Shown here piece by piece: positions 1-64,000 of a DNA stretch of 64,000 bases. The stretch spans positions 1-64,000 of the forward strand of contig JAKOTR010000063.1 in assembly GCA_029776225.1 (NCBI GenBank). Reading direction: 5' to 3'. Under the pieces are notes generated by a model. The model saw only the letters and a list, made by a program, of their open reading frames with translations. It searched no databases and had not been told where the DNA came from. Both the position numbers and the translations under genes were made by a program. This DNA is from Acidobacteriota bacterium. Its GTDB lineage: Bacteria; Acidobacteriota; Terriglobia; Bryobacterales; Bryobacteraceae. Every line of letters starts with the position of its first letter. Position 1 is the stretch's first letter.

Positions 1-34
1 CGGCCGAGAGTTCCGCCCGCAGCTTGTGTTTCAC
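1..34 (-). CDS. 5' end of an unidentified gene, cut by the window edge
   Basis: A GTG codon overlaps the TGA stop of the upstream HIT gene (GTGA, four bases shared), the usual form of translational coupling. The eleven visible codons read M-K-H-K-L-R-A-E-L-S-A with no stop. Nothing more can be said about the product; only the coupling suggests it is real. Confidence 0.3.
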   Translation of the reverse strand, partial: MKHKLRAELSA

Positions 35-519
35 GCCGCGCCTTTCGACCAGGCCTCGCGCAGCCTGGTCCAGGTGGTCGCGAGTTCTTCCGGCAGCACG
101 CGCGTCTCGCCGATCACCGTCATGAAATTCGTATCGCCGCACCAGCGTGGAAGGACGTGCATGTGGATATGCCCGGCAACGCCCGCGCCCGCGCATTCTC
201 CGAGGTTCATCCCCACGTTCAGCCCCTCGGGGCGGTATATGGCGCGCAGGTGTTTCTCCGCTTCACGCGCCAGCAGCATCATCTCCGCGGCAGTTTCCTG
301 GTCGGCTTCGCAGAGCATCGCCACGTGGCGGTAAGGAGCGATCATCAGGTGTCCGGTGGTGTAAGGGAACCGGTTCAGGATAACGAAATTGTGCTCCGCC
401 CGGTGTACGACGAGCGTTTCCTGGTCGTTCCCCGCGGCCGCGGCGCAGAAGATGCAGGCATCCGTTGGTGCTGCCTGGCTGACGTATTTATAGCGCCACG
501 GACTCCAGAGGTAATCCAT
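31..519 (-). CDS. HIT family nucleotide hydrolase/transferase
   Basis: This 162-aa protein carries the histidine triad HIHMHVLP with H117, H119 and H121; the middle histidine would be the nucleophile that attacks a nucleotide alpha-phosphate. An N-terminal CIFC motif (residues 22-25) is the zinc-binding pair seen in Ap4A phosphorylase-like HIT proteins, so a dinucleoside polyphosphate or nucleotide-sugar substrate is likely, but it cannot be fixed from sequence. Length is normal for the family. It lies 17 bp after the HU-like gene on the same strand and overlaps the next gene by four bases, so it is probably co-transcribed from an rpsA/HU upstream region. The ribosome-binding site before the ATG is poor, which fits coupled translation. 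Confidence 0.88.
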   Translation of the reverse strand: MDYLWSPWRYKYVSQAAPTDACIFCAAAAGNDQETLVVHRAEHNFVILNRFPYTTGHLMIAPYRHVAMLCEADQETAAEMMLLAREAEKHLRAIYRPEGLNVGMNLGECAGAGVAGHIHMHVLPRWCGDTNFMTVIGETRVLPEELATTWTRLREAWSKGAA

Positions 520-536
520 GCCGGTTCGGGTTCGGC

Positions 537-890
537 CTACAGTGCCGGAGGGACTTCAGTGACGGGCGCCGCGGGCGCCGCGGGCGGAGCAGCTTCGCCA
601 GCGGACGGCGCGCATGAGCTGTTCACCAGATCCTTGAGTTCCTTGCTCGGCTTGAAGAACGGAATCCGCTTGGCCGGCACTTCAACCCGTGCCCCGGTCT
701 TCGGGTTGCGGCCGATGCGGGCCTGGCGCTGGCGTGTGCGGAAGCTGCCGAAACCGCGGATCTCGATCTTCTCGTTGGCGCGCAACGCCCGCACGATGCT
801 GTCGAAGATCGTTTCGACAATGACCTCGGAGTCTTTTCGACTCATCTCAACCACGCGGGAAACTTCTTCGATTAGTTCCGCTTTAGTCAT
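537..890 (-). CDS. HU/IHF family DNA-binding protein with Ala/Pro tail
   Basis: A 117-aa nucleoid-associated protein of the HU/IHF family. The core (1-90) has the family landmarks RGFGSF (45-50) and RNPKTG (61-66), whose proline intercalates into DNA at the tip of the beta-arm; the motif set is closer to IHF-beta than to classical HU. Residues 91-117 form an extra low-complexity Ala/Pro tail not found in the roughly 90-residue standard protein. The start at 890 follows AGGAGA about ten bases upstream. It lies directly downstream of rpsA, the same order as rpsA-ihfB (himD) in proteobacteria, which supports an IHF-like assignment. Whether it forms homo- or heterodimers cannot be seen. Confidence 0.93.
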   Translation of the reverse strand: MTKAELIEEVSRVVEMSRKDSEVIVETIFDSIVRALRANEKIEIRGFGSFRTRQRQARIGRNPKTGARVEVPAKRIPFFKPSKELKDLVNSSCAPSAGEAAPPAAPAAPVTEVPPAL

Positions 891-983
891 ACGTTGTCAT
901 TCTCCTAGTATGGGAAGCGGCTGTCAACCGCTCAAGCGGGCGGACACGCAACAGCATGTCCCTGAAAACGGAGAGCGTTGCGG

Positions 984-2720
984 TCAGGACTGCGATCGGG
1001 CCTCCCCCTGCCCTTTCAGGTTCATGACCTCTTCGATCGTCATCGTAGCGGCGGCGGCGCGGCGCTGGTACTCTTCCAGACGGGTCCTCTCTTCGTCTTC
1101 TCCCAAGGCCCGTATGCTGAGGCCGATCTTCTTTTCCGCCTCGCTCATCTTGATAATCTTAAAGTCGTATTCCCGGGAGATCTCCAGCGGCGGCTCGTCC
1201 TTGCTCCTGTCGAGCGCACCCGGTATCTCCGAATTGTGGCACAGCCCCTCGACCCCCTCGGCCAGTTCCACAAAGACGCCGAAATTCGCCGCGCGGCACA
1301 CGCGCCCCCGCACCGTGTCTCCAACCTGGTGGGTACGGAAGAAGACCTCCCACGCGTCCGGCTGAAGCTGCTTGATGCCGAGCGAGAGCCGCCGCTGCGC
1401 CGCGTTGATGTGCAGCACCGCGGCCTGCACGAGCTGGCCCTTTTTCAGCACTTCCGAAGGATGCTTGATCCGCTTGGTCCACGAGATGTCGGAGATGTGC
1501 ACCAGGCCGTCGATGCCTTCCTCGATTTCAACAAACGCCCCAAAATCGGTCAGCTTGCGAACCCGGCCCTCCACCACCGAACCGACGCTGTAACGCTGCT
1601 CGACTGTCGTCCACGGGTCGGGCTCGAGTTGCTTGATGCCGAGCGAAATCCGCCGGTCCTGCGGCTTTACGTCGAGCACCACTGCTTCCACCTGATCGCC
1701 CGGCTTCACGACCTTGGATGGGTGCTTCATCCGCCGCGACCAGGTCATCTCCGAAATATGGATCAGCCCTTCCACGCCGGGCTCCAGCTCGACGAAAGCG
1801 CCGTAATCGGTGACGCTGACTACCTGCCCCACGACGCGCGAATTCACCTGGTAGCGCTCCGCGACGGTCTCCCACGGATCCGGCATCAGTTCCTTCAGGC
1901 TCAGCGAGACGCGCTCCTTCTCGCGATCGAACTTCAGCACCTTCACCGTGATCTCGTCGCCTACGTTGACCACCTCGGACGGGTGATTCACGCGGCCGTA
2001 CGACATATCGCTGACGTGCAGCAGGCCATCGATGCCGCCCAGGTCGACAAACGCGCCGTACTCGGTGAGGTTCTTCACCACGCCCGTGACCACGGCGCCT
2101 TCCTCAAGGATTGCGAGCGTCGCCGCCTTGCGCGCCGCCACTTCCTCTTCCACGGCCAGCTTGCGCGACACTACGACGTTGCCCCGCCGCCGGTTCACCT
2201 TCACAACCTTGACCGGGATGTCCTGGCCAATGAACACATCCAGGTTGTGCACCGGCCGGACGTCCACCTGGGAACTCGGCATGAACGCTTTCACGCCGAC
2301 GTCGACCGAAAGACCGCCCTTCACGCGCCCCAGAACGCGCCCCGAAACCATCAAGCCCTCGCGGTAGGCTTTCTCCAGGTTGTGCCACGCGCGAATGCGG
2401 CTGGCCTTCTCGTGGGAAAGCAGGACGTAGCCTTCGGGCTCCGGGCCGTGGCGGTCGATCATCACGTCGATCACGTCGCCCGGCTGCACTGTGACATGCC
2501 CTTCCGGCGTCAGAAGCTGCTCGATTGGCACCAGGCCTTCGGACTTGTAGCCGAAATCGACGATCACCTCCTTTTCGGTGACCTTCAGGACCCGGCCTTC
2601 GAAGACCTCCCCCTCGGATGGCGGAGCAAAATGACTGTAGTCCTCGAGCAGATGCTCGTAGTCCTCCTCAGGTGGGGCAGGCTGAGGTCTCATTTGTGGG
2701 TCATCTTGCTTGTTGGCCAT
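984..2720 (-). CDS. rpsA: 30S ribosomal protein S1
   Basis: A 578-aa protein with six S1 (OB-fold) repeats in order. Each has the pattern G-x-V-x-x-[hydrophobic]-x-x-x-G-x-F/L-V-x-[hydrophobic]; repeats 3-5 are the most canonical, with GAFV...G-x-x-GL-x-H-x-S-[DE]. The first two repeats are divergent, as in other S1 proteins where they bind the ribosome, and repeats 3-6 bind mRNA. Length matches typical S1 (about 560 aa). I use ATG 2720, preceded by GGAGAT, instead of the TTG six bases upstream. A strong promoter lies about 170 bp upstream, leaving a long leader that could carry the autoregulatory site known for S1. The HU-like gene follows on the same strand. Confidence 0.97.
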   Translation of the reverse strand: MANKQDDPQMRPQPAPPEEDYEHLLEDYSHFAPPSEGEVFEGRVLKVTEKEVIVDFGYKSEGLVPIEQLLTPEGHVTVQPGDVIDVMIDRHGPEPEGYVLLSHEKASRIRAWHNLEKAYREGLMVSGRVLGRVKGGLSVDVGVKAFMPSSQVDVRPVHNLDVFIGQDIPVKVVKVNRRRGNVVVSRKLAVEEEVAARKAATLAILEEGAVVTGVVKNLTEYGAFVDLGGIDGLLHVSDMSYGRVNHPSEVVNVGDEITVKVLKFDREKERVSLSLKELMPDPWETVAERYQVNSRVVGQVVSVTDYGAFVELEPGVEGLIHISEMTWSRRMKHPSKVVKPGDQVEAVVLDVKPQDRRISLGIKQLEPDPWTTVEQRYSVGSVVEGRVRKLTDFGAFVEIEEGIDGLVHISDISWTKRIKHPSEVLKKGQLVQAAVLHINAAQRRLSLGIKQLQPDAWEVFFRTHQVGDTVRGRVCRAANFGVFVELAEGVEGLCHNSEIPGALDRSKDEPPLEISREYDFKIIKMSEAEKKIGLSIRALGEDEERTRLEEYQRRAAAATMTIEEVMNLKGQGEARSQS

Positions 2721-2899
2721 GGCCAAATCTCCGGGGCTACCGCTCTATCAGGGCTCTCGCCGCATACTGGGTCGGCGCGGCCCTTCGGCGGGGGGATTTC
2801 GCCGAGCCATGAGAATCAACAGCTTCTTTCCCAGTGAGCAACTCCGCTTTCCACCTCGACCCGGTAACGACAAATGCTTGATAGATCAGTACTTTAAGA

Positions 2900-2928
2900 A
2901 TCTTATCCGAGGCGGTGGCACTTGTCAA
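2900..2928 (-). promoter_or_regulatory. Promoter of rpsA
   Basis: On the minus strand TTGACA (2928-2923) is followed after exactly 17 bases by TAAGAT (2905-2900), a near-consensus sigma-70 promoter. Transcription would begin near 2893, giving a leader of about 170 bases before rpsA. Confidence 0.8.
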
Positions 2929-3006
2929 CCGCGAGGTTGATGTCTGATTGAAATTCATTGAAACATTTTAACGTGCATATGTTTGCCTGACCCGCGCCGG
3001 GTCCAA

Positions 3007-3035
3007 TTGACCCCCCGCAACCGATTCCGTAAAAT
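3007..3035 (+). promoter_or_regulatory. Promoter of the tRNA-Gly/tRNA-Thr unit
   Basis: TTGACC (3007-3012), 17-base spacer, TAAAAT (3030-3035). The predicted start, near 3042, lies about eight bases before the mature tRNA-Gly 5' end, as expected for a stable-RNA promoter. Confidence 0.75.
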
Positions 3036-3049
3036 AGTTTTCGAAAAGA

Positions 3050-3124
3050 GCGGGAGTAACTCAATGGTAGAGTCACAGCCTTCCAAGCTGTTGGTTGCGG
3101 GTTCGATTCCCGTCTCCCGCTCCA
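3050..3124 (+). tRNA. tRNA-Gly (anticodon TCC)
   Basis: The seven-base acceptor stem GCGGGAG pairs perfectly with CTCCCGC. The anticodon stem is ACAGC/GCTGT and the loop CTTCCAA gives anticodon TCC. The T arm contains GGTTCGATTCC and the 3' CCA is encoded (3122-3124). The D arm is short, as is usual for tRNA-Gly. Confidence 0.96.
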
Positions 3125-3164
3125 GCGCTTCCACACTCTGGCTGCTGCCCATGACCTCGGTTGC

Positions 3165-3240
3165 GCTGGCGTAGCTCAGTTGGTAGAGCATCTGATTTGT
3201 AATCAGAGGGTCGTGGGTTCGAATCCCTCCGCCAGCTCCA
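3165..3240 (+). tRNA. tRNA-Thr (anticodon TGT)
   Basis: Acceptor stem GCTGGCG pairs with CGCCAGC. The anticodon stem TCTGA/TCAGA encloses the loop TTTGTAA, giving anticodon TGT. The D loop has AGTTGGTAGA, the T arm has GGTTCGAATCC, and the 3' CCA is encoded (3238-3240). Forty bases separate it from tRNA-Gly, so the two are probably one transcript. Confidence 0.97.
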
Positions 3241-3734
3241 GTCCGTTTATGTCCGGTCCGGACACATGGGTATGGGTAACGCTTCGTTCCTGAGATATAG
3301 GTGACACAATTCCGCAGTTGGTCCTCCGTGCCTCGACCGTGGGCAAGCCTGCCATTCTCTCCTCGCCATGACAGAACTCTCCTTTTATGGAATGGTCTTC
3401 TTCGCCCCCTTTGCGGGACCCATGTCTCCGGACGCTCCGTTTCCTACGTCTCGGCACGGTCATTTCCGCACGTGGAACTCCCGTTCGCAAGACTGGCCGC
3501 AGGATTGCCCAAAAACAAGACTGGCCGCAGGATTGCCCAAAAAAGTGGTCAAGGTGTGCGTTTTGGGGCACTGCGGCGGAATCCGAATCCGGTCTGAGTG
3601 CCTGCACGGGCCAAAATACGCCGCTAGGCGCGGGAACAAAACGTGCAAGTGGTGTTATCTTACACCTGTGAACCGGGTGAACGCGGCAGCGCACATACCC
3701 CGGCTCCCCTGTGCTTTGAGCTTTTGAATCTCCG
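3241..3734. other. Intergenic region without a supported gene
   Basis: Frames are open on both strands but the translations are compositionally random, and the antisense frame only exists because it reads through the tRNA-Thr complement. The one clear structure is a 28-bp tandem duplication (3488-3543). The start of the antiporter gene follows at 3735. Confidence 0.6.
3488..3543. repeat. 28-bp perfect tandem duplication
   Basis: The unit beginning CAAGACTGGCCGCAGGATTG and ending in CCCAAAAA occurs twice, head to tail, with no mismatch (3488-3515 and 3516-3543). A perfect copy implies a recent event or an active homogenising process. Confidence 0.9.
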
Positions 3735-5429
3735 ATGGAAGATCTCAGCGTAGTCATGACCCTGACGGGCGGCATGGCGGGGGCTCTGGTCCTCGGCTAC
3801 GTCGCTCAGCGGCTGAAAGTGTCTCCCATCGTCGGCTACCTGCTGGCGGGCATTGCTGTTGGGCCGTTCACGCCCGGTTTCATCGCCGACCGGGCGATGG
3901 CCGAGCAGTTGGCCGAGATTGGGGTCATTCTGCTGCTTTTCGGAATTGGGCTGCGTTTTCACCTGCGCGAAATGATCGCGATGTGGCGCGTGGTGGTGCC
4001 CGGAGCGCTGATTCAGAGTACGGCGTCCACCATTGCGCTGGCCGTGCTGCTGCACCTGCTGGGTTGGACCTGGACCGCAGGCATCATCCTGGGAATGGCG
4101 ACTTCCGTGGCCAGCACCGTCGTGATGGCCAAGGTGCTGGCCGAGCGGCACGACCTGCACGCGCAGATCGGTTACATTGCGTTTGGCTGGACGGTGGTTG
4201 AGGACATCCTCACCGTCGCCATGCTGCTGCTCCTGCCGATCATCTTCGTTCCGGACGGAGGGGTGAGCCAGAGCGCCGGCGCCGCACTGGCCATAGCCGG
4301 GCTGAAGATCGCCGGCCTGATCGCCGCCGTGGTGGTGCTCGGACGGTGGATCATTCCCGGCGCGCTGGAGCTGATCGCGAAGACACGCTCGGGAGAGTTG
4401 TTCACTTTGGCGGTGCTGGTCCTCGCCTTGGGGATTGCGGTGGGCTCCGCCAAAGTATTCGGGGTGTCGATGGAACTCGGAGCGTTTCTCGCCGGGCTGG
4501 CCGTAGGCCGCTCGGAGTTCGCAGCCCGCGCCGCCGGCGATGCGGTTCCGATGCGCGACGCCTTTTCCGTGCTCTTCTTCGTATCGGTTGGGATGCTTTT
4601 CGATCCCCGAAGCTTAGTGGAGGCGCCGCTGCCAATCGCGGCGGTGCTGTTCGTCGTAGTGGCCGTCAAACCCCTCGCCGCCGCGCTGACGTCGCGCGTA
4701 CTCGGCGTGCCTTTTTCCGCGGCTGTCCCTGTCGGAGCGGCATTCTCCCAGGTCGGCGAATTCAGCTTCATTCTCGGCGGCGTCGCCCGCGATCTCGGCC
4801 TGATCACGGACACCGGCTGGAATGCCCTCGTAGCCACCTCCGTCATCTCGATCGTGGTGAATCCGTTTATTTATAACTGGGCCCGGGGATTGACGTCCCC
4901 AACTCCACGCCTCGCGCCGGTTGACCCGGCCCGGCGTCCGGCAATCGACCCCAAGCACTGCATTCTGGTCGGCTACGGTCCGGTCGGCAGGATTGTTCAT
5001 CGCTTGCTCGAGCAGCGCGGCGCCAAAATCACGGTGGTCGACCTGAACCTGAACACGGTGCGGCGCATCCGCGCGCAAGGGCTTCAGGCCGTCTACGGCG
5101 ACGTCCGCCGCCCGGGGATCCTGGAGGAGGCGGGAATTGCGAGCGCCGGCAGCCTCATCCTGAGCGCCGACGTTGAGGACGCCGTCGAAATCATCAGGCA
5201 AGCGCGGCTTCTGAATCCCGAACTGCGTGTTCTCGTGCGCTGCGCCCACCTCCGCGACGCCCGTGCGCTGCGGCAAGCGGGCGCCTCGATCGTGGCGGCT
5301 GGCGAAGCAGAGGTCGGCGTAGCTTTGGCCGAGGCGGTGACCGCCGGCGACGGGATGGACGTGCGTGAAGCGGCCAGACAGCGGGCAGCCATTCGGGAAC
5401 GCCTCTACGATTCGCCCGGCGCCGAATAA
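3735..5429 (+). CDS. KefB/YbaL-type monovalent cation:proton antiporter (CPA2) with TrkA-N domain
   Basis: A 564-aa inner-membrane protein. Residues 1 to about 385 contain a dozen hydrophobic segments of the Na/H exchanger (CPA2) fold, including a GYLLAGIAVGPF-type segment near the N-terminus. From about residue 408 a Rossmann TrkA-N (RCK) domain begins with ILVGYGPVGRIVHRLLEQ, a nucleotide-binding G-x-G-x-x-G motif, followed by VVDLN, whose acidic residue would hold the ribose. This order is that of YbaL and KefB, which export K+ or Na+ in exchange for protons and are gated by NAD(H) or glutathione adducts. The ion cannot be told from sequence. It converges on the stress-protein gene with only 12 bp between stops. 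Confidence 0.9.
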   Translation: MEDLSVVMTLTGGMAGALVLGYVAQRLKVSPIVGYLLAGIAVGPFTPGFIADRAMAEQLAEIGVILLLFGIGLRFHLREMIAMWRVVVPGALIQSTASTIALAVLLHLLGWTWTAGIILGMATSVASTVVMAKVLAERHDLHAQIGYIAFGWTVVEDILTVAMLLLLPIIFVPDGGVSQSAGAALAIAGLKIAGLIAAVVVLGRWIIPGALELIAKTRSGELFTLAVLVLALGIAVGSAKVFGVSMELGAFLAGLAVGRSEFAARAAGDAVPMRDAFSVLFFVSVGMLFDPRSLVEAPLPIAAVLFVVVAVKPLAAALTSRVLGVPFSAAVPVGAAFSQVGEFSFILGGVARDLGLITDTGWNALVATSVISIVVNPFIYNWARGLTSPTPRLAPVDPARRPAIDPKHCILVGYGPVGRIVHRLLEQRGAKITVVDLNLNTVRRIRAQGLQAVYGDVRRPGILEEAGIASAGSLILSADVEDAVEIIRQARLLNPELRVLVRCAHLRDARALRQAGASIVAAGEAEVGVALAEAVTAGDGMDVREAARQRAAIRERLYDSPGAE

Positions 5430-5441
5430 AAAAGCCGCCGC

Positions 5442-6338
5442 TCAGCAAACCGCGACCGGACAGGGCGCCTCGCACACGATGTCGTACGCCCGGAAGCACA
5501 GCTTGGCGGGGCGCCAGCGCGCGTGGCCCTTTCCGATCACCACCAGGTCCGCCCCGAGGCCGCGGGCCACCGCCGCGATCGCCTGCTCGGGCGGGCCCGC
5601 TTCCAGCCAGACATCGGCTCGAGTTCCCACGGCGCTCTGCAGGCTGGCGATGTCCTGCCGGGCCCAGGTTCGTCTGGCCGCGTGCAGCTCTTCGTAATGC
5701 CAGATGCCCGGGGCGGCCCCGAAGCCGGAGTCGCAGTGCACAATCGACAGGCTGGCCTCGAAGCGTTCCGCCAGCCGCGCCGCCCACCGCAGAACCCTGC
5801 CGCTGCTCGGCCCGAGCGCCAGAGCGCAGAGCACCCGTTGGATGTCGAGCGGTCCAGCGGCGTCTCCGACCCACGTCCATACAGGGCAGGGGGCGTCTTG
5901 AATGATCCGCGCCGTGAGAGAGTCGTGGAGCAATCCGAGAAAGCGCTTTCTGCCGCGCGTGGGCATCACGATGAGCCGGATGTTCTCCCGCCGGGCATGG
6001 TCGAGAATTCGCTGCGCCGGATCGCCCCTCAGGGAGTAACGCCGGAAGGGAACGGTCTCCAGCACTTCGGACACGGCCCGCTCTATCTTGCCTTCTTCCG
6101 GGGTCAGCGGGCTATCGCTGCCCGGCCGCGCCGGCGCGCCGACGTGAACCAGCAGCACTTCCGCCTCAAACCGCCGCGCAAGATCGGCTGCACGCCGCGC
6201 CGCCGTAAGGGACCGTTCTGTAAAATCGACGGGCAGTAGAATTTGATTGAGGCTGCGCTTGCCATTTGCGCCGCCCGCATGCCCCACGCCGGCTGCTGCG
6301 TCCGTTCCCCGCGTAAACTCGGAGTTCTTCGCAAGCAT
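5442..6338 (-). CDS. Tandem universal stress protein (two UspA domains)
   Basis: A 298-aa cytoplasmic protein with two UspA repeats, the first beginning ILLPVDFTERS near residue 30 and the second near residue 160. Each ends with a phosphate-binding stretch (MPTRGRKRFLGLL and IGKGHARW) and the family's terminal P-C-P-V strand. The second repeat lacks the clean G-x2-G-x9-G-S/T motif, so only the first may bind ATP. I place the start at ATG 6338, preceded by GGGGGAG; an open frame continues 240 bases upstream but has no domain and no ribosome-binding site. Family members support survival under stress, and the neighbouring antiporter fits an ion- or pH-stress role, which is inference. Confidence 0.9.
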   Translation of the reverse strand: MLAKNSEFTRGTDAAAGVGHAGGANGKRSLNQILLPVDFTERSLTAARRAADLARRFEAEVLLVHVGAPARPGSDSPLTPEEGKIERAVSEVLETVPFRRYSLRGDPAQRILDHARRENIRLIVMPTRGRKRFLGLLHDSLTARIIQDAPCPVWTWVGDAAGPLDIQRVLCALALGPSSGRVLRWAARLAERFEASLSIVHCDSGFGAAPGIWHYEELHAARRTWARQDIASLQSAVGTRADVWLEAGPPEQAIAAVARGLGADLVVIGKGHARWRPAKLCFRAYDIVCEAPCPVAVC

Positions 6339-6405
6339 GGCTCCCCCAATAAAGCTGCTTGCACAACCCGTGCCAGAGAGTCGCAAATGTGAAATCTGCG
6401 GCCGG

Positions 6406-6432
6406 CCCTTGCGGCGCAGTGGTCCGCAAGGG
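6406..6432. repeat. Hairpin-forming inverted repeat in the usp/kinase divergent region
   Basis: CCCTTGCGG (6406-6414) and CCGCAAGGG (6424-6432) form a perfect nine-base-pair stem with a nine-base loop. It lies about 70 bp upstream of the stress-protein start in the divergent intergenic region and could be an operator or an RNA hairpin. There is no T-run for a terminator. Confidence 0.5.
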
Positions 6433-6612
6433 CGATTCAGGACATTCCAGCCCTGAAACCGGCGGTGGCGCGCCGCCCGCAAACCCGTTTGTTGTCCGAA
6501 AACGGGCAGCGATGGACCTTTTGAGGAGGCGTGCAAATGCCCGCTGTAAACGCGTACTTGCATTCCGGTTCCCTTCACGCAGACAATAAAAAAGATCTCG
6601 GAGGGGGCAGAA

Positions 6613-8202
6613 TTGCTGGAAAATCACCCCGTTAGTGCCGGCGCCGCCTCGCGCAAGCTGCACGAAAGCATGCTTCCAAAAAGCGAGAAGATGCTTTCCG
6701 CAATCCTGGAATCGGTTTCGGAGGCCATTTTCACGGTTGACCGGCGGGGCCGCATCGTGCTCGCCAACGCCAGTGCCGAGCGCATGTTCGGTTACACGCA
6801 GGAAGAACTCTTAGGCTCCGGAATCGAGTCTCTCCTGCCTCAGGGCAGCCGCGATGTGCATGCCCAGAGAAGGCAGGAATACTTCGCGGAGCCTCGCAAC
6901 CGGCCGATGGGCATAGGGCTGGACCTTGCCGGGCGCCGGAAGGACGGCTCCGAGTTCCCTGTCGAAGTGAGCCTCAGCTACCTCCAGATCGAAGGCGAGT
7001 TGTTCGCCATCGCCTTCGTAACCGACATCACCACGCGCAAGCAGATGGAAGAGCAGCTCCTTCACTCGCAAAAGATGGAGGCATTAGGCAGGCTCGCCGG
7101 CGGTGTGGCGCACGACTTCAACAACATGCTGACCATCATCACCGGCTACAACCAGATGGTGCTGGATCAGTTGCCCCCTGCGGACCCCCTGCGCGGGTAC
7201 ATCGAAGAGGTGCTCACCGCGGCCAACCGCGCCGTGGCTCTCACCAACCAGTTGCTGGCGTTCAGCCGCCGCCAGGTATTGCAGCCGCGCGTGTTGAACG
7301 TAAACGCCCTGCTGTCCGGAACGGAGAAGATGCTGCGCCGCCTGATCGGAGAGGATATCGATCTCGTGTTCCGGCTCGATCCGAAAGCCGGAAACGTGCG
7401 CGCCGACCCGGGACAGATCGAGCAGGTCATCTTCAACCTGGTGGTCAACTCCCGCGACGCGATTCAGGCGGGCGGTCGGATCAGCATCGAGACCGCTCCC
7501 GCGCATCTCGACACAGGCTACTCCAGGACACACCTCGGCGTGCGGCCCGGCGAGTACGTTTTGATCGCCGTCAGCGACACGGGACACGGCATGGACGCCG
7601 AGACGAAACGCCACATTTTCGAGCCATTCTTCACCACCAAGGAGCCGGGGAAGGGAACCGGCCTGGGACTTGCAACCGTTTACGGCATCGTCAAGCAGAG
7701 CGGCGGCGAAATCTGGGTGTACAGCGAACCGGGCCAGGGAACGACGTTCAAGGTCTATTTCCCCAGGGTCGATGAGGCGGTATCACCGCCCGAGGCTTTT
7801 ACGACGGTGGATGAAAGACGGGGCACCGAAACCGTCCTCGTCGTCGAGGACGAGGAGGGCGTCCGCGAACTGATCGCCGAGATGCTCCGCCAACGGGGAT
7901 ACACCGTGCTCACGGCGGAAAATGGAGTCGAGGCCCTCCGGGTCAGCGCGGAACATACGGGTCCGATTCACCTGCTCGTCACCGACGTTGTCATGCCGCA
8001 GATGAGCGGCAAGCAGTTGGCCGACACGCTGGTGTCTCTGCGGCCGGACATCAAGGTGCTCTACCTTTCCGGCTACACAGAGTACTCGATGGTTCACCAC
8101 GGAGTCCTCGAGCCCGGGTTCCAGTTCCTTGGGAAACCGTTCAGCCGCGAAACCCTCGTCAGGAAAATCCGCGAGGTGCTCGACGCTCCAACAGAAGAGT
8201 AG
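6613..8202 (+). CDS. Hybrid sensor histidine kinase (PAS-HisKA-HATPase-REC)
   Basis: A 529-aa soluble hybrid kinase without membrane segments. A PAS sensor (about 32-145) precedes the dimerisation helix with GGVAHDFNNML, H167 being the phosphorylated histidine. The ATPase domain has the N box (NLVVNSRDAI), DTGHGM and GKGTGLGLATV. A receiver domain starts near residue 412 (VLVVEDEEGV), with the acceptor aspartate in TDVVMP (about 457) and a downstream lysine in LGKPF. The HDFNN H-box places it with NtrB-like hybrid kinases common in acidobacteria. The start is TTG at 6613, supported by GGAGGGGG seven bases upstream. No separate response regulator is adjacent, so its output partner is unknown. 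Confidence 0.92.
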   Translation: MLENHPVSAGAASRKLHESMLPKSEKMLSAILESVSEAIFTVDRRGRIVLANASAERMFGYTQEELLGSGIESLLPQGSRDVHAQRRQEYFAEPRNRPMGIGLDLAGRRKDGSEFPVEVSLSYLQIEGELFAIAFVTDITTRKQMEEQLLHSQKMEALGRLAGGVAHDFNNMLTIITGYNQMVLDQLPPADPLRGYIEEVLTAANRAVALTNQLLAFSRRQVLQPRVLNVNALLSGTEKMLRRLIGEDIDLVFRLDPKAGNVRADPGQIEQVIFNLVVNSRDAIQAGGRISIETAPAHLDTGYSRTHLGVRPGEYVLIAVSDTGHGMDAETKRHIFEPFFTTKEPGKGTGLGLATVYGIVKQSGGEIWVYSEPGQGTTFKVYFPRVDEAVSPPEAFTTVDERRGTETVLVVEDEEGVRELIAEMLRQRGYTVLTAENGVEALRVSAEHTGPIHLLVTDVVMPQMSGKQLADTLVSLRPDIKVLYLSGYTEYSMVHHGVLEPGFQFLGKPFSRETLVRKIREVLDAPTEE

Positions 8203-8223
8203 CGGCGTGAGTGCGCCGGTCCT

Positions 8224-8916
8224 CTATTTCTGGCCGTAAGTGGCGCCGGGGCCGTGCTTTCGCAGGAAGTGTTTATCGAGCAGCGCGCTTGAGATCGGCC
8301 CGGCGGACTGATTCAACAGGATGGTCTGGTAGGCCATGCGCGCCACTTCCTCGAGAATCACCGCGTTGCGCGCGGCAGCCATAGCCGATTCGCCCCAGCA
8401 GAACGGCCCGTGTCCGGCCACCAGCACGGCCGGAACGTGTGCCGGATCGATGCCGCGGAAACGCTCGACGATCACCTTGCCCGTGTTCTCCTCGTAAGCG
8501 CCCTCGATGTCGTGCGGATCGAGGGGCCGCGTCACCGGCACGGGGCCGTAGAAGTGATCGGCATGCGTCGTGCCGAGGCACGGGATGTCGCGGCCTGCCT
8601 GCGCCCAGGAGGTGGCGTAGTTGGAGTGGGTGTGCACGACGCCGCCAATGGAAGGGAAGCAGCGGTACAGCACCAGGTGCGTCGGCAGATCCGACGACGG
8701 CCGCAGCGAGCCCTCAACCACGCGCCCGTCGAGGTCCGTGATGACCAGGTCCTCCGGCTTCATCGTCTCGTAAGGCACCCCGCTCGGCTTGATCGCCACC
8801 AGGCCGTCCGTTCGCGAAATCCCGCTGGCGTTCCCCCAGGTGAAAATCGCCAGCCCGCGCCGCACCAGTTCGAGGTTCGCCTCCAGCACTTCTTCCCGCA
8901 GGGATCGTAAGAGCAT
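8224..8916 (-). CDS. araD: L-ribulose-5-phosphate 4-epimerase (class II aldolase family)
   Basis: A 230-aa class II aldolase/adducin-fold enzyme. D76 (in SSDLPTH), H95 and H97 (HTH) and H169 (AGHGPF) align by position with the aspartate and zinc ligands of E. coli AraD (D76, H95, H97, H171). The N-terminal TWGNASGI and KPSG motifs, which bind the substrate phosphate, are present. Length is almost the same as AraD, so epimerisation of L-ribulose-5-phosphate to D-xylulose-5-phosphate is the best call; the close paralogues UlaF and SgbE cannot be excluded. No arabinose genes lie nearby. It ends 21 bp from the convergent histidine kinase. Confidence 0.88.
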   Translation of the reverse strand: MLLRSLREEVLEANLELVRRGLAIFTWGNASGISRTDGLVAIKPSGVPYETMKPEDLVITDLDGRVVEGSLRPSSDLPTHLVLYRCFPSIGGVVHTHSNYATSWAQAGRDIPCLGTTHADHFYGPVPVTRPLDPHDIEGAYEENTGKVIVERFRGIDPAHVPAVLVAGHGPFCWGESAMAAARNAVILEEVARMAYQTILLNQSAGPISSALLDKHFLRKHGPGATYGQK

Positions 8917-8990
8917 AGAATCCAGTGTACCCGGTCACCGCTGTACCGGCGCCGCCGGGCAATCCCAATCGGGGCTTAAACTGGCGATAG

Positions 8991-9860
8991 ATGAGAAGAA
9001 CAACATTGCTGAAAAAATATGTGCACGACCCCGAGATCCTGGTGATTCCGGGCGTGCCCGATCCGCTGTGCGCCAAAATTGCCGCACGCGTGGGATTCAA
9101 AGCCGTTTTCCTCAGCGGATACGCATGCAGTGCGGCGATGCTCGGCGCTCCGGACGTAGGTCTGCTCACCCTCAGCGAGATGGTGGACTGCGCGTGGCGT
9201 ATCGCCGACGCCACCGATCTGCCCGTGTTCGCCGACGGCGACACCGGCCACGGCAATGTCATCAACGTGGCGCGCACGGTCAAGCAGTTCGAGAAGGCGG
9301 GCGTGGCCGCCATTTTCTTCGAGGACCAGGTGTCACCTAAGCGCTGCGGCCACATGGAAGGAAAACAGGTTGTGCCCCCGGAGGAGATGGTGGCGAAGAT
9401 CAAGGCCGCTGTCGATGCCCGCAGCGATCCTGACCTGATGATCATGGCGCGCACGGACGCTCTCGCCGTCTCCGGCCTCGATGAAGCGCTCGCGCGCATG
9501 CACCGGTATATCGAAGCCGGCGCCGATATGTCGTTTATTGAAGCGCCGCGGTCCGTCGATGAGATGCGCCGCGCCGTTTCGGAGGTCAGCGTCCCGAGCA
9601 TGGCCAACATGGTGCCCGGCGGCAAGTCGCCCATCCTGCCCGCGAAGGAACTCGAGCGGATCGGTTTCGCCTGCGTCGCCTATCCGACCGCGCTCACCTG
9701 TGCGATGGCAAGGACGGCGGACACTCTGCTCCGGCATCTCCACGCCGCCGGCAGCACCGCGGGCCTGGAGGACTGCATGATGCAGTTCGACGAGTTCAAC
9801 GAGCTGGTGGGACTGCCCGCGTTGCGCGCCGCCGAAGCCCGCTATTTTGCCTCCGAATAG
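8991..9860 (+). CDS. Isocitrate lyase/PEP mutase superfamily enzyme (methylisocitrate lyase-like)
   Basis: A 289-aa TIM-barrel enzyme of the isocitrate lyase/phosphoenolpyruvate mutase superfamily. D82 and D84 in ADGDTGHGN would bind Mg2+, and KRCGH (117-121) contains the catalytic cysteine that marks C-C lyases as opposed to phosphonate mutases. Members with this signature cleave 2-methylisocitrate, 2,3-dimethylmalate or similar hydroxy-acids to pyruvate plus a second acid. No methylcitrate-cycle genes (prpC, prpD) are nearby, so the substrate is left open. It starts at ATG 8991, 74 bp from the divergent araD-like gene, and is followed 31 bp later by folD on the same strand. Confidence 0.85.
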   Translation: MRRTTLLKKYVHDPEILVIPGVPDPLCAKIAARVGFKAVFLSGYACSAAMLGAPDVGLLTLSEMVDCAWRIADATDLPVFADGDTGHGNVINVARTVKQFEKAGVAAIFFEDQVSPKRCGHMEGKQVVPPEEMVAKIKAAVDARSDPDLMIMARTDALAVSGLDEALARMHRYIEAGADMSFIEAPRSVDEMRRAVSEVSVPSMANMVPGGKSPILPAKELERIGFACVAYPTALTCAMARTADTLLRHLHAAGSTAGLEDCMMQFDEFNELVGLPALRAAEARYFASE

Positions 9861-9891
9861 GGGGACGTCCGAGTGTTATCTTCGTTAATGA

Positions 9892-10818
9892 ATGGCTCTA
9901 ATTCTTGATGGACTTAAAATTCGAGATCAGATTCTGAAGGAATGCCAGCCGCGCGTTGCGGCGCTCGAAGCTGCGCGCTGCCTGCCGGGTCTGGCGGTGA
10001 TCCTGGCGGGCGACAACCCTGCCTCCGAAATCTATGTGCGCAACAAGGTGAAGGCGTGCCAGGAGCTCGGCATTTACAGCGAAAAGCTCACGCCGCCCGA
10101 GACCGTCACCACCGCTCAGCTCATCGAGATGGTGGAAAGCCTGAACGCGCGCCCTGAGATCGACGGCATCCTCGTGCAGATGCCGCTGCCGAAGCAGGTC
10201 GATGCGAAGCGTGTGCTGCTGGCGATCAACCCGGATAAGGACGTGGACGGATTTCATCCGCTCAACCTCGGCAGGCTGGTCACCAACACGCCCGGCCCGC
10301 GCGCCTGCACTCCGTCCGGGATCATGGAGTTGCTGAAGCGGTACAACATTCCGATTGCCGGCAAGCACGCGGTCGTGGTGGGCCGCAGCGACATCGTAGG
10401 CAAACCGATGGCGTTAATGCTGCTGCACCAGCACGCCACCGTCACCATTTGCCACTCGCGAACGTCCAATCTCGCGGCGGTCTGCCGTGAGGCGGACATT
10501 TTGGTGGCCGCTATCGGACAACCCGCTTTCATCACGGCCGAGTTCATCAAGCCCGGCGCCACCGTCATCGACGTGGGAATCAACCGCCTGACTTCGCGGG
10601 AACAGGTGGCGTCGATATTCCGGAACGCGCCGGATAAACTGGCTACTTTCGAAAAACGGGGCAGCGTGCTGGTCGGCGACGTGAACCCCATCGATGTGGC
10701 CGAGCGCGCCGGGGCGTATACGCCCGTGCCCGGAGGCGTGGGACCGCTGACCGTTGCGATGCTGATGGCAAACACCGTCGAGGCCGCCGAACGGAGACTC
10801 GACGTATGCTCCGCGTAG
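9892..10818 (+). CDS. folD: Bifunctional methylenetetrahydrofolate dehydrogenase/cyclohydrolase
   Basis: A 308-aa cytoplasmic enzyme that converts 5,10-methylene-THF to 10-formyl-THF through the methenyl form. The catalytic lysine lies in YVRNKVKACQELGI (near residue 50), the folate-site motif VQMPLPKQVD follows near residue 100, and the NADP site GRSDIVGKPMA lies near 165. The C-terminal TPVPGGVGPLTVAML motif is complete. Its last 13 bases overlap coaE, showing tight coupling. The one-carbon unit it makes is used by the methyltransferase-MTHFR fusion encoded a few kilobases downstream. Confidence 0.97.
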   Translation: MALILDGLKIRDQILKECQPRVAALEAARCLPGLAVILAGDNPASEIYVRNKVKACQELGIYSEKLTPPETVTTAQLIEMVESLNARPEIDGILVQMPLPKQVDAKRVLLAINPDKDVDGFHPLNLGRLVTNTPGPRACTPSGIMELLKRYNIPIAGKHAVVVGRSDIVGKPMALMLLHQHATVTICHSRTSNLAAVCREADILVAAIGQPAFITAEFIKPGATVIDVGINRLTSREQVASIFRNAPDKLATFEKRGSVLVGDVNPIDVAERAGAYTPVPGGVGPLTVAMLMANTVEAAERRLDVCSA

Positions 10819-11411
10819 GACTGACCGGCGGGCTCGCCAGCGGCAAGAGCTTTGTCGGAGAAGCGCTCGAGAGCTTCGGCTGCCGCCTCATCAAGGCGGA
10901 CGAACTGGGACACCAGGTGCTGCTGCCCGGAGGCGAGGCGTACGGCGAGGTCGTGCGTGAGTTCGGCCCGGGCATCCTGGATTCCGGCGGGACCATCGAC
11001 CGGCGGAAACTCGCCGCCGAGGTCTTCGACAAGCCCGAGCGGCTCGCGGCGCTGAACCGCCTCGTCCACCCGCACGTCGTGCGGCGGGAAGAGGAGTTGA
11101 TCGCGCGTTTCGCGGAGGAGGACCCGCGCGCCATCGTTGTTGTGGAGGCGGCGATTCTGATCGAAACAGGCAGCTACCGGCGGTTCGACAAGCTGATTCT
11201 GGCCGTCTGCACCCCGGAACAGCAGATAGAGCGTGCCGTGGCCCGCGGCGGACTCACGCGGGAGGAGGCCATGGCGCGCCTCGCCCGGCAGATGCCGCTG
11301 GAAGAAAAGCGCAAGTATGCGGATTTCATCATCGATACCTCCGGCACCAAAGAGGAAACCCTCAAGCTGGTGTGGGAAACTTTTAAAGTGATACGGAGCA
11401 TTGCCCCATGA
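10806..11411 (+). CDS. coaE: Dephospho-CoA kinase
   Basis: A 201-aa P-loop kinase for the last step of coenzyme A synthesis, phosphorylating the 3'-hydroxyl of dephospho-CoA. The Walker A motif GGLASGKS sits at residues 8-15. The DELGHQV segment (the conserved D-x-[IL] after the first strand), RxxLAAEVF and NRLVHPHV follow in the family order, and the lid region has an RxxRQMPLEEKRKYAD pattern. It overlaps folD by 13 bases and the protease gene by four (ATGA), so the three form one operon. Confidence 0.96.
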   Translation: MLRVGLTGGLASGKSFVGEALESFGCRLIKADELGHQVLLPGGEAYGEVVREFGPGILDSGGTIDRRKLAAEVFDKPERLAALNRLVHPHVVRREEELIARFAEEDPRAIVVVEAAILIETGSYRRFDKLILAVCTPEQQIERAVARGGLTREEAMARLARQMPLEEKRKYADFIIDTSGTKEETLKLVWETFKVIRSIAP

Positions 11412-12556
11412 GACTGCGGATTCTGATTCTCGCAACCCTGCTCGTGGCCGCGTTCGTATACATCACTTCCGATACGCCATGGAGCGCCGGGCGGTTGCTC
11501 AACCCGATGCGCACTTCAGCCGAACCGCTATGGTCCGGCCCGGATTCCGCCGCGTCTGCGGGCCTGGGAGCCGACGAAAGGGACAACATCGAGATTTACC
11601 GCAACGCGCACAGGGCGGTGGTTCACATCACCAGCATCGTCTACAGCCGCAACTGGTTTCTGGAATTGGTCCCGCAAAGGGGCAGCGGCTCGGGTTTTTT
11701 GATTGACGACAGCGGGCGCATTCTCACCAACAACCACGTGATCTCGGGCTCTCACGACCTGGAGGTGACCCTTCCCGATCAGACCAAGTACCGCGCGCGC
11801 CTGCTCGTCCGCGACCCCGGGAACGACCTTGCCTTGCTGAAGATCGAGCCGCGGAACAAGCTGCCTTTCCTGCGGCTCGGCGATTCCGATTCGCTCCAGG
11901 TCGGCCAGAAGGTGCTCGCCATCGGCAACCCGTTCGGTCTGGAAGGCACGCTAACCACAGGCATCATCAGTTCGCTCGGCCGCAGCCTGCGGGACGAGAG
12001 CGGCCGCACGCTGGAGGAGATGATCCAGACCGACGCCGCCATCAATCCCGGTAACAGCGGCGGTCCGCTGCTCGATTCTCGGGGCAATGTGATCGGCATT
12101 AATACCGCCATTTACGGTCCGGGCTCCAACATCGGCATCGGGTTCGCGCTTCCCATCAACCGCGCCAAGCGGATGCTGGATGAGTACGCGGTCAAAGGCC
12201 GCTTCGCCCCGCCGCGCCTTGGCGTCGCCGTGATGTACGTGGCGGGCGACCTCGCCGAAGCGCTCGACCTGCCGCGCGAGGGCGGCCTGCTCATCACGGA
12301 AGTCGAGAGGGGATCCGCTGCGGACATGGCTGGACTGCGCGGCGCGCGCCGCCTGGTGATCATCGGGAATTACGAAATCCCGGTGGGCGGCGATTTCATC
12401 ATCGCTATAGACGGCAAGCCGGTTCAGCGCCGCACCGACCTGACCGCGGTCATGAACCGCAAGCGCCCCGGCGACAAGATGGAGCTCACCATCTACCGCA
12501 ACGGCCGCACGATGAAGGTTCAGGTGACTCTGGGCGAAAGCACGACCACGCTGTAA
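11408..12556 (+). CDS. HtrA/DegP-family serine protease with one PDZ domain
   Basis: A 382-aa envelope protease. Residues 4-20 form an uncleaved membrane anchor or signal peptide. The trypsin-like domain has H110 (TNNHV), D140 (GNDLALLKI) and S217 (NPGNSGGPL), a complete catalytic triad. A single PDZ domain spans about 275-375. One PDZ plus an N-terminal anchor resembles DegS more than the two-PDZ DegP, so a regulatory or quality-control role in the periplasm is likely. ATG 11408 overlaps the coaE stop as ATGA. A strong hairpin follows the stop. Confidence 0.93.
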   Translation: MRLRILILATLLVAAFVYITSDTPWSAGRLLNPMRTSAEPLWSGPDSAASAGLGADERDNIEIYRNAHRAVVHITSIVYSRNWFLELVPQRGSGSGFLIDDSGRILTNNHVISGSHDLEVTLPDQTKYRARLLVRDPGNDLALLKIEPRNKLPFLRLGDSDSLQVGQKVLAIGNPFGLEGTLTTGIISSLGRSLRDESGRTLEEMIQTDAAINPGNSGGPLLDSRGNVIGINTAIYGPGSNIGIGFALPINRAKRMLDEYAVKGRFAPPRLGVAVMYVAGDLAEALDLPREGGLLITEVERGSAADMAGLRGARRLVIIGNYEIPVGGDFIIAIDGKPVQRRTDLTAVMNRKRPGDKMELTIYRNGRTMKVQVTLGESTTTL

Positions 12557-12565
12557 GACAATACG

Positions 12566-12583
12566 GGGCCGGCTCGCCGGCCC
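12566..12583. terminator. Bidirectional hairpin between convergent genes
   Basis: GGGCCGGC and GCCGGCCC form a perfect eight-base-pair stem with a two-base apex, exactly filling the gap between the protease stop and the TIGR03437 gene stop. There is no T-run, so it may act as a weak or factor-assisted terminator for both strands. Confidence 0.5.
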
Positions 12584-13354
12584 TCACTCTCTGCGCAACG
12601 GCAGCCGTACGCCCGGCGTGCTGATGTAATCTCCGATTGCGAGCTGAATCGTGGGGTTGTCGGGGACGTCCTCGGGCACGAGGAGATTGATCTGATACAG
12701 CCCCCAATGTTGATCGACCGCGCCGGCGTACAGGATGCTGCTGTCCTCTACCGGAATGGAATCGAGCAGCACGCGAAGCTGCCGGCGCGCTGCGATCTCC
12801 AGCGGAGCCCGGGGAGGGGCCTTATCGTCGACGAAATCCTTGAAGTTCCCCAGCCCGGTGGCGTAGAGGATCACGATGTCTCCCGGCCGCGCGGGCGACT
12901 CCGGAGTGGCCACGGAATACCAAGGCCACCGCTGCGCCACTACGTGGCCGGCATCGAGCTGAAACAACGCCGGCGCATACTCCCCCAACTGAAGAACCAC
13001 TTCCGGACCGGAAATCCCCCGGTTGCTCAGCCGCATCTTCACGGTCTGTGCTGCCCACCCTATCGGGACAAGAAAGTTCACCTGTTCGGGGGAGATGTAA
13101 AAAACCATGGCTTCGATGCCGTTCAGCCGCACGCTCACGGCGCCGAGCCCCGGAGTGTCTGGATCCGCCTCCGTGCGGGATCGGGTCTCGTCGGCCAGGT
13201 GCTCTCCGAAAATCGTGGCGAACGTGTACGGGGCCAGGTTGCCAGGCTCCCAACTGGCGGAGTTCACTACTCCCTCGGCGCTGTATACCGGCGCTTGGGC
13301 AAAGAGCACGCGCGAAATCGCGAGCAGCGCAATCAGTAAATTGGCGCGATGCAT
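12584..13354 (-). CDS. Secreted protein with TIGR03437-type domain
   Basis: A 256-aa exported protein. A signal peptide (residues 1-20, ending LFAQA) is followed directly by the domain that begins GVVNSASWEPGNLAPYTFATIFG. It contains the typical V-x-x-L-N-G and N-x-x-V-P-x-x-[ILV] strands (INLLVPEDVP near the C-terminus). This domain is known mostly from Solibacter-type acidobacteria, where it usually ends long extracellular proteins. Here it stands almost alone and may bind or display at the surface; its function is not known. It converges on the HtrA-type protease gene. Confidence 0.82.
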   Translation of the reverse strand: MHRANLLIALLAISRVLFAQAPVYSAEGVVNSASWEPGNLAPYTFATIFGEHLADETRSRTEADPDTPGLGAVSVRLNGIEAMVFYISPEQVNFLVPIGWAAQTVKMRLSNRGISGPEVVLQLGEYAPALFQLDAGHVVAQRWPWYSVATPESPARPGDIVILYATGLGNFKDFVDDKAPPRAPLEIAARRQLRVLLDSIPVEDSSILYAGAVDQHWGLYQINLLVPEDVPDNPTIQLAIGDYISTPGVRLPLRRE

Positions 13355-13469
13355 GGCTGTTGCCTGGGGCCTCGTTCCGGGCCCCGGCGTGATACGCCTC
13401 CTAAGGGGATTGACATTAAACTAGTTGTTTCTGCGGGCTTTCTTTCTCATTCCCGCAGCGGAATTTTTC

Positions 13470-14258
13470 ATGCCGGAACTGCCCGAAGTAGAGGCCATCT
13501 GCGGAATGATCTCTCCCGCGATCACGGGCCGCACCATCAAAGCGGTCCATGTGGTGCGCGCTCTGGCGACGCGCCCGCAGGCGCCCGCCGCCGTGGCCAG
13601 GCTCGCCACCGGGCGCAAGATCCGGGCGGTGCACCGCCGGGGAAAGAACATCGTGATCGGCCTTTCGGGCGGTCTCGCCATCCGCATCCACCTGCGTATG
13701 ACCGGCCATCTGCACGTGGACGGAAAGCCGTCCGCCTCCACCCGGGTGTGGTTCGAACTCGGGCGCGGCCGCGCTCTGTTGTTTGACGATCCGCGCGCGC
13801 TGGGCCGCCTGGCCGTCCATACGGAGGCCGAAATCCAGCGCCTGCTGGCTGAGCTCGGCCCCGAGCCTTTTTCGCCCGAATTCACGCCGCAATGGCTCAT
13901 CGAGGAGGCCCGCCGCTCACGCCAGGCCGCCAAGCTGTTCCTCACGGACCAGAAGCACGTCGCCGGACTCGGCAACATCTATGCGGCCGAGGCGCTCTTC
14001 CGCGCGCGCATCCATCCCGCCAGGCCCGTCAATTCCCTGAGTCCGGCGAGGCTCGCAACTTTGCACGGCGCCATCCTCTCCGTTCTCCGGGAAGCGGTCA
14101 AAAGTGCTAAGATTGCATACAAATATCCGGGAAAGTCCCTGGAAACGGAGGAGTTTGCCCCGGCGGTTTATGGCCGGGGAGGGGAGCCCTGCCGCGCAAT
14201 ACGCCGGATCGTGCAAGCCGGCCGATCGACGTATTACTGCCCGAAATGTCAGAGATGA
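13470..14258 (+). CDS. mutM: Formamidopyrimidine-DNA glycosylase with altered zinc finger
   Basis: A 262-aa base-excision repair enzyme that removes 8-oxoguanine and nicks the abasic site. The mature N-terminus PELPEVE supplies the catalytic proline and glutamate; the lysine in HRRGKN and the H2TH motif (KLFLTDQKHVAGLGNIYAAEALF) are intact. I start at ATG 13470, because the catalytic proline must follow the initiator. The C-terminal zinc finger is unusual: the family form has C-x2-C then C-x2-C, but here GEPCRAIRRI has only one cysteine, as if four residues around the second ligand were lost; the distal CPKC pair is intact. Zinc binding may be weaker. It is followed four bases later by the methyltransferase gene. 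Confidence 0.93.
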   Translation: MPELPEVEAICGMISPAITGRTIKAVHVVRALATRPQAPAAVARLATGRKIRAVHRRGKNIVIGLSGGLAIRIHLRMTGHLHVDGKPSASTRVWFELGRGRALLFDDPRALGRLAVHTEAEIQRLLAELGPEPFSPEFTPQWLIEEARRSRQAAKLFLTDQKHVAGLGNIYAAEALFRARIHPARPVNSLSPARLATLHGAILSVLREAVKSAKIAYKYPGKSLETEEFAPAVYGRGGEPCRAIRRIVQAGRSTYYCPKCQR

Positions 14259-14262
14259 ATTG

Positions 14263-16137
14263 ATGAGCACGAAAACATCGAGTGTCACGTCCCGCGCTGC
14301 CGAATTCCGCGATCAGCTTTCCCGCCGTGTGCTCGTGGCCGATGGCGCCATGGGCACCATGCTCTACGCCAAGGGAATTTTCATTAACCGCTGCTACGAC
14401 GAGCTGAACCTCTCCGCGCCCGCGCTTGTCCGCGAGCTTCACGAGGAGTACGTCAGGGCGGGCGCCGAAATCCTCGAAACCAACACGTTCGGCGCCAGCC
14501 GCATCCGCCTGGCCCCCTTCGGGTACGCCGACAATCTGCGCGCCATCAACGCGGCGGGGGTGCGCCTGGCGCGGGAGGCGGCGCGCGACCGCGCTTTTGT
14601 GGCCGGCGCGATCGGCCCTCTGGGCGTGCGGATCGAGCCGCTCGGTCCGACCTCCTTTGCCGAGGCGCGCGCGGCGTTCCGCGAGCAGGCCGAAGCGCTG
14701 ATTGAGGCTGGCATCGACCTCCTGATTCTCGAAACGTTTTCCGATATCCGCGAATTGCGCGAGGCGGTTTTCGCCGCCCGGGAAGCCGCCGGACCCGACC
14801 TGGCCATCATCGCCCAGGTCACGATCGACGATTTCGGCAACATGCCCGACGGCACCGCGACCGAGGCGTTCACCCGCCAGCTCGACGAGTGGCCCGCGGA
14901 CGTCATCGGTCTCAACTGCTCGGCAGGTCCGAAGGTCATGCTCGAGACCATTGAGAAGATGCTCCGGCATTCGGACAAGCCGATGAGCGCCATGCCGAAC
15001 GCAGGCCACCCCGCGACGGTGGAGGGCCGCCAAATTTATCTGTGCTCGCCGGAGTACATGGCGCAGTATGCCCGCCGCTTCATTCAATGCGGGGTCAAAA
15101 TTCTCGGCGGATGCTGCGGGACCACGCCCGAGCACATCCGGGCGATCCGCGCGGAGGTGCGTTCGTTCCAGCCCGCTCACCGCAAGGCTGTCGTGACGGT
15201 GGAAGAGCCCGCGGCGAAAGCACAGGCCCTGCCCGCCGTACCACTCGCTCAGAAATCGCGGCTCGGAGCGAAGCTGGCCGAGCGCCGCTTCGTGTCCTTC
15301 GTGGAAATCCTGCCGCCGCGCGGAGTCGATGCGACGAAGGAAATCGAGGGCGCGAAACTGTGCGCGGCCGAAGGCATCGATTGCATCAACGTCCCGGACG
15401 GCCCGCGGGCAAGCGCCCGGATGAGCGCCCAGGTGACCTGCCAGCTCATCCAGCAGCACGCTGGAATCGAGGCCGTGCTGCATTTCTGCTGCCGCGACCG
15501 CAACATCCTGGGCATACAGTCGGAATTGTTGGGGGCGCATGCTGTCGGCGTGCGCAATTTGATTTGCATTACGGGAGACCCGCCGCGCATGGGCGCTTAC
15601 CCGAACGCGACGGCTGTCTTCGACGTCGATTCGATCGGGCTGGTCAACATCGTCAGCAACCTCAACCGCGGGTTGGATATCGGCGGCAACCCGATGGGCT
15701 CGCAAACCTCGCTGGTGATCGGCGTGGGCGCGAACCCAGGCGCGCTCAACCTGGATGAGGAGCTGCGGCGCTTCGAATGGAAGGTGGAGGCCGGCGCTGA
15801 GTACGTGGTCACGCAGCCCGTCTTCGACCTCAACCTGCTCGAGCGGTTTCTCCGCAGGATCGAACATTTGAAGATCCCGTTGATCGCCGGCATATGGCCG
15901 CTCACCAGCTACCGCAACGCGGAGTTCATGGTGAACGAGCTGCGCGTGCCGGTCCCCGAGGAGTACATGAAGCGCATGCGCGCGGCCGATAGCGCCGAGA
16001 AAGCGCGGCAGGAAGGCATCGCCATCGCCCGTCAGATGGTCGAGCGGGTCAGGCCGATGGTGGACGGAGTGCAGCTAAGCGCTCCGTTCGGCCGCTACCA
16101 GATGGCCATCGAGGTCGCCCAGGCGGTCAAGGCTTGA
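14263..16137 (+). CDS. Bifunctional homocysteine S-methyltransferase/methylenetetrahydrofolate reductase
   Basis: A 624-aa fusion. Residues about 20-310 form a zinc-dependent homocysteine S-methyltransferase barrel starting LVADGAMGTMLYAKG, with the three thiolate ligands in GLNCSAGP (about 218) and GGCCGTTPEH (about 283-284). Residues about 340-624 form a methylenetetrahydrofolate reductase barrel (VEILPPRG at its start, DPPRMG and NLNRG later). This is the order of B. subtilis YitJ, which makes methyl-THF and methylates homocysteine. The cobalamin-binding and reactivation domains of MetH are absent, so this is not a complete MetH. ATG 14263 follows the mutM stop by four bases. Confidence 0.92.
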   Translation: MSTKTSSVTSRAAEFRDQLSRRVLVADGAMGTMLYAKGIFINRCYDELNLSAPALVRELHEEYVRAGAEILETNTFGASRIRLAPFGYADNLRAINAAGVRLAREAARDRAFVAGAIGPLGVRIEPLGPTSFAEARAAFREQAEALIEAGIDLLILETFSDIRELREAVFAAREAAGPDLAIIAQVTIDDFGNMPDGTATEAFTRQLDEWPADVIGLNCSAGPKVMLETIEKMLRHSDKPMSAMPNAGHPATVEGRQIYLCSPEYMAQYARRFIQCGVKILGGCCGTTPEHIRAIRAEVRSFQPAHRKAVVTVEEPAAKAQALPAVPLAQKSRLGAKLAERRFVSFVEILPPRGVDATKEIEGAKLCAAEGIDCINVPDGPRASARMSAQVTCQLIQQHAGIEAVLHFCCRDRNILGIQSELLGAHAVGVRNLICITGDPPRMGAYPNATAVFDVDSIGLVNIVSNLNRGLDIGGNPMGSQTSLVIGVGANPGALNLDEELRRFEWKVEAGAEYVVTQPVFDLNLLERFLRRIEHLKIPLIAGIWPLTSYRNAEFMVNELRVPVPEEYMKRMRAADSAEKARQEGIAIARQMVERVRPMVDGVQLSAPFGRYQMAIEVAQAVKA

Positions 16138-16214
16138 GCGGAATGCGCCGCGCCCGGCGCTCTCAGGATGCCGCAAGCCGTCAACTAGTTGCATAATAGG
16201 CTTCTTACCCTCTA

Positions 16215-16847
16215 ATGGCAACTGATCTGATCGAAATCGATCCCGACCGCCCCAGTCCCGAGGCGATAGACAAGGCCGCCGCCGCCATAAGGCGCGGCGC
16301 GGTTGTTGCGATCCCCACGGACGCCTTGTATAGCCTCGTCGCGGACCCTTTCAACCTCCACGCGGTCGGGCGCGTGTTCCTCGCTAAGGGCCGCGAGTTC
16401 CACCGCTCTCTTCCGCTGCTCATCCCGGACCTGCTGGCGGCGGAAGATCTCGCGAAGGAAATCCCGCCCCGCTTCTACGTCCTGGCGCGGCGCTTCTGGC
16501 CCGGACCGCTGACCATCATCGTTCCGGCTTCGGCCAAGGTGCCGTTGAAGGTGACGGGCAATACGGGGCGGCTTGCGTTGCGGCAGGCACGCTCGGCGGT
16601 CGCCAACGCGCTGCTGGAGCGGCTCGGCCAGCCGCTGATCGCTACCAGCGCCAACCTTTCCGGCCAGCCCACCTGCCGGAGCGGGATCGAGGTCTTCGGG
16701 ATGATGGATAGCCGCGTGGACCTCGTGCTGGACGGCGGGCTCTGCACCGGACCGGGCAGCACGACCGTCGATATCACCGAGCCGTGCTGGCAGATCATCC
16801 GCGAGGGCGCGATTCCGGCCAAGGAAGTGGCCGAAATTCTCGCCTAG
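16215..16847 (+). CDS. tsaC: L-threonylcarbamoyladenylate synthase (Sua5/YrdC family)
   Basis: A 210-aa YrdC-fold enzyme that makes threonylcarbamoyl-AMP from threonine, bicarbonate and ATP for the t6A37 modification of ANN-decoding tRNAs. The family strand AAIRRGAVVAIPTDALYSL opens the domain, and RFWPGPLTIIVPAS and ATSANLSGQP are present. It lacks the C-terminal Sua5 domain, so it is the short TsaC type. The start has no good ribosome-binding site. Its last 53 bases overlap the end of the convergent uracil-glycosylase-like gene. Confidence 0.93.
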   Translation: MATDLIEIDPDRPSPEAIDKAAAAIRRGAVVAIPTDALYSLVADPFNLHAVGRVFLAKGREFHRSLPLLIPDLLAAEDLAKEIPPRFYVLARRFWPGPLTIIVPASAKVPLKVTGNTGRLALRQARSAVANALLERLGQPLIATSANLSGQPTCRSGIEVFGMMDSRVDLVLDGGLCTGPGSTTVDITEPCWQIIREGAIPAKEVAEILA

Positions 16848-17487
16848 CGCGGTCCGGCCTGGTCAGGGCGGAGCTTACGCGGTAACTACGCGCACTCGCC
16901 GCGGCGATGTCTTCCGCGATCATTCTTCTCTTGCCCTTTTCGATGAAGAAGCTCGGCCCCGCCTGTAAGTAAGAGGGAAATACCCTCATGCTGCGGAAAA
17001 AGTATTCGGCGTTGCGCAGCTTATAAGTCGAGCCGTCGGGAATTACACGCTTCTCGCCGGCGCGCTTTGCGATCATATTCACGGCTTTGATCGCAACATC
17101 CCCCATCAGCATCAGCGCCTTTGTCTTGGGGAACAGGCTCAACTCCTTCTCCAGCAGGAAGGAGCATTCGCGGATGGTGTCCGTCTCGATTCCGTAGCCC
17201 GTCTTGGCGCATTTTACGGCCGTGGTGAGGTACACGCCCCGCTTCAGAATGTCCTTCACGGACGATACGTTTACTCCAGCGTCGTTGAACGCCATGACAG
17301 TGGTCTGCTGGAATAGCGGATCGCCTTTGGCATAGAAGTGATCGTCCGGATTCTGCGGAGCCGCTTCCGGCACTATCACGATGGAGATTGTTTCGGGGTT
17401 CAAACTGACTGCGGGCACGGCGTAGCAATCGTGCCTGTCGTCCTTACAGCGGAATGCCGTGCATCCCACGCATTGATTTACACGCAT
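16795..17487 (-). CDS. Uracil-DNA glycosylase family-like protein
   Basis: A 230-aa protein. C6, C9, C14 and C21 resemble an N-terminal iron-sulfur cluster. IVIVPEAAPQNPDDHFY corresponds to the first active-site motif of family 4/5 uracil-DNA glycosylases, and LFPKTKALMLMGDVAIKAV is the family's central strand-helix. The usual second motif, H-P-S, reads instead F-P-S-Y-L-Q-A-G-P-S, so activity on uracil is uncertain. ATG 17487 follows GGGAGG at ideal spacing; upstream open frame is not supported. The basic last 25 residues arise where it overlaps the tsaC gene antisense and may be dispensable. Confidence 0.72.
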   Translation of the reverse strand: MRVNQCVGCTAFRCKDDRHDCYAVPAVSLNPETISIVIVPEAAPQNPDDHFYAKGDPLFQQTTVMAFNDAGVNVSSVKDILKRGVYLTTAVKCAKTGYGIETDTIRECSFLLEKELSLFPKTKALMLMGDVAIKAVNMIAKRAGEKRVIPDGSTYKLRNAEYFFRSMRVFPSYLQAGPSFFIEKGKRRMIAEDIAAASARSYRVSSALTRPDRARREFRPLPWPESRPRG

Positions 17488-17584
17488 GGCAGCCTCCCGG
17501 GGTTTTCGTGCCGACCCGCCGGTCAAAAAAGAGAGTACGCCACCATTGCCTTCGAAGTGGCTCTCCTCCATAATCGGAAACAAG

Positions 17585-19807
17585 ATGAGCGCCTATTCTC
17601 GATTCGGACTTACAGGCCTTTTGTTTGCCATGATGGCATATCCCGCGAACATCGAACAGCGAATTAATGATCTGCTGTCGCGAATGACCCTGGAGGAGAA
17701 ACTGGGGCAGATGTCGCAGCACTCCGTCGGCGGACCCATCTCGGCGCAGCTCAAGGACGAGATCCGCAAGGGGCGGTGGGGATCGTTCCTCAACGCTGGC
17801 AGTCCCGCCGACCGCGTCGAGGCCCAGCGCATCGCCCTCAAGGAAAGCCGCCTTGGCATCCCGCTGATATTCGGCCGCGACGTGATTCACGGCTACCGCA
17901 CGATCTTCCCCATCCCCCTGGGGCAGGCGGCGAGCTGGGATCCGGAGCTCATCCGGCAGGCAGCGCGGGTGGCCGCTCGCGAGGCCTCCGCAGCCGGAAT
18001 TCATTGGACGTTCGCCCCAATGCTCGACATCACCCGCGATCCCCGCTGGGGCCGTATCGCGGAGACTCTCGGCGAGGATCCCTACCTTGCCAGCGCGCTC
18101 GGAGCGGCGATGGTGCGCGGATTCCAGGGCGACTCGCTCGATGCGCCGGGATCGATTGCGGCCTGCGTGAAGCACTACGTTGGCTACGGCGCGGCCGAGG
18201 GCGGGAGGGATTACAACACCACCTGGATCCCCGAGCGCTTGCTGCGCGACGTTTACCTGCAGCCGTTCCATGCGGCCATTCGGGCCGGGGCGGCCACCGT
18301 GATGAGCGCCTTCAACGACCTCAATGGCGTGCCCGCCAGCGGCAACCCCTTCACCCTGCGCCAGGTGCTCCGCAATGAGTGGAAATTCGACGGCTTCGTG
18401 GTGAGCGACTGGAATTCCGTCATCGAAATGGTCCCGCACGGCGTCGCGGCCGGCCCCCGCGAAGCGGCCCTTATTGCGCTGCGCGCCGGCGTGGATATGG
18501 AGATGGTCAGCCGCAGCTACTACGAGCACCTCAAGCAGGCTGTGGAATCGGGCGAGGTGGACCAAAAGCTCATTGACGATGCCGTGCGGAACATCCTGCG
18601 CGTGAAATTCCGCCTCGGGTTGTTCGATAAGCCCATCCCGGAGAAGGTGGCCGCCGAAGAGGCCCCGCCGGATGCGGAAGCGCTCGCCGTCGCGAAAAAA
18701 CTCGCCGCGGAAAGCGTGGTGCTGCTCAAGAACGCGAACCGCACCCTTCCGCTCTCGAAGACAATCGGCAGGGTGGCGGTAATCGGGCCGCTTGCCGATA
18801 GCCCCGTGGACCAGATGGGCTGCTGGGTCATGGACGGGAAAGCCTCCGACGTCCGCACTCCGCTCGCGGCGTTCCGGGACGTGCTCGGCGCCGCGCGGGT
18901 GGCGTACGCGCCCGGCTTAAAGACCAGCCGCGACACGAGCCGCGCCGGCTTCCCCGCCGCATTGGAAGCGGCGCGCCGCGCGGACGCTGTCTTGCTCTTC
19001 CTCGGCGAGGAGCAGATACTTTCCGGCGAAGCGCACTCGCGCGCGTTCCTGGATTTGCCCGGAGCGCAGGAAGCGCTGGTTGAGGAGGTGGCTAAGGCAG
19101 GGAAACCGCTGATTGTGGTGATCATGGCCGGGCGTCCGCTGACCTTCGAGAAGGTGGCGGCACGGGCGGATGCGGTGTTGTACGCCTGGCACCCGGGAAC
19201 CATGGGCGGGCCCGCCATCGCCGACCTCGTGCTCGGCGTCGAATCGCCTTCGGGCAAGCTGCCGGTGACGTTCCCCCGCACCGTCGGGCAGATTCCGATC
19301 TATTACAACCACATGAACACCGGACGCCCGCCCTCGGAGAAGGCGCTCGGCATTCCCACGGGCACGCCGGTCGATCCGCAAGGGTTCGACTCTAAGTATC
19401 TTGACGTGGACTTTACCCCCGCTTACCCGTTCGGCTATGGGCTTTCCTACACGACCTTCGAGTACACGAACCTGCGGGTGTCGTCCCCTTCGATGCCGAT
19501 GGGCGGCAAGCTGACGGTGTCGGCCGATGTCGCCAACACCGGAACGGTGGAAGCGGACGAAATCGTGCAGCTTTACGTGCGCGACCTGGTGGGCAGCGTG
19601 ACGCGCCCGGTCCGGGAGTTGAAAGGATTCCGGCGCGTGAGGCTGAAACCCGGCGAGAAACGAACCGTCGAGTTTGAGCTGACAACCGCGGACCTCGCCT
19701 TCCACAACGCGGAAAACAAGCTGGTGACCGAGCCCGGCGTGTTCCACGTCTGGATCGGACCCGACTCCACGCGCGGTCTGCGCGGCGAGTTCCGCGTCAC
19801 GGAATAG
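17585..19807 (+). CDS. bglX: Glycoside hydrolase family 3 beta-glucosidase, exported
   Basis: A 740-aa periplasmic GH3 enzyme. A signal peptide (1 to about 21) precedes the (beta/alpha)8 domain with GRDVIHGYRTIFP, KHYVGYGAAEGGRDYN and GFVVSDWNS, whose aspartate (about 277) is the nucleophile. The second domain has FLGEEQILSGEAHSR, which supplies the acid/base glutamate, and a fibronectin-III-like domain (about 640-740) closes the chain. This is the architecture of BglX, which removes terminal beta-D-glucose from oligosaccharides. The ribosome-binding site at ATG 17585 is weak. It stands alone on its strand. Confidence 0.93.
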   Translation: MSAYSRFGLTGLLFAMMAYPANIEQRINDLLSRMTLEEKLGQMSQHSVGGPISAQLKDEIRKGRWGSFLNAGSPADRVEAQRIALKESRLGIPLIFGRDVIHGYRTIFPIPLGQAASWDPELIRQAARVAAREASAAGIHWTFAPMLDITRDPRWGRIAETLGEDPYLASALGAAMVRGFQGDSLDAPGSIAACVKHYVGYGAAEGGRDYNTTWIPERLLRDVYLQPFHAAIRAGAATVMSAFNDLNGVPASGNPFTLRQVLRNEWKFDGFVVSDWNSVIEMVPHGVAAGPREAALIALRAGVDMEMVSRSYYEHLKQAVESGEVDQKLIDDAVRNILRVKFRLGLFDKPIPEKVAAEEAPPDAEALAVAKKLAAESVVLLKNANRTLPLSKTIGRVAVIGPLADSPVDQMGCWVMDGKASDVRTPLAAFRDVLGAARVAYAPGLKTSRDTSRAGFPAALEAARRADAVLLFLGEEQILSGEAHSRAFLDLPGAQEALVEEVAKAGKPLIVVIMAGRPLTFEKVAARADAVLYAWHPGTMGGPAIADLVLGVESPSGKLPVTFPRTVGQIPIYYNHMNTGRPPSEKALGIPTGTPVDPQGFDSKYLDVDFTPAYPFGYGLSYTTFEYTNLRVSSPSMPMGGKLTVSADVANTGTVEADEIVQLYVRDLVGSVTRPVRELKGFRRVRLKPGEKRTVEFELTTADLAFHNAENKLVTEPGVFHVWIGPDSTRGLRGEFRVTE

Positions 19808-19825
19808 AATCCGGCGGGCTGTGGG

Positions 19826-21817
19826 TCAGCGCCGCGTCGACTGCAGAGGAATGCGGATCAGCACCCACGCCAGCGCCGCGAATCCGGCGAGCGACAGCCA
19901 TCCGCCCCAGGCGGGATAGAATCCGAACTGCTCGTGGCCGGTGAGCAGCCGCGTGAGCGACGGCCACGCACTCACGCCGGCCACGGCCAGCAGAATCCCC
20001 ATGATCGCTTCGCCGGCGATCAGGCCGGATGCGATCAGCGTGCCTTTTTCCTCGATCCGGGCGCGGTCCTCCGCGGGGCGGGGAGCGGCAATCCGGTCCG
20101 CGACCCACCGCATGACGCCGCCAGTGAAAATCGCCGAGTCGGTTTCAAACGGCAGGTACAGCCCCACGGCGATCAGCATGGGCGCACGCGCGCCGCACAG
20201 GATCAGCGCGATGGCGAAGGCGGCGCCGATCGCAATCAACCCCCAGGCCATCTGCCCGCCCACAATTCCCTTTGCCAGCTCCGCCATCAACCCGGCCTGC
20301 GGCGCTGGCAGCGCGCGCCCCCCGATTCCACCCGTTGCCAGGTTGTCCTCGTGCAAAACGATGATCGGGCCCAGGAGGAAGAACGAAAGCAGCACGACAG
20401 CAACGATCTCGACTACCTGCATCTTCCACGGAGTCCCGCCAAGCAGGTGGCCAGCCTTGAGGTCCTGAACCAGCGACCCCGACAGGCAGCACGCGCAGCA
20501 GACCACCGCCGCCACTCCCAGCACCGCCGCCACTCCCGCGGGCCCTTTGACCCCTATGGCGAGCATGACGAGCGCGGCCACAACCAGCGCCACCAGAGTG
20601 AGCCCCGATACGGGCTGGTTGGAGCTGCCCACCAGCCCCACCAGGTATCCGCCGACGGCCGAGAGCAGAAACCCCGTCACCGTCATCACGAGCGCCGCCG
20701 AGATCGCCGCCGCCCAGCCATTGGTGAAGTAGTAATAAATCCCCGTGATCGGCCCCAGCAACGCAATGATGCCGATCGCGATCCAGCGGGCGGGAATGTC
20801 GCGCTCGGTCCGCTCGACCGGCTTGCCGTGCGCGCCTCCCGCCGCGGCGAACGCGCCTCGAAGCGATGCGAGGATCGTGTTGCGCATCGAAAACAGCGTG
20901 TAGCAGGCGCTCACCAGCATCATTCCCACCGCGATCGGGCGCACGACGTTGTACCACACGCTGTAGGTGACAACGTCCCAGGGCGCATTGGCCGCCGCCC
21001 CCAGGCGGCGCGGAAGATCGGGGTCGAAGAACAGCAGCAGCGGGATCAGGACCCACCACGCGATTACGCCGCCCGCGAAAGTGATCGACGCGAGCTTCGG
21101 CCCGATGATGTAGCCGATGCCGGCCAGCGCGGGCGAGAGCGCGGGCGTTGTCCACGGAATCCCGCCCGTGTGCGCGACTTCCGTTAACGGCCGGCGGTCG
21201 AAATCGAAATGGCGAACAACGGCGCGTGGAAATTCCAGAAATCCGCTGGAAAACTCCCGGAAAATCTGAAGCCCGCGCTCGGATTTCAGAACCTGAAGGA
21301 CCGCGCCGAAACCCATTGCGCCGAATAGGAACCGCGGCGCGTCGCCCGAGCGGTCGCTAGCTTTGACGATTTCGGCGCTGGCGACGCTTTCCGGCCAGGG
21401 CAGCCCCGCATCGACGCACAGCGGCCGGCGGAGCAGGATTATAAAGAAGACCCCGATCAGCCCCCCGGCCAGCAGGATAAATGCCGCCTCCCAATAGTGC
21501 TCCCGCAGATCGGACCATAGGCGCACTCCGTCCATTTCCACCAGCATGAACGCCGGAATGGTGAAGATCGCGCCGGCAACCAGGGCCTCCCCTACGGACG
21601 CGGCCGTGCGCGCGATGTTCTGCTCGAGCACGCCCCCTTTCACCCGGGGAATCCGGAACAGGGCCAGAGCGATGACGGCTGCGGGGATGGTGGCGGCCAC
21701 GGTTTGGCCGGCTTTCATTCCCAAATAGGCGTTGGCGGAGCCGAAAACGAAGGCAAGAAACAGGCCCAGCCCGACGGCTTTTACCGTCAATTCGGGTTGC
21801 GTTCCGTCCGGCTTCAT
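19826..21817 (-). CDS. OPT family oligopeptide transporter
   Basis: A 663-aa integral membrane protein with roughly 14-16 hydrophobic helices. The N-terminal FVFGSANAYLGMKAGQTVAATIPAAV and the later PVSGLTLVALV and GSLVQDLKAGHLLGGTPWKMQ are landmarks of the oligopeptide transporter (OPT) family, whose members move small peptides or metal chelates with protons. The substrate cannot be deduced. I take ATG 21817; a GTG just before it is possible. It ends 18 bp after the convergent GH3 gene. Confidence 0.9.
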   Translation of the reverse strand: MKPDGTQPELTVKAVGLGLFLAFVFGSANAYLGMKAGQTVAATIPAAVIALALFRIPRVKGGVLEQNIARTAASVGEALVAGAIFTIPAFMLVEMDGVRLWSDLREHYWEAAFILLAGGLIGVFFIILLRRPLCVDAGLPWPESVASAEIVKASDRSGDAPRFLFGAMGFGAVLQVLKSERGLQIFREFSSGFLEFPRAVVRHFDFDRRPLTEVAHTGGIPWTTPALSPALAGIGYIIGPKLASITFAGGVIAWWVLIPLLLFFDPDLPRRLGAAANAPWDVVTYSVWYNVVRPIAVGMMLVSACYTLFSMRNTILASLRGAFAAAGGAHGKPVERTERDIPARWIAIGIIALLGPITGIYYYFTNGWAAAISAALVMTVTGFLLSAVGGYLVGLVGSSNQPVSGLTLVALVVAALVMLAIGVKGPAGVAAVLGVAAVVCCACCLSGSLVQDLKAGHLLGGTPWKMQVVEIVAVVLLSFFLLGPIIVLHEDNLATGGIGGRALPAPQAGLMAELAKGIVGGQMAWGLIAIGAAFAIALILCGARAPMLIAVGLYLPFETDSAIFTGGVMRWVADRIAAPRPAEDRARIEEKGTLIASGLIAGEAIMGILLAVAGVSAWPSLTRLLTGHEQFGFYPAWGGWLSLAGFAALAWVLIRIPLQSTRR

Positions 21818-21878
21818 CACGTCAGTGCTGCAAACCGCAACTTCAGAACCGGACTGATCTTATTCACGAGGAATCACT

Positions 21879-22094
21879 TCACTGCAGGCGGGCCCGGTTT
21901 CTCTCGCTGGAGATGAGTTCCTCGAAAATGGCAAGTACTTGTTTTCTATAGCGATAGACCCGCTGAAGCCTTTCGCGGAAAGAGGGTTCGAACCGGCCTG
22001 AGTTCATCCACTTCTGAAGCAGTGGCTTGGGAATATCGATGTCTTTTCGCAGCAACTCCGGCGAGTGGCCGCGCAGAAACAGCCCGTAAAACAT
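21879..22094 (-). CDS. Conserved-looking 71-residue protein, unknown
   Basis: A 71-aa cytoplasmic protein with a strong ribosome-binding site (AAAGGAGG, seven bases before ATG 22094). It is rich in arginine and leucine and probably all helical; SPELLRKDIDIPKPLLQKWM looks like a helix-turn-helix, so DNA binding is possible but not shown. It lies upstream of the OPT gene on the same strand, 61 bp away, and may be co-transcribed. An open frame 17 codons upstream is less likely because the strong binding site lies at the internal ATG. Confidence 0.7.
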   Translation of the reverse strand: MFYGLFLRGHSPELLRKDIDIPKPLLQKWMNSGRFEPSFRERLQRVYRYRKQVLAIFEELISSERNRARLQ

Positions 22095-22159
22095 GGCTGC
22101 CTCCTTTCGCGGAGCCGCTGGATCAAACTCATCCCTGGCCGGCATGCTTTCACCTACCC

Positions 22160-22198
22160 AAAAAAAACCACCACCCGGGAACGGCCCCGGCCCGGTGG
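22160..22198 (-). terminator. Probable terminator of the NHL-repeat gene
   Basis: On the minus strand CCACC-GGG pairs with CCC-GGTGG (one bulged base) and is followed by TGG and a run of eight T (22167-22160). It lies between the NHL gene and the 71-residue gene. Confidence 0.5.
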
Positions 22199-22314
22199 AG
22201 AATACTAAGAAACTAGAGTATAAACACGGTGGCAGCGCTCAATCAACCCCCCGGAACGGGATCTGGCCGTCTCATTATCTGGACGCAAGGGAATAAGGGA
22301 CGGTGTCGAATTAT

Positions 22315-24885
22315 TTAGCGAATCGCAACAGTGACCCCGGCCTGGCTCGGCACGCCGCCCGCCCTGAGCACGACGGGTTGCTCGCCGGGAGAGCACTCGT
22401 CCGGAACCCGCACCGTCACGCGCAGCAACCCGGCCGTGTGCCCGGCTGAGAGGATCGCGGCCGGCCGTCCCCCGATCTCGACCGCCAGCGGCGATGCACT
22501 CCCCTCGCCCGTGGCATAGATCGTGAGCGCGCTTCCGCGCGCCGCCGGATTGTCCGCCGAGTTCAACGTGCCGTCCTCGTTTTCCGCGGCGGCAGGTCCC
22601 GTGCCCCATGCCAGCGTAAAGATTCCGGGGTTGGACGGGGCAACCGGAACGATCATGCGCAGAGAGCCGGCGGGCGTGCGCACCTCGACATTCGCCATCT
22701 CGCGCCCGGCAACCGCTTGCGGAACCACCAGGTTGATCTGAGTGGAGCCGGAGTACAGCAGGGCCGCCGGTTCCCCTTCGAACAGCACCTCGGCGGAATC
22801 CAGGGCCGTGCCGAAAAGCGTCGCGATCTGCCCGGGCGCCACCGCCCCCGGCAGCATGCTCGCGGAATTGACCACGGCGGCAACCGACAGAGCGGGCGGA
22901 TCCTCAATTTCAGGCGGCGGCATCGCCACCGGCGTAAGCATCCGGATCAGGCCGTTGCCGCGGTCGGCGACGTACACCACCCCTGCGGCGTCCACCGCGA
23001 TTCCCGCGGGCCCGTCGAACTCGGCTTCGAGCGCGGGAGCGTCCTCCCCGGCATAGCCGCTCGCGCCGGTCCCGGCAATGGTCTCGATCACGCTGCGTGC
23101 GTCCACTCTGCGTATCCGGTTGTTCCCCGTGTCCGCGATGTACAGGCTGCCTTCCGAGTCCACCGCCACCGCTGCCGGCGCGTTCAACCCGGCTGCAGCC
23201 GCGGGGCCGCCATCGCCGTCGGACGACGGCTCGCCCCGGCCCGCCACCGTCGTGATCGTTCCCTCTTTCGTGACTCTTCTGACAGCGTGGTTCCCACTGT
23301 CGGCTATGTAGAGGTTCCCCTGGGCGTCCAGGCAAAGCCCTGCCGGGTTCTTGAGAAGAGCGGACGCTGCGGGCCCGCCGTCGCCCGCGTATCCCGGCGC
23401 GCCGGTTCCGGCAACAATTTGCTCGCTGCCGTCCGGTGCGATCCGGCGGACTGTGTGGGCGGCCGTGTCCGCAACGTAGATGTTTCTTTCCGAATCCACC
23501 GCGATGCCCGAGGGGAGTTGCAACGCGCTCGTCTCCATCGTGGAGATGTAGCCGCCGGAATCCACCCTCCGTATGCGGCCCCCCGCCGCTTCCGTAATCC
23601 ACAGGCCTCCTTCGGCATCGACTGCGACGCCTTCGGGTCCGTCCACTTGGGCGCGGATCGCGAAACCGGTGTCGCCCGTTGATCCGGCATACCCTATGCC
23701 GGCCGCCGTTGTGATGATGCCGGAGGAGATTTTCCGCACCCGGTGACCGGCGCGGTCCGCAACGTAAAGGTTCCCGGCGCCGTCCAGCGCCAGGCCGGTA
23801 GGCGCCTCCAGGTGTGCCGCGAGCGCCGGACCGTTATCTCCGGCCGGGCGGAACTCTCTGCCTCCGGCGAAAGCCTCAACCACCCCGGACGGCGAAACGC
23901 GCCGCACAAGGCCAACCCCGGAGTTCGTGTCCGCGATGTAGAGATGCCCGGTGGGGTCGAAGACGATGGCGCGCGGCTGGTTGAAGCGCGCCTCGGTGGC
24001 CGGTCCGCCGTCTCCGCTGTATCCCGGGAAGCCGGTTCCCGCTACCCGCACCGGAACCGGGGCAAATTTCCAGACCGCGCTGGTCCCCTTGTCGGCCACG
24101 TGGAGCGAGCCCGCAGCGTCAAACGCGATGCCCGTTGGGGTGTTGAGCACACCCTCGGGATACGGCACGGTGGTCAGAATGCCGTTCACCACTTTGCGGA
24201 CCCGGTGATTGCCGCTGTCCGCAATGTAGAGTGCGCCGAAGCGGTCCACGGCAAGGCCCGCCGGGGAGTTGAGCGGAGCGAAAGCGGCATTCACCGCCAT
24301 GTCGTCTTCCACCGATCCGGCGCTGCCGGTCCCCGCGATTCGCGAAAGGACGCCGCCCGGCGTGAGCCGGTACACGCTATGGCCGCCGAAATCGGAGATA
24401 TAAAGGTTGCCCGCCACATCGATGGCCAGGTCCCGTGGCTGGACGAATTCGCCGTCGCCTCCGGCCACCGTGCTGATGATGCCCTCGGTTGAGACTTTTC
24501 GGATGCGGGCGTTGCCGAGATCCGCGATGTAGAGATTGCCGCCGGAGTCCACCGCGAGCCCGTAAGGCGCGTTGAGCCGCGCGGCAGTTGCGGGGCCGCC
24601 ATCGCCGCGAAATCCCGCACGCCCGGTGCCCGCCACGGTCGTTACGACGCCGTCCGGAGATATCTTCCTTACGCGGTGATCGAGCGCGTCGGCGATGTAG
24701 AGGTTGCCCGCCGCGTCGACCGCAAGCCCCTCCGGAGCGCCGAGTCGCGCCATCGCAGCCGGGCCGCCGTCGCCGCAGTCGCCGAAACCCGCGATGGTCG
24801 TGATTCTGTAGCCGGTCTGGGCGGCCGCAACAGCGGCGGATGCGGCAATCGCGAGCAAGACAGTACTTATACGCACGGGTTCCAT
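22315..24885 (-). CDS. Secreted NHL-repeat beta-propeller protein with C-terminal TIGR03437 domain
   Basis: An 856-aa exported protein. After a signal peptide (residues 1-22) come about a dozen NHL-type repeats of 45-55 residues, each of the form G-L-A-V-D-[ASP]-x-G-N-L-Y-I-A-D-x-x-N-H-R-[IV]-R-K-[IV], interspersed with 'TVAGTGxxGxxGDGGPAxxAxLxxP' segments. They would make one or two beta-propellers (about 25-640). Residues about 660-856 are the VVNSASMLPGAVAPGQIATLFG domain and its continuation, as in the shorter protein at 12584. Such proteins are abundant in Solibacter-type genomes and probably bind carbohydrate or protein at the cell surface; the ligand is unknown. Confidence 0.9.
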   Translation of the reverse strand: MEPVRISTVLLAIAASAAVAAAQTGYRITTIAGFGDCGDGGPAAMARLGAPEGLAVDAAGNLYIADALDHRVRKISPDGVVTTVAGTGRAGFRGDGGPATAARLNAPYGLAVDSGGNLYIADLGNARIRKVSTEGIISTVAGGDGEFVQPRDLAIDVAGNLYISDFGGHSVYRLTPGGVLSRIAGTGSAGSVEDDMAVNAAFAPLNSPAGLAVDRFGALYIADSGNHRVRKVVNGILTTVPYPEGVLNTPTGIAFDAAGSLHVADKGTSAVWKFAPVPVRVAGTGFPGYSGDGGPATEARFNQPRAIVFDPTGHLYIADTNSGVGLVRRVSPSGVVEAFAGGREFRPAGDNGPALAAHLEAPTGLALDGAGNLYVADRAGHRVRKISSGIITTAAGIGYAGSTGDTGFAIRAQVDGPEGVAVDAEGGLWITEAAGGRIRRVDSGGYISTMETSALQLPSGIAVDSERNIYVADTAAHTVRRIAPDGSEQIVAGTGAPGYAGDGGPAASALLKNPAGLCLDAQGNLYIADSGNHAVRRVTKEGTITTVAGRGEPSSDGDGGPAAAAGLNAPAAVAVDSEGSLYIADTGNNRIRRVDARSVIETIAGTGASGYAGEDAPALEAEFDGPAGIAVDAAGVVYVADRGNGLIRMLTPVAMPPPEIEDPPALSVAAVVNSASMLPGAVAPGQIATLFGTALDSAEVLFEGEPAALLYSGSTQINLVVPQAVAGREMANVEVRTPAGSLRMIVPVAPSNPGIFTLAWGTGPAAAENEDGTLNSADNPAARGSALTIYATGEGSASPLAVEIGGRPAAILSAGHTAGLLRVTVRVPDECSPGEQPVVLRAGGVPSQAGVTVAIR

Positions 24886-24951
24886 TAAGTTGGTGCGGCG
24901 CTATCCGCCAAATTCTCTCTAAGCGGCCTTTTCCGGATCGATAAGGTCTAC

Positions 24952-26826
24952 GTGCTTGTTCGACTGATTGCCGCCGGCCTGCTCGCCGCCGCGCTGAGTG
25001 GAGCCGAGAGACCGCTGTATCTGAAGACGCGGACGATCACCGCGGCGCGCCGGGCCGAGGAGAGCCGCACCGCCGAAAGCCACACCGCCGCCCCCCGCCG
25101 GCTGTCTGCGGCGCGCAGGCATCTGCTGGTTCAATTTCGCGACGCGCCCCGCGCCGAGTGGGTGCGGGAGCTCCAACAGCGCGGCGCTACCGTGCTCGAC
25201 TACGTTCCGGACCACGGCTTTCTTGTTTCGGTCGCCGAGGGCGCCAACCTGGAGGGAATGGACCTGGCCCTGGCCGAGCCTCTGCGCCCGGCCGATAAGG
25301 TGAGCCCGCTGTTGCAGCGGGTACCGCGCTTGGGCATCCGGCGCATGGTCATGCCGGAAACGTTCGTGGTTGAGTTCCACCGCGACGTCCTCACGGCCGA
25401 AGCGCGCGAGCTGGTGCGAGCCCACGGCCTGGCCGTCCGCGAGCACCCCGACCTGTTGCCGAACCAGCTTCTTGTTCAAAGCACGTACGAGGATGTCGTC
25501 CGGCTGAGCGAGTGGGACGAAGTCGCGTATGTGTTCCCGGCTTCGCGGGAACTGACGGCGGGGGAACGCGTGTATGCCTGCCCGGGAGCTTCCACCCTCT
25601 ATGGGCGGGTGGGTCAGTACACGGCGCGAATCGGCGACGGTTGGGATGGGCCAGGCAAGGGCGCGGCCGAAATCGGCTATTACCTTGGGCCGCTGGCAAG
25701 CGCGCTGCCCCGCGCTCAGGTGGCGGCAGAGGTCCTTCGCGGGCTGACCGAGTGGAGCAGGTACGCCTCTGTCCAGTTCATGCCCGCCAGCAGCCCCAAC
25801 GCCTCCCGGTCTATCTCGATCCTGTTCGCAAGGCGGGCACACGGGGACGGATATGCCTTCGACGGCCCGGGAGGGGTCTTGGCTCACACCTTCTACCCTT
25901 CGCCGCCCAACCCCGAGCCCATCGCCGGCGATATGCACTTCGACGACGAGGAGAACTGGCGTATTGGCGAGGACTTGGATGTGTTCACCGTGGCGCTGCA
26001 CGAAGCCGGGCACGCGCTTGGACTGGGGCATTCCGATAATCCTTACTCGGTGATGTACCCGTACTACCGGCGCGTCACCGCGCTTACCGAGGAAGACATA
26101 GCGGCCATTCGCGAGCTTTACGCCCCAGCGGGCATCCCGGAAACCCCGGCGGAGCCGGAACCGCCTGTTGAGCCCGGCCCGGAACCGCCCGTCGATCCTG
26201 CCCCGGAGCCCCCCGTCAATCCCAAACCCGAGCCGCCCGTCGACCCTGACCCGCCGGCGCCGCCGGTCGCTCCGACGCTTTCCATTACGGTCCCAACCAC
26301 CGCGCCCACTTACGTCTCCCAAGCGCCTGTGGTAAAACTGGCGGGCTCGGCGGATCACCCCGACGGAATCCTCGAGGTCACCTGGCGGAATGCCGCTGGC
26401 GAGGGAGGCAAGGCTGTTGGCACGCGCGCCTGGGTGGTGCCCGAAGTGCCGCTGCGCGCCGGGTCTAACCTCATCACCGTGACCGCTGTTGCCGCCAGCG
26501 GAACCTCGGCTTCCCGGACGATTACGGTGACCTATGCCGGGGCGAACGATACAACCGCGCCCTCGCTCGTTATCCTCTCGCCGGCAAGCACCAGCTTCGC
26601 AACCAGCGCCGCAACGGTGGTTATCAGTGGGAGGGCCGCGGACAGCTCAGGCATCGCCCGCGTCACGTGGACCGATTCCACCGGCAAAACCGGCGACGCC
26701 TCAGGCACGACGTCGTGGAACACCGGCCCCATACCCTTGCGCGTGGGCTCAAACGTCATCACGATCCGGGCTTACGATTCGGCCGGAAACATGGCGTGGA
26801 GATCGGTGGCGATCACGCGGCGGTGA
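24952..26826 (+). CDS. Matrixin-like zinc metalloprotease with Pro-rich linker and Ig-like repeats
   Basis: A 624-aa secreted protein starting at GTG 24952 with a signal peptide (to about 18). A non-catalytic N-terminal region (about 40-200) is followed by a metzincin domain with ALHEAGHALGLGHSD (about 350-364), an HExxHxxGxxH zinc site, and the Met-turn YSVMYPYY. A linker (about 397-440) repeats the unit P-E-P-P-V-[DEN]-P. Two Ig-like repeats of about 90 residues follow, each ending V-P-L/I-P/R-x-G-S-N-x-I-T-[IV]. The arrangement resembles secreted matrixins with adhesion modules that hold the enzyme at a polymer surface. It is divergent from the NHL gene, with 66 bp between starts. Confidence 0.82.
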   Translation: MLVRLIAAGLLAAALSGAERPLYLKTRTITAARRAEESRTAESHTAAPRRLSAARRHLLVQFRDAPRAEWVRELQQRGATVLDYVPDHGFLVSVAEGANLEGMDLALAEPLRPADKVSPLLQRVPRLGIRRMVMPETFVVEFHRDVLTAEARELVRAHGLAVREHPDLLPNQLLVQSTYEDVVRLSEWDEVAYVFPASRELTAGERVYACPGASTLYGRVGQYTARIGDGWDGPGKGAAEIGYYLGPLASALPRAQVAAEVLRGLTEWSRYASVQFMPASSPNASRSISILFARRAHGDGYAFDGPGGVLAHTFYPSPPNPEPIAGDMHFDDEENWRIGEDLDVFTVALHEAGHALGLGHSDNPYSVMYPYYRRVTALTEEDIAAIRELYAPAGIPETPAEPEPPVEPGPEPPVDPAPEPPVNPKPEPPVDPDPPAPPVAPTLSITVPTTAPTYVSQAPVVKLAGSADHPDGILEVTWRNAAGEGGKAVGTRAWVVPEVPLRAGSNLITVTAVAASGTSASRTITVTYAGANDTTAPSLVILSPASTSFATSAATVVISGRAADSSGIARVTWTDSTGKTGDASGTTSWNTGPIPLRVGSNVITIRAYDSAGNMAWRSVAITRR

Positions 26827-26831
26827 GACAG

Positions 26832-26882
26832 AGCCGCAGGGAGGGGAGGAGCCTGTTGGTAACTGGCTGTTTCCCTGCGGCT
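26832..26882. terminator. Long-loop inverted repeat after the metalloprotease
   Basis: AGCCGCAGGGA (26832-26842) and TCCCTGCGGCT (26872-26882) form a perfect 11-base-pair stem with a 29-base loop six bases after the metalloprotease stop. No T-run follows. Confidence 0.4.
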
Positions 26883-26976
26883 TACAATCCCTGGGGGATT
26901 TGCGGACGGAAAAACACGAAAAAGCACACCCGGGCAGTCCTCGTGTCCCGGGCGCGTTTGTCCGGCACAGGCGGGA

Positions 26977-27510
26977 TCAGGCCCTGACCGGCTGCGCGGC
27001 CTGCGTCAACTGCCGCAGTTGCTCCCGCATCGTCTCGAGCGAGGAGACCAGCCGGCGGACATCCACCCGTCCGATGCCGATCGTCTGGAGCGCCAGGCGC
27101 AACTCCACCATCAGCATTGCGTAGTTGAAAATCAGCCGCTGCTTCAGCAGCAACCCGGCCAGGTCGGGCCGGTCCTGGGAAGCGCTCAACATGACCATCT
27201 TGGCTGCCGTGGACAGCCGGTCAAAATCGCGGCGGAGGCAGCGGAGATAGTGCCGGAAAACACGCCGGCGTTCAGCCTGAAGCTTTTTGGAGATTTTCGG
27301 ATGAAATCCCGGCTGCGCCGCCAGAAAATCGTAGTCTTCCTCGACAAATAGCCTCTCCATCGGCCGGTACCGGGCGATGGAAAACTCGCGGCACCATTCC
27401 AGGTCCACCTGCTCATCGCCGTCCCGCGCAGTGAGACGGCGAAACAGAAGCAGGAACGCCAGGCCGACCAAGAGGGCAAGCACTACAGCGCTTGCAAGTG
27501 CGACATTCAT
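26977..27510 (-). CDS. Membrane-anchored helical protein, unknown
   Basis: A 177-aa protein with one N-terminal transmembrane helix (residues 3-23) and a long helical, Arg/Leu-rich cytoplasmic part (about 40-170) that looks coiled, ending in a run of leucine heptads (LVSSLETMREQLRQL). ATG 27510 follows GGGAGGAG, so the longer upstream reading is not used. I do not recognise the family. It is the 3'-most gene of a minus-strand group of unknown genes, 109 bp downstream of the seven-helix membrane gene. Confidence 0.72.
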   Translation of the reverse strand: MNVALASAVVLALLVGLAFLLLFRRLTARDGDEQVDLEWCREFSIARYRPMERLFVEEDYDFLAAQPGFHPKISKKLQAERRRVFRHYLRCLRRDFDRLSTAAKMVMLSASQDRPDLAGLLLKQRLIFNYAMLMVELRLALQTIGIGRVDVRRLVSSLETMREQLRQLTQAAQPVRA

Positions 27511-27619
27511 AAACAGCTCCTCCCTGTAAAACACCCCGTCCAGAATAATCCAAGGCTTCACAGGAATGCAATCGATTTTCGGAGAATTACACGTAATATA
27601 GACGGTAATGTACGGCCTA

Positions 27620-28441
27620 TTACTTACGGGCTGCCCGCAAAAGGGTGGAGTTGATAGCCGCAAGATGCTCGACCAACATCTCCTCATCCTGAGGTGCCGG
27701 CCGGCGGAGGATCCGGAAAAGCCGGGTCTCGCCCTCGCGGTTCAGAAAGACAATCCAGACCGCCAGGCATACGGTCGTGATGCAGGAGAGGGCGATATTG
27801 ACAACCTGCGTTACCTGGCTCCCCATCACGTTACGCAAGAGGACGGCCACGGCCAGCGGCAGGAAATAAGCGGCATACGCGATGCAATGAACCACCACAT
27901 TCCGGCTCAAGGGCACCGGGCACCAGACCAGAAAACCGGTGATCAGCAGCAGGAAAACCACCAGGCTCGACAAAATCCCGCGGTCGATGGCCAGCAGATA
28001 TAAGAGGGTGGGGAACTGTTCACCCGGGTTGCTCAGATCCGTCCACAAAGTGACTGAGGAAAAGATCAGGGATACTACCAAGCCTCCCAGCAACGCCCAG
28101 CGGCCAAGTGTCGCGATTCCCTTGTAGTTTTGCAAAACCAGAGAGTACAGCTCAAGGACCACCAGGATGTAGAAGAACCACAGGATGACCTGCGTGACGA
28201 CCCACACCCAGGCATAGGCGTTCGTGGCGAAAGGAAGGTCCGGACGGCTATCCAACAGACGAGCTACAGGCGGGACCGCCGCCAGAAGCACCGCCCGGAA
28301 TACGCGGAACAGAAGATAGGCCGCAAAAAACCGGTAAATCCGGTGCAGAGCACCCTGCCGCAGCCGGAAATATAGGACCAGGTGGCCCAAGATTGTCAGC
28401 CACCAGAGATATGTCTCCAGCGCCTGAGGCGACAACGTCAT
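27620..28441 (-). CDS. Seven-helix integral membrane protein, unknown
   Basis: A 273-aa membrane protein with about seven hydrophobic segments (near residues 10-25, 35-57, 76-98, 112-130, 145-170, 182-202, 212-235) and a charged cytoplasmic C-terminus. No enzyme motif or transporter signature is visible. It precedes the 177-residue anchored protein on the same strand. The ribosome-binding site at ATG 28441 is weak. The two genes could be one operon, and both follow the peptide genes in the direction of transcription. Confidence 0.72.
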   Translation of the reverse strand: MTLSPQALETYLWWLTILGHLVLYFRLRQGALHRIYRFFAAYLLFRVFRAVLLAAVPPVARLLDSRPDLPFATNAYAWVWVVTQVILWFFYILVVLELYSLVLQNYKGIATLGRWALLGGLVVSLIFSSVTLWTDLSNPGEQFPTLLYLLAIDRGILSSLVVFLLLITGFLVWCPVPLSRNVVVHCIAYAAYFLPLAVAVLLRNVMGSQVTQVVNIALSCITTVCLAVWIVFLNREGETRLFRILRRPAPQDEEMLVEHLAAINSTLLRAARK

Positions 28442-28567
28442 AGTACCGGCCCGACGGCCTAATCAATTCTATCACCCCGCGTTCACGGCATAAACAAAAA
28501 AACACCCTCCTGTTGCCAACCTCGGGGCCCCTATCCCCACTCACCCAACAGTACTAGTCCCCGATGA

Positions 28568-28681
28568 TCACTTGGAATAGGGGCAGGGGAAGCAGTGGGG
28601 GATCGGGTCGTGCCAGTCGGCGGTCGCAACACCCGTCACACCCAGGGCCAGCATCAACGCGAAGAAAACTCTCAGCAACAT
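28568..28681 (-). CDS. Secreted 37-residue peptide, copy 2
   Basis: This short gene encodes a 37-aa peptide. Residues 1-21 are a signal peptide (MLLRVFFALM start, cleavage after VATA), leaving a mature 16-mer DWHDPIPHCFPCPYSK with a C-F-P-C pair, four prolines and two histidines. The start ATG 28681 has a near-perfect ribosome-binding site (AAGGAGGT eight bases upstream). The neighbour at 28704 encodes exactly the same peptide. The eight nucleotide differences are all silent, which shows that the protein sequence is under selection. The role is unknown; a secreted signal, a metal- or thiol-binding peptide or a modified peptide precursor are possible. No maturation enzyme is adjacent. Confidence 0.75.
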   Translation of the reverse strand: MLLRVFFALMLALGVTGVATADWHDPIPHCFPCPYSK

Positions 28682-28703
28682 CGCAGATAACCTCCTTCAG
28701 TTC

Positions 28704-28817
28704 TCACTTGGAATAGGGGCAGGGGAAGCAATGGGGGATCGGGTCGTGCCAGTCGGCGGTCGCAACGCCGGTCACTCCCAAAGCCAACATCAATGCGAAG
28801 AAAACTCTCAGCAACAT
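28704..28817 (-). CDS. Secreted 37-residue peptide, copy 1
   Basis: The upstream member of the tandem peptide pair, 22 bp before copy 2. It encodes the same 37 residues: signal peptide, then DWHDPIPHCFPCPYSK. The ribosome-binding site GGAGG lies 11 bases before ATG 28817. Silent differences from copy 2 fall in codons 8, 11, 12, 13, 14, 16, 17 and 29. The promoter region upstream (28860-28930) contains an 18-bp palindrome shared with the regulator gene at 29425-30210, so the pair is probably controlled by that regulator. The two peptide genes are likely one transcript. Confidence 0.78.
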   Translation of the reverse strand: MLLRVFFALMLALGVTGVATADWHDPIPHCFPCPYSK

Positions 28818-28861
28818 TAGAAGAATCTCCTCCAGAAATCAGGTTTTTTACGTGCAATGAA

Positions 28862-28879
28862 CAGGTTACATGGAACCTG
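28862..28879. repeat. Inverted repeat overlapping the peptide promoter
   Basis: CAGGTT and AACCTG are perfect six-base arms separated by six bases. The repeat overlaps the predicted -10 element of the peptide genes and could be a repressor site. No copy is found at the regulator promoter. Confidence 0.45.
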
Positions 28880-28893
28880 CGCGAACGCAACAA
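28865..28893 (-). promoter_or_regulatory. Predicted promoter of the peptide pair
   Basis: TTGTTG (28893-28888), 17-base spacer, TGTAAC (28870-28865) on the minus strand. The match to consensus is moderate; the transcript would have a leader of about 40 bases before copy 1. Confidence 0.4.
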
Positions 28894-28905
28894 AAGCCGA
28901 TAAGA

Positions 28906-28923
28906 TTTTCTGAATTCAGAACA
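28906..28923. promoter_or_regulatory. Palindromic operator candidate, peptide promoter
   Basis: TTTTCTGAATTCAGAACA contains the perfect 14-bp palindrome TTCTGAATTCAGAA (28908-28921). It matches the site at 30344-30361 in 16 of 18 positions. Its centre is about 57 bases before the predicted peptide transcription start, and it also lies upstream of the divergent gene at 29010. Confidence 0.6.
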
Positions 28924-29009
28924 ACGGCTTCCCGCGGTTTCCAAAATGGAACGCCCTGGAAAGATCGGCGTTTTCGTGTAAAATGGGGCAGGATTAGAAA
29001 GTGTGGGCG

Positions 29010-29468
29010 ATGAAACGCCACGAGCCCAAGGGAAACCTGGAAAGAACCGCCATGGCGGACCTCTGGCGGCACACACTCTCGCAGATTCCCAGTGTTTTTG
29101 GGCGTCTCGTGTATCTCACTTCACTTCGCGACCAGAACACCGGACGCTATGAACACTACGGGCTAAGCCAGGCTTTCGGCGAGGACGAGGCCGACTCGGT
29201 GTTGCGCCAGAGCCACGAACAGGCCTTCGCCGAGTGGCTCTGTTTCACGCTCGAGCAGCAGAAGGCGGACCTGGACCTCTATCTCGCCGGCCTGAACGGA
29301 AACCGCCGCACGATCATCAACACGTGGATCCGCCTGGCGCCGTACAGAAACCTCGTGCCTGCCATCGCACGGGAAGTCGAAAGGCAGCTCTATCTGGCGG
29401 ACCTGGAGACGATACTCGAGTTGCTCAGGAGCGAGTACGGCGTCGCTTCCCCTGGTCAAGACGCATAG
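29010..29468 (+). CDS. Unknown 152-residue protein
   Basis: A soluble, mostly helical protein. Distinctive segments are SVFGRLVYLTSLRD, RYEHYGL and EWLCFTLEQQKADLDLYL, which look like a conserved domain, but I cannot name the family. ATG 29010 is used; GTG 29001 and ATG 29052 are alternatives, the latter behind GGAAAG. A TAAAAT element lies just upstream (near 28978). The gene is divergent from the peptide pair across the palindrome at 28906-28923, and its last 44 bases overlap the end of the convergent regulator gene. Confidence 0.68.
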   Translation: MKRHEPKGNLERTAMADLWRHTLSQIPSVFGRLVYLTSLRDQNTGRYEHYGLSQAFGEDEADSVLRQSHEQAFAEWLCFTLEQQKADLDLYLAGLNGNRRTIINTWIRLAPYRNLVPAIAREVERQLYLADLETILELLRSEYGVASPGQDA

Positions 29469-30210
29469 CTACCGCGCACACCTGCCCGAGTATGTCGATC
29501 TCGTCGGGATAGGCATAGATTTCCGGGCTGCACTGCGAGGCGGGGTGCGGCTGAAGCAGAATGTGGTTGCCCGTAACATTGCACCAGCAACAGGCGTATC
29601 CGTTGCGGTGTTCAAAGAAATAGATGGGCCGGTCGAATTCGCTGGCCCAGGTGTTTTCCGTCACTTTCCTTCGGCTCTCGTCGATCACCACGAGCGAGCC
29701 GGGTTGCAGCAACGGGTACATGGTCCAATCCTCGGTCCCAACGAATCCGTAACGATGGTTCTTCAGATCGAGCCCGTTCAGCAGCACCAGCGGCAGCTTG
29801 CCCCAGCGCTGGATCATCCGGCTCAGATAGGTGGTGCGGCGCAGGTCGATGCCGGGGTCGAGCGAGAGCGGGAGCTGAACCGATGAGTGCGGATTCGGCA
29901 CAAAGTTGACCGTGTGCGTCCGCTCGATTTCGACCACGTTCATCGAATCGGCCGGGAGGGCGGTCAGGTCCACACCGTACCATTCCAGCACCTCCGTGAT
30001 GTCGAGCCTGTAAATCGCACACAAAGAATAGAGCCGGTATATCGTGGGGACAGTCCCTTTGTTCTCGATGTCCGCTAGCCTGCTCAGCGCGATTATGAAC
30101 TCATCGTTTTTATGGCGTTCGGCAATGCGCAAGCTCGCTTCTTCTACGTCCCGGTAGCGGAGGTTGAGCCGTTCCCGGGCTCTTTTTAGTTTCTGTCCGG
30201 CTTCCTCCAT
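29425..30210 (-). CDS. XRE-family regulator with S24/LexA-like sensor domain lacking the protease residues
   Basis: A 261-aa transcription regulator. Residues 4-72 form an XRE-type helix-turn-helix. Residues about 150-255 resemble the S24/LexA C-terminal domain, with GTEDWTMYPLLQPGSLVVID in place of the LexA G-x-S-M-x-[DP]-x-[IL]-x-x-G-D segment. Threonine 163 replaces the catalytic serine, and no lysine occupies the V-K-R-L position (the region reads CCWC), so self-cleavage is not expected and the domain probably senses a ligand or mediates dimerisation. ATG 30210 follows AGAGAGG. The promoter region carries a palindrome also found at the peptide genes, suggesting autoregulation and control of the peptides. 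Confidence 0.8.
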   Translation of the reverse strand: MEEAGQKLKRARERLNLRYRDVEEASLRIAERHKNDEFIIALSRLADIENKGTVPTIYRLYSLCAIYRLDITEVLEWYGVDLTALPADSMNVVEIERTHTVNFVPNPHSSVQLPLSLDPGIDLRRTTYLSRMIQRWGKLPLVLLNGLDLKNHRYGFVGTEDWTMYPLLQPGSLVVIDESRRKVTENTWASEFDRPIYFFEHRNGYACCWCNVTGNHILLQPHPASQCSPEIYAYPDEIDILGQVCAVAMRLDQGKRRRTRS

Positions 30211-30297
30211 GCTATGATCCTCTCTCGGCTGGCTCGAGCGGCGGGAGAGCGTTCCACCAAGTTGGACACTTGAAAGCAAAGTACCAGCTCCGCAAGA

Positions 30298-30326
30298 ATT
30301 ATATCGGTGTGGGAGAAGCGGAGCAA
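30298..30326 (-). promoter_or_regulatory. Predicted promoter of the XRE/S24-like regulator
   Basis: TTGCTC (30326-30321), 17-base spacer, TATAAT (30303-30298) on the minus strand. The -10 element is perfect. The predicted start is near 30291, giving a leader of about 80 bases. Confidence 0.6.
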
Positions 30327-30343
30327 GCGCGCCGCAGCGATTC

Positions 30344-30361
30344 TGTTCTGAATTCGGAACA
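30344..30361. promoter_or_regulatory. Palindromic operator candidate, regulator/ubiX promoter
   Basis: TGTTCTGAATTCGGAACA is an 18-bp palindrome with one mismatched pair, matching 28906-28923 in 16 of 18 positions. Its centre is about 61 bases before the predicted regulator start, similar to its place at the peptide promoter (about 57). It lies 23 bp before the ubiX start on the other strand and so could repress or start-block ubiX. Confidence 0.62.
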
Positions 30362-30384
30362 AAATATTTTCGGGGAAGGTGATT

Positions 30385-30960
30385 TTGCACATTGTCGTTG
30401 GCATAACGGGCGCCAGCGGGTCCATCTACGGCCTGCGGATCCTGGAAAAGCTGCACCGGAACTCCCAGGTGGAGGTCCACCTGCTCATCACCAGGTCCGG
30501 CGAGCGCACCCTCTACCTGGAAACAGGGAAGAAAAGGGCCGATCTGAAGGCCCTGGCGCGCCACTGCTACTCGATCGACGATGTCGGGGCGCGGCTGGCA
30601 AGCGGCTCCTTCCCCACCCATGGAATGGTCGTGGCGCCGTGCTCGATCCGGACCATGTCCGCGATCGCCGCCGGCATCAGCTCCAACCTGCTGCTCCGCG
30701 CCGCCGACGTCGCTTTAAAGGAGCGCCGCAAACTGGTTCTGATGGTGCGGGAATCCCCCTTTCACCTCGGCCATCTGCGTTCCATGACCGCGCTTACGGA
30801 AATGGGCGCCATCATTGCGCCGCCGATCCCGGGCTTCTATCACAAGCCTCAGACCGTGCTAGACCTGGTCGATCATTCCGTAGATAGGGTACTGGACCTG
30901 TTAGGAGTACCTGATCCGGATGCCCGCAGGTGGGAGCCGCATCACCCTCAAGGAGAGTAA
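30385..30960 (+). CDS. ubiX: UbiX family flavin prenyltransferase
   Basis: A 191-aa flavoprotein that joins dimethylallyl-phosphate to FMN, making the prenyl-FMN cofactor of UbiD-type decarboxylases. The N-terminal VGITGASGSIYGLRILE binds FMN, and VAPCSIRTMSAIAAGISSNLLLRAADV and LVLMVRESPFHLGHLRSM are the family's active-site segments. I use TTG 30385, behind GGAAGGTGAT; GTG 30379 is an alternative without a spaced ribosome-binding site. It precedes pheA on the same strand (1 bp apart) and is divergent from the XRE/S24-like gene. No ubiD is in the window, so its partner lies elsewhere. Confidence 0.92.
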   Translation: MHIVVGITGASGSIYGLRILEKLHRNSQVEVHLLITRSGERTLYLETGKKRADLKALARHCYSIDDVGARLASGSFPTHGMVVAPCSIRTMSAIAAGISSNLLLRAADVALKERRKLVLMVRESPFHLGHLRSMTALTEMGAIIAPPIPGFYHKPQTVLDLVDHSVDRVLDLLGVPDPDARRWEPHHPQGE

Positions 30961-30961
30961 T

Positions 30962-31816
30962 TTGAAGAAAGCCACCGAGCGAGTCGCGTTTCAGGGCGAA
31001 AAAGGCGCCTTCAGTCAGGAGGCGGTGAGAAAACTGCTGGGCGAGCGGGCCGAGGTCATCCCCTGCCAGCGCTTCGAGGACGTCTTTCTGAGGCTCAAGG
31101 AGAAGGAGGCTACCGCTGCCGTCGTCCCGATCGAAAACACGCTCGCGGGATCCGTGCACGAGAACTACGACCACCTGCTCGCCTACGATTTCGAGATCCG
31201 CGCCGAGACGAACGTCCGCATCAACCACCACCTGATCGCGCCGCCGGGAGTGCGGTTCCGCGACATACGCCAGGTCTACTCTCACCCGGTGGCGCTCAAC
31301 CAGTGTCTGCGGTTCTTTAACGAGAACCCGCAGATCGAAAGAGTGCCGTTCTACGACACCGCCGGCAGCGTCAGGATGGTGATGACCGAGAAGCGAAAGG
31401 ACGCCGCCGCAATCGGTTCCGCCGTGGCCGCGGAGATCTACGGCGCCCACATCGTGCGCCGCTCCCTGGAAGACGACCGCCGCAATTTCACCCGGTTCTT
31501 CCTGTTGCGCCGCCCCGACTATCCCAAACGCGAACGCTGCGCCTCGGCGCGCAACGTCGAGTGGAAGACCACGCTGGTGTTCTCCACCCGGAACACGCCC
31601 GGCTCGCTGTTCCGCGCGTTGAGCGCGTTCGCTCTCCGCGACGTGAACCTCACCAAGATTGAATCCCGCCCGCTGCGCGGCCGCCCCTGGGAGTACCTGT
31701 TCTACGTGGACTTCATGGGGCGGGTTGACGAGGAGCGGGTCCGCAACGCGCTGGGGCACTTACGGGAGCTTGCGGATTTCATGCGCGTGCTCGGCTGCTA
31801 TCCCAAGGGCTGCTAG
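30962..31816 (+). CDS. pheA: Prephenate dehydratase with ACT domain
   Basis: A 284-aa enzyme for conversion of prephenate to phenylpyruvate in phenylalanine synthesis. The catalytic domain (1 to about 185) includes VPIENTLAGSVHENYD, YSHPVALNQC and the N-F-T-R-F-F active-site segment; the ACT domain (about 198-275) has NLTKIESRPLRGRPWEYLFYVDF, the phenylalanine-binding feedback motif. No chorismate mutase domain is present. TTG 30962 follows AAGGAG at good spacing; an in-frame ATG 42 bases upstream lies inside ubiX and is less likely. It sits between ubiX and an MFS gene, with 3 bp to the latter. Confidence 0.95.
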   Translation: MKKATERVAFQGEKGAFSQEAVRKLLGERAEVIPCQRFEDVFLRLKEKEATAAVVPIENTLAGSVHENYDHLLAYDFEIRAETNVRINHHLIAPPGVRFRDIRQVYSHPVALNQCLRFFNENPQIERVPFYDTAGSVRMVMTEKRKDAAAIGSAVAAEIYGAHIVRRSLEDDRRNFTRFFLLRRPDYPKRERCASARNVEWKTTLVFSTRNTPGSLFRALSAFALRDVNLTKIESRPLRGRPWEYLFYVDFMGRVDEERVRNALGHLRELADFMRVLGCYPKGC

Positions 31817-31819
31817 CCG

Positions 31820-33049
31820 ATGCGCGCCTCCCGCTGGATTCCCACTGTGTCGATGTTGCTGGTTTCTTTGATCAGCTATATCGACCGCAACGCCCTGGCA
31901 CTGCTCGCGCCGACGATTCTCAAGGAAACGCATCTGTCGGCGGAGCAGTACGGTTGGGTGATCTCGGCGTTCTCCATCGCCTATATGATCGGTAACCCGG
32001 TCTGGGGACGCGCGCTCGACCGCATGGGGCTGCGGTTCGGAATGATCGCCGCGGTCTCACTCTGGACGGCGGCTTCGGTATCGCACGCGTTCGCGGCGGG
32101 TTTTCTCAGCTTCGCGGTGGCACGCGCGCTGCTGGGTTTCGGCGAGGGCGCCACGTTTCCGGGCGGCCTGCGAACGGTCACCCAAACCCTGGAGCCTCAC
32201 CTGTATGCGAGGGGCATCGCGGTCGCTTACAGCGGCGGCTCTCTCGGCGCGGTTGTGACGCCGTTGATCCTTACTCCGATCGCCGTCTGGTGGGGCTGGC
32301 GCGCCGGTTTCTGGTTCACCGGATTCGTCGGTGTGAGCTGGCTGGCGCTCTGGCTCGTGGTAAGCCGCCGCCCGGACGTGCGGAGCGCGCCGCAGACCCG
32401 CCACGCCGAGACGCAGGCGGGGGATGCACCGCGTTTCAACGATCCGCGCGTTTGGGGGTTCATGCTGGCCTATGCCCTCTGCGCCCTGCCGATCGGGTTC
32501 GTCATCTACGGGACGGCGATCTATCTCAGCCAGGTCTGGGGCAAGACGCAGGCGGAAATCGGCGCCGTGTTGTGGGTCCCTCCGGTGGGTTGGGAGATCG
32601 GCTATTTCTTCTGGGGCTGGCTTGCGGACCGCATGTGCCGGGCATCGGGCAAGCCGCTGGCGGCGCTGCGCCGGCTCATGCTGGCTGCGATGCTGTTGAG
32701 CCTGCCGCTGGCTCTGACGCCGTGGCTGCCCTCGTTCCGGCTGGTGCTCTGCGAACTCTTCCTTGCCATGTTCGTGGCGGGCGGGTTCATCATTCTGTCG
32801 ATGGCCTACGCCACGCACACCTTCTCGAAAGCGCACTCCGGGCTCATTGCAGGACTGGGAGCAGGCGCCTGGAGCGCCGCCGTGGGACTCGTGATGCCGG
32901 TGTTCGGGCGCCTGTTCGACTTGCACCGGTTCGACGCGGCGTTTGTGCTGGCGGCGCTCTGCCCGGTTCTGGGGTTCGTGGCGTGGCTGCTTCTATCGAA
33001 AGCGCTTCCGATGAAAAGCCACGCAGCGGGCGTCCCCGCAACCCGCTAG
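31820..33049 (+). CDS. Major facilitator superfamily permease (hexuronate-type, ACS family)
   Basis: A 409-aa permease with twelve predicted helices. SYIDRNALALLAPTILKE (helix 1), GWVISAFSIAYMIGNPVWGRALDRMGLRFG (the loop 2-3 motif) and GEGATFPGGLRTVTQTLEPHLYARGIAVAYSGGSLGA are typical of the anion:cation symporter family that includes hexuronate and galactonate carriers. The substrate is not determined. It follows pheA after 3 bp. Its last four bases overlap the end of the convergent TPR gene. Confidence 0.87.
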   Translation: MRASRWIPTVSMLLVSLISYIDRNALALLAPTILKETHLSAEQYGWVISAFSIAYMIGNPVWGRALDRMGLRFGMIAAVSLWTAASVSHAFAAGFLSFAVARALLGFGEGATFPGGLRTVTQTLEPHLYARGIAVAYSGGSLGAVVTPLILTPIAVWWGWRAGFWFTGFVGVSWLALWLVVSRRPDVRSAPQTRHAETQAGDAPRFNDPRVWGFMLAYALCALPIGFVIYGTAIYLSQVWGKTQAEIGAVLWVPPVGWEIGYFFWGWLADRMCRASGKPLAALRRLMLAAMLLSLPLALTPWLPSFRLVLCELFLAMFVAGGFIILSMAYATHTFSKAHSGLIAGLGAGAWSAAVGLVMPVFGRLFDLHRFDAAFVLAALCPVLGFVAWLLLSKALPMKSHAAGVPATR

Positions 33050-34692
33050 GCTTTCGCCGGCTCGAAGTATCCCTGCGCCAGTTCGGGCTTGGCTTCCAGC
33101 GCCTTGCTCCAGCAGGCGCGCGCCTCTTCCTCGTTGCCGAGCGCCTTCATGACGTGGCCGAGGTTGAGCAGCGCTTCGGCGAAGTCGGGATTCTCCGCCA
33201 GCGCGTCGCGGTAGTAGCGCGCCGCCTCTTCCAACTGGCCGGCCTTCTGGAGCAGCAGCCCGGTGTTGTAGAGTACCTCCGGGGCGCGTTCGCCGAGGTC
33301 CACCAGCCGCCCGTGATACTCGAGCGCCTGCTCGGCGTCGTCGCGCTCCAGCGTTAGCGCGGCAAGTCCGCGGAGTGCGTCCAGCGACTTCGGGTCGGTG
33401 TTGAGCGCCTGCTCGTAGACCAGTTGCGCCAAGTCGCGATCGCCCATCTTCCAGTAGGAGAGCGCCAGGTTGATCTGCGCTTCCAGCCAGTCTTTTTTGT
33501 TCTTCAGGCAGGATTCGAAGGCCTCGGCGCTGCCGCGGTAGTCCCCGCGCTGCAAGCGAACGTAGCCGAGGCGGAAGCGCGCTTCCTGGTTCTCGGGGTC
33601 CTTCTCGAGCACCTTCTGGTAAGCCTTCTCCGCCTCCTCTAGCTCGCCCGACTGCTCATGGACAAGCGCGAGGTTCCATTGCGCCGCGGTCGCGTTCGGA
33701 TCCAGGCGCAGCGCCTGCTGATAGGCTTCCATGGCATCCTTGAGCGCGCCCAGTTCCTGGCGGACGATTCCCAGATTCGTGTGCGCCTGAGCGGACTGCG
33801 GCCGGATCTTGATGGCCTGCTGATACGCTTCGGAAGCCTGCTGGTAGCGGCCGGCTTTCTGGTGGGCCAGGCCCAGGTTGAACCACCCCTCGAAGTGGTT
33901 GGGAACGGCGTCCACCAGCAGCGTGCAGAACTTCGCGGCCATCTCATGGTCGCCGGTCTCAGCGGCGCAGGCAGCCATGCCCTCGAGCGCCGCCGTCGCT
34001 TGCGGCTGGAGCTCGAGCAACTGCTCCGCGCACTGGCGCACCATGTCGTAATCCTTTTTCGCCATCCCGACCGCGATCAGGTTGGTGAGGCATTCCTTCG
34101 ACTGCGGGTTGCTCTTCAGGATGCGGCGGTAGAGCTCGGCCGCCTCGTCGAGACGCGAGTCGAGCTGCAAGGCCACCGCCTTGCCGAACAGCGCCGTCTC
34201 GTTATCGGGATCCTGAGCAAGGCAGCGCTCGAAGGCGGCCAGCGCAGGCTGCGCCTGGCTGAGGTGGAGCAGGCAGATGCCGAGCCCCAGGTGCGCCTCG
34301 GTGCGGGTGGGATCGATCTGATAGGCTTTCTGGAATTTGTCGGCCGCGTCCTGCCAGCGGCCGGTCCGCTCCAGGCAAACCGCCAGGTTGAACCAGCCGG
34401 TATGGTGGTCGGGCTCCAATTGCAGCAGTTCGCGGTAGCTGTTGGCGGCGCCTTCGAACTGTCCAAGCTCGAATTGAATGTGCCCCATCGCCGAATAGAT
34501 TTCGGCCGATTTTTCGCCCTTGGCGATGCCGCGCTGCAACTCGCGAAGCGCTTCCTCAGGCTTGCCATCCAGGTGCAGCGAGACGGCGCGGGCCATGTAC
34601 CGGGAAGGCTTCGGGCCGTCCGTCCGCGGGCTGAATTCCACAGGCCGAAGGGTCTCAGTTCCCACGGCCACTCCTTTTCGTTGATTGACCAT
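33046..34692 (-). CDS. TPR-repeat protein
   Basis: A 548-aa protein made almost wholly of tetratricopeptide repeats, roughly 15 copies of the 34-residue W/Y-x-x-[LIY]-G-x-x-x-x-x-x-G-x-[YF]-x-x-A-x-x-x-[FY] pattern. There is no signal peptide, enzyme motif or membrane segment. ATG 34692 lies six bases after AACGAGG. The scaffold function is inferred from the repeats; no partner is visible. It lies 24 bp downstream of the large Ala/Pro-rich gene, so the two form one transcription unit. Confidence 0.87.
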   Translation of the reverse strand: MVNQRKGVAVGTETLRPVEFSPRTDGPKPSRYMARAVSLHLDGKPEEALRELQRGIAKGEKSAEIYSAMGHIQFELGQFEGAANSYRELLQLEPDHHTGWFNLAVCLERTGRWQDAADKFQKAYQIDPTRTEAHLGLGICLLHLSQAQPALAAFERCLAQDPDNETALFGKAVALQLDSRLDEAAELYRRILKSNPQSKECLTNLIAVGMAKKDYDMVRQCAEQLLELQPQATAALEGMAACAAETGDHEMAAKFCTLLVDAVPNHFEGWFNLGLAHQKAGRYQQASEAYQQAIKIRPQSAQAHTNLGIVRQELGALKDAMEAYQQALRLDPNATAAQWNLALVHEQSGELEEAEKAYQKVLEKDPENQEARFRLGYVRLQRGDYRGSAEAFESCLKNKKDWLEAQINLALSYWKMGDRDLAQLVYEQALNTDPKSLDALRGLAALTLERDDAEQALEYHGRLVDLGERAPEVLYNTGLLLQKAGQLEEAARYYRDALAENPDFAEALLNLGHVMKALGNEEEARACWSKALEAKPELAQGYFEPAKA

Positions 34693-34716
34693 TCCCAACC
34701 TCGTTTCCTAAAGGCT

Positions 34717-37242
34717 TCACATAAACCTGAAAAAACGTGATGCGCTCTTCAAAGCGCCTACCACAGAATCGCGATTCTGGCCGGCGGCTGCGATGCGGTC
34801 GAAGTCCACCGGGACGATGCCGACCTGGCCGTCGGGCAGGTGCGGCCTCACCAGTGGAATCCTGTACCCGAACGACGAGGCCCGGGCCACGCCCGCGGCT
34901 GGCGCGGGCTTGCGCACGATCAGGTCTGCGGACGCCAGCTTGCCTGCGCAACCGGCCGGCCGCTTCGATTCCGGTATGAATATCCGCAACGGAGGCGCCC
35001 CCGCACCGGGAGCCACCCGCATCGTGCTGTAGTCGTCCAGATCTTCCAAGTTCTCAAGCGGCACAAACGCCGCGGCGGGCATCCCGGCTTTCCCAAGACC
35101 CGCGCGGCCAAACACCGGCAAGCGCGCCGGACGAACGCTGCGGAACAGCGGCGCCAGCCGGACGGCTTTGACCGTTGTCCGGCTGTCCTCCATCGGGTGC
35201 ATGGCCAAAGCGCGGATCGATACCGGGGTGTCGGCCGCCGCAGCCTGCCGTGCGGTGCCGGCAGACACCCGCGGCGCCTGCTGCGGCTGCAACCCGCCGC
35301 CCGCAATGACCGCCCCGGCTGCCGCGGCGAACCGCGAAACCAGCAAATCGAAACCGGGCGTCGCGCGCTCCCGCGGTATGGCTTGCCAGCCGGCGGACTG
35401 CCGGGACGCCGCGCCGGCGAGTGGCCGCACGGTGAGCTTCTGCCGGCCCGCTCCGGGCAGGGAACGCGACACGGCCACTGGCGGTGGCTCGGGCAGCCTC
35501 GCAGCCCGCGGGGCGGGGACGACGGTTTCCGGCGGAGACGGGCGCGCCGCTGTGGGCCGGGCACGTCCGGCCAGCGGTAGGGCGCCGGCGCCGGCGAGTT
35601 TCCCGGAAAACGCCCGCGCTTGCGTCTCTGCCGGAAGCGAAGGCTTTTGCCCGGCGAACTGCATGTAGGACACCGCTCCCGGCTTCGGCGGAACGTTGCG
35701 CGGCGACGCGCGATCCGGCCCCGGCAAAATCCCGCCTTCGGCGATCGCAAGGCTGCGAGCCATTGCAGGCGGGCGCGGCTGAGCGGTGTGTATCGGAAAC
35801 GGCGCAGCCTCAGTCCGGGGCGCGACGGCCGGAACAGGCGGACCCGCGATTTCGGGCGCTCCGCGTTCCCGCGGTTGCAAGGAGGGCGCGGTTGAGATCC
35901 GCAATGCAAGCGACGGGATCACCGCCCTCTGTTCGGGCAGCGGAGCAGCCCCAGCAACCGGCGCGGGTGCGGTTGCTTCAAACGGCGATGGCGGTAAGGC
36001 GGCCGGCTGTTGCGTGTCCGGGAGCCGCCTGTGGAATTGCACAGGGGTTTGCGGGCGGCAGGGTTCCGGAATCGCGAAGGCCGCCTCCTCCGGCCGCGCA
36101 AGGTTGTGGGCAGGCGCCGCCGGCGCCGGCATTCTCGGGACGCGCGCGGAACCTCCGGCCAGTCTGCGGGAAGCGCCTGCCGGATTCAACGCACTCAGGG
36201 GGCGCGCGGGTTCGATGGCGAACGCCGACCATCCGGCAACCTCGGGCTCAGACTTCCGGGCCGCTGTCCTCGTGCCCAGGGCCGCGGAACCCGCCATCGG
36301 GAGGCGCCGTGCGGCCGGGGCCACCGTTCCCGGCTGCGGCAGAACCGGAACGCCTACAGCGCCGGACGGGACCCGCACTGGGATTGCCGCGGAGCGGACG
36401 GTCTGCGGAGATGCCGGTTTCAAGCCTGCTGCTCGCTCGGAAGCTGCCAGCCCCGCCACACGCGGGGACGTGCCGAGTCTTGGCATCGCCATCGCAGGCG
36501 TAGCGGAGCGATCCAAGGAACTCCAGGCAACCTGGCGGGGGCGGGCGGCGGGCGACGCCGGCGGGCGATGGAGGAAGCCGCTCTCGGGAATGTCGGCCTC
36601 GGAAGCGGCGCGGGCTTCACGAAGAGACTGCCGGAAGGCTCTGGGCTGTGGTCCGATTAAGCGGCTTCTGGCGGGCAGAACCGGGACGGGCTGAAACGCG
36701 ACAGGCCGGGCCGGCCAGACCGTTCCCGGAACGCGCAGCGCAGCGGGCATGATTGGGATCGCGTCCGCCGGCTGAAGCGCCGCATCCGGAGTCTTCAGAT
36801 TGAGGCGGCCGATCTCGATTTCGAACCGCGGAATTTCCTCGCCATCCGCGAGCCGGGGCCAGCTTTCGGGGGCAAATTCGGCGATGGGAAGCGGGGCGAA
36901 TCCCGCAATCGCCGGGTCCGGAGGGGGCGGGGGAGGAGTAACTATTACGACCGGGCTCGGGCGCCGGGAACGGAACGGACGCACTTCCGGTTCGCGCTGA
37001 ATGGGCGGCTCCGGTTCCGGACTTTCGACGCGTGCCGGAGGGGGTTCCTCTACCGCAGCGGCGGCATATCCCTTGCTTTGGCGCCGCGTGGGAGCGGCAT
37101 CCTGCTCGCTCGATTCGACGAGCCGGTTCAAAGCCATTCGTGTCAGCTCATGGTACTTTTCCCGATGCTCGTCTGAGCAGAAATCCGCATCGGTGAGCTG
37201 CCGCACGATGGAGACGCGTTTCCCGCAGTAGAAACAGGGCAT
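34717..37242 (-). CDS. Large Ala/Pro-rich protein with N-terminal zinc ribbon, unknown
   Basis: An 841-aa protein of unusual composition. The first 32 residues have a Cys/His cluster (C3, C6, C22, H26 or H31) that resembles a short zinc finger. The remaining 800 residues are rich in Ala, Pro and Arg, almost without secondary structure, with scattered hydrophobic short motifs. Only the last 130 residues look more ordered (a PDGQVGIVPVDFDRI segment). I do not recognise the family. A protein-protein scaffold, perhaps working with the TPR protein encoded next, is a guess. The open frame is not random: it starts with a plausible ATG and both strands' other frames are composition artefacts. Confidence 0.65.
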   Translation of the reverse strand: MPCFYCGKRVSIVRQLTDADFCSDEHREKYHELTRMALNRLVESSEQDAAPTRRQSKGYAAAAVEEPPPARVESPEPEPPIQREPEVRPFRSRRPSPVVIVTPPPPPPDPAIAGFAPLPIAEFAPESWPRLADGEEIPRFEIEIGRLNLKTPDAALQPADAIPIMPAALRVPGTVWPARPVAFQPVPVLPARSRLIGPQPRAFRQSLREARAASEADIPESGFLHRPPASPAARPRQVAWSSLDRSATPAMAMPRLGTSPRVAGLAASERAAGLKPASPQTVRSAAIPVRVPSGAVGVPVLPQPGTVAPAARRLPMAGSAALGTRTAARKSEPEVAGWSAFAIEPARPLSALNPAGASRRLAGGSARVPRMPAPAAPAHNLARPEEAAFAIPEPCRPQTPVQFHRRLPDTQQPAALPPSPFEATAPAPVAGAAPLPEQRAVIPSLALRISTAPSLQPRERGAPEIAGPPVPAVAPRTEAAPFPIHTAQPRPPAMARSLAIAEGGILPGPDRASPRNVPPKPGAVSYMQFAGQKPSLPAETQARAFSGKLAGAGALPLAGRARPTAARPSPPETVVPAPRAARLPEPPPVAVSRSLPGAGRQKLTVRPLAGAASRQSAGWQAIPRERATPGFDLLVSRFAAAAGAVIAGGGLQPQQAPRVSAGTARQAAAADTPVSIRALAMHPMEDSRTTVKAVRLAPLFRSVRPARLPVFGRAGLGKAGMPAAAFVPLENLEDLDDYSTMRVAPGAGAPPLRIFIPESKRPAGCAGKLASADLIVRKPAPAAGVARASSFGYRIPLVRPHLPDGQVGIVPVDFDRIAAAGQNRDSVVGALKSASRFFRFM

Positions 37243-37591
37243 GCGGCGATTGCCTTCCGCTCAATTATATTGAGGTCGGGGGGAATTTTTCCAGAATAAT
37301 GAGTTATTTTACGGGAGCGGATGCGGTTTTGTCCTGAATTTTTTGCCGTGCTATGGCCGCCGGAAGCCGTGGAGTGGAAAACTAATTTCCTAGTACTCTT
37401 GACTGGCGGTAGTTAGTACGGAGTAGACTTTCGCGCTTGCGGCTACTTGTCGCGAGCCTTCGATCCGCGCCGTCATCAAAGCACCCGAAAAACAGTTTTA
37501 GTACTCCTATTCCGGGGCTGCCGGTTCGGTGTTCCTGGCAGCTTGTGAGACCCCGCGGAAGGCTCGAACGCTCCCGCTGTACAATGGCGTC
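37243..37591. other. Intergenic region without a supported gene
   Basis: No gene is supported. Composition is less GC-rich than the neighbours. TAGTACTC occurs twice (near 37391 and 37500), and TTGACT (37399-37404) with TAGACT 19 bases later is a poor promoter candidate. TACAAT at 37580-37585 lies seven bases before the tiny reading frame at 37592. Confidence 0.5.
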
Positions 37592-37666
37592 ATGGCGCAT
37601 TGGGCCGTTCTGCTGGTCCTGGGACTCCTGGTCGTGTGGGCACTGACCTTACGGCGGGCGGCGTGA
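37592..37666 (+). CDS. Possible 24-residue hydrophobic leader peptide
   Basis: A reading frame of 24 codons (M-A-H-W-A-V-L-L-V-L-G-L-L...R-R-A-A) encodes one transmembrane helix with a basic end. Its stop overlaps the GTG start of the M50 protease gene (GTGA), so translation could be coupled. There is no ribosome-binding site; TACAAT seven bases upstream would put the transcript start at the ATG, making it leaderless. It could also be part of an untranslated leader. Confidence 0.35.
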   Translation: MAHWAVLLVLGLLVVWALTLRRAA

Positions 37667-38274
37667 ACCTGGAATTCGCACTCATAAACGTGAGCCTTTT
37701 CTGGCTTCTGACGACGCCGCACGAATTCGCGCACGCCTGGGCGGCGACGCGGCTCGGCGACGACACGCCGCAACGGGAAGGCCGGCTTACGCTGAATCCT
37801 CTGGCTCACGTAGACTGGCTGGGAACGGTAATACTTCCGGCGCTGACGTCGCTTTTCGGGGCAGGTTTTCTCGGGTGGGGAAAGCCTGTGGGGACGAACC
37901 CGGGCAAGCTGCGCGGAGGGTTGAACGGCCTGGCGGCAGTGGCGCTCGCCGGACCTGCCAGCAATGTGGTGTTCGCGATCGTGCTGGCCGTGGTGGCGCG
38001 GCTTACGGCGGCACCCATGCCCGGCGTGGCGGAGTACGCGGCCCGCGGCGTCTATCTCAGCCTGTACCTCGCGCTCTTCAACTTGCTGCCGGTGCCGCCG
38101 CTCGACGGATCGAAGCTTCTGCTGGCGGCGCGCGTTCCGGTCGTCGTCTACCAGGAACTGGCGAGATTCGGCTTTGTTCTGCTCATCGTGGCCATTAGCG
38201 CGTGGGACCTCGGGCTCTGGCTGTCCCGGTGGAGCTGGAGCGGCGCCCAGTTGCTGTTTGGCCTTCTGGGTTAG
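37663..38274 (+). CDS. Site-2 protease family (M50) membrane metalloprotease
   Basis: A 203-aa intramembrane zinc protease. The HEFAH motif (H20, E21, H24) lies at the start of the first core helix, and PVPPLDGSK near residue 147 supplies the third zinc ligand aspartate. It matches the short Rip/YwhC-type subgroup with no PDZ domain. GTG 37663 is used; the upstream open frame has no hydrophobic or conserved content. Substrates are not known. It converges on the CdnL gene with 18 bp between stops. Confidence 0.87.
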   Translation: MNLEFALINVSLFWLLTTPHEFAHAWAATRLGDDTPQREGRLTLNPLAHVDWLGTVILPALTSLFGAGFLGWGKPVGTNPGKLRGGLNGLAAVALAGPASNVVFAIVLAVVARLTAAPMPGVAEYAARGVYLSLYLALFNLLPVPPLDGSKLLLAARVPVVVYQELARFGFVLLIVAISAWDLGLWLSRWSWSGAQLLFGLLG

Positions 38275-38292
38275 CCCGGTGCGCCCGGCACG

Positions 38293-38802
38293 CTACAGCG
38301 CCGGAGGCAGACTCAGCGACGCCTTCGCCAAAGCCTTCTGCAGCAGTTCCGTCGCCTCGGTTTCGCTCAGCCCGCGCGAGATCGAGAGTTCGGAAACCAG
38401 CATGTGCCGCGCCCGGTCCAGCATCTTTTTCTCGCGGAAGGATAGCGGCTTTTCCCGTTGCAGCAGCAGGAGGCTTTTCAGCACTTCTGCGATCTGAAGC
38501 AGCCCTCCCACGCGCATCTTCTCGGAGTTCTCCTTGAAGCGGTTTTTCCAATCGTGGCAGCAGCGGCAGTCTCCTTCGGCCAAGAACGACAGGACTCGCG
38601 AAAGCTCGCCGTTTCGGGTGATCTTGCGCAAGCCGACGTCCCGGACGTGGGAGAAAGGAACCATAACGGTCATGCTGCTGCACATAAGGCGGAGGAGGTA
38701 AAACTTTTCGGTTTGGTTTCCAAACGTGCGGCTGCTGATATTCTCGATAGTTCCGATCCCTTGGTTCGGATAAACTACCTTTTCACCGATCTGGAAGGTC
38801 AT
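38293..38802 (-). CDS. CarD/CdnL-type RNA-polymerase-binding regulator
   Basis: A 169-aa regulator. The N-terminal CarD_CdnL_TRCF domain (residues 1-66) begins FQIGEKVVYPNQGIGTIENI and binds the RNA polymerase beta subunit. The C-terminal helical domain (about 70-165), which contacts the -10 upstream fork, ends in SLSLPPAL. Actinobacterial and myxobacterial members stabilise open complexes at rRNA and housekeeping promoters. A good promoter lies 64 bp upstream. A cluster C-R-C-C near residue 80 is unusual. Confidence 0.93.
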   Translation of the reverse strand: MTFQIGEKVVYPNQGIGTIENISSRTFGNQTEKFYLLRLMCSSMTVMVPFSHVRDVGLRKITRNGELSRVLSFLAEGDCRCCHDWKNRFKENSEKMRVGGLLQIAEVLKSLLLLQREKPLSFREKKMLDRARHMLVSELSISRGLSETEATELLQKALAKASLSLPPAL

Positions 38803-38865
38803 TCCGTGGACCCCTTGTACACCAGTCAGTAGTTACTCGTTCATACGTGCGAACTGAGAAGAGTG

Positions 38866-38894
38866 ATCTTAAGCTCTAACGGTTTGGAAGTCAA
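38866..38894 (-). promoter_or_regulatory. Promoter of the CdnL gene
   Basis: TTGACT (38894-38889), 17-base spacer, TAAGAT (38871-38866) on the minus strand. The start would be near 38859, giving a leader of about 57 bases. The -10 element equals that of the rpsA promoter. Confidence 0.72.
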
Positions 38895-39085
38895 CAAAAA
38901 AGTGTAAGATTAAGCCCTGAATACGCGGGTTCGGAGAGGGTTCAATACAAATGAATCCGAAGGCGCAGGTGTCGCGAAAGGCCTCCGGGAAGGGGAAATA
39001 TCACGCCGTTTCCACCACTTCCCGGTGGCCAGCAGTAGCCGCCCGCGCGGGCGGCGTCCTTTTGAGTCTTTTCGTCCTGTTGCTT

Positions 39086-39934
39086 TCAGCTTTTGCGGAT
39101 ATTTGCGATCAGTGTACGGACGTAGGCAAGGTTCCTCTTCATGTCGTTCTCGACGGACCCCGACGGTGATGAGGTCTCCAGGACGAGGTGACCCGAGTAG
39201 CCGATTTCGTCGATGGCCTTCATGACCGCCGGAAAATCGATCTTGCCTTCGCCCAGATAACCGCGATCTTTCAAGTGGATCTGGCAGATGCGGGCTTTGC
39301 CGAGCCAGCGAATCTCCTTGACGGGGTCGAAGCCGTTATTGGTGGAGTTGCCGACGTCGTAGTAAACGCGGACGGCTTTGGAATTCACGCGATCGAGAAT
39401 ACGGGCGTTATCCTCCGCCGAAATCGTGTTTTCAAGGCCGAGGATGACGCCGGCCTTCTCGGCCTCCGGCGCCAGCTCTTTCAGCACGCCGGCCACGTAA
39501 TCCTGTTCTTCCCGGGCAGTGATGGCGCCCTTGCCAAAGAAAGGCACAAGCATGACGCGGGTCCTGAGCGCCTTGGTGACCTGAATGCCGTCGGCGACCC
39601 ATTTCTGGCCGAGTTTGTCGTTTTTCAAATAATTTACGTGCAGAATATCGAGACAAGTGCCTGCCAGTGCGATGTTGTGTTTCTTGGCTTCGGCGATGTA
39701 CTGCGCCTGAAGCTCCGCATTGTCCATCGGGAGCTTTCCGTCGACAGGCTTGCGTCCCAGGCTCACTTCGACGGCGTCAAAACCCAGGCTGCTGGCGAGG
39801 GCGACGGCCTCCAGCCGGCCGGTCTGCCTCAGATCCCAATCCGTGACTCCTACAGTAACGCCGGCCAGTCTTTCCCGGGCCGCGAACAATAGCGCCGGTG
39901 CAGAAGCAAGAAGGGTTCTCCGCGATAGTTGCAT
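39086..39934 (-). CDS. Exported sugar phosphate isomerase/epimerase-like TIM-barrel protein
   Basis: A 282-aa protein. An N-terminal S-R-R-T-L-L-A-S motif is a twin-arginine signal, so export to the periplasm is likely. The AP-endonuclease-2 type barrel contains ENTISAEDNA, VYYDVGNS and HLKDRG, the usual metal-binding Glu, Asp and His residues. Members isomerise sugars or keto-sugars. It follows the sialidase-like gene by 13 bp and has a strong ribosome-binding site (GGAGGAGG), so the two are co-expressed. Confidence 0.82.
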   Translation of the reverse strand: MQLSRRTLLASAPALLFAARERLAGVTVGVTDWDLRQTGRLEAVALASSLGFDAVEVSLGRKPVDGKLPMDNAELQAQYIAEAKKHNIALAGTCLDILHVNYLKNDKLGQKWVADGIQVTKALRTRVMLVPFFGKGAITAREEQDYVAGVLKELAPEAEKAGVILGLENTISAEDNARILDRVNSKAVRVYYDVGNSTNNGFDPVKEIRWLGKARICQIHLKDRGYLGEGKIDFPAVMKAIDEIGYSGHLVLETSSPSGSVENDMKRNLAYVRTLIANIRKS

Positions 39935-39947
39935 TTTGCCTCCTCCG

Positions 39948-40949
39948 TTACGGAATATTCCTCAACGGTATCTCCAAATGTTTTATCTTTTTCCGGTTCC
40001 AGGTGTAGGTTATGTGGACAGTGCCATCGGCAGCCTGGATGACGGCCGGGTAAGAAAACTCGCCCGGCTCGCTTTCGAGCGTGAGAAAAGTGTTCCAATT
40101 TTCGCCGTCGCGCGAAACGGCGGCGTTCAGCGGGCTGCGTCCTTTTTCCGTGTGGTTGTAGATGAGCACGATGCGGCCGTCGGCGAGGGCGACGGCGTCG
40201 ATGCCGCTGTTCGGGTTGGGAAGGGTTGTCGGGCGCGCCGGGGTCCAGGTGAGACCGCCGTCGGATGAATCGGCGTAGCAGATGCGGCCGATACGCTGCG
40301 TGGCGCGCACGAACATGCGCAGCTTGCCGCCGGGAAGCGGCACGATGGCGGGCTGAATGATTCCGTAAGGCTCGTCCGGCGCGACGATCGGGCCGTGGCG
40401 GGTCCAGGTGACGCCGTTATCCGTGCTGCGTTCCACCCAGCAGGACCACGCGCGGTAGCTTTCCACCGACGTTCCGCTGACGATGGCGCCCGAGGGGAGC
40501 ACCAGTGGCTTGTTCTTGATGGGGCCGTAAAGCCCGGCGGGCAGGTGCTCGATGGGGGACCAGGTCTTGCCGCGGTCGCGGCTGAAGCGGCGGGCGGCGG
40601 TCCATTCCCGGGGGCTGGGGCCGAATTTGTAGTAGAGCCAGAGCGTGCCGTTGGGCGCGAAAAACAACACCGGGTTGTACGCGGCGATGTTGGGTTCGCG
40701 GGCGAGCTCGAAGGGTTCCGACCAGACGCCCTTCGACCGCCGCGCGCCCCAGATGGCGACGTCTGGCCGGCCTTCGGCCGAACCGCCGAACCAGGCGGCA
40801 AGCAGTTCCCCGGGAGCGGTCTCAACCAGCGTGGAAGCGTGACAGGAAGGAAACGGCGCGCTGTCGAAAATGAAGCCGCCGCCGGGCGCCGCAAGCGTCA
40901 GGAGGGGAATCATGGCCGTCAATGCGCACACGCGGCTCGCCTGAAGCAT
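39948..40949 (-). CDS. Exported sialidase-like BNR protein
   Basis: A 333-aa exported protein with a signal peptide (about 1-22). The beta-propeller has four Asp-box segments (S-R-D-R-G-K-T-W, S-T-D-N-G-V-T-W, S-S-D-G-G-L-T-W and S-R-D-G-E-N-W). The first strand FIFDSAPFPSCHASTLVE holds no strict R-I-P sialidase motif, and the catalytic Asp/Glu/Tyr cannot be placed surely, so true sialidase activity is unproven. ATG 40949 is taken, with a TTG six bases upstream as an alternative. It precedes the isomerase-like gene in one unit. Confidence 0.8.
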   Translation of the reverse strand: MLQASRVCALTAMIPLLTLAAPGGGFIFDSAPFPSCHASTLVETAPGELLAAWFGGSAEGRPDVAIWGARRSKGVWSEPFELAREPNIAAYNPVLFFAPNGTLWLYYKFGPSPREWTAARRFSRDRGKTWSPIEHLPAGLYGPIKNKPLVLPSGAIVSGTSVESYRAWSCWVERSTDNGVTWTRHGPIVAPDEPYGIIQPAIVPLPGGKLRMFVRATQRIGRICYADSSDGGLTWTPARPTTLPNPNSGIDAVALADGRIVLIYNHTEKGRSPLNAAVSRDGENWNTFLTLESEPGEFSYPAVIQAADGTVHITYTWNRKKIKHLEIPLRNIP

Positions 40950-40990
40950 AAGCAATTCATCATTATAGGTCTGGTTGCCGGCCGGGGATA

Positions 40991-41704
40991 CTAGATGAGT
41001 TCTTTCAGACGAAGGGCGTTCTTGACTGCGTAGCCCTCCTGGTCGTTGTCGAAATAGCAGTACACGTCCTTGCCCGTTTTATTCCAGGCGCGGAAGTCGC
41101 GCGCCCAACCGGCGAGAACGGAGCCGGCGTAGTCGCCCTGGTACGGTCCGCCGGGACCATGCAGGCGCACGTAAACAAAATCTGCCGTAATTGTTTTAGG
41201 CGAGAGGAAATGGGCGATTTCGTAGATGCAGAAAGCCGCGCGGTGCTTGCGCAGGATGGCTTCGACCTCCGGGTTGAACCATGTCGGGTTGCGCAGCTCG
41301 AAAGCGTAGCGGAGGCGGCGCGGCAGTCCGGAGAGGAAGGCGTCCAGACGTTCCGGGTCGCAGTTCCAGCGCGGCGGCAACTGGAACAGCACCGGTCCCA
41401 GCTTCTCGCTGAGCAGAATCACGCGGTCGAAGAACTTCTTAAAGGCTGCTTCGGGATCCAAAAGCTTCTTCATGTGTGTGATGAAGCGGCTGGCCTTGAC
41501 CGAAAACAGGAAATTCGGCGGCACGGTGTGGCGCCAGTCCTCGAGCGTGGATTCGGCCGGCAACTTGTAGAAGGAATTGTTGATTTCCACGGTGTCGAAG
41601 TGCTGCGCGTAGAACGCCAGGAACTTGGAGGCAGGAAGCTTTTCCGGGTAAAAAGGCCCGCGCCAGTGATTGTAGTGCCAGCCCGACGCCCCTATCCGTA
41701 TCAC
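40991..41704 (-). CDS. DUF72 domain protein (YecE type)
   Basis: A 237-aa TIM-barrel-like protein of family DUF72, recognised by IRIGASGWHYNHWRGPFYPEKLPASKFLAFYAQHFDTVEINNSFYKLP at its start and F-L-F-S-V-K-A-S-R-F-I-T-H near residue 70. The function of the family is not known; the fold resembles endonuclease IV. GTG 41704 is chosen because the conserved domain begins there, although the ribosome-binding site is poor. It is divergent from the IscR fossil. Confidence 0.85.
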   Translation of the reverse strand: MIRIGASGWHYNHWRGPFYPEKLPASKFLAFYAQHFDTVEINNSFYKLPAESTLEDWRHTVPPNFLFSVKASRFITHMKKLLDPEAAFKKFFDRVILLSEKLGPVLFQLPPRWNCDPERLDAFLSGLPRRLRYAFELRNPTWFNPEVEAILRKHRAAFCIYEIAHFLSPKTITADFVYVRLHGPGGPYQGDYAGSVLAGWARDFRAWNKTGKDVYCYFDNDQEGYAVKNALRLKELI

Positions 41705-41759
41705 CCTGACTACAGTATGACATCTGCTAGATTGGAGTATTGGACTTGTCCGGTCCGAT

Positions 41760-41921
41760 ATGCTCAAGCTGACCAAGAGAGCGGATTACGGGCTGATCGC
41801 ACTCCGGCGCCTCACGTTGGTGGAGCCGGCGCACTCCTAAAGTATCCTGCGGCTGCTGGAGCGCATCTGCATATCAGAGATGGGCAGGAATCCGGCGGAC
41901 TGGAGCAGCAGACTCAATTAG
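41760..41921 (+). pseudogene. Fossil of an Rrf2/IscR-type regulator upstream of the isc operon
   Basis: The frame starts [18 protein letters not shown], the N-terminus of Rrf2-family regulators, and stops at a TAA after 26 codons (41838-41840). The same frame continues without interruption as [17 protein letters not shown] to a second stop at 41919-41921. This resembles the C-terminal R-L-L-E-R-[IL]-x-[IL]-S-x-M tail of the family, so the whole middle, including the Fe-S cysteines and recognition helix, has been lost in-frame. It lies 10 bp before iscS, where iscR normally sits. The regulator is thus non-functional here. Confidence 0.62.
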
Positions 41922-41931
41922 CGGAAAAAGT

Positions 41932-43146
41932 ATGAAAACGCCGATCTACATGGATTACCACGCAACCACGCCGGTCGATCCGCGCGTGCTGGACGCGATG
42001 CTGCCCTACTTCCGGGAGAAGTTCGGGAACGCCGCCAGCCGGAATCACGCTTTCGGCTGGGAGGCGGAGCAGGCGGTGGAGAAGGCGCGCAAGCAGATCG
42101 CCGATTTGATCGGCGCCAGCCCGCAGGAGATTATCTTCACGAGCGGGGCGACGGAATCGGACAACCTGGCGATTAAGGGCGTCGCGAGGATGTACGCCGA
42201 GCGCGGCAACCACATCATCACGGTTGCCACCGAGCATAAGGCGGTTCTGGATACGTGCAAGCGGCTGGCCAAGAGCGGCTACGAGGTGACGTATCTGCCG
42301 GTGCAACGCGACGGCCTGATCGACCTGGACCAACTGAAAAACGCCATCACCGACAAGACCATACTCATCAGCGTCATGCACGCGAATAACGAAATCGGCG
42401 TGCTGCAACCGATCCGCGAGATCGGGCGCATCGCGCGCGAGCGCGGCGTGCTCTTCCACACCGATGCGACCCAATCGGTCGGCAAAGTGCCCGTTAATGT
42501 AAATGATGACAATATCGACCTTATGTCATTGAGCGGGCACAAGATGTATGGGCCGAAGGGAATAGGCGCGCTGTACGTGCGGCGGAAGAATCCCCGGGTG
42601 CAGCTTGCGGCGGAGATGGACGGCGGCGGCCACGAGCGCGGCATGCGCTCGGGAACACTGAACGTGCCCGGGATCGTCGGGCTGGGCGAGGCCTGCGCGA
42701 TCTGCCAGCGCGAGATGGCCGAGGAATCCGTCCGGATCGCGGCGCTGCGCGACCGGCTGAAGGACAAGCTCCAGAGCGAACTCGACGAGATCTACATCAA
42801 CGGCTCGATGGAGCACAGGCTGCCGAACAACCTGAATATCAGCTTCGCTTACGTGGAGGGCGAATCGCTGATGATGGGGATGAAGGATGTGGCGGTTTCC
42901 AGCGGATCGGCCTGCACGTCCGCGACGCTGGAGCCGAGCTACGTCTTGCGTGCATTGGGGGTCGGCGACGATCTGGCGCACACCTCGATCCGTTTCGGTC
43001 TCGGGCGGTTCAACACCGAGGAAGAAGTGGATTACGTGGCCGCGCGGGTGATTGAGGTAGTGAAAAAGCTGCGCGAACTCTCGCCGCTCTATGAGATGGT
43101 CAAAGAGGGCGTGGATCTGAAGTCGGTGCAGTGGGTGAAGGATTAG
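41932..43146 (+). CDS. iscS: Cysteine desulfurase
   Basis: A 404-aa PLP enzyme that supplies sulfur for Fe-S cluster assembly. Key features are the N-terminal [14 protein letters not shown], the PLP lysine in [12 protein letters not shown] and the persulfide cysteine in [20 protein letters not shown]. The long mobile loop with a single conserved cysteine assigns it to the IscS group, not SufS. It is the first gene of the isc operon, separated from iscU by two bases. Confidence 0.97.
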
Positions 43147-43148
43147 CG

Positions 43149-43544
43149 ATGGCTTACTCTGACAAAGTCTTGGATCACTATTCGAATCCCCGGAACGTGG
43201 GAACGCTCGACCGCACGGACCCGCGCGTGGGCACGGGCATGGTGGGCGCGCCGGAATGCGGCGATGTCATGAGGCTCCAGATCAAGGTGAACGAAGAGAC
43301 GGGGATCATTGAAGACGCGCGGTTCAAGACGTTCGGGTGCGGCAGCGCCATCGCCAGCTCATCGCTTGCTACCGAGTGGGTGAAGGGCAAGACACTCGAC
43401 GAGGCGCTGGCCATCCGCAACATCGACATCGTGAACGAGCTGAGCCTGCCGCCGGTGAAGATCCACTGTTCGGTGCTCGCCGAGGACGCCATCAAGGCCG
43501 CCATTGAGGATTACAAGAAGAAGCGGCAGCAGCAGAAGGGGTGA
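43149..43544 (+). CDS. iscU: Fe-S cluster assembly scaffold protein
   Basis: A 131-aa scaffold on which [2Fe-2S] clusters are built before transfer by the HscAB chaperones. The three ligand cysteines are in GAPECGDV, FGCGSA and KIHCSVLAE, and LPPVKIHC is the motif recognised by HscA. The aspartate next to the first cysteine (C-G-D) is also present. ATG 43149 is used, as the in-frame codons upstream lie in iscS. Confidence 0.97.
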   Translation: MAYSDKVLDHYSNPRNVGTLDRTDPRVGTGMVGAPECGDVMRLQIKVNEETGIIEDARFKTFGCGSAIASSSLATEWVKGKTLDEALAIRNIDIVNELSLPPVKIHCSVLAEDAIKAAIEDYKKKRQQQKG

Positions 43545-43587
43545 GCGGCGTCCGGCGGCGGAGCGTGGTGAGAAAATAGAGATAAAG

Positions 43588-43911
43588 ATGATCAACGTCA
43601 CGCCCAAAGCGATTCAAAAGATCAAGGAAGCGTTCGCCAAGAACAACGTGACCGAAGGAGGGCTGCGGCTGGGGGTGCAGGGAGGCGGCTGCTCGGGGTT
43701 GTCTTACCTGTTCCGGCTGGAGACAAAGCAGCGGGAGAAGGACCACGTCTACGAGTTCGACGGGATCAAGATTTTCGTCGACCCGAAGAGCATGCTGTAC
43801 CTGAAAGGCATGACGCTGGATTACCGCGAATCGCTGATTCATTCCGGTTTTGTGTTCGAGAACCCGAACGCCAAGAAGAGCTGCGGCTGCGGCTCGTCGT
43901 TTTCCGCTTGA
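43588..43911 (+). CDS. iscA: A-type iron-sulfur carrier protein
   Basis: A 107-aa HesB/IscA protein that carries Fe-S clusters from IscU to target enzymes. The three cysteines are in QGGGCSGLSY and the terminal CGCGSSF. ATG 43588 (MINVTPKAI) is the family start; the open frame upstream into iscU's tail is not used. Its stop overlaps the hscB start (TGATG). Confidence 0.95.
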   Translation: MINVTPKAIQKIKEAFAKNNVTEGGLRLGVQGGGCSGLSYLFRLETKQREKDHVYEFDGIKIFVDPKSMLYLKGMTLDYRESLIHSGFVFENPNAKKSCGCGSSFSA

Positions 43912-44441
43912 TGGACACGCCCGATTACTTCCAGTTTTTCGGCCTGGAGCGGAAGCTCGCCCTGGATACGGCCGACCTGGAAGACAGATTTCATAAGCTC
44001 AGCCGGCAACTGCATCCGGACCGGTACGCGCGCGCCACGCCGGCGGAACGCGAGCGCGCGCTCGAAGCCTCAGCCGTACTGAACGACGCTTACCGCACCC
44101 TGCGCGACCCGGTTGCGAGGGCCGAGTACGTACTGAAGCAGCAGGGGACAACGCCGTCGAAGGCCGCGCCGCCGCAGGAGCTGCTGGACGAGGTTTTCGA
44201 GCTGAACATGGCGTTGGAGGAGTTGCGCGGCGGGGACGACTCCGTGCGCCCGCAGCTCGAAGCCGCGCGGGACCGTTTTCTCGCGCTCCGGCGCGAAGCC
44301 GACGCCGCGTTGGAAAACCTTTTCCGCGCGCATGATGAATCCGGACCGGACTCGGTTTTCGCCGACCTCCGCGCGCTGCTGGATCGCCGCAAGTATATCG
44401 ACAACCTGATTCAACAGGTGGAAAGTGAACTCTCCCGCTGA
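43911..44441 (+). CDS. hscB: Fe-S assembly co-chaperone HscB
   Basis: A 176-aa J-domain co-chaperone that delivers IscU to HscA. The J-domain (1-80) has the HPD motif (LHPDRYA), and the helical C-terminal part (about 95-175) binds IscU. The N-terminal metal-binding Cys cluster of eukaryotic HscB is missing. The gene overlaps iscA and hscA by one base each. Confidence 0.95.
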
Positions 44442-46294
44442 TGTCCGACGTATTTCAGATTGATTTTGGAGACCGCACGCCCGACGTGGTGATCGGGATC
44501 GATCTCGGCACTACGAACAGCCTGGCCGCGGTGATGGATTTGACCGGGCCGAGGATCATTCCGGGTCCGGACGGCGAGCGCCTGGTTCCGAGCGTGGTGT
44601 ATGCCGGCGGCACGACGCCGGTGCTGGTGGGCAATGCCGCGCGGCAAATGCTGGTGGAAGATCCGGAGCGCACGGTCTACTCCGTGAAGCGGCTGATGGG
44701 GCGCGGGCCGGCCGACGTCGCCAGCGAAGCAGCGCTGTTTCCGTTTCGCATCGCGGCGGGCAACGATCCGGTGATCCGGGTGCAACTGGGAGAGCGCGCG
44801 CTGACACCGCCGGAGATTTCCGCGTTCATCCTGCTTCAGTTGAAGAAGAACGCGGAAGCGGACCTGGGCCGTCCGGTGAGGCGCGCGGTGATCACGGTGC
44901 CGGCCTACTTCAACGACGCGCAGCGGCAGGCGACCAAGGACGCCGGGCGCATCGCCGGTCTCGACGTGCTGCGGCTGGTCAACGAGCCGACGGCTGCGTC
45001 GCTCGCCTACGGGCTCGACAAGCGCAAAGAAGGCGTGGTCGCGGTTTACGATCTGGGCGGCGGCACGTTCGACATCTCGATCCTGAAAATCCGCGACGGC
45101 ATCTTCGAGGTGCTGGCCACGAACGGCGACACGCACCTGGGCGGCGACGACATCGACGACCGGCTGCTGCGCATCGCGCTCGAAGACGTGCAATCGGAGT
45201 GGGGCGAGGACATCTCGCAGGACCGGGCCGCGGTGCAGACGCTGCGGCGCGCGGTGATCGCGGCCAAGGAGCGGCTGTCTTCTGTTCCGCGCACCACGAT
45301 CGAATTCGAGCGGCAAGGAAAGACCTACCAGCGCGAGATCACGCGGGAGCAGTTCGAAAACCTGATCCGCGATATTGTGGACCGCACACTCGGGCCGTGC
45401 CGCGCCTGCATCAAGGACGCGGGCGTGACGGTGGATGAGATCGATGAAGTCGTGCTGGTGGGCGGCTCGACGCGTATCCCGCTGGTGCGAAAAGCGGTGG
45501 AGAACCTGTTCCGCGCGCGGCCGCATACGGAGTTGAATCCGGAGGAAGTGGTCGCTCTGGGCGCGGCGGTGCAGGCGGGAATACTGACGGGGCAGGTGGA
45601 GGACAAGCTGCTGCTCGACGTAACGCCGCTCTCGCTCGGCATCGAGACGATGGGCGGGGTGGTGTCAAAGCTCATCCATCGCAACTCCACGATTCCGGCG
45701 AGCGCCACCGAGGTTTTTACGACCGCGGTGGACGGGCAGCGAAACGTGCTGATCCACGTCTTGCAGGGCGAGCGGGAACTGGCGAAGGATTGCCGCAGCC
45801 TGGCGCGGTTTGACCTGAAGGACATCGATCCGTTGCCGGCGGGCATGGCGCGGATCGAAGTGCGATTTTTGATCGACGCGAACGGCATTCTCAGCGTGAC
45901 CGCACGCGATCAGCGGACGGGCAAGGAACAGTCCATCGAAGTGAAGCCCTCCTACGGCCTGACGGAGGAGCAGGTCGAGGCGATGATCCGCGAGTCGTAC
46001 GAACGCGCCGAGGAGGATTTCGCCGAACGGCAGGTGCGCGAGGCGCGGCTGGAGGCGGATACGATCCTGGCGGCGGTCGAGAAAGCCCGCGACAACGACG
46101 CGTATTTCGAGTTGAGCGAGGAGGAGAGGGCGGCCATCGACCAGGCGGTCAATGAGCTGCTCATGGTGTATTGCTCGGAGGATCATCTGCTGATCCGCTC
46201 GCAGATCGCGAAGCTGAACGACGCCACCATGCGGCTGGCCGAGATGATGATGAACGCCGCCGTCAAGACGGCGCTCAAGGGGACGAAGATCTGA
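44441..46294 (+). CDS. hscA: Fe-S assembly Hsp70-type chaperone HscA
   Basis: A 617-aa Hsp70 dedicated to IscU. The ATPase domain starts [17 protein letters not shown] and has [14 protein letters not shown] and [10 protein letters not shown]; the substrate domain begins near residue 385 and binds the LPPVK motif. The C-terminal helical lid is intact. The gene is one base from hscB and iscX, giving a closely packed operon. Confidence 0.97.
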
Positions 46295-46515
46295 TGCGCA
46301 GGCTGGACTGGGGGGACGCCGAAGAGATCGGGCTGGCCCTGTATGAAAAATTCCCAGACATGCATCCGCTTCAGGTGCGCTTTACCGACTTGCGCCGGTG
46401 GGTCTTGGAGCTGGAGGGATTCGCCGGCGACCCCGGGGCGTCGTCGGAAGGCGCGCTGGAAGCGATCCAGATGGCATGGTGGGAGGAATGGAAGGAGCAG
46501 GGCGGGGAAGGGTGA
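46294..46515 (+). CDS. iscX: IscX Fe-S assembly protein
   Basis: A 73-aa acidic protein with the IscX signature W-x-D-A-E-E-I-G-x-x-L-x-E/K-x-x-P-D-x-x-P-x-x-[VL]-R-F-T-D-L. It binds iron and IscS and tunes sulfur delivery. ATG 46294 overlaps the hscA stop. It is the last gene of the operon. A ferredoxin gene, which usually stands between hscA and iscX, is absent. It converges on the ligase gene with 2 bp between stops. Confidence 0.93.
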   Translation: MRRLDWGDAEEIGLALYEKFPDMHPLQVRFTDLRRWVLELEGFAGDPGASSEGALEAIQMAWWEEWKEQGGEG

Positions 46516-46517
46516 GC

Positions 46518-47819
46518 CTACTTTGTCGAGTTCACCAGGCTGTAGTAGAGCCGCGACTTCCCGCTGGGCGCCGGCGGCAGCTCCTCCACCAGTTCCAGCG
46601 TGACTTGGATACCCGGCCCCGCCGCCTCGCTTAGCAGCCTGAGCAGCTCGGCCTTTTGGGCTTCGCCGGGAGGCTCGACAGGCATGGGCACTACCCTTAC
46701 GCGGATGTGATCGATCGTTTCCTGCACGATCTGGTAGCGTCGGACCCAGTTATTTAAACGCGTGAGCGGCACGACGAGATGATATGGGTGCAGGCTGCCG
46801 CCGGCGGGCAGCGGGAAGCGGTCCACGACCCTGCCTTCTATGCGCAGGATGGTGGAGTACGGGGCGCCGCAGGGGCATTGCGCCGGCCCGCGCACCACGA
46901 GGTCTCCCAAGCGGTAGCGCAGAATCGGCATCGCAAAGGAATGCAGGGCCGTGCCGTAGATCTCTCCCGCTTCTCCTTCCGCACAGGGTTTTCCATCGCG
47001 AAGGACCTCGACGATCACTCCGCAATCCTCGACGTGATAGATGCCCGTTTCGACGCACTCGCTCGCAATCAGGTTGAACTCGTGGGCGCCGTAGAAATCG
47101 TAAACGGGCGCGTTGAAGCGCTCGCGGATCAACTGGCGCATCGCTGGCGTCAGCGTTTCGGCGACGGCTACTATGAACCGCGGGCGGATGCGGCGCAAAT
47201 CTTCCTCGGTGGCTTCAGCGGCGATCCAGGCCAGGATCCCGGAGTACAACACGAGCACGTCGGGTTTGAGGGCGGCAAGGCGGTCGAGGATTTCGCGCGC
47301 TGGCGCCAAAATGTTCACCGGTGCACGCCGCAGGATGGTGAAGCGGGGATCCAACAAATTCCAGCGCGACGACGCCGGCCGCTCGCCGATCGCGGACGAC
47401 GTGCGAAGGTCGGTCCATCGCAATCCGCAGCGCCGGAGTTGCCTTATCCGGAGCAGTTGCAGAAGCCGGTCCTCGAACCAGGTCCGGCAGACCGTAAAAG
47501 GATCTCCGGTTGAACCGCTGGTCCGCCACTTGACCAACCGTTTCTGGTCGAAGCCCGAGGCGATCAAATCACCGGGCGCCGCTTCCTGCATCTCGGAGCG
47601 CAGAGCGGGCGGCAGTTTTCCGAGGTCTTCGATGCCGTTTACCTCGCCGGGCTCGAGGCCGTGCCGGCGGTACAGTTTCCGGTAGAAAGGAACGCGTTCA
47701 CAGGCGTGGCGCACCAGTTCCCGCAGCCGGCGGTTTTGGAAACGGACCACGTCCTCACGGGTCCAGCGGGAGCAGCCCACGAGATCCAGGCTTTTCCCCG
47801 CTTGTTCCAAAAAATCCAT
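46518..47819 (-). CDS. Adenylate-forming ligase (phenylacetate-CoA ligase/CapK-like)
   Basis: A 433-aa enzyme of the ANL superfamily, PaaK/CapK branch. The P-loop is KWRTSGSTGDP (near residue 110), the A5 motif YDFYGAHEF (about 245) and RYRLGDLVVR follow; a C-terminal domain begins near 355. Enzymes of this branch adenylate an acid and pass it to CoA or another acceptor; CapK-type forms act in polysaccharide synthesis. I use ATG 47819. The GTG 12 bases upstream would precede the predicted transcription start, as TATAAT lies at 47839-47834. It is divergent from the ATP-grasp gene, 27 bp apart. Confidence 0.8.
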   Translation of the reverse strand: MDFLEQAGKSLDLVGCSRWTREDVVRFQNRRLRELVRHACERVPFYRKLYRRHGLEPGEVNGIEDLGKLPPALRSEMQEAAPGDLIASGFDQKRLVKWRTSGSTGDPFTVCRTWFEDRLLQLLRIRQLRRCGLRWTDLRTSSAIGERPASSRWNLLDPRFTILRRAPVNILAPAREILDRLAALKPDVLVLYSGILAWIAAEATEEDLRRIRPRFIVAVAETLTPAMRQLIRERFNAPVYDFYGAHEFNLIASECVETGIYHVEDCGVIVEVLRDGKPCAEGEAGEIYGTALHSFAMPILRYRLGDLVVRGPAQCPCGAPYSTILRIEGRVVDRFPLPAGGSLHPYHLVVPLTRLNNWVRRYQIVQETIDHIRVRVVPMPVEPPGEAQKAELLRLLSEAAGPGIQVTLELVEELPPAPSGKSRLYYSLVNSTK

Positions 47820-47833
47820 TCTTCGGAGCACCC

Positions 47834-47839
47834 ATTATA
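47834..47839 (-). promoter_or_regulatory. -10 element for the ligase gene
   Basis: A perfect TATAAT on the minus strand, 14 bases before ATG 47819. It lies within the 27-bp gap between the divergent ligase and ATP-grasp starts, so both promoters must overlap. A matching -35 element was not identified. Confidence 0.45.
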
Positions 47840-47846
47840 GAATGCG

Positions 47847-49250
47847 GTGGTGGAATCGCCTGCTTCTTTCCGAGCCAGGTTCGGGGCAAAGCGCGTCATA
47901 TGGCAGTCCTACTACTCCTGCTATTGCCTGGGGATGACGGAGCACGTTCCGCTGGAGATCGTGCTGGCCATGGACGAGGGTCTCGACACCGCCGCCATCG
48001 CGCAGCGCACAGGCATTCGCTTCTGCGCGCTCGAGGGGACGTCGGGGTGGCGCGAAACGTTCTCGGACCAGGCGCTCGACGAACTGGCCCCCGCTTTTCG
48101 GGCGCAACTGCTGGCGTGGCTGGAAGCCGAACCTCAGCACGAATGGATCGCGCTATCCCCCGTTCCGGGGGAATGCCTGGCGCGATTTTGCGGTGAGCGA
48201 GGCATCCCGTGCAGCGTCCTGCCCTGGGAGCGGCACGTCTGGTTCGGCAGCAAGGCCAACCTCCACGCGGCGGTGGCGGAACTGGATCTGCCGCGGCTCG
48301 CCGGGCGGTGGGTCGAGCTCAACGGCGCCCGCTACAGCGAGCTGGCCCGTGAGTTCGGCGCGCGCTTCGTTATGCAGGGCGAGCACGGCGCCGACGGAAA
48401 CAGCACCGCCGTCGTGCACAACGCGGAGACTTTCGCGATCGCTGCCGGCAAATTCGCAGGAGGAGCCGTTTGGGTGGCGCCCTACGCGGGCGCGCTCTCT
48501 CTCAACGTCAATGCCATCGCCACTCCCGCCGGCACGGCTGTCGCATACCCGAGTGTTCAGATCACCGGAAAAAGGGAGTTGGGATCGAGCCAGGCAGGGC
48601 ATTGCGGGAACGATTTTTCCGCAACCGCCGCCCTGACCGGGGAGCTTTTGGAGAGCGTCCGGCTGCAAACGTCGCGGCTGGGTTCGTGGATGGCGGCGCG
48701 CGGGTATCGCGGCCTGTTCGGGCTCGATTTCGTAGTCGACGAGCGGTCGGGCCGGCTTTGCGTCGTAGATATCAACCCCCGGTGGCAGGGTTCGACCTCG
48801 CTGCAGTCCCAGGCGGCTTGTCGAAAGGCGCTCGCCCCGGTATCCGCGATCGAGGCCGCGTATATGGCGGGCGTACTGGAAGCGGCCGAGGTCATGGCGC
48901 TATCGGATTCCTTGTATGAGCCGGTGGAAGGCGCGCAGTTCTTTCTGAAGGCCAAGGGCGCAGGGTGGTGGCGGGTTTGCCGCGGGCTTGAGCCAGGCAT
49001 TTACACCAGGGATTTGACCTTCATCCGTCCGGCGCTGGAATTGAAGGAAACCACGTCGCCCGATGAAATTCTGATCAACGGTCATAACCCGCGCCCGGGC
49101 GGCCGGATTTGCGGCGGTGCGCGCCTCCTGCGCGTGTGCTCGACGGAAAGAATGGTGGATCCGGTTACGGGGAAGTTCGAGGATTGGGTCTGCGATGTGA
49201 TCCGCCGCCTGGGCGACGCTCTTGGATTAGAGCAATGCCCGGAAGCGTAA
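47847..49250 (+). CDS. ATP-grasp ligase, unknown substrate
   Basis: A 467-aa ATP-grasp protein. The pre-grasp domain (about 1-120) is followed by KANLHAAVAELDLP, FVMQGEHGADGNSTAVV, which fits the glycine-rich loop binding ATP phosphates, and GLFGLDFVVDERSGRLCVVDINPRWQGS, which has the E/D-x-N metal-binding site. The last 130 residues have no assigned fold. GTG 47847 is used; ATG 47934 is an alternative that would drop 29 residues. The type joins a carboxylate with an amine or thiol. Pairing with an adenylate-forming ligase suggests a common product, which is inference. Confidence 0.78.
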   Translation: MVESPASFRARFGAKRVIWQSYYSCYCLGMTEHVPLEIVLAMDEGLDTAAIAQRTGIRFCALEGTSGWRETFSDQALDELAPAFRAQLLAWLEAEPQHEWIALSPVPGECLARFCGERGIPCSVLPWERHVWFGSKANLHAAVAELDLPRLAGRWVELNGARYSELAREFGARFVMQGEHGADGNSTAVVHNAETFAIAAGKFAGGAVWVAPYAGALSLNVNAIATPAGTAVAYPSVQITGKRELGSSQAGHCGNDFSATAALTGELLESVRLQTSRLGSWMAARGYRGLFGLDFVVDERSGRLCVVDINPRWQGSTSLQSQAACRKALAPVSAIEAAYMAGVLEAAEVMALSDSLYEPVEGAQFFLKAKGAGWWRVCRGLEPGIYTRDLTFIRPALELKETTSPDEILINGHNPRPGGRICGGARLLRVCSTERMVDPVTGKFEDWVCDVIRRLGDALGLEQCPEA

Positions 49251-49262
49251 CGGCCCGGTGCA

Positions 49263-49292
49263 GCTCAAAGGGCTGGCGGCAGCCCCTTGAGC
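49263..49292. terminator. Bidirectional hairpin after the ATP-grasp gene
   Basis: GCTCAAAGGGCTG (49263-49275) and CAGCCCCTTGAGC (49280-49292) form a 13-base-pair stem with one mismatch and a four-base loop between the convergent ATP-grasp and ThuA genes. No T-run is seen. Confidence 0.58.
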
Positions 49293-49305
49293 CGTGGTTT
49301 CTCAC

Positions 49306-50073
49306 TTACGCGGTGAGCCAGTCCAGGCAATTCTGGATACAGCGTTGAATCATCGGATGCCGGATGGTTTCCGGGCTGTGCCCGGGAATCAGGACGGCCA
49401 CCTTGCCTTTGCCGTAGGTGTGGGCCCAGCCTTGCGCATGCCGGCCGTGTTCGGGAGAGTGGCTTTCGAGGAAAACGTTGGTCTTGCTTTCATCCATCTC
49501 AACCTCATACTCCTCGTCGGCGCACTCAAAGGGCGTGATGCCTTTAGTTAGCTCCGGCATTTTGTCGGTAGGCGACACCTTGATCTTCACGATCGCCGGG
49601 TGGCGAATGAAGTAAGAGCGGGCAATCCGGGAGACCCCCTGGCCTTTCGGATATGCGCCGAAGCCGTCGTGGTAGAGGAAAATACGGCCGCCGTTTTGCA
49701 CGTACTCTTCGAACTTGTCTTCCTGGTCGGGAGTCAGCCAGCGGGCTTGTCCTCTGTTGGGCGGGTCGCCGTCGCGTTCCCGGTAGTATCTGATGTACTC
49801 ACGCCCCTCCCGGCTCAGGATGATCAGGTCGTACTGCGCGAAATCGTTCCATGGAACGGCATAGTCCATGATCGTGACGGCCTTCCAGCCGTTCCTCCTG
49901 AGCCTGCCGACAAGCGCCTGGTCCAAGGGCGCGACGCAGTGATACGCATCTCCCAGAATGGCAAGCACGCGCTTTGTCCCGGCCGGCTGTTGTTGAGCCG
50001 CACTGGCCTGCAGACTGGCGCCGCTCAAGACGCCGATCGAGGCCTGTAGCAATCGCCGCCGTCCAGTGTCCAC
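49306..50073 (-). CDS. ThuA-domain protein, Tat-exported
   Basis: A 255-aa protein of the ThuA/glutamine-amidotransferase-like fold. An N-terminal R-R-R-L-L-Q-A-S twin-arginine signal and a signal peptide (1 to about 25) indicate export. The fold is recognisable by VLAILGDAYHCVAPL and IFLYHDGFGAYPKGQGVSR. Members act in trehalose and other disaccharide oxidation together with Gfo/Idh and DUF1080 proteins, which lie upstream here. The start is GTG 50073 after GGAGGAAAATCT. Confidence 0.83.
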   Translation of the reverse strand: MDTGRRRLLQASIGVLSGASLQASAAQQQPAGTKRVLAILGDAYHCVAPLDQALVGRLRRNGWKAVTIMDYAVPWNDFAQYDLIILSREGREYIRYYRERDGDPPNRGQARWLTPDQEDKFEEYVQNGGRIFLYHDGFGAYPKGQGVSRIARSYFIRHPAIVKIKVSPTDKMPELTKGITPFECADEEYEVEMDESKTNVFLESHSPEHGRHAQGWAHTYGKGKVAVLIPGHSPETIRHPMIQRCIQNCLDWLTA

Positions 50074-50128
50074 AGATTTTCCTCCTATCCGGCAGGGCTC
50101 CGCCTGCCTGTCATTCGAGTGTTTAGGA

Positions 50129-50160
50129 CTCCGCAGCGGGCGATGACACCCGCTGCGGAG
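50129..50160. terminator. Perfect 12-bp hairpin after the DUF1080 gene
   Basis: CTCCGCAGCGGG (50129-50140) and CCCGCTGCGGAG (50149-50160) pair completely with an eight-base loop, 22 bases beyond the DUF1080 stop on the minus strand. No T-run follows; it may separate DUF1080 from ThuA transcription or stabilise a shared message. Confidence 0.55.
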
Positions 50161-50182
50161 CTTGCATCACCGGCGCCCGGGC

Positions 50183-51235
50183 TTAACGCTTCGGCAGAGA
50201 AATTGTGATGTTCCGGAAGCGCAGTGTGCCTGGGTGGTCGCCCTGAAGATAGATTGGTCCAGGCTCAGCCTCATTGCTATCCAGGGCGCCGCCGGTGATG
50301 CCGGGGATTTCTTCGTTATCGATGGTGGTTACGCCATTAAACACCACCGTGACCCTGCGGCCGACGAGCGTAATATCGTAGGTCTGCCAGTCGGGCGTGA
50401 ACGGCGGCGGGGACGAGGGCCCCAGGAAACCGTAGATGCAACCAATACCGAGATACGGATTTCTGGGAGGTCTGGGAGCTCCCTCTCTCTCGCGGCGCTC
50501 GGCGGCCGGACGTCTCGCCGATTCGCGGGCCGGCGCGCTTGGAGGCGGCGCCACCTGAACTTCGTACCGCCCGCGCAGATAGATGCCGCTGTTGGAGCCC
50601 GGCGCCAGGTTGTATTCGACGTGCAGTTTGAAATCGTCGAAAACGCGGGTGGTCCGCAGATTGGACCCCTGGGCCAGGTTAACCAGTTCCCCGTTCTTGA
50701 CCGTCCAGTTGTTCTTGAAGCCTCCGGGGGGCTGGGGCGTGTTGTTGATCGGTTCCCAGCCGGTGAGATCCTTGCCGTTGAACAACGGTTCAGGCTCGCC
50801 CCATTCGACGGGCGCCGGGTGGTCCAATGCCGGCGCGCGGACCCCTACGATCTCGAAGGTCTGAGAACCCCGGGTCTGCGTGCCTTTAAGGCGGCCGCCT
50901 TCTTCGGTGAGTTCCCAAATCAACGCGGGCCGTTCCGGCATCGCGGGGCGGTCCTCCGTCGCCGGACGCGCCGGAACGGCGGCCGAAACGGTCACGATCA
51001 GCTTGTTGCCGTCTCTCTCCACGGCAACAGCCGGGTTCACGTTTCCGGTACGCTGCTGCACGCGCGCTTCGAGCTTCCCGTCAGCCTCCGTAACCTCCAT
51101 CCAGCTCGGGTACTGTTCCTGCGGCGTCGTGACGGTCATGTCCCAGCGGCCGAGGAACGGATTGCCTGCCGGTTTCGAACAGGAAAGGGTCAACCCTACG
51201 GCCGCGATAGTCAGTGTCAAACAAAAGTGCTTCAT
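50183..51235 (-). CDS. DUF1080 (3-keto-disaccharide hydrolase-type) lipoprotein
   Basis: A 350-aa exported lipoprotein with lipobox L-T-L-S-C (cysteine near residue 19). The N-terminal half (about 25-135) is a separate beta-rich domain. The C-terminal half is the DUF1080 jelly-roll, marked by PLFNGKDLTGWEPI, NGELVNLAQGSNLRTTRVFDDFKLHVEY and GSNSGIYLRGRYEVQV. The family binds or hydrolyses sugars oxidised at C3. A 319-bp gap separates it from the Gfo/Idh gene upstream. ATG 51235 is used; the longer frame upstream has no signal. Confidence 0.87.
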   Translation of the reverse strand: MKHFCLTLTIAAVGLTLSCSKPAGNPFLGRWDMTVTTPQEQYPSWMEVTEADGKLEARVQQRTGNVNPAVAVERDGNKLIVTVSAAVPARPATEDRPAMPERPALIWELTEEGGRLKGTQTRGSQTFEIVGVRAPALDHPAPVEWGEPEPLFNGKDLTGWEPINNTPQPPGGFKNNWTVKNGELVNLAQGSNLRTTRVFDDFKLHVEYNLAPGSNSGIYLRGRYEVQVAPPPSAPARESARRPAAERREREGAPRPPRNPYLGIGCIYGFLGPSSPPPFTPDWQTYDITLVGRRVTVVFNGVTTIDNEEIPGITGGALDSNEAEPGPIYLQGDHPGTLRFRNITISLPKR

Positions 51236-51554
51236 GGCTCTCTCAATGCTCAGTAGATGTGTACACCTTGAATTTGAACTGCAGAACCGCGTGAATAACA
51301 GCAAAACAGTCTCAGGACGGGTAACTTCAAAAGCGCCACCTTGACGGCATCTTTGGAAGAGGTAAGACCCGCCCTCCCTTTGTATTACTGCTGCACAGAC
51401 GTTTAAATAGGTACCGTGGCATAGCCACGCTACCTTGTCGATCCTATATCAGGGACCTCCGGATGTCAACAGAAAAACAACCGAAGACCGGGGGCGCGCC
51501 TGCGCGTTTTACACAGCCCGCCGCGGTAGCAACTCGAACAGGTGCAGGCAGCGC
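51236..51554. other. Intergenic region with an inverted repeat
   Basis: No gene is supported. It holds the inverted repeat at 51410-51434. It must contain the DUF1080 promoter, but I see no clear one. Confidence 0.55.
51410..51434. terminator. Hairpin after the Gfo/Idh gene
   Basis: GGTACCGTGGC and GCCACGCTACC form an 11-base-pair stem with one mismatch and a three-base loop. It lies downstream of the Gfo/Idh gene on the minus strand, and TATTTAAA follows it. Confidence 0.45.
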
Positions 51555-52916
51555 CTACAACACCGAAGCGAGCACCTGGTCCCAGGGCTTACGATAAGGC
51601 CTCACGAGCATGGCCGCGGCTTCTTTGTCTCCGATGATCGTTTCTTTTGCCGGGTCCCAGCGGACGCTCCGGCCCAGGCGCAGCGAAATGTTCGCCAGAT
51701 GGGTCGCGGTGGCGACGCGGTGTCCGTCCTCGACGTCGCAGAAGGGCAGCTTGCGCGTGCGCATCGAAGACAGCCAGTCGCGCTTGTTGAGCGCCATGGT
51801 GTCCTCGCGCTCGGGGCGCGCTTCTTCGCGCGGAGGCGGTTCGAAGTAGGGAACCGGTTTCTGATCCGTAGCGCGCGGCCCGCCCACCGGGTGGCCCAGG
51901 AAGCGTGGGATCAGGTTCTCCGGGTTGTTCTTCATTTCCGGAATGAGCAGGTTGTCGCCGCGCAGCACGAGCGTGCCTTGCGTGCCGATGAACTGGGACC
52001 CGCCGGCATTCGGATCGCGCGGCCCGGCCGCAGCTTCGCGGATCGAATAGAGCAGGATAAATCCGGGATAGGTGAACAGCGCGTCCTGGATATCGGGGGT
52101 TTCGCCGTCGTCCTCGAGCGCGTAGCGGCCGCCGTGCGATGAAACCAGCGTGGGCGCGTTTACGTTCATGATGTAGTGCATCTGGTCCAGGCTGTGCGCG
52201 GCGAGGTTGGTCATCTGGCCGCCCGAGTAATCCCAGAACCAGCGGAAGTGGTAGAGGGCGCGGTGGCTGGTGTAGGGTCTTTTCGGTGCTGGGCCGAGCC
52301 ACATATCGTAATCGAGGTCGGGCGGGGGATCGGTGACCGGGGTCTTGCCGAAGCCCGGCATCACGTTGCGGAACGCGCCCATGCGGACGCTGTGCACCTT
52401 GCCGAGTTTTCCGCTGGCCACGATCTCGCGCGCCATGGCCACGCCCCTGGCCGTGCGCCGCTGCGTGCCGACCGCCACCATGCGCTTGTACTTCCGCGCG
52501 GCGTTCACCATCCAGCGGCCTTCCTGGACGAACAGCGTGAGCGGCTTTTCGACGTAGACGTCCTTGCCGGCGGCGCACGCCAGAATGGTCATCAGGGCGT
52601 GCCAGTGGTCCGGCGTGGACACGACCACGCCGTCGACGTCCTTGTCTTCCAGCATTTTTCGGAAGTCCGGGTACCGCTTTGCGTTCGGATTCCCCATGAA
52701 GGCGATACCCTCTTCCATGCGCGGCTTGTAGACTTCACTGAGCGCCACAAGCTCCACGTCGGGCATCTTCTTGAAGTCGGCGATGTGCTGTTTGCCGATC
52801 AGCCCGTAGCCGATGAAGCCGAGGCCGATGCGGTCGTTCGCGCCGAGCACTCTCGCATAGGACGCAGCGGTCAGGGCGCCGAGAAAGCCCCTCCGGCTGG
52901 CAATAGTCTTTTCCAT
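51555..52916 (-). CDS. Tat-exported Gfo/Idh/MocA family oxidoreductase
   Basis: A 453-aa NAD(P)-dependent sugar oxidoreductase. A twin-arginine signal (S-R-R-G-F-L, 1 to about 25) precedes the Rossmann domain with GFIGYGLIGKQHI, and the conserved E-K-P-L (VYVEKPLT, near residue 120) holds the nicotinamide. The C-terminal substrate domain contains MTNLAAHSLDQMHYI. ATG 52916 follows GGAAGGGGGA. A likely role is oxidation of sugars at C3, as in the keto-sugar pathways of this phylum. It is 20 bp downstream of the TIM-barrel gene. Confidence 0.88.
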   Translation of the reverse strand: MEKTIASRRGFLGALTAASYARVLGANDRIGLGFIGYGLIGKQHIADFKKMPDVELVALSEVYKPRMEEGIAFMGNPNAKRYPDFRKMLEDKDVDGVVVSTPDHWHALMTILACAAGKDVYVEKPLTLFVQEGRWMVNAARKYKRMVAVGTQRRTARGVAMAREIVASGKLGKVHSVRMGAFRNVMPGFGKTPVTDPPPDLDYDMWLGPAPKRPYTSHRALYHFRWFWDYSGGQMTNLAAHSLDQMHYIMNVNAPTLVSSHGGRYALEDDGETPDIQDALFTYPGFILLYSIREAAAGPRDPNAGGSQFIGTQGTLVLRGDNLLIPEMKNNPENLIPRFLGHPVGGPRATDQKPVPYFEPPPREEARPEREDTMALNKRDWLSSMRTRKLPFCDVEDGHRVATATHLANISLRLGRSVRWDPAKETIIGDKEAAAMLVRPYRKPWDQVLASVL

Positions 52917-52936
52917 AGCGTCCCCCTTCCGGGAGT

Positions 52937-53974
52937 CTACTTGCGCAACCCCAGAACGTCGCGCGCGTAAGCGACCGACTTGGCCAGGTTGGAGGCTTCC
53001 AGCGCCAGAGCTTCTTCCTTGCTCATCTTCTCCAGCCACGGCAGCGGGTACTTCGGCTTGTGAGTCCGCACGTAGCGCAACATCCTGGCCAAATGGATGC
53101 CGTTGCGGTCAGGCATGGTGACCCAGTACTTGTCCGTGAGGCAGGGGATTTTGAGCGGGCTGCGGGTAAGGAAGTCCATCGAGAACTTGATGTTCGGGCG
53201 AGCCTTCACCATGATGTCGACGATCTGCTTGAGGGGCAGGTGGCCTTCGCCGAGCACCACTTCGGCCAAATAGAAGCCGTCCTCGTACTCCTCAACCGCC
53301 ATGTCCTTGATGTGGGCGTTCTTGACGAACGGCGCCAGGAGCTGGATCATTTCTAGCGGGTCGTCGAGCAGCGACATGTTGTTGCCGAAGTCGTAGCAGA
53401 CGCCCAGGTATTCGCTGCCGAATTCCTTCATGAGCGCGTACATCTCCTCGGCGGTCCAGTCCTTGTGGTTTTCGATGCCCATGGGCATCTTCATCCGTTC
53501 GACGATCCTGGCGGTGCGGGCCAGCCGCGCGCGGGAGTCTGCGACGAACTCCTTCCACTTCTCCAGGGAATCGAAGGTCTCGTAGCGGCGTCCGGCGAGG
53601 CAGACCGAGCGCATGCAGACGGCGCCGGCTTCCTGCGCGCCTTTGACGATTCTTTCGAAAGCGCTGGTGTCGTCGGTGCGGGGCATCATGCACGTGATCT
53701 CGACGTACACGCCCAATTCCTCGGCGCGCTTGCGGATCTGCTTCGGCAGTTCGGGCTCGAAGTCTGGGGGCAGGCTAAGCTGCGCGCCCCCAGCCCCGGT
53801 TCGAGCAGAGAGTTCCAGGTAATCGAGCGGTCTCCGTGACGGTCTGCTGACGGTGAAACAATCGGGGCTGAAACCCATAGTGGTCACCGGGCGCCCAGGT
53901 ACGTTTTGGGACCAGAGGTTGGTGGCAGCAGATGCGGCCACGGTGGCGGAAGTGAGAAATTCTCTGCGATTCAT
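52937..53974 (-). CDS. Tat-exported sugar isomerase-like TIM-barrel protein
   Basis: A 345-aa protein with a twin-arginine start (N-R-R-E-F-L) and a barrel of the xylose-isomerase-like family. Candidate metal and catalytic residues are E in GIENHKDW, D in VCYDFGNN and H in NAHIKDM. It lacks the second motif of DNA endonuclease IV and so is a sugar isomerase/epimerase. ATG 53974 follows AGGAGA. It is 42 bp after the enolase-superfamily gene and 20 bp before the Gfo/Idh gene, one operon. Confidence 0.83.
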   Translation of the reverse strand: MNRREFLTSATVAASAATNLWSQNVPGRPVTTMGFSPDCFTVSRPSRRPLDYLELSARTGAGGAQLSLPPDFEPELPKQIRKRAEELGVYVEITCMMPRTDDTSAFERIVKGAQEAGAVCMRSVCLAGRRYETFDSLEKWKEFVADSRARLARTARIVERMKMPMGIENHKDWTAEEMYALMKEFGSEYLGVCYDFGNNMSLLDDPLEMIQLLAPFVKNAHIKDMAVEEYEDGFYLAEVVLGEGHLPLKQIVDIMVKARPNIKFSMDFLTRSPLKIPCLTDKYWVTMPDRNGIHLARMLRYVRTHKPKYPLPWLEKMSKEEALALEASNLAKSVAYARDVLGLRK

Positions 53975-54016
53975 ACCTGTTCTCCTGAATATTTGCCCCA
54001 GACTTGCCCAAGCTCT

Positions 54017-55243
54017 CTACGCCCAGTCGGTTTCGCCGCGCCCGATGTGGTCGCGGATGAAGCCCGGGTCGATTTCCAGTCCGAGTCCCGGTCCGGCCGG
54101 GAGCTGGAACATCGAATTCTTGACCACTGGAGGATTGCCGGCAGCCATCTTTTCGATAACACGCTCGGGACGGCCCAGCCGGGACTCCATACGGTAAAAA
54201 TTCTGGATAGACGCCGCCAGGTGTGCCGTCGCGTAAGTTCTTACAAGAGTGCCTATGTTATGCAGGGCCACTGGCGTGGAGGAGAGGGCCGCGTAGTCGG
54301 CGATCTTTTTGCACCCGGTGAATCCGCCCGCGAACGAGATGTCGGGATGGACGATATCGGCGGCGCGATTGTCCAGAAACGGCCTGAACTGGCGCACGAG
54401 TTCCAGTTTTTCTCCTGTCATGACGGGAGTCTTGGTGGACTGCTTGACCGCCAGCCAGCCTTCCGAAAATTGAATTTCGTTCAGTGGATCTTCGATGAAA
54501 ACCGGATTGATGAATTCGGTCACTTTAGCGACGGCCATCGCGGAGGGGATGCTGTACTGGTTGTGGCAGTGGACCCCGATATCGATCGTGTCGCCCAGAG
54601 CCTCGCGCAGATTGGCGAATCCCCGCGCGATTTTCTTCAACTGGTCTGAGCTGAGGATGGGACCGACGCGCTCACCGCGAAGCGCCTGCGTCGGCTCGAT
54701 CTTGAAAGCGTTAAAACCTTCGGGCGCCTGAAGGACCATCTGGGCCCACTCCCGGCATGAAGCCGGGTCGAGCATGTTTTTCAGCGAGTCCCCGTGCGAG
54801 TACATGGGAACGCTTTCCCGGAAAGGTCCGCCCATCAGCCGGTAGATGGGCAAGCCGGTCACCTTTCCGGCGATGTCCCACAGGGCGATGTCAATGCCGC
54901 TGATGGTCGGGATGCTGGGCAGGAACGGGTGCTTCCGCGAAACCATGTTCTGGAAGTGGCGCTCAATCGCCAGCGGGTCCTGGCCGATCAGCCCGCGCGA
55001 CAGCAGCGCGATCTGCACCCGCGCCATGGGCGCGTTCACGCCGGTTTCGCCGTATCCGGTGATTCCGGCGTCGGTTTCCACCTTTACCAGGCAGCCATCT
55101 CCCTGAATATCGAGTTGCAGCGCCTTGATGGCGGTGATTTTCAGTTGGCCCTTAAAGGGCGCGGCCAAAGCTTTGTATCGCGCCAGCCACGGCCCGGCGG
55201 GCAGCGCGGCGGCCAGCCGCAACAAGTCTCTACGTGTCCACAT
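54017..55243 (-). CDS. Tat-exported mandelate racemase/enolase-superfamily dehydratase
   Basis: A 408-aa protein. A twin-arginine start (T-R-R-D-L-L) and signal peptide (1 to about 28) precede the enolase-superfamily barrel. FKIEP would hold the lysine, VHCHNQYS a metal or base region, and FIEDPLNE, MTGEKL and VHPDISFAGG the metal-binding glutamates and aspartate. The overall pattern recalls galactonate or gluconate dehydratases (DgoD, mannonate dehydratase subgroups). An exported member is unusual. ATG 55243 follows AGGAGG. Confidence 0.8.
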   Translation of the reverse strand: MWTRRDLLRLAAALPAGPWLARYKALAAPFKGQLKITAIKALQLDIQGDGCLVKVETDAGITGYGETGVNAPMARVQIALLSRGLIGQDPLAIERHFQNMVSRKHPFLPSIPTISGIDIALWDIAGKVTGLPIYRLMGGPFRESVPMYSHGDSLKNMLDPASCREWAQMVLQAPEGFNAFKIEPTQALRGERVGPILSSDQLKKIARGFANLREALGDTIDIGVHCHNQYSIPSAMAVAKVTEFINPVFIEDPLNEIQFSEGWLAVKQSTKTPVMTGEKLELVRQFRPFLDNRAADIVHPDISFAGGFTGCKKIADYAALSSTPVALHNIGTLVRTYATAHLAASIQNFYRMESRLGRPERVIEKMAAGNPPVVKNSMFQLPAGPGLGLEIDPGFIRDHIGRGETDWA

Positions 55244-55375
55244 CGTTCCTCCTAGCAGATAGCTCCAATGGGTTTATTGGCTGCCATATCACTTCAGCAG
55301 CGCAGGTACGATCATAGATCGGAAAGGGCGAAAGATCAAAGTGTTCAGGCCGCATATCCCGTCCCTGTTATCCTG

Positions 55376-57217
55376 ATGAAAGTGGAAGAGGAAATCCTGG
55401 GCAAGGTCTATGACGGCCGGCTCATGCGCCGTCTGCTGGGCTACCTGAAACCTTACCGCGGCGTGGTGGCTATATGCGTTGTCCTGCTGCTCGCCGCGTC
55501 GGTGCTCCAGGTAGTCGGACCGCTGCTCACCAAGATGGCGGTGGACAAGTACCTGGCGCCGGTGCCGTCCCAGGCCGCGACGCCTCTGGACCCGTATCTG
55601 TCGGCAAATCCCTGGATCGGCCTGGCCCAGATTTCCACGCTGTTTCTGCTGGCGCTGCTTGGCGCGTTCCTGTTCGATTTCGCCCAGGCTTACCTGATGC
55701 AGTGGACCGGACAGCACGCGATGCTCGATCTGCGCCGGCAGTTGATGGCGCACTTGCAGCGGCTCGATTTGTCCTATTACGACCGCACGCCCGTGGGACG
55801 GATGGTGACGCGCGTGACAACGGACGTGGACGCTCTCAACGAGCTGCTCGCCTCGGGGCTGGTGACGATCATCGGCGACGTACTGACGCTCAGTTTCGTG
55901 GTCATCGTGATGCTGAAACTGAGCGCCCCGATGACCGGCCTTCTGCTGGCCGTTATGCCGTTTGTGGTGCTGGTGACCGTAATCTTCCGCCGCAGCGCAA
56001 CACAGAGCTACCGGCGCATCCGCGTCGCCATCGCGCGCATCAACTCCTACCTTCAGGAGCACATCAGCGGCATGGCGGTGCTCCAGTTGTTCAACCGGGA
56101 GAAAAAGAGCGGCCAGGAGTTCGATGAAATCAACCGGCAGCACATGCTGGCGTTCAAGGAGGCGATCGTCGCCTATGCCTGGTTCTACCCGGCGGTGGAG
56201 TTTCTGGCGATGCTGGCGCTGGCAATGCTGTTGACCTATTCGGGGTTCCGCATCAACGAGGGCAGCCTGACGCTGGGCGTGCTGGTGGCGTTCCTGCAAT
56301 ACGGCATGCGGTTCTTCCGGCCGATCCAGGACCTCAGCGAAAAGTACAACCTGCTGCAATCGGCGATGGCCGCCTCCGAACGGATTTTCGCGCTGCTGGA
56401 TACACCGGTAAAGATCCAGGCTCCGGCGGAAGCGAAAAAATTCCCCGCCGGCCCGGCGCGCATCGAGTTCGACAAAGTCTGGTTTGCTTACCGCGGCGAA
56501 GAGTGGGTGCTGCGCGATGTCAGCTTCGCGATCGAGCCCGGCGAGACGGTGGCCGTCGTGGGGCACACGGGCGCGGGCAAGACCACCCTGATCAGCCTGC
56601 TGCTGCGGTTCTACGACGTGCAGCGCGGGGCGATCCGGATCGGCGGCGTCGATATACGGGAACTCGATCCGCGGGACCTGCGGCGGCATTTCGGGGTCGT
56701 GCTTCAGGATCCGCACCTGTTTTCGGGCACCATCGAGGGCAACATCCGGCTGGGGACGGAATGGATCAGCGAGGAGGCGCTGGTGTCGGCCGTGGAACAG
56801 GTGAGCCTGCTCGATTTCATTGATTCGCTCCCGGACGGTTTCGCCCAGCCGGTGCGCGAACGCGGCGACGGGCTTTCGACCGGCCAGAAACAGCTCATCA
56901 GCTTCGCACGCGCGCTGGCGCACAACCCGAGATTTCTGGTTCTGGACGAGGCCACATCGAGCGTGGACACCGAAACCGAGTTCCGGGTGCGCGAGGCGCT
57001 GGCGCGGATGGTGAAAGGGCGCACGGCGATCGTGATCGCGCACCGGCTGTCCACCATCCAGAAAGCGGACCGCATCCTGGTGATGCACAAAGGCACGCTG
57101 CGGGAATCCGGGACCCACCAGGAACTGCTCGCGGCCCGCGGCATCTATTGGAAGCTCTACCAGTTACAGTACAAGGACCAGGAACGCACCCTGCCGCCGG
57201 CGGGAAAGGCTGTCTGA
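55376..57217 (+). CDS. ABC exporter, fused membrane-ATPase subunit
   Basis: A 613-aa half-transporter. Six membrane helices (about 25-330) are followed by an ATPase with Walker A GHTGAGKTT, Q-loop LQDPHLFSG, signature LSTGQ, Walker B FLVLDEATSSVD and switch histidine AHRLST. The order matches MsbA/MDR exporters of lipids, drugs or peptides. The substrate is unknown. ATG 55376 is used; a longer in-frame reading begins 108 bases upstream without support. It is followed by the small lipoprotein gene after 17 bp. Confidence 0.92.
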   Translation: MKVEEEILGKVYDGRLMRRLLGYLKPYRGVVAICVVLLLAASVLQVVGPLLTKMAVDKYLAPVPSQAATPLDPYLSANPWIGLAQISTLFLLALLGAFLFDFAQAYLMQWTGQHAMLDLRRQLMAHLQRLDLSYYDRTPVGRMVTRVTTDVDALNELLASGLVTIIGDVLTLSFVVIVMLKLSAPMTGLLLAVMPFVVLVTVIFRRSATQSYRRIRVAIARINSYLQEHISGMAVLQLFNREKKSGQEFDEINRQHMLAFKEAIVAYAWFYPAVEFLAMLALAMLLTYSGFRINEGSLTLGVLVAFLQYGMRFFRPIQDLSEKYNLLQSAMAASERIFALLDTPVKIQAPAEAKKFPAGPARIEFDKVWFAYRGEEWVLRDVSFAIEPGETVAVVGHTGAGKTTLISLLLRFYDVQRGAIRIGGVDIRELDPRDLRRHFGVVLQDPHLFSGTIEGNIRLGTEWISEEALVSAVEQVSLLDFIDSLPDGFAQPVRERGDGLSTGQKQLISFARALAHNPRFLVLDEATSSVDTETEFRVREALARMVKGRTAIVIAHRLSTIQKADRILVMHKGTLRESGTHQELLAARGIYWKLYQLQYKDQERTLPPAGKAV

Positions 57218-57234
57218 GGGCGGCGGAAAGTAGA

Positions 57235-57864
57235 ATGGATTTTTGGTTCTGTATGCGCGTATTCCGTCTGATGCCCGCGGCGCTGCCGCTGTTTTTCCTG
57301 CTTTCCGGGTGTTCCGGCGACCCGAAGCCCGCTGCGGTTGAGCCGCCGCCCGAGCCCGTCCCGGCGCTTTCCGCCTTCAGCGGGATGTACGCCCACGCAC
57401 GGGCCTGGGCGCCGGACGTCGAGTTGCTGCGGGTGGCGCAAATCGATGTCGATGGAGTGCAGGCGGAGGGCGGGAAGGCCGCAGCCTGGGAGGCGGACTT
57501 TGTCTCGCGGGCAACGGGGCGCGTTCGCCGCTTCACGTACTCGGTGGTGCACCAGCCGGAGAGGAACCTGCGACGCGGGGTGTCCGCCCAGGTGGAGGCC
57601 AGGTGGGCCGGCGGCGGAGGATCGGAACCGTTCAACGTTCAGGCGTTCCGCAAGGATTCCACCGTTGCTTACGAGACGGCGATGAAGAAGGGCCGCGAGT
57701 ATGCGCGCAAGAACCCGCAGGCGCCGGTGAAACTTGTGCTCGAAAAGACAAACCGATTCGCCAGCCCGGCTTGGCGGGTATATTGGGGCGAATCGGTTTC
57801 GACCAGCGGATTTTCGGTATTCGTGGACGCGACGACCGGCGATTTTCTGGGGACCAGCCGGTAG
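57235..57864 (+). CDS. Hypothetical lipoprotein
   Basis: A 209-aa exported lipoprotein. The signal peptide ends with a lipobox, L-L-S-G-C (cysteine near residue 26). The mature part has a proline-rich start, then an alpha/beta domain (about 50-205), ending in a strand pair FSVFVDATTGDFLG that resembles the PepSY repeat. I do not recognise a specific family. ATG 57235 is preceded by GGAAAG; ATG 57253 is an alternative. It follows the ABC exporter in one unit and may act with it. Confidence 0.75.
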   Translation: MDFWFCMRVFRLMPAALPLFFLLSGCSGDPKPAAVEPPPEPVPALSAFSGMYAHARAWAPDVELLRVAQIDVDGVQAEGGKAAAWEADFVSRATGRVRRFTYSVVHQPERNLRRGVSAQVEARWAGGGGSEPFNVQAFRKDSTVAYETAMKKGREYARKNPQAPVKLVLEKTNRFASPAWRVYWGESVSTSGFSVFVDATTGDFLGTSR

Positions 57865-57879
57865 CGTTTCCCTCGCGAC

Positions 57880-59193
57880 TCAGCCTTCGCTGACTTTATT
57901 GGTCTCGATGTTCCAGCGAATGCGGCGCTTCTTGCGGTATGCCAGGTTCCCCAAGTGGGCCGCGCCGGCCGCGTAGTGTCCTTCCTCGGCCGTTTCCATG
58001 CTCGGCAAGTTTTCGCGCAGGGACTTGAGGAAGTACTCGTGGTGCTCAAGCCCGCGCTCGACGGGAAATTCCTGGGGAGGCTTGGTGCGCTGGGCTGCCG
58101 GCCGCTTTCCGCCGCCGTATCCGATCGAGGCGAGATATTTTTCCTTGGCCGCCTCGGTCCAGCCGTTCAACCCGTACCACGCTATCGGCGACGGCGGAGG
58201 CTCAAACGTCACCAGGACGCTGTTCCTGCCGAAGCTGAGGCTCGCTTCGGAGCCGCAAACGAGAAAGCCGGTGGCGCGCCGCGAACTGCCGAGGTTTGCC
58301 GTGATCTCGAGCAGGAAGTTGGGGTACTCGTAGACCCCGGTCAGCAGGTCGGGGCAGGTGCGGCCGTCGTCGAAGCGGTAGATGCCGCCCTGCGCCACTG
58401 CCGACAACGGCGCCTTGACGTCCATAACCTCGTGGAAGGTGGTGAAGTTGTGTACCCAGAGGTCCGTGGCCACGCCGCCGGAATACTCCCACCAGCACCG
58501 CCAGCGGAACACGCGCTTGGCGTCGAAGGGAATCTTGGGCGCGGGACCGAGCCACCGTTTCCAGTCGATGGTTTCTGGCGAGGCGTCCTCTGGAATCGGG
58601 TACACCCAGGCGCCCTCGGGGCTGTTGCGGTTGTCGGAGAGCCGGCACTGGTTGAGTTTGCCGAGAATGCCGGATTTCACGACCTCGCGGGCCTTGGCCG
58701 TGAGGGTGCTCGTCTTGTTCTGGCTGCCTACCATCAGGAGCTTACCCGACTTTTTCACCGCGTCGATAATCTGCTTGCCCTCCTCGATGGTGTAGGTCAG
58801 CGGCTTTTCGACGTAGACATGCTTGCCGGCCGCGAGCGAGTCGAGGACCATGCGGGCGTGCCAGTGATCGGGCGTGGCAATGACCACGGCGTCGATATCC
58901 TGGCGGGCGAGGATGTCGTGGTAGTCCTTGGTGACCTCGATCTTGCCCCCGGTGGCCTCCTTGGCCCAATCGAGGTGCCCGTCATAGCAATCGGCCACCA
59001 TCACGGCCCTGACGCCCGGGGTCTTCCTGAAGACATCCATAAGGTATGAGCCGCGAATGCCCACCCCGATGAACCCGAGGGCGATCTGGTCGTTGGGGCC
59101 GGCGCCCTTCAACTCCGGCTTCGGGCCGGCCAGCTTAAACAACATCGCCGCAGGCGCGGCGGTGCGAATAAAAAAGCGTCGTGTAGGTTCCAT
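57880..59193 (-). CDS. Tat-exported Gfo/Idh/MocA family oxidoreductase, second copy
   Basis: A 437-aa oxidoreductase paralogous to the gene at 51555. It has a twin-arginine type start (T-R-R-F-F-I), the Rossmann motif GFIGVGIRGSYLMD and VYVEKPLT, and the substrate domain motif ATDLWVHNFTTFHEVM. ATG 59193 is used. It converges on the lipoprotein gene, 15 bp from stop to stop, and has no sugar genes adjacent. The substrate is unknown. Confidence 0.87.
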   Translation of the reverse strand: MEPTRRFFIRTAAPAAMLFKLAGPKPELKGAGPNDQIALGFIGVGIRGSYLMDVFRKTPGVRAVMVADCYDGHLDWAKEATGGKIEVTKDYHDILARQDIDAVVIATPDHWHARMVLDSLAAGKHVYVEKPLTYTIEEGKQIIDAVKKSGKLLMVGSQNKTSTLTAKAREVVKSGILGKLNQCRLSDNRNSPEGAWVYPIPEDASPETIDWKRWLGPAPKIPFDAKRVFRWRCWWEYSGGVATDLWVHNFTTFHEVMDVKAPLSAVAQGGIYRFDDGRTCPDLLTGVYEYPNFLLEITANLGSSRRATGFLVCGSEASLSFGRNSVLVTFEPPPSPIAWYGLNGWTEAAKEKYLASIGYGGGKRPAAQRTKPPQEFPVERGLEHHEYFLKSLRENLPSMETAEEGHYAAGAAHLGNLAYRKKRRIRWNIETNKVSEG

Positions 59194-59347
59194 CTCGTAG
59201 TTTTGGCGGTTCGGCAAAACGATTTGTTACGCGCCGGCGCGAGGATTTAGGGGAGCCGGCAGGCCCGCCGGGCGTGTGATTCGGACCTTATTTTGCTTTG
59301 CCAGATTTGCTACGCGGTTTAATATGTAGGCTGAAAAGGAGTTGGCC

Positions 59348-59611
59348 ATGAATCCGCTTTTGGTTTTTGTGGTCTATGGCGCCGCTTTTCTGCTGGCGCT
59401 GGCTCTGTTGTACCGCTACTGCGTAGGGTGGTACTGGCACGCTCTCAGTATTGTCATCGCTTTCGTGATCGGCCTGACGCCTTTTCCCGAGGGGTGGCGG
59501 CCCCCGGATCTGGTGGTCGGGTTCTTCTTCGTTTTCCTTTTCGTTTGGGGGTTCGGCGCCCCGTTCTTCCGGGGGCGTCATCGCCGCTCGCTAACACAGC
59601 GCAACGCCTGA
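59348..59611 (+). CDS. Small membrane protein, unknown
   Basis: An 87-aa protein with two or three transmembrane helices (about 4-22, 30-47, 57-74) and a basic C-terminus. ATG 59348 follows AAGGAG at good spacing. No family is recognised. It is a single gene convergent with the malic enzyme gene. Confidence 0.7.
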   Translation: MNPLLVFVVYGAAFLLALALLYRYCVGWYWHALSIVIAFVIGLTPFPEGWRPPDLVVGFFFVFLFVWGFGAPFFRGRHRRSLTQRNA

Positions 59612-59632
59612 CCAAGCAAGGACGCCGCAGGA

Positions 59633-62002
59633 TCACCGGATTACGGGTTCGGTGGTCCGGCGGCGGTTGTTGAGTTCGGCCCTGAGGCTGTTCCGGTCCA
59701 GACGGCGGGGGTGATCCGGCTGCCGTTCCCTGCCGTGCGCGAGCGGGCGCCACGGGCGTCCGCTCGCCTGCGCGTCGACTACCGCGATGGCGGCCATGTT
59801 GACGATATCGTTGACCTCGGACCCGCGCCTTAAGACGTGCACCGGTTTGGCGAGGCCCATGAGAATCGGCCCGATCACCTCGGCGCCCCCCAGCCGGGCC
59901 AGCAGGCGGTAGGCGATACTGCCGGCCTCCAGGTTGGGGAAGATCAGCACATTGGCGCCGCCTTTGATCATGGCGAAGGGGTACTCTTCGAGGATTTCCG
60001 GCACAATCGCCGTATCGGGCTGCATCTCGCCGTCCACCGCCAGCCGCGGTTCGCGCGCATGAAGCAGTTCCACCGCGCGCCGTACCTTGTCGGCGAACGG
60101 GTGGCGCGAGCTGCCGAAGTTGGAGAACGAGAGCATGGCCACCTTCGGCTCTACGTCGAAGCGGCGCGCCATATCAGCCGCGGAAACGGCGATTTCCGCG
60201 AGGTCCTCGGAAGTGGGGTCGATGTTCACGGTGCAGTCGGCCAGGAAGTACACGTCATTGCCGACGCACAACAGGTGGAGGCCCGAAACGGTGTGTAGGC
60301 CGGGGCGGGTGGCGATCACCTGGATGGCCGGCCGCACAATCTCCGGGTAGTCCTGCGTCAGCCCGCCGACCAGGGCGTCGGCGTGGCCCATGTGCAGCAT
60401 CATGGCGCCGAACACGTTCGGGTTCAAAATGGCCTGTTCGGCCGAGCGCCGGGTGATGCCCTTCCTGCGACGCAGGCGGTAGAGCTCCTCCGCGTAAACC
60501 GGCAGCTCGCTCCACCGTTCCAGTTCGATTACCTGGACGCCGCGCAGGTTCAGGTGAAGCTCGGAGGCCAGATCGCATACCCGTTCTTTCCGCCCGAGCA
60601 GGACCGGCTCGGCGATGCCTTCGTCCACAAGAATCTGGCAGGCGCGCAGAATCTTGGGCTCTTCGCCTTCGGGAAATACGATGCGCTGGGGCCGCTTGCG
60701 GGCCTTCTGAATCATCGCCCGCATCACCTCGTGCGCCTTGCCGAAGCGGCGTTCGAGCTGTTCCCTGTACTCCTCGATCGGGATGGGCTGCTGCGCGACG
60801 CCGCTCTCCATGGCCGCCTGGGCCACCGCGGAGGCCACCCGGATCAGCACGCGCGGGTCGAAGGGCTTCGGAATCAGGTACAGCGGGCCGAACTCCATCT
60901 TCTCGACGCCGTAAGCGCGGCGCACGGAATCGGGTACGTCCTCCTTGGCCAGCGCCGCGAGGGCGCGCGTGGCGGCCAGCTTCATGTCGTCGTTGATCGT
61001 CGTGGCCCGGACGTCGAGCGCTCCGCGAAAGATGAACGGAAAGCCGAGGACGTTGTTCACCTGGTTCGGATAATCGGAGCGTCCGGTGCAAACGACGGCG
61101 TCCGGCCGGGCCGCGAGGGCCACGTCGTAGGGGATTTCGGGTTCGGGGTTGGCCAGGGCGAAGATGATCGGGTCGCGCGCCATCCGCTTGAGCATCTCCG
61201 GCGTCACGATATTGCCGGCGGAGAGGCCCACGAAAACGTCAGCGCCTTCCAGGGCCTCGGCCAGCGTGCGCGCGTCGGTATCGGCCGCGAACCGCTCCAT
61301 GTAGGGGTTCATCCCCTCGGTGCGGCCCTTATAAACCACGCCGTGAATGTCGCACATGATGATGTTCTGCCGCCTGACGCCCAGCCGCACGTAGTGGGCC
61401 GCGCAGGAGAGCGCCGCGGCGCCAGCGCCGCTAAAGGTAATCCGGACCTCCTCGATCCGCTTGCCGACCACCTCCAGGGCGTTAATCAGCGCGGCCCCCG
61501 AAATAATCGCCGTGCCGTGCTGATCGTCGTGCAGAACCGGAATTTTCAGCGTCCGCTTGAGTTCTTCCTCAATTCCGAAGCACTCCGGGGCCTTAATGTC
61601 TTCCAGGTTGATGCCGCCGAAAGTGGGTTCGAGAAGCTGGCAGACCCGGATGATCTCGCGCGGATCTTCGGTGGCCAGCTCGATGTCGAAAACGTCGATA
61701 TCCGCAAACCGCTTGAAGAGGACAGCCTTGCCCTCCATGACCGGCTTGCTTGCCTGGGCCCCGATATTGCCGAGACCCAGCACGGCAGTGCCGTTCGATA
61801 CTACCGCCACGAGGTTCCCCTTCGCCGTGTACTTGTAGGCCAGGCTGGGGTCGCGCTGGATCTCCAGGCAAGGCGCCGCCACTCCGGGGGTATAGGCCAG
61901 GCTGAGGTCGCGCTGCGTCCGGCAGGGCTTGGTCGGTATGATGGCCAGCTTGCCGGGAGAAGGCGAGGAATGATACTGCAGAGCGTCTTCCTTCCGGATC
62001 AT
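59633..62002 (-). CDS. maeB: NADP-dependent malic enzyme fused to phosphotransacetylase-like domain
   Basis: A 789-aa enzyme that decarboxylates malate to pyruvate with NADP reduction. The malic domain (1 to about 400) begins with [15 protein letters not shown] and has [18 protein letters not shown] and [13 protein letters not shown]. The second part (about 420-740) is the phosphotransacetylase-like domain that binds acetyl-CoA as regulator, as in E. coli MaeB. The last 45 residues form an extra basic, disordered tail absent from E. coli. ATG 62002 follows GGGAGGG; an ATG 18 bases upstream is within the ribosome-binding region. Confidence 0.93.
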
Positions 62003-62085
62003 AAAATATGGCCCTCCCATGAGAGTACACTTTCCCGGGCCGGGCCGCTTGGCCCCGCGGATCGGGGGGAAAGATGAAGCCAGTC

Positions 62086-63810
62086 TTATTTTCCGATGAG
62101 TTTCCGGAATTCGTTCAACGGAAGCGTGTTGACGACGTCCGCGGGCTCCAGCCAGCCGCGCCGGGCCATGGTCACGCCGTAACGAATGTTACGCAGGTGG
62201 TTGGGATGGTGGGCGTCCGTGGATATGGCGAACCTGACGCCGCGGGCTCGGGCGGAGCGCAGAAGCGCATCGTACAGGTCGAGCCGCTCGGGGCTGGAGT
62301 TGATCTCGAAAATGACCCCGCGGCGCGCGGCCTCGGCGGCGACGCGGTCGAAGTCGAACGGATAGGCGTCGCGAACAAGCAGCAGGCGCCCGGTGGGGTG
62401 CCCCAGAATTCGGAGGTAAGGGCATTCCAGGGCGCGGAGCAGGCGGTCTGTCATCTCCGCCGGCTCCAGATTCATGTAGCTGTGAACGCTGCCGATCACC
62501 AGGTCGAGTTCGGCGAGGGCATCTTCGGCCAGGTCCATCGTTCCGTCCCTGCGGATGTCGCACTCGATTCCCGAAAAGACGTGGATGCCCAAACCGGACT
62601 CGTTCAACCGCTTTACATGTTTTGCAAAGGCCACCGCGCGCCGCTCATCCAGCCCATTGGCCATGGCAAGCGCCTTTGAGTGGTCCGTAATGGCGATGTA
62701 CTCATAGCCGAGGGCGGATGCGGCCGCCGCCATCTCCTCCAGCGTGGCGCGGCCGTCGGTTTCGACGGTGTGCATATGGAGGTCGCCGCGAATATGCCGC
62801 TGCTCGACGAGATGCGGCAGGCGCCCTTCGGCCGCGGCTTCGATTTCGCCCTGGTTTTCGCGCAACTCCGGCGGGATCCATGCCAGGCCGAGCTTTGCGT
62901 ACACCTCTTCCTCGGTCTCGCCGGCCACCCGGATGTTGTCATCCCGGCGAAAGAGCCCGTACTCGCTGAGCGTGTAGCCCATCTTGAGGGCGCGTGACCG
63001 GAGCGCGATATTGTGCTCTTTGCTTCCGGTGAAGTATTGGAGCGCCGCTCCGTAGCTTTCCCGCGGCAGAGCCCGCACGTCGACCTGAAAGGCCTGAAAC
63101 CCGACCTTCGCGCTGGCCTTGTTGGGACCTCGCGCGATCACCTCGTTCACCTTGGGGTGTGAGACGAAGCGGTCGAGGGCATTGGCGGCCGAAGGTCCGG
63201 TCACCAGCAGGTCGAGGTCGCCCACGGTTTCGCGCCCGCGGCGAAGGCTTCCGGCGGGCGTCACCTTCTCGACTCCGGGCGCCTCAGCGAGATAACCGGA
63301 GAGGTCCGCTGCGAGCTCATCCGCGAAATTGAGCAGGAACCGTCCCGCCCGCTGCCGGTAATTGCAGATCGAGCGCAGGATTTTTTCCTCGAGCTTGGCC
63401 CCAAGCCGGGGGAGCACCCGGAGTTTCTGCTCCTGGCAGAGCCGCTCCAGCCCGTCGATCGTGCTCACGCGATAGTGCTCCCAGAGCAGGGAAATGGTTT
63501 TGGGACCGAGGCCCTGGATTTTGAGCAGCTCCAGGGCGGTGGGCGGGTACTTGGCCAGGAGCTGGTCGCGGCGGTCGAATGATCCGCGGGCGGCGATTTC
63601 CTGGAGGTTGGCGGCCATGCTTTTGCCGATGCCGGGGATATCGGTGACTTTGCGGTTGGGGTCCTTAAGTATGTCGAGCACTCGTTCGGGGTAGCTCTCG
63701 ATGGAGGAAGCCGCGTTCCGGTAGCTGCGGATGCGGAACGGATCTTCGCCCGCGATTTCCATCAGGTCGGCGGTTTCCGAGAGCAGGCGGGCAATATCCC
63801 GGTTCTCCAT
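62086..63810 (-). CDS. polX: DNA polymerase/3'-5' exonuclease PolX
   Basis: A 574-aa repair polymerase. It has the N-terminal HhH lyase domain (NAASSIESYPERVLD, IPGIGKS), the family X polymerase core GSLRRGRETVGDLDLLV (metal aspartates) with the third aspartate in QAFQVDVRALP, and a C-terminal PHP exonuclease domain (RGDLHMHTVETDGRATLEEM and YIAITDHSKAL). The length and order match the B. subtilis enzyme, which fills gaps in base-excision repair. ATG 63810 (MENRDIARLL) is the usual family start; ATG 63819 is possible. Confidence 0.94.
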   Translation of the reverse strand: MENRDIARLLSETADLMEIAGEDPFRIRSYRNAASSIESYPERVLDILKDPNRKVTDIPGIGKSMAANLQEIAARGSFDRRDQLLAKYPPTALELLKIQGLGPKTISLLWEHYRVSTIDGLERLCQEQKLRVLPRLGAKLEEKILRSICNYRQRAGRFLLNFADELAADLSGYLAEAPGVEKVTPAGSLRRGRETVGDLDLLVTGPSAANALDRFVSHPKVNEVIARGPNKASAKVGFQAFQVDVRALPRESYGAALQYFTGSKEHNIALRSRALKMGYTLSEYGLFRRDDNIRVAGETEEEVYAKLGLAWIPPELRENQGEIEAAAEGRLPHLVEQRHIRGDLHMHTVETDGRATLEEMAAAASALGYEYIAITDHSKALAMANGLDERRAVAFAKHVKRLNESGLGIHVFSGIECDIRRDGTMDLAEDALAELDLVIGSVHSYMNLEPAEMTDRLLRALECPYLRILGHPTGRLLLVRDAYPFDFDRVAAEAARRGVIFEINSSPERLDLYDALLRSARARGVRFAISTDAHHPNHLRNIRYGVTMARRGWLEPADVVNTLPLNEFRKLIGK

Positions 63811-64000
63811 GCTTTTCATTTTCGCGCGGTTCCGGGGAGCGCCCGGCGCGGAAGGTGGAAACAACCATTCGCGCCTCACACGGGAAGATGCGCGACGAAG
63901 CCTTGGCGAATATCGTTGACGCTATTTGAGTGTGCCTGGAAGTCATTTCGAGCCTTTCCACAAAGCACCCTGCCGAGGTCGTTCATCTGGACGGGTGAGC

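Follow-up and report, generated by a model that had tools for sequence, protein, structure and literature searches.

What do two adjacent genes of 37 codons that encode one and the same peptide do, and which of their neighbors makes use of the product? The genes are found in the window, i.e., the whole stretch of 64,000 nucleotides from an Acidobacteriota bacterium (Bryobacteraceae) that was analyzed here. Their product is probably a self-specific secreted peptide signal that is read by the membrane protein encoded next to it, c3. The features of the locus are listed below.

26977 to 27513, minus strand: c4, no known family, downstream of c3, with an N-terminal hydrophobic stretch as seen by eye
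27620 to 28441, minus strand: c3, predicted seven-TM protein outside known families, putative receptor for the peptide
28568 to 28681, minus strand: peptide gene copy 2, product the same as that of copy 1
28704 to 28817, minus strand: peptide gene copy 1, 37 aa; leader approximately residues 1-21 (by eye), putative mature peptide DWHDPIPHCFPCPYSK, core HDPIPHCFPC
28908 to 28921: palindrome TTCTGAATTCAGAA, likely operator, in the stretch that separates c0 from the peptide genes
29010 to 29468, plus strand: c0, helical protein outside known families, oriented divergently to the peptide genes
29425 to 30210, minus strand: c1, regulator with an XRE-type HTH (weak match to Pfam HTH_19, below cut-off)
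30346 to 30359: palindrome TTCCGAATTCAGAA (as read on the minus strand), upstream of c1, likely operator

Both open reading frames translate into the identical sequence MLLRVFFALMLALGVTGVATADWHDPIPHCFPCPYSK and are separated by an intergenic gap of 22 bp (28682-28703). They differ in codons 8, 11, 12, 13, 14, 16, 17 and 29 by six transitions and two transversions, and all eight differences are synonymous; the probability that eight random changes would all be silent is approximately 7.6e-5. Each gene is preceded by a GGAG-type Shine-Dalgarno sequence. A sequence-only reading of this DNA had described the tandem genes, the gap, the silent differences and strong ribosome-binding sites, and the open reading frames and codons confirm this description. 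The boundary between leader and mature peptide (ATA|DW) was set by eye. A single peptide copy is present at the same position in each of two other species of the genus. Scans of Pfam and NCBIfam with the peptide, c0, c3 and c4 gave no credible match, as that reading had anticipated for the peptide, and the peptide family is, judging by its sequence, undescribed. A search of Rfam with 26900-31000 (up to E 1) showed no RNA element, and a promoter and terminator scan of the locus gave nothing outside the shuffle range.

Searches of 61 genomes (that of the window plus 60 relatives) and of 237 Bryobacteraceae genomes yielded homologues that have a Sec-type leader and the PxPxCxPC motif. These leaders make the secretion proposed earlier probable. 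The earlier reading had also held that a lack of homologous short open reading frames, or homologues marked by frameshifts and replacement drift, would speak against the peptide; homologues were found, and they do not follow that pattern. With a 31-row profile (E<=1e-3), the family is present in at least 145 of the 237 Bryobacteraceae genomes, corresponding to at least 92 of 148 high-quality genomes and at least 57 of 76 genera. Eighty neighborhoods, selected by peptide matches, were fetched. The constrained unit of the peptide is a core of approximately ten residues, xxPxPxCxPC, and the Bryobacteraceae cores listed have either CxPC or the spacing variant CxPxC.

Arrays of two or more single-core genes are present in 15 loci, the window among them, with up to five genes in tandem. 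These 15 arrays provide 55 gene pairs, which are not independent of each other, and the core is the same in every one of them. The core codons of array pairs show 120 synonymous and 0 non-synonymous differences in 550 compared, the leader codons 259 and 192 in 1280, and the tail codons 81 and 38 in 393 (nested open reading frames of L129 are excluded from these statistics). The array copies have thus had time to drift, with the core as the part that is preserved: its changes are silent, while leaders and tails drift. The absence of replacements in array cores, together with the probability calculated for the twin genes, upholds the earlier proposal that selection keeps the peptide intact. Between loci the core differs, with 85 distinct cores in 91 loci. 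These are the strict-core loci among 102 in which a peptide was detected (79, and a further 23 named loci that contributed new peptides), and at least one genome, G032, is counted twice (L056, L205). Peptide genes are also found away from the main array: in genome G171 a lone gene on another contig (L313:4766-4870) has the core of the main array (L314) and a different tail, and in genome G025 a second peptide, with the core EIPFPECWPC, lies by a broken c3-like gene (L311:4191-4937).

An alternative to tandem genes is repetition of the core within one precursor, up to nine times. Three identical cores per precursor are present in L117, L129 and L201, at least five in each of L225 and L232, both of which run off the contig, and nine in L227, from the MAG Candidatus Sulfopaludibacter sp. 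SbA3. Secreted precursors with repeated identical cores, a property of multi-core pheromone precursors, are thus found here, secretion being assumed from the leaders. Other precursors are mixed: that of L217 has four ILPIPRCYPC and three ILPIPKCYPC, and that of L122 has three core variants among four cores. L122 and L132 gave no peptide in the HMM search, yet hold polyproteins; both are outside the set used in the Mantel tests described below. The precursors of L226, L228 and L233 alternate between cores of the type IxPIPDCxPC and cores of the type GLPKCYPxC, and one protein may here provide two signals.

The order of genes at the locus is pheA (c2) and ubiX (c5), c1, the divergent c0, the peptide gene or genes, c3 and c4, with pheA and ubiX adjoining in most of the loci examined. 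Peptide, c0, c1, c3 and c4 are found together in 48 of 81 stretches; the rest are without one or more of them, and in several of the incomplete stretches the contig ends there. c3 is present in 11 of 11 genomes checked, including those where it is not adjacent to the peptide. The C-terminus of c1 is presumably S24-like. A PDB sequence search of c1 showed no relative, and a Pfam scan of c1 (E<=1) gave HTH models only, with no TPR-type peptide receptor of the RRNPP kind. For c0, the best fold match in VIA has a Z of 5.5, and Foldseek gave no match at E<=0.001.

Several other observations concern the surroundings of these genes. A matrixin-like metallopeptidase (Peptidase_M10, E 2.9e-39) encoded at 24952-26826 of the window (plus strand) adjoins c4; no homologue of it was clustered in the 20 neighborhoods first compared. 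Paralogues of c0 at L236:6606-6977 (contig C2 of the same genome) and L310:4987-5424 have no c1, c3 or c4 in the fetched stretch. A second locus type (L246, L250, L251, L252, L304 and L305) has c3 and c0 on the same strand with c1 facing them; four of these loci (L246, L250, L304 and L305) have, upstream of c3, another kind of small open reading frame for a secreted Pro-rich product.

The AlphaFold2 model of c3 (pLDDT 89.7), based on an alignment of 48 rows of which 47 are distinct (L209 is present twice), consists of seven TM helices and a C-terminal helix. K and R make up 18% of the predicted inside loops vs. 9% outside. The predicted topology, seven TM helices with the N-terminus outside, is that of a GPCR. 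All 50 matches listed by VIA are GPCR entries, with Z values of 10.8-12.6, which, being below approximately 13, may for helical bundles mean only a common helix arrangement; the best Foldseek match has an E of 0.28. No match to Pfam 7tm families was found in 13 c3 members, and none was found in a PDB sequence search with the 48-row profile. No catalytic output domain was recognized on c3, and Pfam showed no kinase domain of the Agr type in c3 or c4 of the window or in the 13 c3 members. In mobile-element checks, c3 of the window was without a relative in a phage collection, and a c3 from another family, f11, was without a relative among plasmids.

The locus is found in more than one family of the class. 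Among 399 sampled genomes (Bryobacteraceae included), c3 matches are present in 278 and c0 matches in 207; most sampled genomes of the related family f3 have neither. In family f7 a secreted precursor that contains one to five cysteine-free units similar to (A)DGxPLPPPxPP is encoded between c0 and c3. It was seen in 21 of the 26 loci inspected; upstream of c3, another three have a different precursor. The f7 repeats are similar and not always identical, with 194 silent and 46 replacement codon differences in 486; these counts are partly affected by repeats compared out of register and by units of L265 that were counted twice. In f11, c3 is preceded by a small secreted peptide, for example ...FADGGSPPPYCPSCDVGG, in 8 of the 11 loci inspected, or 6 with a stricter filter.

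Small open reading frames were counted in 47 loci outside the Bryobacteraceae that had been fetched for c0 or c3, not for peptides, within 1.3 kb upstream on the same strand (the Bryobacteraceae loci L251-L255 were excluded). A secreted Pro-rich small open reading frame is present upstream of 29 of 41 c3 genes vs. 10 of 164 other genes (Fisher P 1.6e-17), i.e., 19 of 24 c3 genes in f7, 6 of 11 in f11 and 4 of 6 in other families. No upstream peptide was detected for 12 of the 41, and the filter missed precursors otherwise seen in L259, L263, L264 and L269. The corresponding Bryobacteraceae figure, 63 of 65, is biased, as these loci were picked by peptide matches, and is unused as evidence. Extra c3 paralogues in the Bryobacteraceae have a peptide in 0 of 3 testable cases.

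Covariation of the core with its neighbors was assayed by partial Mantel tests, which can overstate significance, and the effects in Bryobacteraceae are small. The sets comprised 52 loci with c0, c1, c3 and c4 (the G032 duplicate is not among them), or 50 once the leader was added, and the division of c3 into an outer, periplasm-facing half and an inner half was fixed from the helix ends of the model before the test. In the 52 Bryobacteraceae loci the core and c3 are correlated when c1 and c4 are controlled for (r 0.125, P 1/4001). The outer half gives r 0.15 (P 1/4001) with c1, c4 and the inner half as controls, vs. r 0.011 (P 0.39) for the inner half with the outer half as control. Variability is likewise higher in the outer half (entropy 2.61 vs. 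2.17, P 7e-6). For c4 the correlation is r 0.189 (P 1/4001) given c1 alone and r 0.045 (P 0.11) given c1 and c3; for c0 given c1 it is r 0.057 (P 0.08). A smaller run of 35 loci gave r 0.17 (P 1/4001) for c3 and r 0.11 (P 0.03) for c1.

In the 50-locus set the leader correlates with the core when c1 is controlled for (r 0.213, P 1/3001) and, weakly, with the outer half of c3 over all pairs (r 0.095, P 0.04). Thus some shared history remains. With the leader as an added control, the core and the outer half show r 0.142 (P 1/3001). When only distant pairs are considered, the core gives r 0.125 (P 1/3001) with the outer half and r -0.005 (P 0.55) with the inner half, and the leader gives r 0.016 (P 0.37) with the outer half.

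In f7, one 9-mer was taken per locus, also for L271 and L273, which have two differing cores, and that of L266 was chosen by eye; the controls were c1 and c0, with c4 not among them. The 21 loci show r 0.50 (P 2e-4) for core and c3. The outer half has r 0.32 (P 0.007), the inner half r -0.005 (P 0.53) and c0 r 0.09 (P 0.22). After dereplication to 14 loci the values are r 0.48 (P 0.011) for c3, r 0.41 (P 0.0014) for the outer half, r -0.15 (P 0.88) for the inner half and r 0.24 (P 0.07) for c0. The core therefore covaries with c3 only in the predicted periplasm-facing half, and does so in two families.

Palindromes similar to TTCTGAATTCAGAA (at least 11 of 14 matches) are enriched at the locus, being present in 47 of 69 stretches upstream of the peptide and in 62 of 76 upstream of c1, vs. 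approximately 0.6 and 0.7, respectively, in base shuffles. The strict form TTCYGN4CRGAA has a background of 0.002 to 0.012 per stretch. In the Bryobacteraceae it is present near c0 in 19 of 71 loci and upstream of c1 in 59 of 70; the corresponding figures are 19 of 23 and 0 of 22 in f7, and 2 of 6 and 0 of 6 in f11. Presumably c1 binds the palindromes, and it may regulate its own gene in the Bryobacteraceae only, since the strict palindrome upstream of c1 was seen in that family alone among the three. The genome of the window has five sites of TTCYGANNTCRGAA: two at the locus, a pair before an AT-hook-like open reading frame and one inside an open reading frame (C42). A reversed control pattern gave two sites genome-wide, and the sites outside the locus may therefore be partly due to chance. 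The pair is on contig C80 of the same genome (L237:6003-6101 and 6142-6345, plus strand), where two such palindromes 85 bp apart precede the AT-hook-like open reading frame; its 67-aa product may be encoded by a further target of the locus regulator.

From these observations we infer the following course of events, including the direction of signaling and its output. The peptide would be secreted by way of Sec and its leader cleaved. The short Pro-rich product with its CxPC pair (HDPIPHCFPC in the window) would act outside the cytoplasm, and tandem genes or repeats within a precursor would multiply its copies and raise the dose. The periplasm-facing half of c3 would bind the peptide, such that a strain senses its own; c4 and c0 may pass the signal on or adjust it, and the palindrome in the promoter region of the peptide genes and c0 would be the binding site of the HTH regulator c1. 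A self-specific signal and its receptor are suggested by a core constant within arrays and variable between species, by copy amplification, by the adjacent 7TM gene and by covariation with the outer face. The conserved order c1-c0-peptide-c3-c4, the presence of c3 in all genomes checked, the small open reading frame enrichment and the palindromes also point to signal reading. Counted against it are the tracking of the core by c4 and leader, the differing cores of some precursors, the c3-like genes with no detected peptide and a c3 with no output domain.

A species-variable core that covaries with one membrane protein would fit an effector-immunity pair equally well, and the main rival to the peptide signal is a bacteriocin-like weapon against close relatives, with c3 as the matching immunity protein. 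This is unlikely, as the peptide belongs to one conserved chromosomal locus by pheA and ubiX in most loci examined and is widely present, the regulator and c0 are conserved with it, and the Pfam scan of eight window neighbors showed no ABC exporter or C39 peptidase. Less likely again is a RiPP, in which c0, c3 or c4 would be a new enzyme that modifies or processes the core. Multi-core precursors and conserved ORFans alongside them are in keeping with a RiPP; however, no modification enzyme was recognized in the locus of the window, where c0, c3 and c4 are ORFans, the covariation resides in the outer and not the inner half of c3, and a Sec-signal leader suggests early export.

Neither adjacency nor covariation requires that the peptide leave the cell. 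It could stay with c3 in the membrane or periplasm as a small regulatory subunit for control within the same cell, with no intercellular signaling, but up to nine cores and variability between species appear to exceed what a subunit would need, and the probability of this reading is lower still. The sequence-only reading had offered a secreted signal, a metal- or thiol-active peptide and the precursor of a modified peptide as options. The secreted signal is the one favored here, and a general metal or thiol role was set aside on account of the f7 loci, which have the same architecture and repeated cores without cysteine. A peptide whose cysteine pair binds metal or is redox-active is thus very improbable, despite the CxPC or CxPxC of the Bryobacteraceae cores listed; the residues that flank the cysteines also vary between species and not within arrays. 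The multi-core precursors, the 7TM neighbor, the regulator and the palindrome go beyond what was noted in the earlier reading.

Peptide signaling as such is already known. In the RRNPP and Agr systems of Gram-positive bacteria, a short secreted species-specific peptide is encoded beside a regulator or membrane receptor. The locus is similar in having a short secreted peptide gene beside a regulator and a membrane protein, and differs in that no TPR receptor or histidine kinase is recognized here, the hosts are diderm and the precursors are tandem or multi-core. The secreted yeast alpha-factor precursor MFalpha1 is reported to have repeated copies of the mature peptide, in a number that varies between isolates (PMC5850478), and alpha-factor is read by the 7TM receptor Ste2 (PMC7570734). 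The likeness to MFalpha1 and Ste2 lies in a presumably secreted precursor with repeated peptide copies and a predicted 7TM partner. That system is eukaryotic, however, no sequence relation was seen, the repeats here are also found as separate tandem genes, and no G protein is known. BtsS, a bacterial receptor of the LytS type, has seven TM helices with the N-terminus in the periplasm and binds its ligand on that side (PMC10653868). c3 is likewise predicted to have seven TM helices and a periplasmic N-terminus, but BtsS is a histidine kinase that binds pyruvate and c3 is without a recognized kinase domain. By analogy, the locus would work like a multi-core pheromone with a 7TM receptor; membership in the GPCRs or in a known bacterial signaling family is not claimed.

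No description of a peptide/7TM locus of this kind was found in the open literature. Of its components only the HTH belongs to a known family, and no such bacterial architecture was found. A broader interpretation, held more tentatively though as a serious possibility, is that of a class-wide ligand-receptor system, in which secreted, often multi-core, self-specific pheromones are paired with a kinase-less GPCR-like 7TM receptor next door. The specificity of the core is directly testable, since each core can be read from sequence and synthesized. If this is true, fungal alpha-factor and Ste2 would have a bacterial counterpart in this system, and a group of bacteria known largely from soil and water MAGs would have a self-specific peptide language based on a 7TM protein without a recognized kinase. 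Very short genes, which are easily missed by annotation, can then be the key to a widespread ORFan locus.
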